Shown in pieces: positions 1 through 56,799 of a stretch of 56,799 bases of DNA. Made by a program: the position numbers and the translations under genes. The notes beneath the pieces are model-generated. The model ran no database searches. It had not been told where the DNA came from and saw nothing but the letters and a program-made list of their open reading frames with translations. Each line of letters begins with the position of its first letter. The stretch's first letter is position 1. Source of the DNA: Comamonadaceae bacterium (GTDB lineage: Bacteria; Pseudomonadota; Gammaproteobacteria; Burkholderiales; Burkholderiaceae_C); contig JAJTGH010000001.1 of NCBI GenBank assembly GCA_021299555.1, forward strand, positions 1-56,799, read 5' to 3'.

Positions 1-2
1 CG

Positions 3-182
3 CGCGACATGCTGATCGTGGCCCAGGACCAACACCGGCAGGTGCTCGAAGCGATCGAGCGGCGCGAAGGCGCACGGGCGCAGGCGATCATGTGCGAGCA
101 CTCGCGTCTGGCCCAGCGCAATTTGCGGGCGGCGCAACTGCAAAACCTTCCGGGCGTGCGGCTGATCCGCAAGCGCGGCTGA
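3..182 (+). CDS. C-terminal end of a GntR-family (FCD domain) transcriptional regulator, truncated by window edge
   Basis: Open frame from base 3 reads RDMLIVAQDQHRQVLEAIERREGARAQAIMCEHSRLAQRNLRAAQLQNLPGVRLIRKRG*, which resembles the end of an FCD domain (H..ll.AI..rd...A......H). Confidence 0.6.
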   Translation, partial: RDMLIVAQDQHRQVLEAIERREGARAQAIMCEHSRLAQRNLRAAQLQNLPGVRLIRKRG

Positions 183-328
183 TCCATATCCGACCGCCGA
201 GCCACGGTGATGCCCAGCGTCCATGGCCGCCCAATATTGACGGGTAGACAATAGATGTTGGCATTTCATCCCTTAAGGGGGCGGCACCCGCGCCCCATAA
301 AGCCAACCCCCAAGCAAGGAAATAGCCC

Positions 329-1498
329 ATGAAACGTCGCCAATTTACCGCCCTGACCCTGGCCGCTGCCGGCGCACTGGGCGGCCCCGCCGTCCTGGCT
401 CAAGACAACACGTTCAAGATCGGCCTGATCCTGCCCATGACCGGCCCGCAAGCGACCACCGGCCGCCAGATCGAGGCGGCCGCACGCTTGTACATGGCAC
501 AGCACGGCGACACCGTGGCCGGCAAAAAGGTGCAGCTGATCGTCAAAGACGACACCTCCCTGCCCGACGTGACGCGACGCATCGCCCAGGAGCTGGTGGT
601 CAATGACAAGGTTCACGTGCTGGCAGGTTTTGGCATCACGCCCTCGGCCATGGCCGTGGGCCCGATCGCCACCCAGTCCAAAACCCCGATGGTGGTCATG
701 GCCGCAGCCACCTCAAGCATCACCGAAGCGTCGCCCTACATCGTGCGCACCAGCTTCACGCTGCCCCAGGCGTCGGTCGCCTTGGCCGATTGGGCCCCGA
801 AAAATGGTCTCAAGCGCGTGGTGACCCTGGTGTCTGACTATGGCCCAGGCCTGGATGCTGAAAAGTTCTTCCGTGAACGGCTGATGCTCAACGGCGGACA
901 GGTGCCTGAATCTTTGCGCGTGCCCATGCGCAACCCGGACTTTGCGCCCTTCCTGCAAAAAGTGCGCGACATCAAGCCCGATGCGCTGTTCGTGTTCGTT
1001 CCCTCCGGCGCGGGCGCGGCCGTGATGAAGCAGTTCCTCGAGCGCGGCATGGACAAAGCCGGCATCAAGCTGATCGGCACCGGCGACGTGACCGACGACG
1101 ATCAGCTCAATGACATGGGCGACGGTGCTCTGGGCGTGGTGACCTCGCACCACTATTCGGCCAACCACCCTTCGGCCTTGAACAAGAAATTCACCACCGA
1201 ATTCGCCAAGGCCAACAAGGGCATGCGCCCGAACTTCATGGCCGCGGGCGGCTACGACGGCATGCGCGTGATCTACGAGGCGGCCAAGGCCTCCAAAGGC
1301 CAGGGCGGCGACGCGCTGCTGGCGGGCATGAAAGGGCAGATTTTCGAAAGCCCACGCGGCCCGATGTTCATAGACGCGCAGACCCGCGATGTGGTTCAAA
1401 ACATCTACCTGCGCAAGGTCGAAAAGAAAGACGGGCAGCTCTGGAACGTCGAGTTCGACGTCATCAAGGATGTGAAAGACCCCGGCAAGACGCGCTGA
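329..1498 (+). CDS. ABC transporter substrate-binding protein, branched-chain amino acid (LivJ) type
   Basis: Signal peptide followed by FKIGLILPMTGPQATTGRQIEAAARLYMAQHG; followed by two permease and two ATPase genes. Confidence 0.9.
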   Translation: MKRRQFTALTLAAAGALGGPAVLAQDNTFKIGLILPMTGPQATTGRQIEAAARLYMAQHGDTVAGKKVQLIVKDDTSLPDVTRRIAQELVVNDKVHVLAGFGITPSAMAVGPIATQSKTPMVVMAAATSSITEASPYIVRTSFTLPQASVALADWAPKNGLKRVVTLVSDYGPGLDAEKFFRERLMLNGGQVPESLRVPMRNPDFAPFLQKVRDIKPDALFVFVPSGAGAAVMKQFLERGMDKAGIKLIGTGDVTDDDQLNDMGDGALGVVTSHHYSANHPSALNKKFTTEFAKANKGMRPNFMAAGGYDGMRVIYEAAKASKGQGGDALLAGMKGQIFESPRGPMFIDAQTRDVVQNIYLRKVEKKDGQLWNVEFDVIKDVKDPGKTR

Positions 1499-1589
1499 CC
1501 CGTGCGACCTGGCATGCCCATACGACCGGCCAGCGAGCTCCCTCGCACAAGAGGGTCTTGCCGGCCGGGCTTTTAACGCCCACCGACCC

Positions 1590-2465
1590 ATGCTGACCAT
1601 ATTTTTTGACGGTATCGCCTACGGCATGCTGCTGTTCATCCTGGCCGTGGGCCTGTCGGTGACCATGGGTTTGATGAACTTCATCAACCTGGCCCATGGC
1701 GCGTTTGCCATGGTGGGCGGCTACATCACGGTGCTGCTCATGCAGCGCCTGGGCCTGCCCTTCCTGCTGTGTCTGCCGGCCGCTTTTGCTGGGGCGGCAT
1801 TGATCGGGGCCGTGCTCGAGCGCACGCTCTATCGGCCGCTGTACCACCGCCCGCACCTCGATCAGGTGCTTTTTTCGATCGGCATCGTCTTCATGGCCAC
1901 AGCCGCCGTGGACTACTTCATCGGCTCGACGCAGCAGATCATCCAGCTGCCCGAGTGGCTCAAGGGCCGCACCGAACTGGGCAGTGGCAACTGGATTTTG
2001 GGCATGGGCCATTACCGCCTTTTCATCATTGCCGTGTGCGTGGCCTTGACCGTGGGGCTGCAGTACGTGCTCTCACGAACGCGGTTTGGCAGTCGTCTGC
2101 GCGCGGCCGTGGACGATCAGCGTGTGGCAGCCGGGCTGGGCATCAACGTCAACCGGGTGTTCCTGTCGACCTTTGCCGTGGGCTCGGGCCTGGCTGGGCT
2201 GGGCGGTGCGCTGGGCGCTGAAGTGCTGGGGCTCGACCCGAACTTCCCGCTCAAGTTCATGGTGTATTTTCTGATCGTGGTCGCAGTCGGTGGCACTTCA
2301 TCGATCAGCGGGCCGCTGCTGGCCGCCTTGTTGCTGGGCATTGCCGACGTGGCGGGCAAGTACTACATCCCCAAACTTGGCGCCTTCATCGTCTATACCC
2401 TGATGATCGTGATCCTGGTCTGGCGGCCACAAGGACTGTTTGTACGGCAGGGGGCCAGCAAATGA
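1590..2465 (+). CDS. livH: Branched-chain amino acid-type ABC transporter permease (LivH-like)
   Basis: MLTIFFDGIAYGMLLFILAVGLSVTMGLMNFINLAHGAFAM is a typical LivH N-terminus. Confidence 0.88.
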   Translation: MLTIFFDGIAYGMLLFILAVGLSVTMGLMNFINLAHGAFAMVGGYITVLLMQRLGLPFLLCLPAAFAGAALIGAVLERTLYRPLYHRPHLDQVLFSIGIVFMATAAVDYFIGSTQQIIQLPEWLKGRTELGSGNWILGMGHYRLFIIAVCVALTVGLQYVLSRTRFGSRLRAAVDDQRVAAGLGINVNRVFLSTFAVGSGLAGLGGALGAEVLGLDPNFPLKFMVYFLIVVAVGGTSSISGPLLAALLLGIADVAGKYYIPKLGAFIVYTLMIVILVWRPQGLFVRQGASK

Positions 2466-3448
2466 ATGTGCAAACAAAGGGGCAGCTGAGTCTGCTGGGC
2501 GCCAGCCGCTTGAAGGCCTGGGAGTGGGTGCTCTGGCCCTTGTTGCTGCTGGCTCCGCTGATTTTTCCGAGTCAGGCCTTGATCATCAACGAGATCGCGA
2601 TCGTGGCTTTGTTTGCGATCTCCCTGGACATGATCTTGGGCTACACCGGCATCGTTTCGCTGGGTCATGCGGCGTTTTTTGGGCTCGGTGGCTATGCGGC
2701 TGGCTTGCTGGCCAAGCACGTGAGCGCGGACCCGCTGACCGGGCTGCTGGCCGCAGCGGCCGTATCGGCCGCTGCCGGCGCCGTGATGTCTCTGACCATC
2801 TTGCGCGGCAACGACCTGACCCGTCTGATGGTCACGCTTGGCTTTGCGCTCATCTTGTATGAGCTGGCCAACAAACTCGACGGACTGACCGGCGGGGCCG
2901 ACGGCCTGCAGGGCGTGACCATGGGGCCGCTGCTCGGCCGCTTTGAATTTGACCTGTTTGGGCGCACGGCCGCGCTGTACTCGCTGAGCGTGCTGCTCTT
3001 GGCTTTTGTGGTGCTGCGGCGGGTGGTGCACTCGCCCTACGGCGCCACGCTCATGGCCATCCGCGACAACCGCCTGCGCGCGCAATCGATCGGCATCCCC
3101 GTGGCCTCACGTCTGGCCTCGGTCTACACACTGGCCGCGGGCGTGGCCGGCCTGGCCGGAGCGCTGCTGACGCAGACCACCGGCTTTGCGTCGCTGGACC
3201 TGTTTGACATTCACCGCTCGGCCGATGTGATGCTGATGCTGGTCATCGGCGGCACCGGCTGGCTCTATGGCGGCATCTTCGGGGCCGCCGTGTTCAAGGT
3301 GATGCAGGACGTGCTGTCCAACATCACGCCGCAGTACTGGACCTTCTGGCTGGGCCTGTTCTTGGTGGTGCTGGTGCTGGTGGGGCGCGAACGCTTGGTC
3401 AACCCGCGCCTTTGGCTGCGTGGCCACAACACCGGGGGCCAGCCATGA
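2462..3448 (+). CDS. livM: Branched-chain amino acid-type ABC transporter permease (LivM-like)
   Basis: SLDMILGYTGIVSLGHAAFFGLGGYAAGLL motif; 4-bp overlap with the upstream permease. Confidence 0.88.
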   Translation: MNVQTKGQLSLLGASRLKAWEWVLWPLLLLAPLIFPSQALIINEIAIVALFAISLDMILGYTGIVSLGHAAFFGLGGYAAGLLAKHVSADPLTGLLAAAAVSAAAGAVMSLTILRGNDLTRLMVTLGFALILYELANKLDGLTGGADGLQGVTMGPLLGRFEFDLFGRTAALYSLSVLLLAFVVLRRVVHSPYGATLMAIRDNRLRAQSIGIPVASRLASVYTLAAGVAGLAGALLTQTTGFASLDLFDIHRSADVMLMLVIGGTGWLYGGIFGAAVFKVMQDVLSNITPQYWTFWLGLFLVVLVLVGRERLVNPRLWLRGHNTGGQP

Positions 3449-4245
3449 GCGCGCGCGAGGGCCAAATCACGGTGCTTCATGCACAAAACCTGGTCAAGCG
3501 CTTTGGCGGCATCGCCGCCACCGACCGGGTGACGCTGGAGCTGAAAAAAGGCGCCCGCCACGCGCTGATCGGGCCCAATGGCGCGGGCAAGACCACCTTG
3601 ATCAATCTGCTGACCGGCGTGCTGGCGCCCACCGAGGGGCGCATCGTGCTCAACGGCCAGGACATCACCGACCTGCCGCCGCATGCGCGGGTGCAGCGCG
3701 GCATGGTGCGCACCTTCCAGATCAACCAACTGTTTGACAGCCTCACCCCGTTGCAGACCCTGGCACTGACCGTCTCGCGCCAGCGCAGCCTGGGCGCTGC
3801 CTGGTGGCAAAAGCTCGGGCGCAACGGTGCGGTCATGCAGCGCTGCGAAGAGTTGCTCGAGCGCTTTCACCTCAGCGAGGTGATGGATCAAACCACCCGG
3901 GTGCTGCCTTACGGCAAACGGCGGCTGCTGGAAATTGCGATCGCTCTGGCCTGCGAGCCCAAGGTGCTGCTGCTCGACGAGCCGGTGGCCGGTGTGCCCG
4001 CCGGCGAGCGCGAGGAGCTGCTGCAAACCGTGGCGGCGCTGCCCGACGATGTGTCGGTGCTGCTGATCGAGCACGACATGGACCTGGTGTTCAGCTTTGC
4101 CAAATACATGACGGTGCTGGTCAACGGCGGCGTACTCACCGAGGGGCTGCCCGAGGAGATCGCACAGGACGAGCGGGTCAAGGCGGTCTATCTGGGTCAC
4201 GGCAGCGCGCAGGGCGCACATGCATCAGAGGTGGGCCATGGCTGA
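3445..4245 (+). CDS. livG: ABC transporter ATP-binding protein (LivG-like)
   Basis: Walker A GPNGAGKTT, Walker B LLLDEPVAG; ATG at 3445 overlaps the livM stop. Confidence 0.88.
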   Translation: MSAREGQITVLHAQNLVKRFGGIAATDRVTLELKKGARHALIGPNGAGKTTLINLLTGVLAPTEGRIVLNGQDITDLPPHARVQRGMVRTFQINQLFDSLTPLQTLALTVSRQRSLGAAWWQKLGRNGAVMQRCEELLERFHLSEVMDQTTRVLPYGKRRLLEIAIALACEPKVLLLDEPVAGVPAGEREELLQTVAALPDDVSVLLIEHDMDLVFSFAKYMTVLVNGGVLTEGLPEEIAQDERVKAVYLGHGSAQGAHASEVGHG

Positions 4246-4957
4246 ACTGCTGAAGGTGCACGAGCTGCGGGCCGGCTACGGCGAGGCGGTGGTCTTGCAG
4301 GGGGTGAGCTTTTCCCTGGGAGAGGGTCAGACGCTGGCCCTGCTCGGGCGCAACGGCACCGGCAAAACCACCTTGATCAACACCCTGGCTGGCGCCACCC
4401 GACAACACGGCGGACGGGTCGAGCTTGGCGTCGCAGGTGGGCAGAGGGTCGAGCTCTCGCGCCTGCCCTCCTTTGAGCGGGCGGCCGCCGGCATCGGCTG
4501 GGTGCCCCAAGAGCGCAACATCTTCAAGTCCTTGACGGTGCATGAAAACCTCACCGCGGTGGCTCGGGCCGGGCCGTGGACGCCTGCGGCGGTCTACGAC
4601 ATGTTCCCACGCCTGGGCGAGCGCAAGGGCAACCTGGGCACCCAGCTGTCAGGCGGGGAACAGCAGATGCTGGCCGTCGGCCGCGCGCTGGTGCTCAACC
4701 CACGGCTGCTGCTGCTCGACGAACCGCTGGAGGGCCTGGCGCCCATCATCGTGGAGGAATTGCTGCGCGCCATTGGCCGCATCACGCGCGAAGAGGGGCT
4801 CAGCGCCATCATCGTGGAGCAGCACCCGCAAGCCATCCTGGCCATCTCCGATCAGGCGGTGGTACTCGATCGCGGCACGGTGGTCCACCAATCGACGGCC
4901 CAGCAGTTGCAAGCGCAGCCTGCGCTGCTCGAAGGTCTGCTGGGGGTCAAGCGCTGA
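4238..4957 (+). CDS. livF: ABC transporter ATP-binding protein (LivF-like)
   Basis: Walker A GRNGTGKTT, signature LSGGEQQ, Walker B LLLDEPLEGLAP; ATG at 4238. Confidence 0.88.
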   Translation: MAELLKVHELRAGYGEAVVLQGVSFSLGEGQTLALLGRNGTGKTTLINTLAGATRQHGGRVELGVAGGQRVELSRLPSFERAAAGIGWVPQERNIFKSLTVHENLTAVARAGPWTPAAVYDMFPRLGERKGNLGTQLSGGEQQMLAVGRALVLNPRLLLLDEPLEGLAPIIVEELLRAIGRITREEGLSAIIVEQHPQAILAISDQAVVLDRGTVVHQSTAQQLQAQPALLEGLLGVKR

Positions 4958-5118
4958 GGCGGCGGGCCGCCCCATGATCTTTGCCTGAAAGTAAAAAGCG
5001 TTCGACCCAACAGGGTGGTGATGGACCCGCTCGTGGGCACGGGCCCCCTCTACAATCCGACGGTTGTCTTGTTGGCGACACGCCCGGAAACTGACAACCA
5101 CCGCATCCAGGAGATCCC

Positions 5119-7428
5119 ATGCCACCCACCCCGGCCGAGGCCCAAAATGACAAACGCGAGGGCCTGCGCCGCGCTGCGCTGATCTACCACGAGCAACCCA
5201 CCCCGGGCAAACTGGCGATCACAGCCACCAAGCAGCTGACCAATCAGCGCGATCTGGCGCTGGCCTACTCGCCCGGCGTGGCCGCCCCTTGCGAGGAAAT
5301 CGTCAAGGACCCGAACAACGCCTTCAAATACACCAGCCGGGGCAACCTGGTGGCCGTGATCACCAATGGCACGGCCGTGCTCGGCCTGGGCAATATCGGC
5401 CCGCTGGCCTCCAAGCCGGTGATGGAGGGCAAGGCGGTTTTGTTCAAGAAGTTCGCCGGCGTGGACGTGTTCGACATCGAAATCAACGAACAGGATCCGG
5501 CCAGGCTGGTGGAGGTCATTGCCGCACTCGAGCCCACGTTTGGCGCCATCAATCTTGAAGACATCAAGGCGCCCGACTGCTTTTACGTCGAGCGCGAGTT
5601 GCGCAAGCGGCTCAAGATCCCGGTCTTCCACGACGACCAGCATGGCACGGCCATCACCGTGGGCGCAGCCATGATCAACGCGCTCAAGATCGCCGGCAAA
5701 AAGCCTGGCGAGGTCAAGCTGGTGACCTCGGGCGCAGGCGCTGCTGCCCTGGCCTGCCTCAATTTGCTGCTGCACCTGGGCGTGGCTCGAAAAAACATTT
5801 TTGTGACCGATCTGGCCGGCGTGGTCTACGAGGGTCGCACCGAGTTGATGGATGAGGACAAGGTGCAGTTTGCACAACACACCTCGGCACGCAATTTGAG
5901 CGACGTCATCGAGGGCGCGGATGTGTTTCTGGGCCTGTCGGCAGGCGGCGTGCTCAAGAGCGAGATGGTGCGCAAGATGGCGGCCAACCCGATCATCTTT
6001 GCACTGGCCAACCCCAATCCGGAGATCACGCCGGAGGACGTCAAGGCCGTGCGCAGCGACGCCATCATGGCCACTGGCCGCACCGACTACCCCAACCAGG
6101 TCAACAACGTCCTGTGTTTTCCCTACATCTTTCGCGGCGCGCTTGATTCAGGGGCTTCGACCATCACGCTGGAAATGGAGATCGCTGCGGTGCACGCCAT
6201 TGCCGAGCTGGCACAGGCAGAGCAAAGCGAGGTGGTGGCTGCCGCTTATGTGGGTGAGAAACTGGCCTTTGGGCCCGAATACCTGATCCCCAAACCGTTC
6301 GATCCGCGTTTGATGATGAAGATCGCTCCGGCCGTGGCTCAGGCGGCGGCGCAAAGCGGGGTGGCCCAGCGGCCGATCACCGATCTGAACGCCTACGTCG
6401 AGCGGCTGCAGAGCTTTGTTTACGCATCAGGCACCACCATGAAGCCGATCTTTGCGGCAGCCAAGCTGGCCACGCGCAAGCGGGTCGCTTATGCCGAAGG
6501 CGAGGAAGAGCGGGTGCTCAGGGCCTGCCAGATCGTGGTCGACGAGGGGCTGGCTCGGCCCACCTTGATCGGCCGGCCGTCCGTGATCGGGCAGCGGATC
6601 GAAAAATTCGGACTGCGCCTGAGGCAGGGGCTGGACTACGAAATCGTCAATGTCGAGCAAGACGAGCGCTACCGCGACTTCTGGCAGACCTACCACCGCA
6701 TGATGGAGCGCCGCGGCGTGACCGCGCAGATGGCCAAGATCGAGATGCGCCGTCGCCTGACCCTCATCGGCAGCATGCTGCTGCACAAAGGCGATGTCGA
6801 CGGACTGATCGTTGGCACCTGGGGAACCACGCGGATACACCTCGATCACATCGATCAGGTGGTCGGCAAGCGCGCCGGTGTGAGCACCTATGCCTGCATG
6901 AATGGTCTGATGCTGCCCGGTCGGCAGGTTTTCCTGGTCGACACGCATGTGAACTACGACCCGACCGCCGAGCAGCTGTGCGAAATCACCACGATGGCCG
7001 CCGAGGAGATGATGCGCTTTGGCATCAAACCCAAAGCAGCCTTGCTGTCACACTCCAATTTTGGCTCTTCCGAGCAGCCCAGTGCACTGAAAATGCGCCA
7101 CACCTTGGCGCTGCTGCGCCAGCACGCCCCCTGGCTGGAGGTCGACGGCGAGATGCATGGCGACGTCGCGCTGGACGCCAAGGCGCGTCAAGACATCATG
7201 CCAAACAGCACCCTGTCCGGCGAGGCCAATTTGCTGGTGCTGCCCAATATCGACGCAGCCAACATTTGCTACAACCTGCTCAAGACCACCGCTGGCGGCA
7301 ATATTGCCATCGGCCCGGTGTTGCTGGGGGCGGCCAAGCCGGTCCACATCCTGACAGCCAGCACCACCGTGCGGCGTATCGTGAACATGACAGCGCTGAC
7401 CGTCGCGGATGCCAGCGCCACCCGCTGA
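5119..7428 (+). CDS. maeB: NADP-dependent malic enzyme with C-terminal phosphotransacetylase-like domain (MaeB type)
   Basis: 769 aa: malic enzyme core ([27 protein letters not shown]) fused to a PTA-like domain. Confidence 0.93.
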
Positions 7429-7651
7429 AATCCACCTTCAGGGTGCATAAAACGACCCTGATGCCACCTGAACGATGAGCGAAGACTAACTTACTTCGCT
7501 AAAAAACCCGCATCTCCGACAGGCTGATGCGGGTTAGCCCTTGCATTTTTCGGGCACATCCGTCACACTACTGCCCTGAAAGTTAAGGGTTAACCCGGTC
7601 GGACCCTGGAGGTGTCACGGGTTGGCCCCTGAAGTTCAGAAAAGGTTTTTC

Positions 7652-8062
7652 ATGCTTTGCACGTTGGGTCGCGTCTGGCGCCTCGCTGTTGCCTCGGTCT
7701 TGTTGACCCTGGCCCCAGCCATCGGCCTGCATGCCCTGGCCAAAGGCCCAAGCACTGCCGAAAAACCTGCCGAAACCACGATTGCCGTGGCCCAGCTGCC
7801 GGTACAAGGCCAACAGGTGTTGGCCCTGATCTACCAAGGCGGGCCGTTCAAGCATGACAAGGACGGCACGGTGTTCGGGAATCGGGAGCGGCTGCTGCCC
7901 CTAAACCCGCGCGGTTACTACCGTGAATATACCGTGAGAACGCCAGGGGTCGGTCACCGGGGTGCAAGACGGATCGTCTGCGGCGGAAAACAAGCGACCG
8001 CGCCAGACGCCTGCTACTACACCGATGACCACTACGCGAGTTTCCGGCGAATCGCGCAATGA
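7652..8062 (+). CDS. Secreted guanyl-specific ribonuclease, N1/T1 (RNase Sa/barnase) family
   Basis: N-terminal signal peptide from ATG at 7652, then VLALIYQGGPFKHDKDGTVFGNRERLLPLNPRGYYREYTVRTPGVGHRGARRIVCGG..CYYTDDHYASFRRI, with the family Glu/Arg/His arrangement. Confidence 0.85.
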   Translation: MLCTLGRVWRLAVASVLLTLAPAIGLHALAKGPSTAEKPAETTIAVAQLPVQGQQVLALIYQGGPFKHDKDGTVFGNRERLLPLNPRGYYREYTVRTPGVGHRGARRIVCGGKQATAPDACYYTDDHYASFRRIAQ

Positions 8063-8115
8063 AGTCAGTGAAGCGCCAGCGCGAGGATTTTTGAGTTTTT
8101 TAACCTGAGTTTTTC

Positions 8116-8535
8116 ATGGAAAGAACCACGAAGATGGACAAGCCACTTCGTACTGTCAGGCCCAACATTGTTCAGTCCATTCGCGCCTTCCGCGTGCAGG
8201 ACTTGCAGGAGGCCGCCACCGATTTGGGCCATCACTTCCTGTATGCCAATCTGGCCACGGCACAGAGCAAACAGGATGTGCTGGACATGATCGCGGCGCA
8301 GTACACATTCCCTTCGCACTTCGGCAAGAATTTCGATGCACTGTACGACTGCATGACCGACCTGGTGCACAAGTCAGGCCAGCAGCCGGGCTTTATCGTC
8401 GTGCTCGAACACATCCCGGCCAACAGCAAGTTCGACAAAGAAGCGCGCGAGCAATTGCTCGACATCTTCCGCGACGCGGCCGACTACTGGGCCGACAGAA
8501 GCATCCCGTTCCGATGTTTCTATTCTTTTCTGTAG
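8116..8535 (+). CDS. Barstar-family ribonuclease inhibitor
   Basis: FPSHFGKNFDALYDCMTDL motif characteristic of barstar; directly downstream of the RNase gene. Confidence 0.85.
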   Translation: MERTTKMDKPLRTVRPNIVQSIRAFRVQDLQEAATDLGHHFLYANLATAQSKQDVLDMIAAQYTFPSHFGKNFDALYDCMTDLVHKSGQQPGFIVVLEHIPANSKFDKEAREQLLDIFRDAADYWADRSIPFRCFYSFL

Positions 8536-8727
8536 CCCGTTCCCCAGAAATTGGCCAAGGGGAACGGGCGAATGAGGCCCAGCAAGCAACTGACGAAGCT
8601 GGAGAGGTGATGCCCACTGACAAGCTGGTGGACATTTCTCCCCTGGCGCTGCGCATGAGCAGCCCGTTTAACGCCGGTTACTGGCTCGCTGCCGCCTGAA
8701 GGCCGCCCGCTCTGACCGCGCTGGCAG

Positions 8728-8755
8728 AAAAGCCCGTCATCTGACGGGCTTTTTT
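8728..8755. terminator. Bidirectional intrinsic terminator between the barstar region and ksgA
   Basis: AAAAGCCCGTCA-tc-TGACGGGCTTTTTT. Confidence 0.8.
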
Positions 8756-9540
8756 CATGGGCCAGCAGCACGCAGACCCTGTGCCAGGGCCACGTACTGG
8801 GCCACCGGCACTTCCTCGGCGCGTCGCTGCAGATCAAACTCCACCGCACAGCGGCGCTGATCGAGCCAGCGCCCCAGGCTGTGGCGCAGCAATTTTCGCC
8901 GTTGACTGAAAGCCACCTGCACCAACTCAGCGAGCAGGGAAGGGTCGAGCACTGGCGGCTGAGCAGACGGGAGCATGCGCACCACGGCGCTGTCAACACG
9001 CGGGGGCGGCTCGAAGCTCGAGGGGGGCACGAACAACACCTGCTCCATGGCATAGCGCCATTGCAGCATCACGCTCAGCCGGCCGTAGTCGCTGCTTCCC
9101 GGCGCAGCCACCATGCGATCGATGACCTCCTTTTGCAGCATGAAGTGCTGGTCTTCGATCAGGTCGGCCACAGGCAGCAAATGAAACAGGATCGGCGTCG
9201 AGATGTTGTAGGGCAAATTGCCCACCACCCGAATCCGCGCGCCCAGCGGTTCGAGCCGGGCCACCAGAGCGCGAAGGTCGAGCTTGAGCACATCCGACTC
9301 AATCACCTGCAGCTGGGCATGCTCACGCAATCGCGCAGCCAGATCGCGATCGAGCTCGATGACGCACAGCCGGCCCAGGCGCTCGACCAGGGGCTGGGTC
9401 AATGCGGCCAATCCGGGGCCGATCTCCACCACGCTCTGGCCCGGCTTGGGGTCGATGGCGCGCACGATGGCATCGATGATGCCGCCGTCGATCAGAAAAT
9501 GCTGACCGAAGCGTTTGCGCGCAATATGCTTCAAAGCCAA
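8755..9540 (-). CDS. rsmA: 16S rRNA (adenine1518-N6/adenine1519-N6)-dimethyltransferase
   Basis: [55 protein letters not shown]. Confidence 0.95.
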
Positions 9541-9549
9541 GGGCCTGCG

Positions 9550-10917
9550 TTACTGCGGCGACTCGCGGTATTCCACATAGGCGCGGCCACGCACATCCTG
9601 CAGCCATGTGCGCAGAGCCTCCTCGGTCTTGCGCTCGCGCAACTCGCGCCGTGCCAGCTCACGTTTTTCCTTCTCCGAAAGCGGCACTTCGCGCCGCTCG
9701 AGCACCTGAATCAGATGCATGCCGAAGCGAGAAACCAGGGGCTCTGAAAGTTCGCCCGGATCCAATGCGTCCATGGCCTGTTCGAATTCGGGAACCATCA
9801 TCCCGGGAGTGGCCCAGCCCAGATCTCCGCCCACGCTGGCCGACCCATCCTCGCTGAACTGGCGGGCAAGGTCGGCAAAGTCGGACTGCTTGGACTGCAC
9901 GCGCTTTTTGAATTCCGCAAGGCGGGAGCGGGCCGCCGACTCACTCAGGCGGGGGCTGGGCCGCAGCAAAATATGCCGGGCGCGGGTCTGAACCACTCGG
10001 TCAAGTTCGTCGGCGGGCAGCTTGCGCTCGAGCACTTTGAGCAGGTGAAAGCCGGCGCCGCTGCGAACCGGCTCACTGACCTGGCCGACCGCCAGGCCGC
10101 GCGTGGCATCCAAAAACAGGGTCGCGTAGCGATCCGGGCTGCGCAGTCCAAGGCTCCCACCGCTGGCTTTGTCTGGCGCATCCGACTCCTTTTGCGCCAG
10201 CGTTTCAAAGTCAGCGCCCTGCTCGACCAGGGCCTTGCGCAAGGCCTGGGCCCGGGCCAACCGTTGCTGCTCTTGTTCTGCGGTGCTGTTTTCAGCCACC
10301 GACACCAGAATCTGAGCCAGATGAATCTGCACCGGCTCGGCAGCGGCCGCCGCCGCCTGGCGCTCGACCAAATGCCGATCGATCTCTTGCTCGCTGATCC
10401 GCACCCGCGACTCCACCTCGCGATCGCGCAATCGCAGCAGCGTCAGTTCTTCGCGCAAGTCGCGCCGGTAACGCTCAAAACCCACACCCTGCGCCTGCAG
10501 CTGGCGGCGTAACTCCTCGACGCTGATCTGGTTTTGTCGAGCCACATCGGCAACGGCTTGGTCAACCGCGTCCTCATCGACGCGTATGCCCGACTCTTTG
10601 GCCAGTTGCGCCTGGGCACGCTCGACGATCAAACTCTCAAGGGCCTGTCGGGGCAGCTCAGCCGCCGGCAACGAACTGGCGCGATCGGCCTGCGCAGCCA
10701 AGCGCTGCACCCGGTTGCGCACATCCTGGTTGGTGATGGGCTCGGAGTTGACCACCGCCACGATGAAATCGACCGCCCGCGGCGCCGAAGCGGCAGCCGC
10801 CGATGCACCGCCCTGCGGGGCGTTGCTCTGCGCCCATGCCGCCGCGCCGGCGAGCAACAGGCCTGGCAACCCGAGGGCCACCATGGATCGAAGTCGCGGA
10901 AAAAAGGTATCAGTCAT
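9550..10917 (-). CDS. surA: Periplasmic peptidyl-prolyl isomerase / chaperone SurA
   Basis: SurA N-domain plus two parvulin domains; located between ksgA and lptD. Confidence 0.92.
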   Translation of the reverse strand: MTDTFFPRLRSMVALGLPGLLLAGAAAWAQSNAPQGGASAAAASAPRAVDFIVAVVNSEPITNQDVRNRVQRLAAQADRASSLPAAELPRQALESLIVERAQAQLAKESGIRVDEDAVDQAVADVARQNQISVEELRRQLQAQGVGFERYRRDLREELTLLRLRDREVESRVRISEQEIDRHLVERQAAAAAAEPVQIHLAQILVSVAENSTAEQEQQRLARAQALRKALVEQGADFETLAQKESDAPDKASGGSLGLRSPDRYATLFLDATRGLAVGQVSEPVRSGAGFHLLKVLERKLPADELDRVVQTRARHILLRPSPRLSESAARSRLAEFKKRVQSKQSDFADLARQFSEDGSASVGGDLGWATPGMMVPEFEQAMDALDPGELSEPLVSRFGMHLIQVLERREVPLSEKEKRELARRELRERKTEEALRTWLQDVRGRAYVEYRESPQ

Positions 10918-13339
10918 AGTTGGAATAGCGGCTTGGGGGGGTCACTTGGTCGCGCAGATATTGATAACGGGGAATGTTGGACTTGAGCGTTCCCAGCGGA
11001 TTGTGGCCGATGCGGGAAATACCCACGAATTCAAGCTGCAACATGATCTGCGAGTTGGTCCGGGCCAGGCTGGTGTAGGAGCGCTGGTACACGGCCCGGC
11101 CGACCCAACAGCAGCCATCGTATTCGAGCCCCATCACCGCATCGACGAGCCGACCTTCGGTGGCGCTGTAGTTGAGCCGTCCGACGCTGTACCAGCGCTG
11201 GCCGCCCTGTCCGCGTCCAGGGCCAAGGTTTTGGCCCCGGTCGCCCCACAGGTCATTGATCGGCCATTGCCAACCCAGGTCCACCTGCTGGCTGCCCGTG
11301 TCATTGGTCGTGACCGGGCGCTGCAAGCGGTAGGCGGCGCTGAGCAATCGGTAAGGGCTGGGGTGGTAGCGGGCCGACAGTGCCATGCGCTGGGATTCAC
11401 CGCGCTTGGGGTTGTACTGGGTGATCCAATCAAGGGCCCAGCGGTCAGAGGCATTGACCGTGGCACCGATCATCAGATCGCTGATGCGCTCGGCTTGGAC
11501 CGCCGGGGGCGAGCCGTCGAGTGTGACTCTTTGGTCTGCAAAACGAATGCGCTGAGCCATGCCCAGGCGCAGCATTTCAGAGCCGGTCTCGGGGAGCAGC
11601 AAGCGCGAGGTCAGGCCCAGGGTGACCAGGTTCGTGTCGGCAATTCGGTCGTTGCCGACAAAGCTGTTTTCCGTGAACAAGGTGGCGAAGCTGAAGCTGT
11701 TTTCCGCGCTGTCGTAGTTGGGCAGGCGAGACTGATCGCGCCAAGGGGTGTAGACGTAAAACGCCCTGGGCTCCAGGGTTTGCAAAAACGACTGGCCCAG
11801 GAACTGGGACTGGCGCTCAAAAACCAGGCCGCTGTCCGCGCTCAAGATCGGAACACTGCGCCCGGCCGAGCGCTGGCCCCGCCAAACCTCCTCAAAGCTG
11901 TACTGGGTGGCATGCAATTGCAGCTTGGGCACGAAGTAGCCTGCCGGCCAGACCCAAGGGCTGCTCAACTGCGCCCGCGTGTACAGGCGGTCGGCATTGG
12001 TCTGGCTGGTCAGGCTGCGCAGCGCCGAAAAGCGCGTGAAATCGGCGTCGATCGAGGTTTGAAGGGGCAGCTGTGCAAGCTCAAAGCTTCTGCTATGGCG
12101 CGCGGCCAACTGCGGCAAGCGGTCGTAGGGCGGCACAATCGGCGAGAGCACGTCTTGCAGGGTTTGCCATTGCAGGACGCGAAGGCTGGCCTGGCTCTGG
12201 CCGGCCGACCAGCCCAGACTCACATCGCTGGGCAGCAGGCGCTGCGTCAAGGCCTTGTTCTGGCGCGGAAAATCGCGCCAGTAGTCGTCGTCACTGACCC
12301 GATTGAGATTGACGGTGTAAGACAGGGTGCCCACAGAAGCCACGCCGGTGTCCAAGCGCCCTTGGTTTTGCAGGGAATACGCCCATCTCTGTTCATGGGT
12401 GATCCGGTCATTGGGCAAGAAATTGAGCCTAAGCATGCCCTGGTTGCTGCGCTCCAGGTAACGGGCCTCCAGCCCCAGATCGAGCCCGCGCTTGGTCATG
12501 GCGGTCGGGGTCAGCGTCGCGTCCCGGTTGGGAGCAATGTCCAGGTAATAGGGCACGCTCAAGGTCAGGCCACTGATCGTGTCCACCGCATAGGTGGGGG
12601 GCAATACGCCCGACTTGCGCTTGTCACTGAGCGGGAAACTGATCGAACCGGGCCAGGCCAAGATGGTGGTGTCATAAAAGCGCAGGCGCAGGTTTTGCGC
12701 TCGGCCAGCCTCGGCCTCAAAATCAAAATCCATCTGATCGGCGGTAAATTCCCAAGGCGGCTTCCAGCTCTCCTCGTTGTCACGCTCACAGGTGGTGTAG
12801 CTCACGCCCTGGGCCGTCATGCGCTGCTGCCCTTGAAAGTCAAAGCGCTGCGCCTGACCCTGGCCGCCGCCGAGAAATCGGTACTGGGGGCGAATGAAAA
12901 ACCCCTCGAAGGTGTCCATGCGCAGGCTAAGTTCCTGGCCGCTGAAGACATTGCCCATGCGGCTGACGCGCACGGCGCCGTCGCCCTTGAGCTTTTGGCT
13001 CGTCTCTTCAAAATCGAGCCGCTGGGCCCGCACCGCCACCGGACCCCGACGCAACTGGGCGCTGCCTTCAATCACCAGACGCACGTCGGTTTGCCCCGTC
13101 ATGCTCTGGCCCGACACAAAAGCGGGCGCCTCCCGCAGACTTTCAGGCGAGGGCTTTTCGATCAACATGGGCGAAGCGCGCAAAATCAGTGCATCACCTG
13201 CCAACGCCTGCTGCGCAGATGCGCCCAGCTGCACGCCCAGGCATACGCCCACACCAACAAAAAACTGCAAGGCTAGGGCCGTGCGCATCATAAATATGAG
13301 ATAAACCCGTCTGACGAGTTCGATAAGAAGTGTCTTCAA
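10910..13339 (-). CDS. lptD: LPS-assembly outer membrane protein LptD
   Basis: 809 aa with C-terminal YDGCCWVGRAVYQR; surA neighbour. Confidence 0.92.
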   Translation of the reverse strand: MKTLLIELVRRVYLIFMMRTALALQFFVGVGVCLGVQLGASAQQALAGDALILRASPMLIEKPSPESLREAPAFVSGQSMTGQTDVRLVIEGSAQLRRGPVAVRAQRLDFEETSQKLKGDGAVRVSRMGNVFSGQELSLRMDTFEGFFIRPQYRFLGGGQGQAQRFDFQGQQRMTAQGVSYTTCERDNEESWKPPWEFTADQMDFDFEAEAGRAQNLRLRFYDTTILAWPGSISFPLSDKRKSGVLPPTYAVDTISGLTLSVPYYLDIAPNRDATLTPTAMTKRGLDLGLEARYLERSNQGMLRLNFLPNDRITHEQRWAYSLQNQGRLDTGVASVGTLSYTVNLNRVSDDDYWRDFPRQNKALTQRLLPSDVSLGWSAGQSQASLRVLQWQTLQDVLSPIVPPYDRLPQLAARHSRSFELAQLPLQTSIDADFTRFSALRSLTSQTNADRLYTRAQLSSPWVWPAGYFVPKLQLHATQYSFEEVWRGQRSAGRSVPILSADSGLVFERQSQFLGQSFLQTLEPRAFYVYTPWRDQSRLPNYDSAENSFSFATLFTENSFVGNDRIADTNLVTLGLTSRLLLPETGSEMLRLGMAQRIRFADQRVTLDGSPPAVQAERISDLMIGATVNASDRWALDWITQYNPKRGESQRMALSARYHPSPYRLLSAAYRLQRPVTTNDTGSQQVDLGWQWPINDLWGDRGQNLGPGRGQGGQRWYSVGRLNYSATEGRLVDAVMGLEYDGCCWVGRAVYQRSYTSLARTNSQIMLQLEFVGISRIGHNPLGTLKSNIPRYQYLRDQVTPPSRYSNYD

Positions 13340-13345
13340 TTATCC

Positions 13346-14473
13346 ATGACCACCTTCGCTCCAGCACCCAAAGAAGGCTCGCCCGATCACAAAGGCTCCA
13401 GCACCATAGCTTGGGCCGACCTCGCGCGCCGCCAGGCCTTCGAAGCCTGGCTGCGCCCACTGAGCGCGTCCCTGGGACTGCAAAGCGAGACGGTGCGCTT
13501 GGCCTCAGCCGATGCCAGCTTCAGACGTTATTTGCGTGTTGATCGCCGAAGTGGCGGCAGCTGCATCATCATGGATGCGCCGCCCGACAAAGAAGACTGC
13601 CGCCCGTTTGTGCACGTGGCCGCCTTGATGAAGCAGGCGGGCATGCGCGCGCCCGAGGTGCTGGCCTGGAACGAGGCCCAGGGGTTCATGCTACTCAGTG
13701 ATCTGGGCGCGCACACCATGATGCAAGTGATCACGGCCCAGGGTGTGCCCGAGCCAGCGCCGCAGCGCGGTCAGGCCACGCACGACCTCTACATGGCCGC
13801 CATCGATGCGCTGCTGCGCTGGCAGCTGGCATCCAAACCACAGGTGCTGCCCGCCTATGACGACGCTTTGCTCTCGCGCGAGTTGGGCCTTTTCCCCCAG
13901 TGGTACGTGGCCACGCATCGCCAGCTTGTGCTCAGCCCTGTGCAACAGCAAACGCTCGATGCCGCATTCGCGCGGATCAAGCAGCACAACCTCGGCGCCC
14001 TGGGCGCAGCGCGGGTCTACGTGCATCGCGACTTCATGCCGCGCAACCTGATGGTTGGCGCCGACGACCCATCACTGGGGGTGTTGGACTTTCAAGACGC
14101 GGTCTATGGCCCGATCAGCTACGACATCGCCAGCCTGATGCGCGATGCCTTCTTGAGCTGGGATGAAGAATTTGTGATCGACATCACGGCGCGATACTGG
14201 CAACAGGCCCGGCAAGCGGGCTTGCCAGTGGGCACCGACTTTGGCGAGTTTTACGAGGCTGTGGAGTGGATGGGCTTGCAGCGCCACCTCAAAGTGCTGG
14301 GCATCTTTGCCCGGCTGACGCTGCGCGATGGCAAGCCGCAGTATTTGGCCGACACGCCCCGCTTCATCGCTTATGTGCGCAGCACCACGGCGCGCTATCG
14401 GCAACTGGCACCGCTGCTGCGCCTGCTCGAGGAAATCGAAGGCGGCGCGGTGCAGACGGGATACACGTTTTAA
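13346..14473 (+). CDS. amgK: Aminoglycoside phosphotransferase-family kinase (AmgK-like, N-acetylmuramate/N-acetylglucosamine kinase)
   Basis: Divergent from lptD; VHRDFMPRNLMV and GVLDFQDAVYGPISYDIASLMRDAF motifs. Confidence 0.82.
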   Translation: MTTFAPAPKEGSPDHKGSSTIAWADLARRQAFEAWLRPLSASLGLQSETVRLASADASFRRYLRVDRRSGGSCIIMDAPPDKEDCRPFVHVAALMKQAGMRAPEVLAWNEAQGFMLLSDLGAHTMMQVITAQGVPEPAPQRGQATHDLYMAAIDALLRWQLASKPQVLPAYDDALLSRELGLFPQWYVATHRQLVLSPVQQQTLDAAFARIKQHNLGALGAARVYVHRDFMPRNLMVGADDPSLGVLDFQDAVYGPISYDIASLMRDAFLSWDEEFVIDITARYWQQARQAGLPVGTDFGEFYEAVEWMGLQRHLKVLGIFARLTLRDGKPQYLADTPRFIAYVRSTTARYRQLAPLLRLLEEIEGGAVQTGYTF

Positions 14474-14475
14474 GC

Positions 14476-15204
14476 ATGCCGCGGTTTTTCGTTGATCAAC
14501 CGCTATCGGGCCAACAGCTGGACTTGCCCGCTGCCGCAGCCCGGCATGTGCAGGTCTTGCGGCTTCAACCGGGCGATCAGATCACCCTGTTTAACGGCCT
14601 GGGCGGGCAGTGGCAGGCCCGCATTGAACAGATGGGCCGCAGTCAAGTGCGGGTCCAGATCCTGTCCTTCGAGGACCTCGAGCGCGAACCGGTGCGACGC
14701 GTGCACTTGGCCCTGGGCATGCCGGCCAACGAACGCATGGACTGGCTGATCGAAAAGGCGGCCGAGCTCGGGGCTACCAGCATCTGGCCGCTGCACACCC
14801 ACCACAGTGTGCTGCGCCTGAGCGGCGAGCGCGCGAGCAAAAAGCAGCTGCACTGGCAGGCGGTGGCCATCGCCGCTTGCGAGCAGTGCGGCGGCAATCG
14901 GGTGCCGCGGATAGAGCCGGTGAGCGAATTGATGGCCTGGCTCGAGCGCCCGCCCTCGCGCGGCTTGAAAGGCGTGCTTTCGCTGGCTGCCGATGCGCGG
15001 CCTCTGACTTCTTGGCTGGGGTCAGGCGGGCCTGACGAAGAGCTGCTGTTTCTCAGCGGTCCGGAAGGCGGGCTGGCAGAAAAGGAGGAGGCAGCGGCCC
15101 GTGCTGCGGGCTTCACACCCGTGAGCCTGGGCCCGCGGGTGCTGCGGGCCGAAACCGCCGCTTTGGCAGCCCTGACGCTGAGCGTGATGCAGCGGCCAAC
15201 CTGA
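14476..15204 (+). CDS. rsmE: 16S rRNA (uracil1498-N3)-methyltransferase
   Basis: MPRFFVDQPLSGQQLDLPAAAARHVQVLRLQPGD; LFLSGPEGGLAEKEEAAARAAGFTPVSLGPRVLRAETAALAAL. ATG at 14476. Confidence 0.92.
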   Translation: MPRFFVDQPLSGQQLDLPAAAARHVQVLRLQPGDQITLFNGLGGQWQARIEQMGRSQVRVQILSFEDLEREPVRRVHLALGMPANERMDWLIEKAAELGATSIWPLHTHHSVLRLSGERASKKQLHWQAVAIAACEQCGGNRVPRIEPVSELMAWLERPPSRGLKGVLSLAADARPLTSWLGSGGPDEELLFLSGPEGGLAEKEEAAARAAGFTPVSLGPRVLRAETAALAALTLSVMQRPT

Positions 15205-15261
15205 ACCAAGTCCCCACGGGAACACCCCGTAGGCGGCCGCAACCTGTATAAACAGGGACTC

Positions 15262-16434
15262 ATGAATGCAAACCTCTGGCTTCTGGTGGCCTGTCAAGGG
15301 CTGTTCTTCACGAACAACGTCACCTTCATTGCGATCAACGGCCTGGTCGGACTGAGTCTGGCGCCCCTGGGCTGGATGGCCACGCTGCCGGTCATGGGCT
15401 ACGTGGTCGGCGGTGCGTTGTCCACCGGCCTGGTGGCGCGCACCCAAAAGCACTATGGCCGAAAAACGTCGTTTCAAATCGGCCTGCTGGTGGGCAGTCT
15501 GTCGGCCCTCTTGTGTGCCTGGGCGGCTTACACCAGCAGCTTCTGGCTCCTGGTGACGGCCACGGTCATTGCCGGGTATTACAACGCCAACGCTCAGCTC
15601 TACCGGTTTGCCGCGGCCGAGTTGGCCGAACCGTCCATGCGGGAAAAAGCGGTCTCTCTGGTAACCGCAGGCGGCTTGATCGGGGCCATCGCCGGACCGA
15701 ACCTGGCATCGGCCACCAAGTCCATGACCACTGTGCCTTTCGCGGGTGCCTACTTTGCGCTGGCCATCGTGGCCGTGGCGGGCATGGCACTGCTGGCCTT
15801 CATTCAATTCCCGCCGCCCCCGGAGAAATCGAAAGCCGGGGGGGGTCGATCGCTGTCCGAGATCGCGCGACAACCGACTTTCATCGTGGCTGCCGGCGCC
15901 GGGGCGCTTGGCTACGGGGTGATGAACCTGCTGATGGCCGCCACCCACATCGCCATGCAAACCTGCGGTCTTCCATTTTCAGATGCCGCACTGGTGCTGC
16001 AGTGGCACGTGATCGGCATGTTTGCCCCCGGCTTTTTTACGGGGCACCTGATCAAGCGCCTGGGCACCATGAATGTCTTGTGGCTGGGCCTGCTGCTCAA
16101 TGTGGGCTGCGTTGTGGTGGCACTTTTGGGCGTGGAGTTGCAACACTTCGAGATTGCGCTGTTCCTGCTGGGCGTGGGCTGGAACTTCCTGTTTACCGCC
16201 AGCACCGCCCTGTCGCTGTCGACCTATCGGCCCGAAGAGCGGGACAAGGCGCAGGGGGCACTGAACTTTTGCGTGTTTGCCGTGATGGCCATGTCCTCCT
16301 TTGCTTCCGGGGTGCTGGTCACCTCGCAAGGCTGGGCATGGCTGAATATGGGTTCATTGGTGCCCCTGGGCCTGACCGGCGCCGGCTTGCTGTGGCTGAC
16401 GCTCAAGCAGCCCCCAAAACCTGCGAGCGCCTAA
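15262..16434 (+). CDS. Major facilitator superfamily transporter
   Basis: 390 aa hydrophobic protein with MFS-like loop RTQKHYGRKTSFQIGLLVG. Confidence 0.85.
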   Translation: MNANLWLLVACQGLFFTNNVTFIAINGLVGLSLAPLGWMATLPVMGYVVGGALSTGLVARTQKHYGRKTSFQIGLLVGSLSALLCAWAAYTSSFWLLVTATVIAGYYNANAQLYRFAAAELAEPSMREKAVSLVTAGGLIGAIAGPNLASATKSMTTVPFAGAYFALAIVAVAGMALLAFIQFPPPPEKSKAGGGRSLSEIARQPTFIVAAGAGALGYGVMNLLMAATHIAMQTCGLPFSDAALVLQWHVIGMFAPGFFTGHLIKRLGTMNVLWLGLLLNVGCVVVALLGVELQHFEIALFLLGVGWNFLFTASTALSLSTYRPEERDKAQGALNFCVFAVMAMSSFASGVLVTSQGWAWLNMGSLVPLGLTGAGLLWLTLKQPPKPASA

Positions 16435-16464
16435 AGGCCGCGCGCACGGCCGGTCGCACAGGGC

Positions 16465-17806
16465 TCAGGCGGGCATCTGCGCAATCACATGGGCCACCGC
16501 TGCGGTGAGCTTTTTGGCGTAGGGCACATGCAGAAACTCGTTGGGGCCGTGCGCATTGCTCCTGGGGCCGAGCACACCGCAGACCATCATTTGCGCCGCA
16601 GGAAATCCCGCGCTGAGCATGTTCATGAGCGGAATCGTGCCGCCTTGGCCGATGGTGGCGCAGCCAGCGCCAAAAAAGGCCTGGGAAGCACTTTGCAATG
16701 CCTGCTCAAACCATGGAGCGGTCGAGGGTGCATTCCAGCCCGTGGCTCCGCCGCCACCGTCGAAAGTGACCTTGGCCTGATACGGCGCATTGTCTTCAAG
16801 CAGTCGGGCGCCAGGTGCGGTTGAGCAAAGCCTGTAGCGGATCGCCCGTCACTGGCAAAGTAACCAAGGTCGAGCCGGCACAATCGTGGTGCGCCCAGGG
16901 AAAGCGCTTGAACAGCTCATCGCCCAATATCTGCGCCGTGACCTGCGCCTGTTGCAATCGCTCGGGCGGCACCTCACAATGAAACTGCGCGGGCAACAGC
17001 CGGCCGGTGGCGCTGTCTTCAAGCCGATCGAGCAACTGGCGCATGATGCGAAAGCTCGAGGGCACCACCCCGCTGGCGTCGCCCGAGTGCACACCTTCCG
17101 TAAGCACCTCAACCTTGAGCGTGCCGGTCACATTGCCACGCAAACTGGTGGTCAGCCACAGCTGGTCGTAGTTGCCGGCACCAGAGTCCAGGCAGATCAC
17201 CAAAGCCACCTGGCCCAAGCGGGGCTTGAGCGCATCGACATAAGGCAGCAGGTCAAAAGAGCCGCTTTCCTCGCAGGTCTCGATCAGCCCGACGATGCGC
17301 GGATGCGCCAGCCCCTGGCTTTTGAGCGCCGCAATCGCGGCAATACTGGCATAGATGGCATAGCCATCGTCTGCGCCACCCCGGCCGTAAAGCTTGCCGT
17401 CTTCGTACTTGGCCGTCCAGGGCCCCAAATCGCTGCGCCAGCCCGCAAACTCGGGCTGCTTGTCCAGGTGACCGTACATCAACACCGTAGGCTGCGCCAC
17501 GTTGGAGCCCGCGGGCACAGCTCGGGTGGCGGCGACCTCGAAAAAAATCACCGGCGTGCGACCGGGCAGTCGCACCACTTCAAGGGTCAAACCGGGCACT
17601 TTTTGCGCCAGCACCCAGTCGGCCGCTTGCCGCACCACGGCCTCAATGTGGCCATGCTCGGCCCACTGCGGGTCGAACATCGGCGACTTGGCCGGAACGC
17701 CAATGTACTGGGCCAACTGAGCCACGATATCGCGGTCCCACTGGGCACCGATCTGTTCAAGGGCCCGCGCATCATCGAAACAGGCCAGCGGCAAAGGGGC
17801 GTTCAT
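16465..17806 (-). pseudogene. M20-family peptidase, interrupted by a frameshift/out-of-frame deletion near 16800
   Basis: ORF 16796-17806 carries the N-terminal 336 aa (TVLMYGHLDKQPEF, YGRGGADDGYA) and stops at NRTWRPTA*; the C-terminus continues in another frame as LLEDNAPYQAKVTFDGGGGATGWNAP...GQGGTIPLMNMLSAGFPAAQ...GPNEFLHVPYAKKLTAAVAHVIAQMPA. Confidence 0.8.
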
Positions 17807-17917
17807 GAAACAACTCCTGAGTGACTAAACAACAATAAGCCAAGGGTACGACAAAACAGCCGGCAATCCACCGCCAACCTTGGCTGCGCGGTACAAGCAC
17901 ACGCCGCTCTGAATCTT

Positions 17918-19294
17918 TCAAATCGCCCCATTGTTCAGCACCAGCACGCCCAAAGCCGCGCTGAGCAGCAGCGTGCGCACAACGCCCCAGTTTCGGCGCA
18001 ACAGCAGCCACAAAGCCAGGGCCAGCAAGGCCAGGGCGATGGCATCAAAACGGCCTTGCGGCGCTGGAAAGACCACAGCCTGAAAAAATGTCCAGCCCAA
18101 ACTGGCCATCACGCCGATCACGGTGCAAGTGACGGCGCGCAAGGCCGTGCTCAAGGCCGCCCATCCCCGGGTGGCCTCCACCCATGGACCGCCGGCCAAA
18201 ATGAAAATAAAAGACGGCAGAAAAGTAAACCAAGTGGCCACCACCGCGGCCAGGGCGGCCCCCGCAAACAACCCATCGGGGCCGAGCACCTGCTGGCCCC
18301 AACCGCCAACAAAAGCCACAAAGGCCACCACCATGATCAACGGGCCCGGCGTGGATTCACCCAAGGCCAGACCATCCATCATCTGCGCCGTGGTCAACCA
18401 CTGATAGTGCTCCACGGCGGCCTGCTGAACATAGGGCAGCACCGCATAGGCGCCACCAAAGGTGAGCAGGGCCGCTCGGGTAAAAAATGTCGCCATCTGC
18501 GTCAGCGTACCCTGCCACCCCCACACGGCCAGCAGGGCCAGCATGGGCAGCATCCACAGGGCCAGCCCGGCCGCCAGCACGCTCAGCAAGCGCACCGTCC
18601 GGGGCCGGGCGTGATCGGGGCTGGGTGTGTGGTCATCGATCAAGGCCGTCGCGGCTTGGCCGGCGCGCTCGGCGACGCCCTGCGCGGGCAACTCGCCCAA
18701 CACCCGTGGCGCCAGGCGCACCGCGCCCCAGCCGAGCAGCAAGGCCGCCAAAATCAGCCACGGAAATGGCAGATTCAACACCGTCAGGGCCACAAAAGCG
18801 CCTACAGCCAGCAACCAGGGCAATGGCCGGCGGGCCGGGTGCTCCAGGCAACGGGCGCCCAGTCGGTAAACCGCGTGCAAAACTATGGCCGCCACCGCAG
18901 GCTTGAGCCCGTAGAGCACCGCTGCAGCCAACGGTTGCTGGCCATGGGCCATATACAGATAACTCAAGCCCACCAGAAGCAGCAAAGACGGCAGGATGAA
19001 CAGCACCCCGGCCACCAGGCCGCCTGCGGTGCGGTGCATCAGCCACCCCAGGTAGGTGGCCAGTTGCTGCGCTTCGGGTCCGGGCAGCAACATGCAGTAA
19101 TTGAGCGCGTGCATGAAGCGCTGCTGAGAAATCCAGCGCCTGCGCTCGACCAACTCCCGCTGCATGATGGCAATTTGCCCAGCCGGACCGCCAAAGCTGA
19201 TCAAGCCCAGGCGCAACCAAAACAGATAAGCCTCACGCCGGGGAACCAGCGCGGGGCCGGGCTCAGACGGAGAGCTTGCGGGCTGCGGGCTCAT
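17918..19294 (-). CDS. chrA: Chromate transporter (CHR/ChrA family)
   Basis: FWLRLGLISFGGPAGQIAIMQRELVERRRWISQQRFMHALNYCMLLPGPEAQQLATYLGWLMH; likely ATG at 19294 overlaps the metW stop. Confidence 0.85.
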   Translation of the reverse strand: MSPQPASSPSEPGPALVPRREAYLFWLRLGLISFGGPAGQIAIMQRELVERRRWISQQRFMHALNYCMLLPGPEAQQLATYLGWLMHRTAGGLVAGVLFILPSLLLLVGLSYLYMAHGQQPLAAAVLYGLKPAVAAIVLHAVYRLGARCLEHPARRPLPWLLAVGAFVALTVLNLPFPWLILAALLLGWGAVRLAPRVLGELPAQGVAERAGQAATALIDDHTPSPDHARPRTVRLLSVLAAGLALWMLPMLALLAVWGWQGTLTQMATFFTRAALLTFGGAYAVLPYVQQAAVEHYQWLTTAQMMDGLALGESTPGPLIMVVAFVAFVGGWGQQVLGPDGLFAGAALAAVVATWFTFLPSFIFILAGGPWVEATRGWAALSTALRAVTCTVIGVMASLGWTFFQAVVFPAPQGRFDAIALALLALALWLLLRRNWGVVRTLLLSAALGVLVLNNGAI

Positions 19295-19890
19295 TGCCGC
19301 TGCAGCTTGAACACCGCCCGACTGGCCAGCGCATTGGGCCAAAAGCGCACCTGGCGGCCCTCTTGCAGGCCAAACTCATCGAGGATACGCAGCCTGTTTT
19401 TGATCGCCAGCGCACGAAAATCACGCAAGGTGCCCACCCGAATATTGGGCGTGTCGTACCACTGGTAGGGCAACACCTTGGTCACCGGCATGCGCCCACG
19501 CAGCACAGCCAGGCGGTTGGGCCAGTGAGCAAAATTGGGGAAGGCCACGATGGCCGTGCGCCCCACGCGCGCAGTCTCTCGCAGCATCACCTCGGTATTG
19601 CGCAGGTTTTGCAGCGTGTCTATCTGCAGCACCACATCGAATGAGCTGTCGGCAAACAGCGCCAGCCCCTCTTCCAGGTTGAGCTGTATGACGTTGACAC
19701 CACGCGCCACGCAGGCTTGCACGTTGGCGTCGTCGAACTCCACCCCATAGCCAGAGCAGGCTCGCTCACGCATCAGGTGAGCGAGCAGCTGGCCAGTGCC
19801 ACAGCCCAGGTCCAGCACGCGCGAGCCTTCGGGCACGAGTTGGGCCAGGGTTTGCAAATCGGCCGATGCGCTGAGCAGGGTCTGGCTCAT
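19291..19890 (-). CDS. metW: Methionine biosynthesis protein MetW
   Basis: [36 protein letters not shown]; overlaps metX. Confidence 0.93.
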
Positions 19891-21032
19891 AAAGTCACCC
19901 GCTCAAAATATGAGCGCACCACGCCCAGGTAGCGCGGGTCGTCGAGCAAAAACGCATCATGACCATGCGGTGCGTTGATCTCGGCATAGCTGACATCACG
20001 CTGATTGTCCAGAAGTGCCTTGACCAATTCACGGCTGCGAGCCGGGGAAAAGCGCCAATCGGTCGTAAAGCTGACCAAAAGAAAGCGCGCCCGTGCCATC
20101 GCAAACGCGCGGGCCAAATCGCCCCCATGGGCACGCGCCGGGTCGAAGTAATCCAGGGCGCGCGTGATCAGCAAGTAGGTGTTGGCGTCAAAGTATTCCG
20201 CGAACTTGTCGCCCTGGTGGCGCAAATAACTTTCGATCTGAAACTCGATGTCCTGGGTTGAATATTTGTAATCGCGCACCGCCAAGGCGGCATCGCGCAA
20301 CTGGCGGCCAAATTTTTCGTTCATCACATCGTCGCTGAGGTAAGTGATGTGACCGATCATGCGGGCGATCCGCAGGCCGCGCTTGGGCAAGACACCATGG
20401 CGGTAGAAATGCCCACCGTGGAAATCGGGGTCGGTCACGATGGCGCGCCGGGCGACCTCGTTGAACGCAATGTTTTCGGCCGTCAAATTGGGGGCGCTGG
20501 CGACCACCACCGCGTGGCGCACTCGCTCTGGATACTGCAGTGTCCAACTCAAGGCCTGCATGCCGCCCAGACTTCCGCCCATGACAGCGGCCAATTGATC
20601 AATGCCCAGGCGGTCGAGCAATCGGGCCTGGGCCTGGACCCAGTCCTCGACCGTGACCACCGGAAAGTCAGCGCCATAAATCTCGCCCGTCTCCGGGCTG
20701 CGGTGCATGGGACCGGTGGAGCCAAAGCAAGATCCGAGGTTGTTGACACCGATCACAAAAAAACGGTTGGTGTCCAGCGGCTTGCCCGGGCCGATCAGGG
20801 TGTCCCACCAACCCTCGGAGCGCGCAATGGTCTGCCCCTGCGCGTCTTGATAAACCCCAGCGACATGGTGCGAAGCATTGAGCGCGTGGCACACGAGCAC
20901 GGCGTTCGAGCGCTCGGCATTGAGTTGACCATACGTCTCGTAGCTCAGGTCATAGGCCCGGATGCTGGCCCCGCTGGACAAGAGCAGCGGTGCCTCGAAA
21001 TGCATGGACTGCGGCGTGGCGACGAGAATCAA
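19887..21032 (-). CDS. metX: Homoserine O-acyltransferase MetX
   Basis: [42 protein letters not shown]. Start uncertain: TTG at 21032 or the internal ATG (MHFEAP) near 21005. Confidence 0.92.
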
Positions 21033-21050
21033 AACATCCCCTGAAATACA

Positions 21051-21080
21051 AAACCCGGCATCGCTAAAGCGATCCGGGCT
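21051..21080 (-). terminator. Intrinsic terminator in the metX leader (possible riboswitch expression platform)
   Basis: Minus strand: AGCCCGGATCGCTTTAGCGATGCCGGGTTTTG; long stem with U tract between the aptamer-like element and metX. Confidence 0.75.
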
Positions 21081-21087
21081 GCACGCG

Positions 21088-21142
21088 CACCGTCTTTAGC
21101 TGAATTTTTTGAGCGCCCGCAAGCTGAGCAAATCGGCGCTGG
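21088..21142 (-). ncRNA. SAM-II-like riboswitch aptamer upstream of metX
   Basis: Minus strand: CCAGCGCC GATTTGCTCAGCTTGC GGGCGCTCAAAAAATTCAGCTAAAGACGG; P1 AGCGCC/GGCGCT, 16-nt GATTT...TTGC loop and downstream AGCTAAA as I recall for SAM-II. Confidence 0.75.
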
Positions 21143-21149
21143 AGCCTTG

Positions 21150-21155
21150 ATTATA
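21150..21155 (-). promoter_or_regulatory. Candidate -10 box (TATAAT) for the metX leader transcript
   Basis: Perfect TATAAT on the minus strand about 12 nt upstream of the aptamer P1 stem; the -35 is weak. Confidence 0.5.
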
Positions 21156-21414
21156 ACGGGCATGCGGAGCCCGAAAAAAGCAGCCGCCGACCAGGGCGTG
21201 CGGCCGACGGGCTTGAGCGCTGGCAACAGGCACCGCTGGCACGCCAACTGGGCCGGCCCACTTCGAAGCGGGCAGCGCACCCAAACGGGGCCACGGGCAG
21301 GAAAAAACGGCCGCAGCGGCTCGATTCTTGCTTGCTTTTGGTGCAAAGCCGATTTGCCCGGGTTTTTTGCACCAAGTCGTGGCGCCACCCTCTTTATTCA
21401 ACGAAAAAATTGTC

Positions 21415-22617
21415 ATGGACGCACTAAAACAGGGATCGGATGCGTTGTTCATCCTGCTCGGCGGCATCATGGTTTTGGCCATGCATGCTGGATTTGCCTT
21501 TTTGGAGCTGGGAACGGTTCGCAAGAAAAATCAGGTCAATGCGCTGGTCAAAATCCTGGTCGACTTTTCGGTGTCGACCGTGGTCTATTTTGCGGTGGGC
21601 TACAGCGTCGCTTATGGCACCCATTTCTTTGTGGGCGCCGAGTCCTTGGCGGCCAAAAATGGCTATGAACTGGTCAAGTTTTTCTTCTTGCTGACTTTTG
21701 CGGCGGCAATTCCGGCCATCATCTCAGGCGGCATTGCCGAGCGGGCCCGCTTTTACCCGCAGTTGCTGGCCACCGCCGTCGTCGTTGGCCTGATTTACCC
21801 CTTTTTCGAGGGCATCGCCTGGAACCAGGCCTGGGGCGTACAGGCCTGGATCAAGGCGAGCACGGGCGACGAATTCCATGACTTTGCCGGTTCGGTGGTC
21901 GTCCATGCCGTGGGCGGTTGGATCGCGCTGCCGGCCGTGCTTGTTCTGGGCGCTCGCAGCAACCGGTACCGCAAGGACGGCGCAGTCTCGGCCCACCCGC
22001 CTTCAAACATCCCCTTTCTGGCGCTCGGTGCCTGGATCTTGACCGTGGGCTGGTTTGGCTTCAACGTGATGAGCGCTCAGACGATCGACAAGATTTCAGG
22101 GCTGGTGGCCGTCAATTCCCTGATGGCCATGGTTGGCGGCACGCTGGTGGCCCTGATCATGGGCAAAAACGACCCGGGCTTTGTCCACAATGGGCCGCTG
22201 GCCGGCCTGGTGGCCGTTTGCGCCGGATCGGACCTGATGCACCCGCTGGGCGCTTTGGTGGTCGGCGGCATAGCCGGGGCCATTTTTGTGGTGATGTTCA
22301 CCCTGACACAAAACCGCTGGAAGATCGATGACGTGCTCGGGGTCTGGCCGCTTCATGGGCTGTGCGGCACATGGGGCGGGGTGGCTGCTGGCATTTTTGG
22401 CAGCAAAGCTCTAGGGGGCCTGGGCGGGGTCAATCTGAGCGCGCAATTGATGGGAACGCTGCTTGGCGTTGCCTGGGCCTTGATCGGCGGCTGGGTGACT
22501 TACAGCGCGATACGCGCTGCGATCGGCCTGCGACTGTCCCAAGAAGAAGAGTTCGAGGGCGCCGACCAAACCGCGCACCGGATTGGTGCAACGCCGGAGC
22601 GTGAGGTCAATTGGTGA
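21415..22617 (+). CDS. amtB: Ammonium transporter
   Basis: MDALKQGSDALFILLGGIMVLAMHAGFAFLELGTVRKKNQVNALVKILVDF; GIAERARFYPQLL; VWPLHGLCGTWGG. Confidence 0.92.
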   Translation: MDALKQGSDALFILLGGIMVLAMHAGFAFLELGTVRKKNQVNALVKILVDFSVSTVVYFAVGYSVAYGTHFFVGAESLAAKNGYELVKFFFLLTFAAAIPAIISGGIAERARFYPQLLATAVVVGLIYPFFEGIAWNQAWGVQAWIKASTGDEFHDFAGSVVVHAVGGWIALPAVLVLGARSNRYRKDGAVSAHPPSNIPFLALGAWILTVGWFGFNVMSAQTIDKISGLVAVNSLMAMVGGTLVALIMGKNDPGFVHNGPLAGLVAVCAGSDLMHPLGALVVGGIAGAIFVVMFTLTQNRWKIDDVLGVWPLHGLCGTWGGVAAGIFGSKALGGLGGVNLSAQLMGTLLGVAWALIGGWVTYSAIRAAIGLRLSQEEEFEGADQTAHRIGATPEREVNW

Positions 22618-22868
22618 AAGCCAGGTTACAAGGCGCTTTGCGCATGGGGGTCAACGGCTGGACTCGGAGCCAGGCCTGCTGACAACCCTTATGGGCCATT
22701 GAATTGAGTCAGCGCGCGGCGTTTTCGCGCCACAAAACCCGTACAGGGGTAAGCACCAGTTACATTTATATACCCATTTCCCCTTAAGTCGCGCATAATG
22801 GGATAGACATGACCCAATTTTTTGGGCATGCAAGTTGGGTGATCGGTCAGTTTCGCGCGCAGTGCTTT

Positions 22869-22910
22869 CGGGACTCCATCGCTTTTTTTCCGTGTGTTTG
22901 AGGAGTCCCG
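22869..22910 (+). promoter_or_regulatory. 5' UTR hairpin pairing across the Shine-Dalgarno of the RRM gene
   Basis: CGGGACTCC (22869-22877) is perfectly complementary to GGAGTCCCG (22902-22910), which contains the SD and ends 2 nt before ATG 22913. Confidence 0.65.
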
Positions 22911-22912
22911 CA

Positions 22913-23410
22913 ATGGGCAACAAACTGTACGTCGGCAATCTGCCGTATTCGGTTCGCGACGAAGATCTGCAACAGAGCTTTTCGCAATTTGGCAGCGTCG
23001 CCAGCGCCAAAGTCATGATGGAGCGCGACACGGGCCGCTCCAAGGGTTTCGGTTTTGTGGAAATGGGCAGCGATGCCGAAGCGCAGGCTGCCATCAATGG
23101 CATGAACGGCCAGTCTCTGGGCGGGCGCAGTGTGGTGGTCAATGAGGCACGGCCCATGGAAGCCCGTCCGCCCCGCAGCTTCGGCGGTGGTGGTGGTGGC
23201 GGCGGCTACGGTGGCGGCGGTGGTCGCTCTGGCGGCGGCGGCTACGGCGGCGGCGGGGGGGGGTGGTGGTGGTGGTGGCGGCGGTGGCCGCGGCGGCTAC
23301 TGAACCCTCCTGCTGGCGCATCGATCCAGCGCCAAATTCAAAAGCCCGGCCTACGCGCTGGGCTTTTTTCATGGTCCCTCAGCCGATGGCCTCAAGCCTT
23401 GCCCGTATAG
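22913..23410 (+). CDS. Glycine-rich RRM RNA-binding protein; C-terminus frameshifted at a G9 tract
   Basis: MGNKLYVGNLPYSVRDEDLQQSFSQFGSVASAKVMMERDTGRSKGFGFVEM (RNP motifs) then Gly-rich tail; as given it reads GGGWWWWWRRWPRRLLNPP..., while a shifted frame gives GGGGGGGRGGY* ending near 23301. Confidence 0.9.
   Translation: MGNKLYVGNLPYSVRDEDLQQSFSQFGSVASAKVMMERDTGRSKGFGFVEMGSDAEAQAAINGMNGQSLGGRSVVVNEARPMEARPPRSFGGGGGGGGYGGGGGRSGGGGYGGGGGGWWWWWRRWPRRLLNPPAGASIQRQIQKPGLRAGLFSWSLSRWPQALPV
23338..23369 (+). terminator. Intrinsic terminator after the RRM gene
   Basis: AAAAGCCCGGCCTACGCGCTGGGCTTTTTT. Confidence 0.75.
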
Positions 23411-23429
23411 GGCGGCTGCCGGATCTGGG

Positions 23430-24098
23430 TTAACGCGGGACGATGGTGACCTTGACCCGTCCGGTCAACTCAGTGACCCGGCTTTTATGGTCGTAGCTGA
23501 GCAGATCGCCAGAAAACCGGTTTTCTCCGCTGGTCAGTACAACCGGCGCCAGAGAGCGCACCAACTGCTGACGGGTGTCAACCAGCAAATGGTCGCCTCG
23601 CAACTGCTGAGCAGGCAACTCTTTGCCATCGGCGCGCCTGTGAGCAAGGCTGCTGACCTGGGCCTGGCCCATGAGCTCGACCAGGGAGCCATCGTCTTGC
23701 GTCAAGGCGCGCTGCGCGCTGGCCCGTATGGCGCGCCCATCGCGCGCAAGTGCAAACAGCCGGGGTTGGTCGACCTCCAGTGTTCGGTTGTCGCCGTAAT
23801 GTCGTATTTCGAGGCCCGAGAGTTCATTTTGCAGGTGGCCCTCATAGTCAAACGTCTTGATCAGTGCGCCCCGCATGTAAAAGTCCACCTCATGGGCCTG
23901 CGGCTTGCGCTGCTGCGGCTTTTCCAGCAAGCTGGGCGTACGTTGCACCATCCAATAGGTGAGCAACGCCATGAGGCCCATCAACAAAACGGGCAAATAA
24001 ATCGTCAAGGTCTCCCAGCCCCGGCGTAGACGCCGAAGGCCGCTGCGCAGCAAACCCAGGGCCAGGGTGCGCGCATCAAAGAAAAGGCGATCGTTCAA
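23430..24098 (-). CDS. lptC: LPS export ABC transporter periplasmic protein LptC
   Basis: Single N-terminal TM then PQAHEVDFYMRGALIKTFDYEGHLQNELSGLEIRHYGDNRTLEVDQPRL; adjacent to kdsC/kdsD. Probable TTG start overlapping the kdsC stop. Confidence 0.85.
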   Translation of the reverse strand: MNDRLFFDARTLALGLLRSGLRRLRRGWETLTIYLPVLLMGLMALLTYWMVQRTPSLLEKPQQRKPQAHEVDFYMRGALIKTFDYEGHLQNELSGLEIRHYGDNRTLEVDQPRLFALARDGRAIRASAQRALTQDDGSLVELMGQAQVSSLAHRRADGKELPAQQLRGDHLLVDTRQQLVRSLAPVVLTSGENRFSGDLLSYDHKSRVTELTGRVKVTIVPR

Positions 24099-24697
24099 CG
24101 CAGGTACTCCTGCAACAACTGGGCATAACGGCCGCTGGCCGTCAGCAGCAAATCGCACCATTGTCGCGCAGCACCGAATCCTCCGGCGGCCTGCGTGACA
24201 TGGTGCGCGATGGCCTTGACCTCGGCGTGGGCGTTGGCCGGCGCACAGCTGATGGCCGCCCGACGCATCACCGGCAGGTCCGGCCAATCATCCCCCATGG
24301 CCGCCGCGTGTGACCAATCCAAGCCGAGCGCCTGCAAGGTCTGCTGCGCCGCAGGCAGTTTGTCCTCTCGGCCCAAATGTGCATGTTCGATGCCCAGGGC
24401 TTGCAGGCGGGCCCGCAAGGGGACGCTGTCCCTGCCGCTGATCACCACGGGCGTGATGCCCGCGCGCTGCAGCAGCTTCAAGCCGTGGCCATCGAGAGTG
24501 TCAAACCGCTTGATCGACTCGCGGGCGCCATGCGGCAAATGGGGCACATCTGCAGCCAGGCCATACTCGCTGAAATACAAACCGCCGTCGGTCAGAACCC
24601 CATCGACATCAAAAAAGGCCACACGCACGTCCTGCGCCAACAACAACAGCTGCGGCTCAAAATGCACAGCAGGACGGTGATCGGCGGGGGCACTCAT
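24095..24697 (-). CDS. kdsC: 3-deoxy-D-manno-octulosonate 8-phosphate phosphatase
   Basis: VRVAFFDVDGVLTDGGLYFSE; MGDDWPDLPVMRRAAISCAPANAH. Confidence 0.93.
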   Translation of the reverse strand: MSAPADHRPAVHFEPQLLLLAQDVRVAFFDVDGVLTDGGLYFSEYGLAADVPHLPHGARESIKRFDTLDGHGLKLLQRAGITPVVISGRDSVPLRARLQALGIEHAHLGREDKLPAAQQTLQALGLDWSHAAAMGDDWPDLPVMRRAAISCAPANAHAEVKAIAHHVTQAAGGFGAARQWCDLLLTASGRYAQLLQEYLR

Positions 24698-25686
24698 CAA
24701 ATCACCTTGGCACGCATCAGGTCGTTGCTGTTGAGCGCGCCCAAAAGGCGCGCATCCGCATCGACCACGAGCACACTGGTGATGCGGTACTGCTCCATGA
24801 CAGCGGCCGCCTCGGCCGCAAGCGCTTCGGCGCGCACCGTTCTGGGCCCGGCATGCATGACATCGGCGGCGCGCAGGCCGCGAAGGTCCATCCCTTTTTC
24901 CACCAAACGGCGCAGATCCCCGTCTGTGAAGATGCCTTGTACACGCCCTTGCGCGTCCACCACGGCCGACGCACCGAGTCCTTTGGCGCTCATTTCACGC
25001 ATCAAATCAGAAAAGCTCGCTTGCAGCGCCACCTGGGGAACCGCGTCACCAACACGCATGACGTCGCTGACATGGGTGAGCAACTTGCGCCCAAGAGCGC
25101 CCCCGGGGTGAGAGCGCGCAAAATCCTCGGCCCGAAAACCGCGCGCATCGAGCAAAGCCACGGCCAAGGCATCGCCCATGGCCAGTTGGGCGGTCGTGCT
25201 GGCTGTTGGCGCCAGGTTGAGCGGACAAGCCTCCTGCGCCACGCTGCTGTCGAGCACCACATCTGCATGACTGGCCAGCGCGGAATCGAGCCCGCCGGTC
25301 AAAGCAATCACCCTGACCTGCTGGCGACGCAACGTGGGCAACAAGCTGGTGATCTCTTCGCTCTCTCCGCTGTTGGAAATCGCGAGCACCACGTCGGCTG
25401 CAGTGATCATGCCCAAGTCACCATGGCTGGCCTCGGCCGGGTGCACAAACATCGCCGGCGTGCCCGTCGATGCCAGCGTGGCGGCGATCTTGCGCCCGAT
25501 GTGTCCGCTCTTGCCCATGCCCATGACGACGACCCGACCACGACAGGACAGCATGGTCTCGACGGCCTGCACGAACTCCTGACCCACCCGCTGAGCCAAG
25601 TCCTGCACGGCCTGCGCCTCGATCCCGAAGGTCTGACGGGCCAGCGCCAGGCACTGGACTGCATCGAGCGTGACGGTTGGACTCAT
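24697..25686 (-). CDS. kdsD: D-arabinose 5-phosphate isomerase, KpsF/GutQ family
   Basis: SIS domain (RVVVMGMGKSGHIGRKIAATLASTGTPAMFVHPAEASHGDLGMI) plus CBS domains. Confidence 0.93.
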   Translation of the reverse strand: MSPTVTLDAVQCLALARQTFGIEAQAVQDLAQRVGQEFVQAVETMLSCRGRVVVMGMGKSGHIGRKIAATLASTGTPAMFVHPAEASHGDLGMITAADVVLAISNSGESEEITSLLPTLRRQQVRVIALTGGLDSALASHADVVLDSSVAQEACPLNLAPTASTTAQLAMGDALAVALLDARGFRAEDFARSHPGGALGRKLLTHVSDVMRVGDAVPQVALQASFSDLMREMSAKGLGASAVVDAQGRVQGIFTDGDLRRLVEKGMDLRGLRAADVMHAGPRTVRAEALAAEAAAVMEQYRITSVLVVDADARLLGALNSNDLMRAKVI

Positions 25687-25770
25687 CGCAGCATTTTAGT
25701 GAGCGATCTCCCGACTTGAAGCAAAAACCCAACGAAGCACATGCCGGGCACCTTGGGCTACCATCGATCG

Positions 25771-27771
25771 ATGTCAGGGCTGGAACTCACCTTGTTTTAT
25801 CTCCTGGCCGCGGTGCTGGGTGTGGTGATTTGCCGCTCGCTCAAACTGCCTCCCATGCTCGGCTATCTGGCCGTCGGCGTGCTGATTGGACCCAATGCGC
25901 TGGCGCTGGCGCAAAACGCCGAAAGCGTGCGTCACCTCGGTGAGTTCGGGGTGGTCTTCCTGATGTTTGTGATCGGCCTGGAATTTAATCTGGGCAAGCT
26001 GCGCGCCATGCGCAGCCACGTCTTCGGGCTGGGTCTGCTGCAGGTGGTGCTGACCATGGCGCTGGTGTTCGCCGGTGCGCTGCTGCTGGGCTCGATGGCT
26101 CCGCAATGGTGGAACCTGTCCTGGCAAGGTGCACTGGCCCTTTCGGGCGCCGCGGCCATGAGCAGCACCGCACTGATCGTCAAGCTGCTGTCTGATCGGC
26201 TTGAACTCGACAGCGAGCATGGTCGGCGGGTGATGGGCATCTTGCTCTTTCAAGATCTGGCCGTGGTACCGCTGCTGGTACTCATCCCCGCTCTGGGCTC
26301 GCCGGCAGAACAGCTGTTCGGTGCTTTGGCTCTGGCGCTGCTCAAGGCCGTGGTTTTGGTGGGCCTTTTGCTGACCGGCGGGCAGCGGGTGATGCGCTGG
26401 TGGCTGACCCTGGTGGCGCGGCGCAAGAGCGAAGAGCTGTTCGTGCTCAACCTGCTGCTGGTCACGCTGGCCCTGGCCTGGCTGACCGAGCTGGCCGGCC
26501 TGAGTCTGGCGCTGGGCGCCTTCATTGCAGGCATGTTGATCTCCGAGACCGAATACAAGCATCAGGTGGAGACGGACATTCGCCCTTTTCACGATGTCCT
26601 GCTGGGGCTGTTTTTCATCAGCATCGGCATGATGCTCGACTGGCATGAGGTGATCGACCATTGGCCGGTGGTCCTGTTGCTGTTGACAGTGCCGGTGCTG
26701 CTCAAGCTGGTGTTGATCACCGCACTGGCGCGGGGCCTGGGCGCTACGCAAGGCGTGGCTTTGCGCACAGGTCTGTACCTGGCCCAGGCCGGTGAATTCG
26801 GCTTTGTGCTTTTGAGCCTGGCTCAGGAGGGCCAACTGGTGCCGCCCAATCTGCTCAACCCGGTGCTCGCTGCCATGGTGTTGTCTATGCTGGCGACGCC
26901 CCTGATCGTGCTCAATGCCAACGCCATCGTCATGAAGTGGGTGTCCAATGAATGGATGCAGCAATCGCTGCAAATGACCTCCATCGCCCGCAAGGCCATC
27001 AACACCAAGCAGCACGTGATCATCTGCGGCTATGGGCGCTGCGGGCAAAACCTGGCCCGCATGCTCGATCAGGAGGGCATTCCTTACATTGCGCTGGACC
27101 TCGACCCAGACCGGGTGCGCCAGGCCGCTGCCGCCGGCAACTCGGTGGTCTTTGGTGACGCTGCGCGGGTGCAATCGCTCATGGCCGCAGGCCTGGCGCG
27201 TGCCAGCGCCGTGGTGGTGACTTACCTGGACACGCCTGGCGCACTCAAGGTGCTGGGCAGCGTTCGAGAGCACGCACCGGCCGTGCCCATCGTGGTGCGC
27301 ACCGTCGATGACCACGATTTGGAGCGGCTGCAGGCCGCCGGCGCCACGGAGGTGGTGCCTGAGGCCATCGAAGGCAGCCTGATGCTCGCCAGCCATGCCC
27401 TGGCCTTGGTGGGCGTGCCCATGCGGCGGGTCATACGCAGCGCGCAGGAGCAGCGCGATGCGCGCTATGGCCTGCTGCGAGGCTATTTTCATGGCGCCGA
27501 CGACGACACGGTGCACGAGATCGAGCAAGAACGCCTGGCCACACTGACCTTGCCCAGCGCCATCCAGGCGGTCGGCCACAGCCTGGGCGAGCAGGCCCTG
27601 CATGCGGTGGGCGTTCGCGTGGTCCACTTGCGCCGCGCTGACGGTCAGATCGTGCCCGCCGATGACGCCCTGGTGCTCGAAGCCGGCGACACCTTGGTGC
27701 TCTCGGGCAAACCACAGGCGCTGGCCTTGGCCGAGGAAAAACTGCTGCGGGAGCGGCCGCGGCGCAGTTAA
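25771..27771 (+). CDS. Kef-type cation:proton antiporter with RCK (TrkA-N/TrkA-C) domains
   Basis: MSGLELTLFYLLAAVLGVVICRSLKLPPMLGYLAVGVLIGPNALAL; VIICGYGRCGQNLARMLDQEGIPYIALDLD. Confidence 0.9.
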   Translation: MSGLELTLFYLLAAVLGVVICRSLKLPPMLGYLAVGVLIGPNALALAQNAESVRHLGEFGVVFLMFVIGLEFNLGKLRAMRSHVFGLGLLQVVLTMALVFAGALLLGSMAPQWWNLSWQGALALSGAAAMSSTALIVKLLSDRLELDSEHGRRVMGILLFQDLAVVPLLVLIPALGSPAEQLFGALALALLKAVVLVGLLLTGGQRVMRWWLTLVARRKSEELFVLNLLLVTLALAWLTELAGLSLALGAFIAGMLISETEYKHQVETDIRPFHDVLLGLFFISIGMMLDWHEVIDHWPVVLLLLTVPVLLKLVLITALARGLGATQGVALRTGLYLAQAGEFGFVLLSLAQEGQLVPPNLLNPVLAAMVLSMLATPLIVLNANAIVMKWVSNEWMQQSLQMTSIARKAINTKQHVIICGYGRCGQNLARMLDQEGIPYIALDLDPDRVRQAAAAGNSVVFGDAARVQSLMAAGLARASAVVVTYLDTPGALKVLGSVREHAPAVPIVVRTVDDHDLERLQAAGATEVVPEAIEGSLMLASHALALVGVPMRRVIRSAQEQRDARYGLLRGYFHGADDDTVHEIEQERLATLTLPSAIQAVGHSLGEQALHAVGVRVVHLRRADGQIVPADDALVLEAGDTLVLSGKPQALALAEEKLLRERPRRS

Positions 27772-27837
27772 ATCAGCCCACGATCCCAGCTTGGGCTCAC
27801 GCCTTGCTCGCGCATCGTGGCAGGGACAGACCCGGGC

Positions 27838-28554
27838 TCAATCCCAGTTCTTGAGCGCATGGCGCTTCCATGAGTCCCACGGCCTTTGCAGATGGGCATC
27901 GTTCATGGCAGAGGTTGCCTGCGCTTCGCCTTCAGTCAGGAAAGTGACTTCGCCCAATCGCATGGCCTGCATTTGAAGGTTGGCGCTTTTCTCGGTGTAA
28001 ATGGCCCTGAAAACAGCGTGCTCGATCGAGTGGCCCACGGTCACACTTCCGTGTCCACGCATCAGGGCCACGCTGGCCGAGCCCAGCACCTGGGCCAGGG
28101 AGCGGCCCAAAGCCTGGCTGTTGATCAACAGGTCGGAGCTCTCGCCCGCGCTGTGTCGGATCTCATAGACCGGCGTGACCGCGCCCAGAAAACCGCTCAT
28201 GTGGCAGATCGGTCTCAGCCGAGCACCTGTGACACCAAAAGGAATGATCGAGGGGGAATGGCTGTGAACCACGGATTGAACATCGGGCCTGGCCGCATAG
28301 ATGGCGCTGTGTATGAAACGCTCGACATAGGTGCGCCGACCCCGCTCGTCATGGACCACGCCCTCGAGGTCGACCTGCAGCAGGTCATCGACCGTGACCA
28401 GGCTTGGTGCCATGCTGCGTGCAATAAAGAAGCGATCGGCTTGCTCAGGGTGACGCACGCTGATGTGGCCAAAGCCATCGAGCACCCCCTCGTTGACCAA
28501 AATCCGATTGGCAATGGCCAGGTCTTGCAACAACTCTTCCAGGCTCTTGTTCAC
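27838..28554 (-). CDS. Class II aldolase/adducin family protein
   Basis: LVNEGVLDGFGHISVRHPEQADRFFI; HSHSPSIIPFGV; ALMRGHGSVTVG. Confidence 0.88.
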   Translation of the reverse strand: MNKSLEELLQDLAIANRILVNEGVLDGFGHISVRHPEQADRFFIARSMAPSLVTVDDLLQVDLEGVVHDERGRRTYVERFIHSAIYAARPDVQSVVHSHSPSIIPFGVTGARLRPICHMSGFLGAVTPVYEIRHSAGESSDLLINSQALGRSLAQVLGSASVALMRGHGSVTVGHSIEHAVFRAIYTEKSANLQMQAMRLGEVTFLTEGEAQATSAMNDAHLQRPWDSWKRHALKNWD

Positions 28555-28557
28555 GGC

Positions 28558-29526
28558 TCACTCCGCTTTGATGTTGGCCTGGCTGGCCACGCGGCTCCAG
28601 CGCGCCAGTTCCGAACGCATGAACTCGTTGCCCTCTTCTGGCGTGGTCAAAAACGGCTCGAAACCCAGTTTGGCCAGCCGCTCAGCCATCTCAGCCGAGC
28701 GACCCACCTGCACAAAGGCGTCGCTCAATTTCTTGACGATGGCCGCCGGCGTTCCAGCTGGGGCATAAAGCGCAAACCAATTGGAGAAATCCACGTCCTT
28801 GTAGCCCAGCTCGGCAAAGCTGGGCATCTGCGGCAAGGCTGGATTTCTTTGCGGTGAGGCCACCCCCAAGGCGCGGATACGACCTTCTTTGATGAAGGGC
28901 AACGCGTTTTGCAAAGGGCTGAACATGTAGTTGAGCTGACCACCAACCAGATCACTCATGGCCTGCGACTGACCCTTGTAGGGTATGTGATTGCCGCTGA
29001 TGCCAGTCCGCTGCGAAAACAACTCGCTTTGCAAATGCTGGGGACTGCCGATTCCGGCCGAGCCGTAATTGAGTGCACCAGGCTTTTGCCTGGCCGCCTC
29101 AACGAACTCGGCCACGGTCTTGGCGCTGAACGAAGGATGGACCACCAGAACGACACTGGTCTGGCCCACCAGCGTGACCGTCTGCAAGTCCTTGAGAAGG
29201 TCGTAGGGCAGCTTACGAAACACCGCCACGTTGGTGGCGATGGTGGCCGGCGAGAGCAGGAGCGTGTAGCCATCGGGCGCGGCCTTGGCCACCGCCTGCA
29301 CACCAATATTGCCGCCGGCACCCAGGATGTTTTCAACGACCACCGGTTGTCCCAGCAGATCGCCGACCTTTTGCCCGAGCGAGCGGGCCAGCAGGTCCGT
29401 TCCGCCGCCAGCGGCCACCGGCACGATGATCTTGATCGGCTTGGCCGGGAAGTTTTGAGCACAGACCGCAGAGCCGGCCATCACAACAAAAAATGCCAGC
29501 ACGCGAAAGACATTGCGTATGTTCAT
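28558..29526 (-). CDS. Tripartite tricarboxylate transporter (Bug/TctC family) substrate-binding protein
   Basis: FPAKPIKIIVPVAAGGGTDLLARSLGQKVGDLLGQPVVVENILGAGGNIG. Confidence 0.92.
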   Translation of the reverse strand: MNIRNVFRVLAFFVVMAGSAVCAQNFPAKPIKIIVPVAAGGGTDLLARSLGQKVGDLLGQPVVVENILGAGGNIGVQAVAKAAPDGYTLLLSPATIATNVAVFRKLPYDLLKDLQTVTLVGQTSVVLVVHPSFSAKTVAEFVEAARQKPGALNYGSAGIGSPQHLQSELFSQRTGISGNHIPYKGQSQAMSDLVGGQLNYMFSPLQNALPFIKEGRIRALGVASPQRNPALPQMPSFAELGYKDVDFSNWFALYAPAGTPAAIVKKLSDAFVQVGRSAEMAERLAKLGFEPFLTTPEEGNEFMRSELARWSRVASQANIKAE

Positions 29527-29612
29527 GATCGGGCTTTCTTCAAAAGGATCGGGGGACCACTGTCACACACCGCGATCTTACGCATGTGCGGCCAGTTCAC
29601 AACACAGCCTGC

Positions 29613-31067
29613 TCATTTGCCAATACAAAACTTGGAAAAGATTTCTCCGAGCAGATCATCTGGGGTGAACGCGCCAGTGATTTGCGCCAAAGCCTGCTGG
29701 GCCAGACGCAAGTCTTCGGCCAATAAGTCCAGGGCCGCCGGCCTCGATTGCAACTGCTGCTGCGCCCGATCGAGCGGCCCGGCCACCTCTCGCAAAGCCT
29801 CGAGGTGGCGCTCTCGAGCCATGAACAGACCCTCGGTGCCGGCCTGCCAGCCGACCCGCTCCAGCAAGGCCTTGCGCAGCTCGGGCAGGCCTTGGCCGGT
29901 TTTGGCTGAGATCAGCAGGGCGTTTTCATCCACCCCCTTAACAGCGGCCAAAGCGGGCTCGCTGGCTTCGTCCACCTTGTTGAAAATCTGCATGATCGGC
30001 ACGCTGGCGCCCACTTGTTCGCGCAAAGCGCTGGCGATCTGCTCGTCTGCGTCACGGTAGGCATCGCTTTGCGGCCCCTGTCCGCTGGCTCTGGGCAGGT
30101 CGTGCACAAACATCACCAAATCGGCTTGAGCCAGCGCCTCCCAGGTCTTGTGTATGCCCATTTTTTCCACCGCATCGACCTGCGGTTGATCCGCGTCGCG
30201 CAAACCGGCGGTGTCTACTACGTGCAGCGCAACACCGTCGATCTGTATGAGTTGCGCCACCTTGTCGCGGGTGGTGCCGGCGATGGGCGTGACGATGGCC
30301 AATTCGGCGCCGGCCAGTGCATTGAGCAAGGAACTCTTGCCCGCATTGGGTTGTCCAGCAATGACGGCCGTGATCCCCTCGCGCAAGATGGCCCCCTGCT
30401 GGGCACGTCTGGCAATCAGCGCAAGTTGCTGCTGCAGCGCTTGCAGTTGACCGCTTGCGTCCGATTGTTCAATGAAGTCGATGTCCTCTTCGGGAAAGTC
30501 CAGCGTGGCTTCGACCAGCATGCGCAGGCGCACCAGTTGCTCAAGCAGTGCGTTGATCTCTTGCGAGAAAGCCCCTGTCAAGGATCTTGCCGCGGAGCGC
30601 GCAGCCGTCTCTGTGCTGGCGTCGATCAAGTCGGCAATCGCTTCGGCCTGGGCCAGATCCATCTTGTCGTTGAGAAAAGCCCTGTGCGTGAACTCCCCCG
30701 GCTCGGCGGCCCTCAGGCGGGCCAGACGGGGCGATCCCGTGGCCGGATCTGTCTGCGCTGCGGCCTGCAGGCAGCGCTGCATCAAGAGTTTGAGAACCAC
30801 TGGCCCCCCATGGGCTTGCAGCTCAAGCACATCTTCGCCGGTGTAGGAAGCGGGTGCCGGGAAAAACACGGCCAGGCCCTGGTCCAGGATCTGACCCTGG
30901 GCATCCAGAAAGGGGCCGTAACTCGCTCGCCTGGGCTGCAGCGCGCGGCCGCAAAGCGCATGGGCCAAGCCCTCCAGGCCATGGCCAGACACCCGCACAA
31001 TGCCCACGGCACCGCGGCCTGGCGCCGTTGCAATGGCCACTATCGGGTCCAGCGAGCGTGACAACAT
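29613..31067 (-). CDS. mnmE: tRNA uridine-5-carboxymethylaminomethyl(34) synthesis GTPase MnmE
   Basis: [39 protein letters not shown]-terminal FCIGK. Confidence 0.96.
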
Positions 31068-31073
31068 GGGGCT

Positions 31074-31095
31074 AAAAAGGCCGCTGAGCGCGGCC
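31074..31095 (-). terminator. Intrinsic terminator downstream of yidC
   Basis: Minus strand GGCCGC-gctca-GCGGCC-TTTTT in the yidC-mnmE gap. Confidence 0.75.
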
Positions 31096-31100
31096 TGTCA

Positions 31101-32810
31101 TCACTTGAACTTGGGCAGATTGAACTGGGGTGGTACACCCATGCGCGTGTTGATCACCCACTGCTGGGCGATCGACAAAATGTTGTTGGTGATCCAGTAA
31201 AGCACCAGTCCAGCCGGGAAGAAGAAAAACATCACGCTGAAAATCAAGGGCATGAACCACATCAGCTTGGCCTGCAAGGGGTCGGGGGGGGCCGGATTGA
31301 GCGCGGTCTGCAGCAAGGTCGTCAATGTCATGACGATGGGCAAGATGAAAAACGGGTCGGGTGCAGACAGATCTTGGATCCAGGCCACCCAGGGCGCGTT
31401 TCGCATCTCCACGCTAGAGAGCAAAACCCAATACAAGGCAATGAACACCGGGATCTGAACCATGATCGGGAAGCAGCCACCCATGGGGTTGACCTTTTCT
31501 TCCTTGTAGATCTTCATCATGGCCATTTGCATCTCTTGCGGTTTGTCCTTGAGCCGCTCTCTCATCTCCATGATGCGTGGGTTGATGGCCTTCATCTTGG
31601 CCATGCTCTGATAGGCCTTGGCGTTAAGCCAGTAAAACGCGATTTTGATCAGCAGCACCAGGGCAACAATGGCCCAGCCCCAGTTGTTGATCACCCGGTG
31701 CAACTCGTAGAGCAGCCAGTACAGGGGCTTGGCCAGGATCGTGAACCAGCCGTAGTCCTTGACCAATTCCAGACCGGGCGCAATGGACTCCAGCGCCTTT
31801 TCTTCTTGCGGGCCGACAAACAGCCTGGCGTCCATGGCCTTGCTGCCCCCTGGGGCCAGGGTCTCGGGCGAAGCGATCATGCCAACCGCATAAAGGTTGT
31901 TGTCAACCTTGCGCAAAAAGATGTCCCGCTGTACGCCCTGGGCCAGCACCCAGGCTGAAGCAAAGTAATGCTGCACCATGGCCACATAACCGTTGTTCGC
32001 TTGCTTTTCGGCTTCCACCTTGTTCTTTTCGATGTCGGTGAATTCAACTTTCTGGTACTTCTTGGCCTCGGTGTAGACCGCTGGACCTGTGAAGGTTGAA
32101 TAAAAGGCAGATTCGCCCTCTGGCTTGTTGCCATCGCGCACAAGCTGCAAGTACAGCTGCGCGTTCACCGCTTGGGTGCCGGTATTGACCACCTCATGAC
32201 GCACACCGATGTCGTAAGAGCCGCGCTTGAGGGTAAAGGTCTTGATCAACTTGACGCCGGAGATCTCGGGAGACTCAAAACGCAGCTCCAGGGTGTTGTT
32301 CCCATCCTTGAGCTGTCGCTCCCCTGGCGCAACCGACATCACGGTCTTGTGGTTGGGCAGCGCGGTTCCAGGTGTGCCAATCAAGCCGCTGTGTGCCAGA
32401 TAGACACGGTCCTTGCTTTGGTCGAACAAGACAAAGCCCTTTTCCTTGGCCTGCAAATCGGCATATTTGCCAAAGACCGACCGAACCAGTGAACCGCCTT
32501 CGGTGTCAAACGTCAGCTGCAGCACGTCGGTCTGAACATCGATGCGCTGACGATCGACCACCGCGGCCCCCGCCGCGGGGGCCGTGGTTGGCACCGCCGC
32601 CGCCGTGGCTGCGGGGACCGCCCCGGGCGCGGCCGAGCTTGTGGGCACGGGTGCAGAGCCTGCGGCGGGCTCGCTGGCTTTGGGTGCGGGCTGGGCCGCC
32701 GGCGGGAAAAACGTGGGCTTTTGGCCGTTGTGTATCTGCCATTGATCCCAAAGCAAGACAATGGAAAAGCCAAAAATAACCCACAGGATGGTTCGGCGGA
32801 TATCGTTCAT
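31101..32810 (-). CDS. yidC: Membrane protein insertase YidC
   Basis: MNDIRRTILWVIFGFSIVLLWDQWQ; NPMGGCFPIMVQIPVFIALYWVLLSSVE; start at 32810. Confidence 0.96.
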   Translation of the reverse strand: MNDIRRTILWVIFGFSIVLLWDQWQIHNGQKPTFFPPAAQPAPKASEPAAGSAPVPTSSAAPGAVPAATAAAVPTTAPAAGAAVVDRQRIDVQTDVLQLTFDTEGGSLVRSVFGKYADLQAKEKGFVLFDQSKDRVYLAHSGLIGTPGTALPNHKTVMSVAPGERQLKDGNNTLELRFESPEISGVKLIKTFTLKRGSYDIGVRHEVVNTGTQAVNAQLYLQLVRDGNKPEGESAFYSTFTGPAVYTEAKKYQKVEFTDIEKNKVEAEKQANNGYVAMVQHYFASAWVLAQGVQRDIFLRKVDNNLYAVGMIASPETLAPGGSKAMDARLFVGPQEEKALESIAPGLELVKDYGWFTILAKPLYWLLYELHRVINNWGWAIVALVLLIKIAFYWLNAKAYQSMAKMKAINPRIMEMRERLKDKPQEMQMAMMKIYKEEKVNPMGGCFPIMVQIPVFIALYWVLLSSVEMRNAPWVAWIQDLSAPDPFFILPIVMTLTTLLQTALNPAPPDPLQAKLMWFMPLIFSVMFFFFPAGLVLYWITNNILSIAQQWVINTRMGVPPQFNLPKFK

Positions 32811-33097
32811 GAAGACTTCTGTGTGGAAGAAGAAAGGGCATCGGTACCCTCGCGACCAAAAAGCCGGTGAGGCACCGGGTCCATGCCCCCATCGCACCAC
32901 GGGTGGCAACGAACCAGGCGGCGCAAGGTCAGATACGTTCCACCGGCTGCGCCATGACGCTCGAGGGATTGCAATCCGTAAAGCGAACAGGAAGGCTCAA
33001 ATCGGCACGCCGACCCCAGGCTTGGACTGAGCAAGAGCCGGTAAGCCTTGATCAGGCCCATCAGCAGACGCTGAGGGATACGGATAATTGCGTCCAT
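32807..33097 (-). CDS. yidD: Membrane protein insertion efficiency factor YidD
   Basis: RLLMGLIKAYRLLLSPSLGSACRFEPSCSLYGLQSLERHGAAGGTYLTLRRLVRCHPWCDGGMDPVP. Confidence 0.93.
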   Translation of the reverse strand: MDAIIRIPQRLLMGLIKAYRLLLSPSLGSACRFEPSCSLYGLQSLERHGAAGGTYLTLRRLVRCHPWCDGGMDPVPHRLFGREGTDALSSSTQKSS

Positions 33098-33513
33098 CAT
33101 GGTACTTGGCTGCCTAAAGGCCGATTGAGCAAGGTCAACAGCTGCGAGCGCACCTCTTGCTTGAGTGCTCCTGACTCGGCGGATCGGAACTTTTGAGCAG
33201 CAAACGGCTGGCGCAGCCTCACCACATACGCGTGCGGAGGCTGATCTGGCAAATGTTCTTGAGCCACAGCGTAGATTTGCCTTTTGACCAGATTGCGTGT
33301 CACGGCTTTGCGCGCCCACCGTTTGGGAACCATGGCGCCCAAGGAGGCAGCCCGCGGTTCAAACAGGGCTGCTTGGTCTGGGCTGTGCGCTGGAGTCTGG
33401 GGCGAGGCGTTCGTTGGCTCACTGCGCAGGTGCAGGGCAAAGTTCTGTGTCTTTGCGACCACCGGACTGCCAAGCACCGCCTCAAACTGTGCGCGCGACT
33501 GCAGCCGGTACAA
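33097..33513 (-). CDS. rnpA: Ribonuclease P protein component
   Basis: VPKRWARKAVTRNLVKRQIYAVAQEH; between yidD and rpmH. Confidence 0.92.
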   Translation of the reverse strand: MYRLQSRAQFEAVLGSPVVAKTQNFALHLRSEPTNASPQTPAHSPDQAALFEPRAASLGAMVPKRWARKAVTRNLVKRQIYAVAQEHLPDQPPHAYVVRLRQPFAAQKFRSAESGALKQEVRSQLLTLLNRPLGSQVP

Positions 33514-33539
33514 AACCTTGCCTGCTTAAAAAACCGCAG

Positions 33540-33674
33540 TCAGACGGCCAGGCGCTTGCGGCCCTTTGCACGGCGAGCATTGATCACTGCTCGGCCGCCG
33601 CGGGTGCGCATGCGGGCCAGAAAGCCGTGGGTGCGTGCGCGCTTGACTTTGGAAGGTTGATAGGTGCGTTTCAT
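33540..33674 (-). CDS. rpmH: 50S ribosomal protein L34
   Basis: Minus-strand translation [44 protein letters not shown] (44 aa; not in the supplied ORF track). Confidence 0.97.
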
Positions 33675-33785
33675 GATGGATCCTTATCGGCTAATTCTCA
33701 GATTCCCAGACGCTTTCAGTGGGCGCCTTTTTTGAGGCTTCTTTCTGAGGCTTCATGTGGGCCACTCGGGCAATTTGGGCCACCT

Positions 33786-33833
33786 GTGAGCATCGCTGTG
33801 AGCATTGCTGTGAGCATCGCTGAGAGCATTGCT
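33786..33833. repeat. Four tandem 12-bp repeats between rpmH and dnaA
   Basis: GTGAGCATCGCT / GTGAGCATTGCT / GTGAGCATCGCT / GAGAGCATTGCT. Confidence 0.9.
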
Positions 33834-33994
33834 GGTGGCCTTCGCTGCTGACCCTACCGAGCAAACGGGAAACCGACTATTATGGCCGATTCGCCGTTTT
33901 CTGACAAGAAAAGCCCTTGCCCGTCTGTGTTTGCCCCTTGGTGGTTGGCTCTCCTGAGCGCTTTCCAGCCTGAAATAGGATGCGCTGTCAAGAT

Positions 33995-34003
33995 TGTGGA
34001 TAA
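33995..34003 (-). promoter_or_regulatory. DnaA box (perfect TTATCCACA on the minus strand) upstream of dnaA
   Basis: Plus strand TGTGGATAA. Confidence 0.85.
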
Positions 34004-34028
34004 GTGGGCCTGCGGTCTACAATGAACG

Positions 34029-35489
34029 GTGACTGATACAAACGATATCCACAAGCGGTCCGATGGGACTGTGCGACCCACCGTCCCTGAATCTTTGACC
34101 ATGCGCGAGGCGCTGCAACCCACCCCCATGGACCTTCTTTGGTCCCACTGCCTGGATCTGCTGGCTCAGGACGTACCCGAGCAACAGTTCAATACGTGGA
34201 TCAAGCCGCTGGCCGCAAAGGCCGACTCCGATCCCTCCAAGCTTGTATTGATGGTCGCCAATCGCTTCAAACTCGATTGGATACGGGCCCAATACGCGCA
34301 ACAAATACAATCCGTGCTCGACCGGCTGAGTGGCCGGGCCATACTTTTGGAGTTAGCGATCACTCCCAAGGAAAAGCCTATAAAGCTTACTCCGATCAAT
34401 CAAGATCTCAGTCCTCTGACCGAACCTTTGGGTTTGCTTCCAGCCGACGAAGCCCCAGCCGGTGGCTTCAAGAGTCGACTCAACTCTGCCTTGACCTTCG
34501 AAACCCTGATCGAGGGTTCTGCCAATCGGATGGGCCGGGCGGCGGCCATGCATGTGGCCAGCAGCATCGGCCAACTCTACAACCCCCTTTTCATTTATGG
34601 CGGTGTGGGTCTTGGGAAGACCCACCTGGTGCATGCCATCGGCAACAAGCTGCTGGCCGACAACCCGCAGGCCAAAGTTCTCTACATCCACGCCGAACAG
34701 TTCGTTTCGGATGTGGTTAAGGCCTATCAGCGCAAGACTTTCGACGAGTTCAAGCAGCATTACCACTCTCTCGATCTTCTGCTGATCGATGATGTGCAGT
34801 TTTTCGCCAACAAGGACAGAACTCAGGAGGAATTCTTCAATGCCTTCGAGGCCTTGCTGGCCAAAAAGTCGCACATCGTCATGACCAGCGACACCTACCC
34901 CAAGGGCCTGACAGACATCCATGAGCGGCTGGTCTCGCGTTTTGATTCAGGGTTGACCGTGGCCATAGAACCCCCTGAGCTTGAAATGCGCGTGGCCATC
35001 TTGATCAACAAGGCAGAGATCGAAGGCACCCTGATGCCGGAGGAAGTTGCCTTTTTTGTCGCAAAAAATGTGCGCTCCAACGTCAGGGAGCTCGAAGGGG
35101 CCTTGCGCAAAATTCTTGCCTACTCTCGGTTCAACCAGAAAGACATCTCGATTCAACTCGCCCGCGAGGCCTTGCGGGACCTGCTTTCCATACAGAACCG
35201 GCAAATTTCAGTTGAAAACATCCAGAAAACCGTGGCCGACTTCTACAAAATCAAAGTCGCCGACATGTATTCCAAGAAAAGGCCGGCGAGCATCGCCAGG
35301 CCGCGGCAAATTGCCATGTACCTTGCCAAGGAACTGACCCAAAAAAGTCTGCCAGAAATCGGTGAATTGTTCGGCGGTCGTGACCACACGACCGTGCTGC
35401 ATGCTGTTCGCAAGATGAGCGCAGAAAGGCAACAATTGGTTGAACTCAATCAGCAACTGCATGTTCTTGAACAAACACTCAAGGGATGA
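34029..35489 (+). CDS. dnaA: Chromosomal replication initiator protein DnaA
   Basis: [64 protein letters not shown]. Start ambiguous: GTG 34029 or ATG 34101. Confidence 0.97.
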
Positions 35490-35561
35490 CTCAGACAAGC
35501 ACATGGCAGCATTGCGGGTGCTCAGGGCAAGTCTGGGGACAAATCTTGAACAAGTGCAGAG

Positions 35562-35755
35562 TTGTCCACAAGCCCGGGCTGTTTTCAAGACTTGTTCAAG
35601 AATGACCGGCTGGCAAACAGGCTTTGATCACCAGCGTTTACCAGATGACAAGTGATTGATTAAAAAAGAGAAAATAGAGGTATCCACAGCAGGGGCAGAC
35701 CTCTACTACCACTACTATCTTTTCATTTAAGAAATTAAGAAGACAAGAAAGAACA
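35562..35755. promoter_or_regulatory. oriC: Candidate oriC unwinding region between dnaA and dnaN
   Basis: TTGTCCACA (35562-35570), GTATCCACA (35680-35688), GC-rich spacer, CTACTACCACTACTATC (35703-35719, DnaA-trio-like), then AT-rich TTTTCATTTAAGAAATTAAGAAG. Confidence 0.7.
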
Positions 35756-35760
35756 AGTCC

Positions 35761-39529
<3,769 letters not shown>

Positions 39530-39637
39530 GCGCCAAGGAAATACGCTGTTGTCGCAAGCCGTCCTTGTCTGACAGGTCGTAGTTAGTCCGGCGCCAACAA
39601 TGGCCACCTTGACATCACCAGTCCGGGGGATCAGGCC

Positions 39638-39874
39638 ATGAAACGCAGCAATTACACGACGGGTGCGCAAAAGCGCAAGCCCATTGACGCCGGCTCAGGC
39701 GGCAAGTTGGAAAACGACCACAACAAGCAAGGCCAGGCGCCGCCCAGCCAGATTCATCAGGCCTTGCGCACGCCGCAAAGCCGTGACGACCGACAGGCGC
39801 AGCTCGGTTCAGACAACCAGTCCCATATGCGCAAGGGTGGCGTCATGACGCCCCAGGGCGGGCGCAGCCACTGA
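39638..39874 (+). CDS. Small hydrophilic hypothetical protein (78 aa)
   Basis: ATG preceded by GGGGGA-like SD; MKRSNYTTGAQKRKPIDAGSGGKLENDHNKQGQAPPSQIHQALRTPQSRDDRQ...; no recognised domain. Confidence 0.55.
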   Translation: MKRSNYTTGAQKRKPIDAGSGGKLENDHNKQGQAPPSQIHQALRTPQSRDDRQAQLGSDNQSHMRKGGVMTPQGGRSH

Positions 39875-39882
39875 AATGCTGT

Positions 39883-40146
39883 TCAGGCTCTGTCTGGCAG
39901 TTCGATCTTGACCTCGAGCACATCCAGATTGTCCTGGCGCTCAAGGTTGACCTTGATGTCCTCGGGCGCGATGGAGATGTACTTGGAAATCACCGCCACC
40001 AGGTCGCGCTGCAAGGCCGGCAGGTAGTCTGGCTGATGGCTGCGGCTGCCGCTGCGCTCGTGCGCCAGGATGATTTGCAGGCGCTCTTTGGCCACGCTGG
40101 CCGTTTTCTTTTTCTCGCCCAGCAGGAAGGACAGAAAAGAGGCCAT
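39883..40146 (-). CDS. minE: Cell division topological specificity factor MinE
   Basis: [33 protein letters not shown]. Confidence 0.95.
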
Positions 40147-40962
40147 TTATTTGGCTCCAAAGAGACGGGCAAAAAAGCCCTGTTTCTGCGCCTCGATAAA
40201 GCGCAGCGGCTTGTCCTCGCCCAAAAAGCGATCAATCACGTCCTTGTAGGCCTCAGACACGTCCGAGCCCTGCATGTGTATTGTTGGTACGCCTTGGTTG
40301 GAGGCTTGAAGCACGCTTTCGGACTCGGGAATCACGCCGATGAGCTTGATGCGCAAGATGTCCTTGATGTCTTCGAGCGAGAGCATTTGCCCCTGATCGA
40401 CCCGATTGGGGTTGTAGCGCGTGATCAGCAGGTGCTCCTTGATCGGATCGGCCCCGTCGATGGCGCGCTTGGTTTTGCTTGCGAGCATGCCCAAGATGCG
40501 GTCGGAGTCGCGCACTGAAGAGACCTCGGGGTTGGTCACCACCAGCGCCTCATCGGCAAAGTGCATGGCCATGAGGGCGCCGGTTTCAATGCCCGCAGGT
40601 GAGTCGCAAACAATGTACTCAAAACCCATCTCGCCAAGCTCTTTGAGCACACGCTCGACCCCTTCCTTGGTCAGCGCTTCTTTGTCGCGGGTTTGGGAGG
40701 CGGCCAGCACGAACAGGTTTTCGCATTGCTTGTCCTTGATGAGCGCCTGGTGCAAATTGGCTTCGCCGTGGATTACATTGATCAGGTCATAGACCACGCG
40801 CCGTTCGCAGCCCATGATCAGGTCCAGGTTGCGCAGGCCGACGTCGAAATCGATGACGGCGGTTTTGTGCCCGCGCAGTGCCAGGCCGGAGGCGAAGCTG
40901 GCGCTGGTGGTGGTTTTTCCAACGCCGCCTTTGCCCGAGGTCACCACGATGATTCTTGCCAT
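40147..40962 (-). CDS. minD: Septum site-determining protein MinD
   Basis: MARIIVVTSGKGGVGKTTTSASFASGLALRGHKTAVIDFDVGLRNLDLIMGCERRVVYDLINV. Confidence 0.97.
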   Translation of the reverse strand: MARIIVVTSGKGGVGKTTTSASFASGLALRGHKTAVIDFDVGLRNLDLIMGCERRVVYDLINVIHGEANLHQALIKDKQCENLFVLAASQTRDKEALTKEGVERVLKELGEMGFEYIVCDSPAGIETGALMAMHFADEALVVTNPEVSSVRDSDRILGMLASKTKRAIDGADPIKEHLLITRYNPNRVDQGQMLSLEDIKDILRIKLIGVIPESESVLQASNQGVPTIHMQGSDVSEAYKDVIDRFLGEDKPLRFIEAQKQGFFARLFGAK

Positions 40963-41021
40963 GGGAGACAGTCCTTTGAGTCAACAGTCAATAAAAAGAT
41001 CGCTCGCAAGCACGATGGTGT

Positions 41022-41843
41022 TCATGCCAGCGGGCTCATGATGAGTTTTTCGCCGCCTTCCTCTGAAACCAGCCGCACGACCGCTGGCTTGCCGCGCACA
41101 GCAGCGGGCAAAGGCACCTCACTGGTGCGGTAGATGCCCGCAATGGACAGCAGCTCTGCCTCCAGGCTGTGGGCAAAGATGCGGGCCAGGTTGTTGCCGC
41201 GCGCGCCGGCGATGGCTTTGCCGCGCAGTGGCGCATAGACGTGAATGCTGCCGTCAGCAATCACTTCGGCGCCTGCATTGACCATGGCCATGACCACCAG
41301 GTCGCGGCCGCGGGCATAGACCTGTTGGCCCGAGCGCAAGGGCTTGTCGATCAGCAGTGCGCCCAAGGGGGCCGTGTCGGCCAAAGCAGCAGGCTCTGCC
41401 GGGTGCGCATTGGTTTGGGTTTTTGCGTGGTCGTCGGTTTCTTGGGTGGGCGGCTGCGGCGTGGGGGCGCTGGCGGCCACCACCCGAGCGTCGGGCGCGC
41501 TGAACAAACCTGCGGCTTGGGCCGCGGCCTGGTGTTCGCTCGTGCCGCCGCGCACCGCAATGGGCCGCACTTTGTAGGGGGCCAGCAAAGCAAGCAGTGC
41601 GGCAAAGTCGATCTCGGCCACCGGCTCGCCGCTGCGCCGGGCGGCGGCCACGGCGGCCGTCAGGTCGATCAGAAGGGGCTCGTTGTCAAAAAAATCGGGC
41701 ACGTCACCCAGGCGCTGTATCAGGTCGCGCTCGATGGCCTGAAGATCGGTGGACTTGAGCACCAGCGCCACCAGAGGAAGGTTGGCACTCTTGATGTCCA
41801 GGCTGGCCGGCGTGTGGTCATGGACCCGGGAGGCGTCGTTCAT
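41022..41843 (-). CDS. minC: Septum site-determining protein MinC
   Basis: C-terminal domain QQVYARGRDLVVMAMVNAGAEVIADGSIHVYAPLRGKAIAGARGN. Confidence 0.95.
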   Translation of the reverse strand: MNDASRVHDHTPASLDIKSANLPLVALVLKSTDLQAIERDLIQRLGDVPDFFDNEPLLIDLTAAVAAARRSGEPVAEIDFAALLALLAPYKVRPIAVRGGTSEHQAAAQAAGLFSAPDARVVAASAPTPQPPTQETDDHAKTQTNAHPAEPAALADTAPLGALLIDKPLRSGQQVYARGRDLVVMAMVNAGAEVIADGSIHVYAPLRGKAIAGARGNNLARIFAHSLEAELLSIAGIYRTSEVPLPAAVRGKPAVVRLVSEEGGEKLIMSPLA

Positions 41844-41946
41844 GAGCGGGGTCGTTGTGGCCGGTGTAGGGGTTGGGTGTGAAGCGCTGAATTGAAGTGG
41901 AAAAGTTTAACAGTGGGACCCGGAAAAAAACCGCGGCCCTTTGAAT

Positions 41947-42750
41947 TTACCAGCGGATTTCTGCTGCCAAAGGGGCGTGATCGGACAGGTGCGACCAGGG
42001 CTTGCGGGGCAGACTCAAAGGACGGTGGCTGCGGGCATTGGCCACATAGATGCGATCGAGGCGCAGCATGGGCATGCGCGCCGGAAAAGTGCGCGCAGCC
42101 CGGCCGTGTGCCTTGACAAAAACCTCCTGCAAATTGGCGCCGAGTTCGAGCTGTGCGTGGGCGCGCCGGCGCCAGTCATTGAAGTCACCGGCCACCACCA
42201 GGCGGGCCTGCGCGGGCATATCGCGCTGCACCATGTCGCAAAGCATCTGCATCTGCTTTCGCCGGTGCGCCTCAAGCAGTCCCAGATGCACACAGACCGC
42301 ATGCACCGACCCCAGATTGGGCACTTGCAGCACGCAATGCAAAAGGCCGCGTCGCTCCGGGCCGGAGATCGAAACATCGCGGTTTTCGAAGTGAGAGATG
42401 GGAAATTTGGACAGCACCGCATTGCCATGGTGGCCTTCGGTGTAGACCGAGTTTCGGCCATAGGCGTATTGGGGCCAGATGCTGTCAGCCAAAAACTCGT
42501 GGTGCGGGCCCAGTGGGTAGTTGTCGTAGCGTTCGGGGTGGCCGCTGTGGCTGCCCGCGACTTCCTGCAAAAACACCACATCGGCGCCCACGGCGCGCAC
42601 CGCCTCGCGCAGCTCGTGGAGAATGAACCTGCGGTTGAGTGCAGTAAAGCCCTTGTGGATATTGACGGTCAGCACCTTGACGGCCAGTCCCTCCGGGGTC
42701 TTGGCGCTGCCGTTGGATGCCTGGGGCGGGGTCGGGCGGTGTGTGGGCAT
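41947..42750 (-). CDS. Endonuclease/exonuclease/phosphatase family protein
   Basis: LTVNIHKGFTALNRRFILHELREAVRAVGADVVFLQEV; VVAGDFNDWR; LSDHAPLAAEIRW. Confidence 0.9.
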   Translation of the reverse strand: MPTHRPTPPQASNGSAKTPEGLAVKVLTVNIHKGFTALNRRFILHELREAVRAVGADVVFLQEVAGSHSGHPERYDNYPLGPHHEFLADSIWPQYAYGRNSVYTEGHHGNAVLSKFPISHFENRDVSISGPERRGLLHCVLQVPNLGSVHAVCVHLGLLEAHRRKQMQMLCDMVQRDMPAQARLVVAGDFNDWRRRAHAQLELGANLQEVFVKAHGRAARTFPARMPMLRLDRIYVANARSHRPLSLPRKPWSHLSDHAPLAAEIRW

Positions 42751-42820
42751 GTGCTCAGTATCGGCGCTTCGTGAAAGCAAGACCTGTCTATACACTGGGG
42801 GCAGATCACAGGGAGTCAAG

Positions 42821-43405
42821 ATGCTGTATTTGCTGTTGGGCCTGCTGTTGTTTTTGGGCGTGCATTCAAGCCGTATCTTTGCCGATGGCTGGCGCAGCGC
42901 CATGATCGAGCGCATCGGCCCTTTGCCATGGAAGGGCTTGTACAGCCTGGCATCTGTGCTGGGCTTTGCGCTGTTGGTTTGGGGATGGGGCCAGGCCAGG
43001 GCTGAGCCGCTGGTGCTGTGGGCCACCCCGACTGTGCTGCGCCATGTGGCCGCCTTGCTGACCTTATTGGCTTTCGTGCTGTTTGTGGCGGCCTATGTGC
43101 CCGGCAATTTGATCAAGGCCAGGCTGCATCACCCCATGGTGCTGGGAACAAAAACATGGGCGTTGGCCCACTTGCTGGCCAACAACACATTGGCCGACTT
43201 GCTGCTGTTCGGGGCGTTTTTGGCCTGGTCCGTGGCCCTGTTCGTGGTCTCGCGGCGGCGCGATCGTCTGCTGCAGCAGGAGTATCCGCCGGGCCGTCTG
43301 GGCCCGACCTGGGTGGTGCTGGCGCTGGCCCTGCCGGCCTGGGCCGTGTTTGCCTTTTGGTTGCATGCCGCATGGATCGGCGTGCGCCCCTTGGGCGGTG
43401 CCTGA
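42821..43405 (+). CDS. NnrU-family membrane protein
   Basis: MLYLLLGLLLFLGVHSSRIFADGWRSAMIERIGPLPWKGLYSLASVLGFALLVWG; HPMVLGTKTWALAHLLANNTLADLLLFGAFLAWSV. Confidence 0.85.
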   Translation: MLYLLLGLLLFLGVHSSRIFADGWRSAMIERIGPLPWKGLYSLASVLGFALLVWGWGQARAEPLVLWATPTVLRHVAALLTLLAFVLFVAAYVPGNLIKARLHHPMVLGTKTWALAHLLANNTLADLLLFGAFLAWSVALFVVSRRRDRLLQQEYPPGRLGPTWVVLALALPAWAVFAFWLHAAWIGVRPLGGA

Positions 43406-43927
43406 TCAGCCGGGATGGCGCTGGCCATGGCGTTCGCCGTGTCGCCCGCCTGCGTGCGTCATGCGTCTGGCGGTTTCTTCGTCGAAGATCTTTTTCTGCT
43501 CTGGCTGTAGCGCTTCGTAGAAGTTTTTGGCCGCCTCGCCTCGGCGGTCCATGTGGGCATTCATCTCGGCTTGGCGCTGACTGCGCATGGCCTTCATGCG
43601 CTCAATGCGCTCGGGCGTGCTCAGGCGAGCAAGTTCCGCCCGGTCCGCTTGGGCGTGTGCAAAGGCTGGCGCTGCGGTCATGGCGGCCCAAAAGGTCTGC
43701 CATGCGCTTTCTTGTTCTGCACTGAGCCCAAGCTTGCTTTTGAGCGTCTGCAGGTGGCGCTCTTGACCGGCCTTCATGCGCTCCATCATTTGGGCCCGGT
43801 GACCCTGTGCGGCGTTTTGCTCGGCGGGCGAATGCGCGCTCTGGGCCCAAAGCGAGAGGCTTGCGCTGCTCAGTGTGAGGGCCAGCAGCCATTGGAGGCC
43901 GCGTTGCAGTGTGGGTGTGTGTTTCAT
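43406..43927 (-). CDS. Periplasmic Spy/CpxP-like (LTXXQ) protein
   Basis: Signal peptide MKHTPTLQRGLQWLLALTLSSASLSLWA; helical region with LSTPERIERMKAMRSQRQAEMNAHMDRRGEAAKNFYEALQPEQKKIFDEET. Confidence 0.78.
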   Translation of the reverse strand: MKHTPTLQRGLQWLLALTLSSASLSLWAQSAHSPAEQNAAQGHRAQMMERMKAGQERHLQTLKSKLGLSAEQESAWQTFWAAMTAAPAFAHAQADRAELARLSTPERIERMKAMRSQRQAEMNAHMDRRGEAAKNFYEALQPEQKKIFDEETARRMTHAGGRHGERHGQRHPG

Positions 43928-44067
43928 GACCAACTCCGTGAAAAGACCGCCTCGGGTGGGGGGCGGATGTCTCAAGTGTGGGGCCTGCCCGTGTCTGTTG
44001 CGTGGTGATTGGGTGAGGTTTTTGTAAAGAGCTGGCAAAGCGGCCCGGCTGCAAGCCCAGCAGCGTT

Positions 44068-44280
44068 TTAAGCGGCGGCCACCGAGTAGCCTTCTTCCTC
44101 GACCGCTTGCGCCAGTTCACTGCGGGGCTGCTGGCTGCTGACTTTGACCTCTTTGGTGCTGCGGTCTATGCTGACCTTGGCCTGGGGGTCGAGCCGAACC
44201 AGTGCGTTTGTGACGGCGCGCTCGCAATGGCCGCAGGTCATGCCTTCGACGATCAACAGGTGTTCCATGGTGGACTCCAT
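44068..44280 (-). CDS. copZ: Heavy-metal-associated (HMA) domain copper chaperone, CopZ-like
   Basis: MEHLLIVEGMTCGHCERAVTNALVRLDPQAKVSIDRSTKEVKV. Confidence 0.85.
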   Translation of the reverse strand: MESTMEHLLIVEGMTCGHCERAVTNALVRLDPQAKVSIDRSTKEVKVSSQQPRSELAQAVEEEGYSVAAA

Positions 44281-44418
44281 TTTCTTGGGGTGTGGCTGAC
44301 TGCATCATGCAGCCGTCAAGGCCTTTTTGGGGTTGATGCACATCAAAGAAGTTTCGCACGAGCGCTGCGCTCAGGGTTTTGACGCCGCAATCGCCTTAAA
44401 CACTTTAAGCTCGAGGCC

Positions 44419-46653
44419 ATGAACACGCAAATCAAGGGGTTGACGCAGCCGCTCGCGCAGCAGGGCCGGGTGGACATCGGGGTTGAGGGCATGACCTGTG
44501 CGTCGTGTTCGCTGCGCGTGGAGCGGGCGCTGAAAAAAATTCCTGGTGTGCAGGCGGCCGATGTCAACCTGGCCACCGAGTCGGCCCGTGTGCTGCTGCC
44601 TGCCGATCAAGCCCAGGCGATGGAGCCGTTGCTCAGGCGTGCCATCAGGGAGGCCGGCTACGGCGTGCGCGAGAAGGCTGAGCCCTTGGACCGCGAGGGC
44701 GCGTCGCCTTGGGCTGGCTTTGCTCCGGTGGCCTGGGCCCTGGGCTTGTCCTCGCCGCTGGTTTTGCCCATGCTCGCTGCGCTGGCGGGGGTGCACTGGA
44801 TGTTGCCGCCGTGGCTGCAGTTTGCTTTGGCAACGCCGGTGCAGTTTGTTTTGGGAGCGCATTTTTACCGGGCGGCCTGGCACGCGCTCAAGGCCGGTAC
44901 CGGCAACATGGATCTGCTGGTGGTTGTGGGCACTTCTGCCGCCTGGGGCCTGTCGGTGTGGTCATGGCTTGGCCCGTCTGCCCCGGCCCTGCCCGAGCTT
45001 TACTTTGAAGGCTCTGCGGTTGTGATCACCTTGGTCATGCTGGGCAAGTGGCTGGAGCTTCGGGTCAAGCATCAGACCACCTCTGCCATTGCGCAACTGC
45101 ACGCCCTTCGCCCTCCTTCGGCCCGCGTCATGATGCGCGGCGGGGAGCTGGCCGAGGTGCCCTTGGCCGAGGTGCTGGTGGGTGACGCGGTGGTGGTGCT
45201 CCCGGGCGAGCGGGTGCCGGTCGATGGCGTCGTCTCCGAGGGTCGCAGTCAGGTCGACGAGGCCATGCTCACCGGAGAGCCTTTGCCGGTGGCCAAGGAG
45301 CAGGGGGCAGCGTTGACCGGCGGCAGCATCAACGGCGAAGGCCGCCTGCAGATGCGGGTCACGGCGGTGGGCGCGCAGACGGTGCTCTCGCGCATCATCA
45401 CCCTGGTTGAGGATGCGCAGGCGGCAAAAGCCCCGATACAGCGTCTGGTTGACAAGGTCTCTGCCATTTTTGTGCCGGCGGTCATGGCGCTGGCGGTGCT
45501 GACTTTTGTGGCCTGGCTGTGGAGCGGCTTGTCGCTGCAGGCCAGCGTGGTGCACGCCGTGACGGTGCTGGTCATTGCATGCCCCTGTGCGCTGGGTTTG
45601 GCCACGCCGGCGGCCATCATGGCTGGCACCGGTGTGGCAGCGCGAAACGGAATTTTGATCAAGGACGCACAGGCGCTGGAAGTGGCGCACCGCGCTCAGG
45701 TGGTGGCTTTTGACAAGACGGGCACTCTGACCGTTGGCCGGCCCCGTTTGGTGGCCTTTGAGGTCATACAGGGCGCCGATCGATCGGCGGCGCTGGGTGT
45801 GGCTGCCAGCTTGCAAAGTGCCAGCGAGCATCCGCTGGCCAAGGCCGTGCTGGCCCACGCGCGTGAGCAGGGGGTGGTGCTGCAGACGCCGCACGACCTG
45901 CAGGCCGTGCCGGGGCGTGGTTTGCAGGGCTGGGTGAACGGCCAGCGATGGGCGATTGCCAGCGGGCGTTGGTTGGGTGAGCTGGCTCTGCCCTGGGGCG
46001 GGCTCGGTGATCAGGCCCAGCGCTGGCTGGGTCAGGGGGCCACTGTGTCGGCCTTGGTTCGGCAGGACGGCTTGCAGCCGCGGGTGCTGGCACTCATGGC
46101 GTTTGCCGATGAGCCCAAGCCGGGTGCCCGCCAGGCGCTGGCCAGCCTGCGCAGCCGGGGCTTGCGGGTGATGATGATCTCGGGCGACAACCGGGCAGCG
46201 GCCTTGGCCATGGGAGAGCGCCTGGGCTTGGCAGCCGATGAGGTGTTGGCCGATGTGTTGCCCGCCGACAAGGCCTCGGCGGTGCAAGGATTGCGCGCCC
46301 AGGGCACGGTGGTGATGGTGGGCGACGGCGTGAACGATGCACCGGCTCTGGCCGCCGCCGATGTGGGCATGGCCATGGGCACGGGCACCGATGTGGCCAT
46401 GAACGCGGCGGGCATCACGCTCATGCGCGGCGACCTGGCCTTGGTGGAGGCGGCGCTCGATGTTTCCCATCGCACAGTCATCAAGATCCGGCAGAACCTG
46501 TTTTGGGCTTTTGTCTACAACGTCGCAGGCATCGGTCTGGCCGCAGCCGGGCTGCTCAACCCCATGCTCGCCGGCGCTGCCATGGCTTTGTCAAGCGTCA
46601 GTGTGATGGGAAATGCTTTGCTGCTGCGGCGTTGGCGCTGGCCGGCTGGCTGA
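44419..46653 (+). CDS. copA: Heavy metal (copper) translocating P-type ATPase
   Basis: HMA motif GMTCASC, IACPCALGLATPAAIM, DKTGTLTVG, GDGVNDAPALAAADVGMAMG. Confidence 0.93.
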   Translation: MNTQIKGLTQPLAQQGRVDIGVEGMTCASCSLRVERALKKIPGVQAADVNLATESARVLLPADQAQAMEPLLRRAIREAGYGVREKAEPLDREGASPWAGFAPVAWALGLSSPLVLPMLAALAGVHWMLPPWLQFALATPVQFVLGAHFYRAAWHALKAGTGNMDLLVVVGTSAAWGLSVWSWLGPSAPALPELYFEGSAVVITLVMLGKWLELRVKHQTTSAIAQLHALRPPSARVMMRGGELAEVPLAEVLVGDAVVVLPGERVPVDGVVSEGRSQVDEAMLTGEPLPVAKEQGAALTGGSINGEGRLQMRVTAVGAQTVLSRIITLVEDAQAAKAPIQRLVDKVSAIFVPAVMALAVLTFVAWLWSGLSLQASVVHAVTVLVIACPCALGLATPAAIMAGTGVAARNGILIKDAQALEVAHRAQVVAFDKTGTLTVGRPRLVAFEVIQGADRSAALGVAASLQSASEHPLAKAVLAHAREQGVVLQTPHDLQAVPGRGLQGWVNGQRWAIASGRWLGELALPWGGLGDQAQRWLGQGATVSALVRQDGLQPRVLALMAFADEPKPGARQALASLRSRGLRVMMISGDNRAAALAMGERLGLAADEVLADVLPADKASAVQGLRAQGTVVMVGDGVNDAPALAAADVGMAMGTGTDVAMNAAGITLMRGDLALVEAALDVSHRTVIKIRQNLFWAFVYNVAGIGLAAAGLLNPMLAGAAMALSSVSVMGNALLLRRWRWPAG

Positions 46654-46828
46654 GCCGATCGGCTCACTTGACCTTGCCCGGCCGAGCGCGCTGCCGGGCT
46701 TATCGGCGCAGTCCTACACGCCGGTTGCACCCCGGCCGAGGGGGCGCTGCCAGAGGGCGCCCTAGCATCTTGGCTTCGATTCGGGCCGTCCTCTGGGCTA
46801 CCCAACACAACTGCAACGGAGACATGTC

Positions 46829-47116
46829 ATGCGCATTTCAAACAGGGCTGCTTTGCAGCGGCCGGCCGAAGGCTTGCCCTCGGCCGCCCACAGCCTCGCA
46901 GCCCCCGGAGCCCCGCCGCGCCGGGTCGCCAGCACCGGTGCAGGCTCAGTCCCTGAGCCGGCGCATGGATCTTTGGCTGCCCGGGTGCGTGCCCGCTCTT
47001 TTGCCGCCGAGCTGATCTTGCTGCACCGCCTGCGCGCCCGTTCGCGGCCGGCGGGTGGCGCCTCGGAGCATGCAGATCGCGTCATCGGTCTGACGGCCCG
47101 GGCCTGGCTCGGCTAA
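46829..47116 (+). CDS. Hypothetical protein (95 aa), low-confidence ORF
   Basis: ATG with upstream GGAG; no recognised domain; high-GC composition means it could be spurious. Confidence 0.3.
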   Translation: MRISNRAALQRPAEGLPSAAHSLAAPGAPPRRVASTGAGSVPEPAHGSLAARVRARSFAAELILLHRLRARSRPAGGASEHADRVIGLTARAWLG

Positions 47117-47228
47117 GCTGAGCCGCCTCAGCAGCCCCAAATTAACCTCGACTGCCGGAAAACCCTAATAAACCTAAGCGTCTTTGCGCGCCATGATGTC
47201 GGTCTCTTTAGTCTACGGAGCGCTGATC

Positions 47229-47687
47229 ATGAAGCTGGATGTCAATGGAAAGGTGCGCGAGCTCGATGTGGAGCCCGATATGCCCTTGTTGTGGGCCTTG
47301 CGCGACGAGCTCGATGAAAAGGGCCCCAAGTTCGGTTGCGGCATTGCCCAGTGTGGCGCCTGCACCGTGCTGCTCAATGGCGAGCCGGTGCGCTCTTGTT
47401 CTTACCCGGTCTCGGCGGCCGGCGGCCAAAAGGTGGTGACCATCGAGGGCCTGGCCAACAAAGGCAAGCTCCATCCGGTGCAACAGGCCTGGATCGACCA
47501 CCAGGTGCCCCAGTGCGGCTACTGTCAGGGCGGCCAGATCCTGGCGGCCGTGGCTTTGCTCAAGAAAAAGCCCAAACCCACCGATCAGGACATTGATGCG
47601 GCCATGACCAACATCTGTCGTTGCGGCACCTATGCACGTGTGCGCAAGGCCATCCATGCGGTTGCTGCCAAGGGGGTGCGAGCATGA
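47229..47687 (+). CDS. iorA: (2Fe-2S)-binding small subunit of a xanthine-oxidase-family molybdenum hydroxylase (IorA-like)
   Basis: [21 protein letters not shown] and CGYCQGGQI...[13 protein letters not shown]; start ATG 47229. Confidence 0.88.
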
Positions 47688-49849
47688 AAACCGATCAGCA
47701 AACCGTCAAGCGCCCGGATCGGCGTTTCTTCCTCAAGACCTCTGCCTCGGCCGCTGCTGGCCTGAGCCTGGGCTTTTATCTGCCCGGCCGCAGCGACGCG
47801 TCCAATGCAAAGCGTTTGAATGCCTGGGTGGAGGTGCAGCCCGACGAAACCGTGGTCATCCGCTATGCCCGCACAGAAATGGGACAGGGCAGTCGCACGT
47901 CTGCGCCCATGCTTGTGGCCGAGGAGCTCGATGCCGACTGGAGCCGGGTGCGCGTTGAATACGTACCGGCCCATGAAAACCTGGCCTCCAAACGCGCCTA
48001 TGGCGACATGGCCACGGTGGGAAGCCGAACCATCCGCCAGTCTCAGGAGTACCTGCGCAAGGCCGGTGCCACGGCGCGCCACATGCTCGTGGCTGCGGCC
48101 GCCCAGCAGTGGGGCGTGCCGGCGGCAGACTGCACGACGTCCAAGGGGCGCGTCACGCACGCGGCCAGCAAGCGCTCGATCAGCTACGGCAAACTCGCCG
48201 AGGCTGCAGCCAAGCTCGAGCCGCCCAAAGAGGTCAAGCTCAAGGACCCCAAGGATTGGGTCATCGCAGGCAAACCCGTGCCGCGGGTCGACATTCCGGA
48301 CATTGTCTCGGGCCGGATTCGTTACGGCATTGACGCCCAGGTGCCTGGCATGCTGCACGCTGCCGTGGCTGCCAGTCCGGTGTTCAATGGCAAGGTGCGC
48401 AGCCTCGATGCCTCCAAGGTGGAAAACCGCCGCGGCATCGTCAAGGTGCTCAATTTGGGTGAATTTGTGGCAGTGGTGGCCGACAACTACTGGCGCGCCA
48501 AAGAAGCCCTGCGCGAGGTCGCGATCGATTGGGACGTGGGTGAGCACGGCAAGCTCAACAGCGCCGCCATCATGGAGCACTTCAAGGGCGGCTTTGACCA
48601 GCCCGAACTGGCCGTGGCCCGCAACGATGGCAACACCACCGAGGCGCTGGCCAAGGCCGGCAAGGTGATCGAGGCCGACTACTACACGCCTTATCTGGCG
48701 CACGCCACCATGGAGCCCATGGTCTGTACCGCCTGGTTGCAGCCCGACAAGCTCCAGATCTGGACGTCCACCCAGAATCCTGAGGCCACCTTGGCCACCG
48801 CTGCGCGCACTGCCGGGATCGATCAGTCCAAGGTGCTGGTCCATCCCATGCAACTCGGCGGCGGCCTGGGGCGCAAGAGCCCGCAGGACTTCACCCGGCA
48901 GTCGGTCATGATCGCCAAGGAAATGCCGGGCAAGGCCATCAAGATGGTCTGGAGCCGCGAGGAAGACATACAGCACGACCTGTATCGGCCGGCCAGCCTG
49001 GTGCGCTTTAAGGCTGCGCTCAATGCGCAGGGCACCATCGATGCTCTGCACATCCGCGTGGCTGCGCCCTCTTTGCTGGCCACGTTGCTGCGCCTGCCCT
49101 TGCCCAGGGGTGTGGACGGGCAGGCGGTGGCCAGCTTCAACGACCACCCTTACGACATCCCCAACAGTCTGGTCGACTACGCCCAGCGCAACACCAATGT
49201 TCCGGTGGGTTTTTGGCGCACCGTGGGCCACTCGCAAAACCCGTACATGCGCGAGTGCTTTATGGACGAGTTGGCCGCGGCCGCCGGCAAGGATCCGCTG
49301 GCCTTTCGCCAAAGCATGCTCGGGGGCAGGCACCCGCGCGACCGCGCCATCCTCGATGCAGTGGCCAAGGCTGCTGACTGGGGCAAGCCCTTGCCCGCCG
49401 GAGTCTTTCGTGGGATCGCTGAGACCGAAGGCTATGGCAGCTACACCGCCTGCGTGTGTGAGGTCTCAGTCAATGCCCGCGGCGAGGTCAAGATTCATCG
49501 GGTGGTCATGGGCATTGATTGCGGCTACGCGGTCAACCCCGACAACATCGAGGCGCAGGTCCAGGGCAGTGTGGTCCACGGACTCAGTGCGATCTTCTGG
49601 GGCGAGATGACGGTCAAGGAAGGGCGGATCGAGCAGTCCAACTTCCACGACTACCGGATGATGAGGCTCAACGAGATGCCCAAGGTGCAGACGGTCATTG
49701 CAACGACCGGCGGCTTCTGGGGTGGCGTGGGTGAACCGGCGCAGGCGCCCTTGGCACCGGCCCTGGTCAATGCCATCTCGGCGGCCACCGGCAAGCGTTA
49801 TCGCTCGCTGCCGCTGAAGAACCACGGGCTCAGTCTGGTCAAGGCATGA
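47684..49849 (+). CDS. iorB: Molybdopterin-binding large subunit of a xanthine-oxidase-family hydroxylase (IorB-like), Tat signal
   Basis: N-terminal [22 protein letters not shown] Tat-like signal; C-terminal [30 protein letters not shown] containing the active-site GxGEP; ATG overlaps the iorA stop. Confidence 0.88.
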
Positions 49850-50277
49850 GGCGCGCGCCCTTCGGGGCGTGGGCCTGTGCCGCTGTGCTGGCGCTTTCAT
49901 TGGGCCCGCCCCTCTCGGCGCTCGGTCAGGGCGTGGCTGCACAGGCCGGCGATCAGGCCCTGCAGAGCATAGAGCGCGGCCGCGCCCTGCTGGCCAACCG
50001 CACCGAGACCGGCTGTGTTCTGTGCCATGCAGTGCCCGGATTCGCTGCGGGCGGGCAACTGGGGCCGCCCCTGGCCGGCGTTGGCCAGCGCTACTCCGCC
50101 GAGCAATTGCGCCGGCGCATTGCCGACGCCCGGGTGTTCAACCCGCAGACCATCATGCCCGCCTACCTGAGCACCGAGGGCTTGCAGGCCGTGGCCCTGG
50201 CCTATCAGGGGCGCACGGTGCTCACGGCGCAAGGCCTCGACGACATCGTGGCTTACCTGATGGCGCAAGCCAAATGA
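49846..50277 (+). CDS. soxX: Sulfur-oxidation c-type cytochrome SoxX
   Basis: Heme motif ETGCVLCHAVPG; LGPPLAGVGQRYSAEQLRRRIADARVFNPQTIMPAYL; ATG overlaps the iorB stop. Confidence 0.87.
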   Translation: MRRAPFGAWACAAVLALSLGPPLSALGQGVAAQAGDQALQSIERGRALLANRTETGCVLCHAVPGFAAGGQLGPPLAGVGQRYSAEQLRRRIADARVFNPQTIMPAYLSTEGLQAVALAYQGRTVLTAQGLDDIVAYLMAQAK

Positions 50278-50834
50278 ATTCGGTCTGGACAACAATGGCG
50301 CCCATGATATTTAGCGCAGTCTCTCGCACGTCTCACAAAGCGGATCGCGAACCGGGTGCAGCCCCGCAGACCGCGACGCGGCGATCGGTATGCCGCGCCG
50401 CGCTGGCCGTGGCGGCCTTGGGAGCCAGTTCGGTGGGCCGCGCCCAAGGCATGTTTTCGGGCACGCTGCTGAGCCTGCCGCGCATGATGGACCCGATCGT
50501 TCAAGGTCGACCCCTGAGCGAGGGCGGTATTGCGCTGGACATCCCGGTACTGGCCGACAACGGTTTTTTGGTACCGGCTCGGGTGGTGGTCGACAGCCCC
50601 ATGACCGAACAAGACCATGTCACCCAGCTCTACCTTTTGTCGCAGCGAAATCCGGTGACCCAGATGGCTGTTTTTCATATGGGACCCTGGAGTGGCCGCG
50701 CCGAGGTGAGCACCCGGCTGCGTTTGGCTGGCTCGCAGAAAGTGGTGGCGCTGGCCAGGCTGTCTGACGGCTCTTTCCGTTGGCGCCAGACCGATGTGAT
50801 CGTTACCGAGTCGGCCTGTGTGGACGGGAGCTGA
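50274..50834 (+). CDS. soxY: SoxY-like sulfur carrier, noncanonical C-terminus, Tat-like signal
   Basis: TRRSVCRAALAVAALGASSVGRAQ; GGIALDIPVLADNGFLVPARVVVDSPM; RNPVTQMAVFHMGP; ends VIVTESACVDGS*. Confidence 0.82.
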   Translation: MNSVWTTMAPMIFSAVSRTSHKADREPGAAPQTATRRSVCRAALAVAALGASSVGRAQGMFSGTLLSLPRMMDPIVQGRPLSEGGIALDIPVLADNGFLVPARVVVDSPMTEQDHVTQLYLLSQRNPVTQMAVFHMGPWSGRAEVSTRLRLAGSQKVVALARLSDGSFRWRQTDVIVTESACVDGS

Positions 50835-50837
50835 GAG

Positions 50838-51182
50838 ATGAGCCAGGCGCGGCTGCAATTGCCCAACCGGGTGGCCCATGGCGAGGTCGTCAAGGCCCGC
50901 CTGCTGGTGGCACACCCCATGGAGACCGGCTACCTGCAGGACTTGAGCGGAAAAACCATCCCGCGCAATGTGATCCGTGAGCTGACCTGCGATTACGGTG
51001 GTCGTCAGGTGTTTCGGGTCGAGCCTTCATCGGGGATCTCGGGCAATCCGCTGTTCGAGTTCTTTTTTCGCGCCCAGGAAACCGGCGAGGTGTGGGTGCG
51101 CTGGGTCGACGACCAGGGCCAAGGCGGTGAGCTGCGTCAGCTGCTTCGGGTGCAGCTGCCGTCCTCGAACGCGCCGGGCTGA
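50838..51182 (+). CDS. soxZ: SoxZ sulfur carrier partner
   Basis: GEVVKARLLVAHPMETGYLQDLSGKTIPRNVIRELTCDYGGRQVFRVEPSSGISGNPLFEFFFRA. Confidence 0.9.
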   Translation: MSQARLQLPNRVAHGEVVKARLLVAHPMETGYLQDLSGKTIPRNVIRELTCDYGGRQVFRVEPSSGISGNPLFEFFFRAQETGEVWVRWVDDQGQGGELRQLLRVQLPSSNAPG

Positions 51183-51185
51183 GCC

Positions 51186-51971
51186 ATGCGCTGGCGCTGT
51201 GTGCTGCTGGGCGCCTGGCTGCTGACCTGGGCGCAATGGGGCGTGGCCCAGCAGCGCGTCATTCCCCTCGATCAGCTGCGTTCGGGCCTGAGCTATGCCG
51301 GCGCCGATGTGCGCGCCTTGCAGGCCGATGAATTTGGCAATCCCGCCCAGCTGTGGCTGCTGCGCGGCGAGCAGCGCTGGATTGAGCCCGTGGGCCCGGA
51401 GGGCAAGAGCTGTCAGCAGTGTCATGGGGCTGTGGCCCAGGGCCTGCGCGGCGTGGCGGCCCGTTACCCTGCCATGGACCGCCGCAGCGGCGAGCTGATG
51501 ATGCTGGAAGACCGGATCCGCAATTGCCGTACGCGTCAGCAGCGGGGCCCGGAACTGGCCTTTGAATCGGACGACTTGCTCGCCTTGAGTTTGTATCTGA
51601 CCCAGGCTTCAGCGGGAGTGCGCCTGCAGGTGGACATTGGGGGCGCTGCGCGGGTGCATTGGCAGGAGGGCGAGCGGCTGTTCATGCAGCGCCGCGGCCA
51701 GCTCAACCTGGCTTGTACGCACTGTCATGACCAAAACCACGGCCAGCGGTTCTACACCGACCTGCTCAGCCAGGGCCAGCCCAATGGGTATCCGATCTAC
51801 CGCATGGAGTGGCAAAAAGTCGGCTCACTCGAGCGGCGGCTGCGCAGCTGCCTGGTGGGTGTGCGGGCCGAGCTGCCGCCCTGGGGCGCGCTGCAGTTGC
51901 GCCAGCTCGCGCTCTACCTGGGCTGGCGTGGCCAGGGGCTGCCCGTGGAGTCGCCCGCGGTGCGCAAATAA
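51186..51971 (+). CDS. soxA: Diheme SoxA sulfur-oxidation c-type cytochrome
   Basis: Two CxxCH motifs (CQQCH, CTHCH), RIRNC, and RLRSCLVGVRAELPPWGALQ with the conserved Cys ligand. Confidence 0.9.
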   Translation: MRWRCVLLGAWLLTWAQWGVAQQRVIPLDQLRSGLSYAGADVRALQADEFGNPAQLWLLRGEQRWIEPVGPEGKSCQQCHGAVAQGLRGVAARYPAMDRRSGELMMLEDRIRNCRTRQQRGPELAFESDDLLALSLYLTQASAGVRLQVDIGGAARVHWQEGERLFMQRRGQLNLACTHCHDQNHGQRFYTDLLSQGQPNGYPIYRMEWQKVGSLERRLRSCLVGVRAELPPWGALQLRQLALYLGWRGQGLPVESPAVRK

Positions 51972-52008
51972 GCCAGGGTGCGGCCGCGCAAACGGCCCGG
52001 GCGCGCGC

Positions 52009-52530
52009 TCAGCTCGAGCAACTGGCGCTGCCGCAGCTGCTGGTGGCCTTCAGGCTCTGATCCTCTTGGCCCTGCTGCGCGGTGCGCTGCATCTGCCCCG
52101 TGGCCGGGTCAAAGCCCACTTGATCGAGGTGCCAGGCCAGCGCAGCATCCATGGTTTGCGCGTGCTGGGCAAACCACTTGCCCAGCTCCGGCAGGATTTC
52201 GCGCACCAGGGCCAGATCGCCGTCTTCGCGACCGCGGCGCAGCAACTCCTCCAGGGTCTGGATCACCACGCGGTGCTGCATGCCATGGCAGTTGACGGGT
52301 GCAAACGCGCTGGCCTGCATCCAGCTGTCTTCCATGGCGAAATGCTCCACCGTGTGTTCAAACAGGGCCTGCAGTCGCTCCATCAGCCCATCGTCTGGCG
52401 CCAGCTCGGTTTGGCCCAGCAGTGCAATGAACTCCTGGTGCGTGGCGTCTAGCTCGGCGTGTTGCAAGGCCAGCTCTGGCGACCAGGGCAGGCTCACTGC
52501 GGCGGCGGGTTCGGTGGCGACAGGGTTCAT
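52009..52530 (-). CDS. Hemerythrin-domain protein with C-terminal Cys-containing tail
   Basis: HAELDATHQEFIALL; LFEHTVEHFAMEDSWMQ; CHGMQHRVVIQTLEELL; WFAQHAQTMDAALAWHL; ends SSCGSASCSS*. Confidence 0.87.
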   Translation of the reverse strand: MNPVATEPAAAVSLPWSPELALQHAELDATHQEFIALLGQTELAPDDGLMERLQALFEHTVEHFAMEDSWMQASAFAPVNCHGMQHRVVIQTLEELLRRGREDGDLALVREILPELGKWFAQHAQTMDAALAWHLDQVGFDPATGQMQRTAQQGQEDQSLKATSSCGSASCSS

Positions 52531-52639
52531 GGCACGGGGTGGTGGAGCTGATCGGTCGGGGACGGTACAGGGCACAAGCATAACCGCGGCCGCCTGGCCG
52601 GGCTTTGCAGCGGGTCCATGGGTTCTTGCTAGGGCGGCG

Positions 52640-53824
52640 TCAGATGCGTTCGAAGATCGCCGCGATGCCCTGGCCGCCGCCTATGCACATGGTCACCAGG
52701 GCGTAGCGGCCCTGTGTGCGCTGGAGTTCATGCAAGGCCTTGACCGTGATCAGCGCGCCGGTTGCGCCTATGGGGTGACCCAGCGAAATGCCCGAGCCGT
52801 TGGGATTGACCTTGGCCGGATCGAGCCCGAGCGCTTTGGTCACTGCGCAAGCCTGCGCTGCAAAGGCCTCATTGGCCTCGATCACATCGAGATCGGCCGC
52901 TTTGATGCCGGTTTTCTTGAGCACCAACTCGGTGGCCGAGATCGGGCCCACGCCCATGTACTTTGGGTCCAGGCCCGTGTGGGCGTAGCCCACCAGGCGG
53001 GCCATGGGCTTTGCCCCGCGCGCGCGGGCTGCGCCGGCCTCCATCAGCACCACGGCAGCGGCCGCATCGTTGATGCCTGAGGCATTGCCGGCAGTGACCG
53101 TGCCGTTTTCCTTGAGGAACACCGGCTTGAGCTTGGCAAAGTCTTCGGCCGTGGCCCCGGGGCGAAAGTGCTCGTCGCTGGTGTAGGCGACCTCACCTTT
53201 TTTGCTCTTGAGCATGACCGGTACGATCTGGTCTTTGAAGTAGCCGGCTGCGGTGGCTTTCTCGGCGCGGTTGTGGCTGCTCAGCGCCAGCGCGTCCTGC
53301 ATCTCGCGGGTGATGCCGTATTTGGCGGCCACGTTCTCGGCGGTCACGCCCATGTGTATGTGGTGGAAGGGGTCGTGCAGCGCGCCCATCATCATGTCGA
53401 TCAGTTTGGCATCGCCCATGCGGGCGCCCCAGCGTGCCGTCAGGCTGGCAAAGGGGGCGCGGCTCATGTTCTCGGCGCCGCCGCCGATGGCGACATCGCA
53501 GTCGCCCAGCAAGATGGCCTGGCTGGCCGAGACTATGGCCTGCAAGCCCGAGCCGCACAGGCGGTTGACGTTCATGGCCGGCGTGCCCTCGGCGCAGCCC
53601 CCATTGAGGGCCGCCACGCGCGAGAGGTACATGTCCTTGGGCTCGGTGTTGACCACGTGGCCGAAGACGACATGGCCCACGTCCTTGCCCTCGGCACCGG
53701 CCCTGGCCAGCGCTTCGCGCACCACCAGCGCAGCCAGATCGGTGGGGGCCACGTCCTTGAGACTGCCCCCAAAGGTTCCAATGGCGGTGCGCACACCGCT
53801 GACGACGACAACTTCACGGCTCAT
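52640..53824 (-). CDS. Acetyl-CoA acetyltransferase / beta-ketothiolase
   Basis: VVVVSGVRTAIGTFGGSLKDVAPTDLAALVVREAL; NVNRLCGSGLQAIVSASQAI; GSGISLGHPIGATGALI; CIGGGQGIAAIFE. Confidence 0.93.
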   Translation of the reverse strand: MSREVVVVSGVRTAIGTFGGSLKDVAPTDLAALVVREALARAGAEGKDVGHVVFGHVVNTEPKDMYLSRVAALNGGCAEGTPAMNVNRLCGSGLQAIVSASQAILLGDCDVAIGGGAENMSRAPFASLTARWGARMGDAKLIDMMMGALHDPFHHIHMGVTAENVAAKYGITREMQDALALSSHNRAEKATAAGYFKDQIVPVMLKSKKGEVAYTSDEHFRPGATAEDFAKLKPVFLKENGTVTAGNASGINDAAAAVVLMEAGAARARGAKPMARLVGYAHTGLDPKYMGVGPISATELVLKKTGIKAADLDVIEANEAFAAQACAVTKALGLDPAKVNPNGSGISLGHPIGATGALITVKALHELQRTQGRYALVTMCIGGGQGIAAIFERI

Positions 53825-54154
53825 ATCGATTCCCTCATTTTGAGTTTCTAAAAAATACAGTGTCGGCGGCCTGGCTCACGCCTGCCTGACACCCTGGTGC
53901 TTGGCGCAGACTCGCGAGTGCATGGCAGCGACCGTACAATTGTCGATTGCTGTGGCAAGTGTGCGCTGCACAGCCGGCGCCGGGAGGGCCCCGGGCGCTT
54001 TGTTGCCCAGCCCAGACGCGCAAGGCCGCGACTCGGCTTGTGGGTCATCCTAAACCGACTGCGGGCCGCTCGGCGGCGCGCCTGTCAAGCCCGTGACTGT
54101 GTCAGCGGGTGTGACCTCTTGTGACCTGCGGCCCGGATGTACAAGGACTTCACC

Positions 54155-56134
54155 ATGCTCGCTTACACGCACCCGCAGGAGTTTGACGTCATCGTGGTTG
54201 GCGGTGGCCATGCTGGCACCGAGGCCGCCTTGGCCAGCGCCCGCATGGGTTGCAAGACTTTGCTGCTGACGCACAACATCGAGACGCTCGGTCAGATGAG
54301 CTGCAACCCTTCCATCGGCGGCATCGGCAAGGGCCATCTGGTTAAGGAGGTCGATGCCATGGGCGGCGCCATGGCCTTGGCCACCGATGAGGGCGGCATT
54401 CAATTTCGCATTCTCAACTCCAGCAAGGGCCCGGCCGTGCGCGCCACCCGCGCCCAGGCCGACCGGGTGCTCTACAAGGCGGCCATCCGCCGCATGCTTG
54501 AAAACCAGCCCAACCTTTGGCTTTTTCAGCAGGCGGTGGATGACCTCCTGGTTGAGGGTGACCGCGTGGTGGGGGCTGTAACGCAAGTGGGCGTTCGCTT
54601 CAAGTCTCGGGCGGTGGTCTTGACGGCCGGCACATTTCTTGATGGAAAGATACACGTCGGGCTCAATCACTATGCCGCTGGTCGCGCGGGCGATCCGCCG
54701 GCGGCCTCGCTCAGTGCCCGGCTCAAGGAACTCAAGCTGCCACAGGGGCGCCTGAAGACCGGCACGCCGCCGCGGCTCGATGGCCGCAGCATCGACTTTT
54801 CAAAATGCACCGAACAAGCAGGCGACGGTATGCCCGGCGGGGAGGGCGATTCGGTGCCGGTGTTCAGCTTCATGGGCCACGGCATCGCCCACCCCAGACA
54901 GGTGCCGTGCTGGATCACGCACACCAACGAGCGCACCCACGAAATCATACGCTCTGGTTTTGACCGCAGTCCCATGTTCACCGGCAAGATCGACGGCGTC
55001 GGTCCCCGCTACTGCCCCAGCGTTGAGGACAAGATCAACCGATTTGCCGACAAGGACAGTCACCAGATTTTTCTCGAGCCCGAAGGCCTTAGCACCCACG
55101 AGTTCTACCCCAATGGCATTTCCACCAGCCTGCCGTTTGACATCCAGTACGAACTGGTGCGGTCCATGCAGGGCTTGGAAAACGCCCACATCTTGCGACC
55201 CGGATATGCGATCGAGTACGACTACTTTGATCCGCGCAGCCTCAAAGCCAGCTTTGAAACCCGCGATTTGCAGGGCCTGTTCTTTGCTGGGCAGATCAAC
55301 GGCACCACGGGCTATGAAGAGGCGGCCGCGCAGGGGCTGTTTGCCGGCATCAACGCAGCGCTGCAGTGCCGCGGCCAAGACGCCTGGCTGCCACGCCGAG
55401 ACCAAGCCTACCTCGGTGTGCTGGTCGACGACCTGATCACCAAGGGCGTGACCGAGCCTTACCGCATGTTCACCAGCCGGGCTGAGTACCGGTTGATGCT
55501 GCGTGAAGACAACGCCGACATGCGCCTGACCGAAGTGGCCCGCGCCATGGGGCTGGTGGACGATGCGCGCTGGGACGCATTCAACCGCAAGCGCGACGCT
55601 GTTTCACGTGAAACCGAGAGGCTGCGCGGCCTGTGGGTGCACCCGGCCAAGTTGCCGGCGGCCGAGGCCGAGCGGGTGCTTGGCAAGGCGATCGAGCGGG
55701 AGTACAAGTTGCTCGACCTGCTGCGCCGCCCGGGCGTGGGCTACGAGGCGCTGATGTCGCTCGATGGCGGTCAGTATGCCGCCCCCGACCTGCTGGCCGC
55801 CGGCTCGCCCCCGGAGATGCGCGCTGAGGTGATTGAGCAAATTGAAATCTCGGCCAAGTACGCGGGGTATATCGACATGCAAAAGACCGAGGTCGAGCGC
55901 GCTGCGCACTATGAAAACCTCAAGCTGCCGGTCGACCTCGACTACATGCAGGTGGCCGCCCTGAGCGTTGAAGTGAGGCAAAAGCTGGCCCGGCATCGGC
56001 CGCAGACCCTGGGGCTGGCTTCGCGGATTTCGGGCGTTACTCCGGCGGCCATCTCGCTGCTGCTGGTGCACCTGAAGAAAAACCTCTGGAAACAGCAGAC
56101 CCGCGACGGCGCCGGGGAGAAGGCCGCGGCATGA
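54155..56134 (+). CDS. mnmG: tRNA uridine-5-carboxymethylaminomethyl(34) synthesis enzyme MnmG
   Basis: [62 protein letters not shown]; start 54155 (or 54137). Confidence 0.97.
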
Positions 56135-56787
56135 AAGCGGCGGCCGATCTTCGGCCCGCCCTAGAGCAGGGCCTGTCGGCCTTGGGGCTCAAGCTGCAAG
56201 AGGCGCAGTGCGAGCAGTTGATGAGCTATCTGGACCTGATCGGCAAGTGGAACCGGGTCTACAACCTGACGGCGGTGCGGGAACCCGGGCAGATGTTGAC
56301 CCACCATTTGCTCGACTGCCTGGCCGCGCTGAGCCCGCTCCATCGTCACCTGACACAGGCCGCTCGGGCCGAAGGCCGCCTGCTCGACGTGGGTTCGGGG
56401 GCGGGTTTGCCGGGCATTGTGTTTGCCCTGGGTTGCCCGGATTTGCAGGTCAGTTGTGTGGACACCGTGGGCAAGAAGGCCGCCTTCATCGCCCAGGCGG
56501 CAGCCAGCCTGGCCTTGAAGAACCTGGCTGGCGTCCATGCCCGCGTCGAAAGCTTGACCGGCCCGTTTGACGTGATCTCGTCCCGCGCCTTTGCCACCCT
56601 GGCTGATTTTGTCGCCGGATCGAGGCAGGCCCTGGCCCCGGGCGGCATTTGGCTGGCCATGAAGGGCAGGCACCCGGCCAGCGAGATGGCTGCCTTGCCG
56701 GCGGACGTGGACGTGTTTCACGTGGAACCGCTGGTCGTGCCGGGGCTTGATGCCGAGCGCTGCATCGTGTGGATGCGCCTGCGTTGA
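56131..56787 (+). CDS. rsmG: 16S rRNA (guanine527-N7)-methyltransferase
   Basis: [52 protein letters not shown]; overlaps mnmG. Confidence 0.95.
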
Positions 56788-56799
56788 CCCCCTGAGAGA

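Follow-up and report, generated by a model that had tools for sequence, protein, structure and literature searches.

The window analysed here, a stretch of 56,799 nucleotides from a freshwater Polaromonas-type bacterium, carries at positions 47229-51971 a six-gene unit in the order iorA-iorB-soxX-soxY-soxZ-soxA, in which all genes lie on one strand and are joined by 4-bp overlaps or 3-bp gaps (Table 1). The six open reading frames and their stop/start junctions lie where the original prediction had placed them, and the gene families it had assigned agree with the profile matches (Fer2/Fer2_2, MoCoBD_1/2, TIGR04485, PF13501, TIGR04490, and TIGR04484). Judging solely from the overlaps, the six genes are probably co-transcribed. 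No Rfam elements were found in the window, and no sigma-70-like promoter was detected upstream of the unit by a simple scan.

Table 1. Genes of the iorAB-soxXYZA unit and their junctions
Product	Coordinates	Strand	Evidence	Junction with next gene
iorA-like small subunit, two [2Fe-2S] domains, 152 aa	47229..47687	+	Fer2_2 1.3e-29, Fer2 6e-7	stop 47687 / iorB ATG 47684, 4-bp ATGA overlap
iorB-like large molybdopterin subunit, 721 aa	47684..49849	+	MoCoBD_1/2; tree; residues; AlphaFold model	stop 49849 / soxX ATG 49846, 4-bp ATGA overlap
soxX, one c-type heme (CVLCH)	49846..50277	+	TIGR04485 73.6 bits (cut-off 61); PDB 1h31_B	stop 50277 / soxY ATG 50274, 4-bp ATGA overlap
soxY, variant swinging arm ...VTESACVDGS, not GGCGG	50274..50834	+	PF13501; best family TIGR04487, under cut-off; alignment	stop 50834 / soxZ ATG 50838, 3-bp gap
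soxZ	50838..51182	+	TIGR04490 83 bits (cut-off 76)	stop 51182 / soxA ATG 51186, 3-bp gap
soxA, diheme (CQQCH, CTHCH), C114 heme ligand, catalytic C222 + R218	51186..51971	+	TIGR04484 200.9 bits (cut-off 110); 1h31_A alignment	

The first two products are predicted to form an enzyme of the IorAB type, with a small subunit of two [2Fe-2S] domains and a MoCoBD large subunit bearing the catalytic glutamate; no cut-off of the NCBIfam equivalog models was reached by this pair. IorB begins with a Tat-type start (RRFFLK) and contains the catalytic set of Q364, a GGGxGR loop, R512, and E684, together with the clade-specific residues E367, R502-N503, and F678-W679. Its AlphaFold model (pLDDT 87) has 8gy3_C as the top PDB match (TM 0.86). 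The unit shares with the canonical Sox system (SoxXA, SoxYZ, SoxB, SoxCD) a SoxXA with heme sites and intact catalytic residues, including the catalytic cysteine, and the cysteine of the SoxYZ arm, but it differs in that SoxB and SoxCD are absent, IorAB stands in their place, and the GGCGG arm is replaced.

The change of the SoxY arm, which the original prediction did not mention, is a feature of the whole module: GGCGG becomes [A/S]AC[I/V/L][E/D], which in the window reads SACVD within the C-terminus TESACVDGS. The arm cysteine was found in 156 of 156 SoxY proteins, and an acidic residue follows it within three positions in 144 of them. Against TIGR04488 the window SoxY reached 76.4 bits (cut-off 125). 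Its best family is TIGR04487, the "SoxY-related AACIE arm protein", with 131.8 bits, below the cut-off of 172, and it ends in SACVDGS rather than AACIE; several IorB-linked relatives exceed this cut-off (213.9, 196.0, and 230.3 bits). TIGR04557, which describes a fused SoxYZ beside a quinoprotein, does not apply, with 52.1 and 57.3 bits against a cut-off of 140 and with separate soxY and soxZ genes.

The host genome was searched by family. SoxB matches were restricted to contig C16, which bears out the claimed absence of soxB from the window, and no soxCD adjoins the cluster. Two further loci of this genome were missing from the original prediction: contig C200 has another iorAB-soxYZ operon (locus L012), and C16 has a canonical soxCDYZAXB cluster (locus L013) whose soxB, the only copy in the host, is interrupted by a frameshift in the MAG. 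The C16 cluster has its own SoxXYZA, and its SoxY arm is GGCGG.

A survey of iorB-soxXYZA linkage, as had been suggested with the original prediction, revealed that the linkage is conserved. Among 127 loci retrieved by similarity to the window SoxY, an IorB large subunit was encoded within 6.5 kb of the variant-arm SoxY in 121, and neither SoxB nor SoxCD was found nearby in any of the 127; conversely, no IorB occurred near SoxY proteins with a G[GSA]CG arm (0 of 44 loci). The gene set is present in about 38 of the 301 sampled genomes of the host's family and recurs among Alpha-, Beta-, and Gammaproteobacteria, and chance adjacency of iorAB and soxXYZA is therefore ruled out. The linkage also outlasts rearrangement: iorAB is convergent with soxXYZA in some loci, one Limnohabitans has iorAB-soxYZ in one place (L090) and soxXA alone in another (L215), and in 20 linked loci SoxYZ is retained beside IorAB and SoxXA is not. 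Within about 9 kb in 37 loci, no further conserved partner (sulfurase, chaperone, hydrolase, transporter, or regulator) was detected except FccB in a subset, and no other conserved cytochrome gene was found in the neighbourhood. A gene for this sulfide-dehydrogenase flavoprotein (FccB/SoxF) lies in the neighbourhood of 29 to 30 loci, a presence that is no less compatible with inorganic sulfur than with an organic substrate.

The linked IorBs fall into one clade of 74 members, 73 of them linked (SH-aLRT 100), and among 20 IorBs outside this clade from related genomes, 19 have no link to SoxY and the remaining one is adjacent to a canonical soxYZAXB. The clade-private residues W679, E367, and R502-N503 sit in or adjoin active-site motifs; W679, just before G-x-G-E684, is found in 100% of linked IorBs, and proline takes this position in 95% of unlinked ones. 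Some clusters have a second IorB nearby (L113_6085, L136_328, and L110_53); these proteins are not members of the clade and were regarded as bystanders. In SoxA, C222 and R218 are kept in 123 of 123 linked proteins.

At least 13 near-complete genomes that lack SoxB retain the module. True SoxB was not found in nine near-complete (96-100%) family genomes carrying it, in four complete module genomes of another family, or in five module genomes of the Limnohabitans group. One single-contig genome, G198 (99% complete), has iorAB-soxYZ and neither SoxA nor SoxB, and in view of this genome and the 20 linked loci that lack SoxXA beside the other genes, there is no strict need for SoxXA in cis. A SoxXA-free function was rejected as a general rule, since G185 and all 14 genomes of the Limnohabitans group in which the cluster is reduced encode SoxA elsewhere, G198 being the sole exception. 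The module is commoner in SoxB-positive genomes (30/39 versus 136/262, Fisher p 0.003), so that some tie to the life of sulfur oxidisers remains. Service to the host's canonical pathway was likewise rejected, given that the C16 cluster has its own soxXYZA and SoxB-less genomes retain the module. The soxY2 gene of Bradyrhizobium diazoefficiens is dispensable for thiosulfate oxidation (PMC5748708), which is relevant here on the assumption that soxY2 is of the variant type. A canonical sox cluster elsewhere in the genome, named in the original prediction as evidence against it, is present but encodes a separate SoxXYZA set whose arm is GGCGG, and the module is retained by many relatives that have no SoxB at all. 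A dedicated module apart from thiosulfate oxidation, linking IorAB with SoxXA/SoxYZ, is well supported by the linkage, the SoxY arm, the private IorB clade, and the SoxB-less genomes.

The gene association is not entirely new, as it was described once before in Starkeya novella, where a second sox cluster, soxX2Y2Z2A2F2, accompanies the xanthine-oxidase-family molybdenum enzyme Snov_1975/1976 (PMC3797975). That cluster showed hardly any expression on glucose, methanol, or thiosulfate, the last of which agrees with a role apart from thiosulfate oxidation, and was judged to be without functional significance under the tested conditions (PMC3797975); nothing further was found in the literature on AACIE or on SoxY with xanthine dehydrogenase. 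Compared by published gene content alone, it resembles the window in combining xanthine-oxidase-family genes with soxXYZA in the absence of soxB and soxCD, but it has an FccB/SoxF gene, as about 30 surveyed loci do, whereas the window lacks soxF and is distinguished by its SACVD arm. Related Ancylobacter and Xanthobacter loci (L163 and L142) are among those surveyed. The periplasmic IorAB-like aldehyde, deoxyribose, and vanillin dehydrogenases (Gluconobacter 8gy3; PMC6365646) share the plan of a two-[2Fe-2S] small subunit, a Tat-exported molybdenum subunit, and no FAD subunit; identity is only about 27%, and they differ in having a cytochrome c subunit and an xPTGxGE-type motif at the catalytic glutamate, where the window IorB has FWGGxGE and soxXYZA as partners. 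The quinoprotein-associated TIGR04557 carriers (ped cluster, XoxF) are alike in that a SoxYZ-like carrier has been recruited beside a periplasmic dehydrogenase, but these systems involve fused SoxYZ, SoxH, and PQQ enzymes, and the window has unfused SoxYZ, SoxXA, and a molybdenum enzyme.

The reading we prefer, tentatively and at somewhat less than an even chance, is a SoxB-independent periplasmic module in which SoxXA loads the variant SoxY arm, the arm serves IorAB, and IorAB oxidises the bound group. SoxXA, with its cysteine chemistry intact, would attach a sulfur-linked substrate, or else an activating sulfane, to the arm cysteine; the altered, acidic arm would no longer be for SoxB/SoxCD and would pass what it carries to the molybdenum site; and IorAB would hydroxylate and thereby oxidise the bound carbon (or sulfur), with electrons passing into c-type cytochromes, two at SoxXA and two at IorAB. 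SoxYZ and IorB would then be in direct contact, and the arm would presumably act as carrier of the substrate, which is its most likely role for IorAB, donation of sulfur to the molybdenum site coming next. In a narrower proposal, possible but rather doubtful, an organic sulfur compound or an aldehyde is bound covalently to the modified arm by SoxXA and is oxidised by the hydroxylase in this bound form. Were this true, it would to our knowledge be the first xanthine-oxidase-family enzyme in the periplasm whose substrate is held on a swinging protein arm.

Xanthine-oxidase-type enzymes need a labile Mo=S ligand, and it is conceivable, if unlikely, that SoxXA, together with FccB where present, charges SoxYZ with sulfane and that the arm re-sulfurates or shields this ligand after Tat export. 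The conserved set without sulfurase or chaperone gene and the FccB genes near about 30 loci agree with such a donor, as do the persulfurated, sulfide-activated state of the active canonical carrier (PMC5336275) and the SoxYZ-like carriers that adjoin PQQ alcohol dehydrogenases with adjacent active-site cysteines (PMC12997753; PMC11237559), so that the pairing of such a carrier with a periplasmic dehydrogenase is a recurrent pattern. However, no variant carrier gene of this kind adjoins any of the 20 IorBs sampled from outside the clade, although these belong to the same enzyme superfamily. Sulfuration of such molybdenum enzymes, moreover, is cytoplasmic and precedes export. In the aldehyde, deoxyribose, and vanillin dehydrogenases, a cytochrome c subunit takes the electrons, and the three hemes of SoxX and SoxA might accept those of IorAB, leaving SoxYZ as a passenger or regulator. 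The nearest solved relative is indeed 8gy3_C, the large subunit of a membrane-bound aldehyde dehydrogenase from Gluconobacter, the operon of an iorAB-like deoxyribose dehydrogenase includes a cytochrome c gene (PMC6365646), and the neighbourhood offers no other conserved cytochrome. This electron-acceptor-only variant of the original prediction has nevertheless become less likely, and we consider it decidedly improbable, because the SoxA cysteine and arginine, superfluous for mere electron transfer, are invariant and the 20 reduced loci retain SoxYZ rather than SoxXA.

SoxXYZA may instead be co-regulated but separate, clearing thiosulfate, sulfide, or persulfides harmful to the cell or the molybdenum enzyme, with no contact between SoxYZ and IorAB; FccB in many clusters, the enrichment in SoxB-positive genomes, and the protective role speculated for a SoxYZ variant beside methanol dehydrogenase (PMC11237559) speak for it. 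We give it only a slight chance, since release of sulfate from the carrier depends on SoxB in the known scheme, and the arm change and the clade-specific IorB residues track the pairing. Slighter still is the chance that IorAB takes the place of SoxCD as a sulfur dehydrogenase on the SoxY-S-S- sulfane in ordinary thiosulfate/sulfide oxidation. One locus, L226, has iorAB directly upstream of canonical soxYZAXB, the usual place of soxCD in the genus, but this IorAB is of another clade; furthermore, the module recurs without SoxB, the host has its own soxCD, and the dispensability of B. diazoefficiens soxY2, on the assumption made above, points the same way.

A known sulfur-oxidation toolkit thus appears to have been recruited for another oxidation. 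Genome and metagenome surveys routinely take genes annotated as soxX, soxY, soxZ, and soxA to indicate thiosulfate oxidation, and a large share of such matches comes from a unit that can occur without SoxB and is linked to a molybdenum hydroxylase; at least 588 related SoxY stretches are present in one species-level collection. The arm motif and the FWGGxGE motif together provide a simple sequence test separating the module from canonical Sox, and Limnohabitans and other small-genome freshwater bacteria make the module testable. If it is true that the arm presents a substrate to the molybdenum enzyme, this would be new chemistry for both families.

The predicted linkage between iorB and soxXYZA was borne out by a neighbourhood survey. 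IorB, the large subunit of the xanthine-oxidase-family hydroxylase IorAB, lay within 6.5 kb of a variant-arm SoxY ([A/S]AC[I/V/L][E/D]; SACVD in the window) in 121 of 127 loci, none with SoxB/CD nearby, and G[GSA]CG-arm SoxY had IorB nearby in 0 of 44 loci and SoxB/CD in 32, only loci fetched through SoxY being counted, variant loci being picked by likeness to the window SoxY and most canonical-arm loci being read with only a 1.5-kb flank. Among 301 sampled genomes of the host family, variant-arm soxY occurred in 38 fetched loci, 37 with iorB. A genome-collection scan returned at least 588 relatives; the best 80 came from Beta-, Alpha- and Gammaproteobacteria, with genera including Limnohabitans, Polaromonas, Ramlibacter, Massilia, Duganella, Azospirillum, Roseomonas, Xanthobacter, Ancylobacter, Chelatococcus, Hyphomonas and Steroidobacter.

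Gene units and loci (L, fetched locus; G, genome, G000 being the host; C, contig)
Feature	Location	Coordinates	Strand
Six-gene unit: iorA-like [2Fe-2S] subunit, iorB-like molybdopterin subunit (Tat-type start), SoxX, SoxY, SoxZ, SoxA	window	47229-51971	same strand
Second host iorAB-soxYZ operon; arm SACLD; lacks soxX/soxA; an FGE-sulfatase (SUMF1-like) protein gene precedes it	L012 (G000:C200)	498-5083	
Canonical soxB as two overlapping frames (frameshift in assembly; assembly error or decay)	L013 (G000:C16)	5720-7446	
soxXYZA, variant arm AGCVEG, iorAB not adjoining	L055 (G075:C134)	5050-7165	
Bare soxX-soxA pair, Limnohabitans	L215 (G690:C2)	8247-9520	
Other-clade iorAB immediately 5' of canonical soxYZAXB (GGCGG arm), in the place of soxCD in other genus members	L226 (G712:C299)	2300-7396	minus
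Linked-clade iorAB, flanks without sox genes, adjoining a YeeE-type sulfur transporter (PF04143)	L253 (G744:C6)	3652-7090	

In the window, the junctions of the unit are three 4-bp ATGA overlaps and two 3-bp gaps, as originally described. The 5' neighbour, 0.6 kb off, is a P-type ATPase gene (assigned by sequence), and the 3' neighbour lies on the opposite strand; no Rfam element was found in the window, nor a sigma-70-like promoter upstream of the module in a simple scan. Within about 9 kb in 37 loci, no conserved gene was added to the six, save in a subset an FccB/SoxF-type sulfide dehydrogenase flavoprotein gene, which in about 30 loci sits either between iorB and soxX or nearby (L201, L202, L204, L205, L207, L208, L260 and about 20 more). 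Elsewhere (L214, L216, L217, L218, L220, L257) iorAB is convergent to a neighbouring soxXYZA rather than part of a single operon; that they stay neighbours as facing units suggests a functional tie exceeding shared transcription.

The original prediction of a pathway other than thiosulfate oxidation had noted the absence of soxB and soxCD from the window. This absence did not extend to the host genome, where a canonical soxCDYZAXB cluster with a GGCGG SoxY is present on C16; the module is nonetheless kept by SoxB-less genomes and has no dependence on SoxB. True SoxB was absent from nine genomes of the host family with a verified cluster (96-100% complete; G198, G012, G213, G007, G120, G284, G205, G298, G070), from four complete genomes of family f57 (iorAB-fccB-soxXYZA read fully in G374, G516 and G616, soxXYZA in G602) and from five Limnohabitans-group genomes. 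The module was modestly commoner in SoxB-positive genomes (30/39 vs 136/262, p 0.003; SoxB occurs in 166/301 genomes of the host family overall). The host MAG (2.97 Mb, 217 contigs, the window being C135) is 82.85% complete and 4.15% contaminated, so single contigs may be foreign; counter to this worry, same-genus relatives have a cluster of the window type as well as a canonical soxB apart from it.

When a tree was built from 97 IorB proteins, the linked ones, those with variant-arm module genes nearby, fell into one clade (74 rows, SH-aLRT 100), in which one row, L253, has flanks free of Sox genes; IorBs outside it were unlinked, apart from copies taken as bystanders and a single one adjoining a canonical cluster. 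The clade retains the catalytic set (Q364, GGGxGR, R512, E684) and has specific residues at or next to these motifs (E367, R502-N503, F678-W679), which, judging from the motifs, probably sit near the Mo site; F678-W679 directly precedes G-x-G-E684, where unlinked enzymes have Pro. The predicted IorB model (pLDDT 87, pTM 0.87) was closest to 8gy3_C (TM 0.86), the large subunit of Gluconobacter aldehyde dehydrogenase, whose row in the residue comparison was transcribed from an alignment.

The window SoxY ends in VTESACVDGS, and its top family was TIGR04487 (AACIE-arm SoxY paralogues) at 131.8 bits, below the curated cut-off of 172 that many linked relatives exceed. The arm cysteine was present in 156/156 SoxY-like ORFs from fetched loci, with an acidic residue at most three positions after it in 144. 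Within the linked set, divergence is greatest in the iorAB-soxY(Z) loci L249 and L250 (arms SECGL and AACGD). Compared with 1h31, linked SoxA retained the four heme-binding cysteines, catalytic C222 and R218 in 123/123 and the C114 ligand in 121/123; by sequence, SoxXA is intact.

In the canonical scheme, thiosulfate is attached to the SoxY cysteine by SoxAX, and hydrolysis falls to SoxB and oxidation of the sulfane to SoxCD (PMC5336275). The module, by comparison, keeps the loading enzyme and the carrier, with an altered arm, and in place of SoxB and SoxCD has a Mo hydroxylase whose residues next to the active site are altered. On the simplest reading, the altered SoxY arm would now visit IorB. 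We favour, as a choice that sequence leaves to us, that the arm would bring substrate to IorB; next comes the supply of sulfur for the Mo=S ligand of IorB. That PQQ alcohol dehydrogenases, too, recurrently have a SoxYZ-like carrier as partner (PMC11237559, PMC12997753) fits both. SoxXA as a plain electron acceptor, the other role originally proposed, fits less well, because the SoxA chemistry is conserved and clusters lacking SoxXA still retain SoxYZ. G198, a single-contig genome, carries iorAB-soxYZ, with SoxA and SoxB both lacking. In the remaining reduced clusters SoxA was found elsewhere in the genome, and the Limnohabitans with the bare soxX-soxA pair has its soxYZ with iorAB at locus L090.

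In Bradyrhizobium diazoefficiens, soxY1 was needed for thiosulfate oxidation and soxY2, which may or may not be of the variant-arm type, was not (PMC5748708). A literature search, covering few subscription journals, found no paper treating the module as a family or assigning its function. Starkeya novella has been noted to carry the same gene combination as a second cluster, whose SoxAX and SoxYZ went undetected and whose genes were very weakly expressed on glucose, methanol and thiosulfate (PMC3797975). The module, whose gene combination had been mentioned this once before, consists of known parts in a new variant, and it is real, conserved and more than a local oddity.
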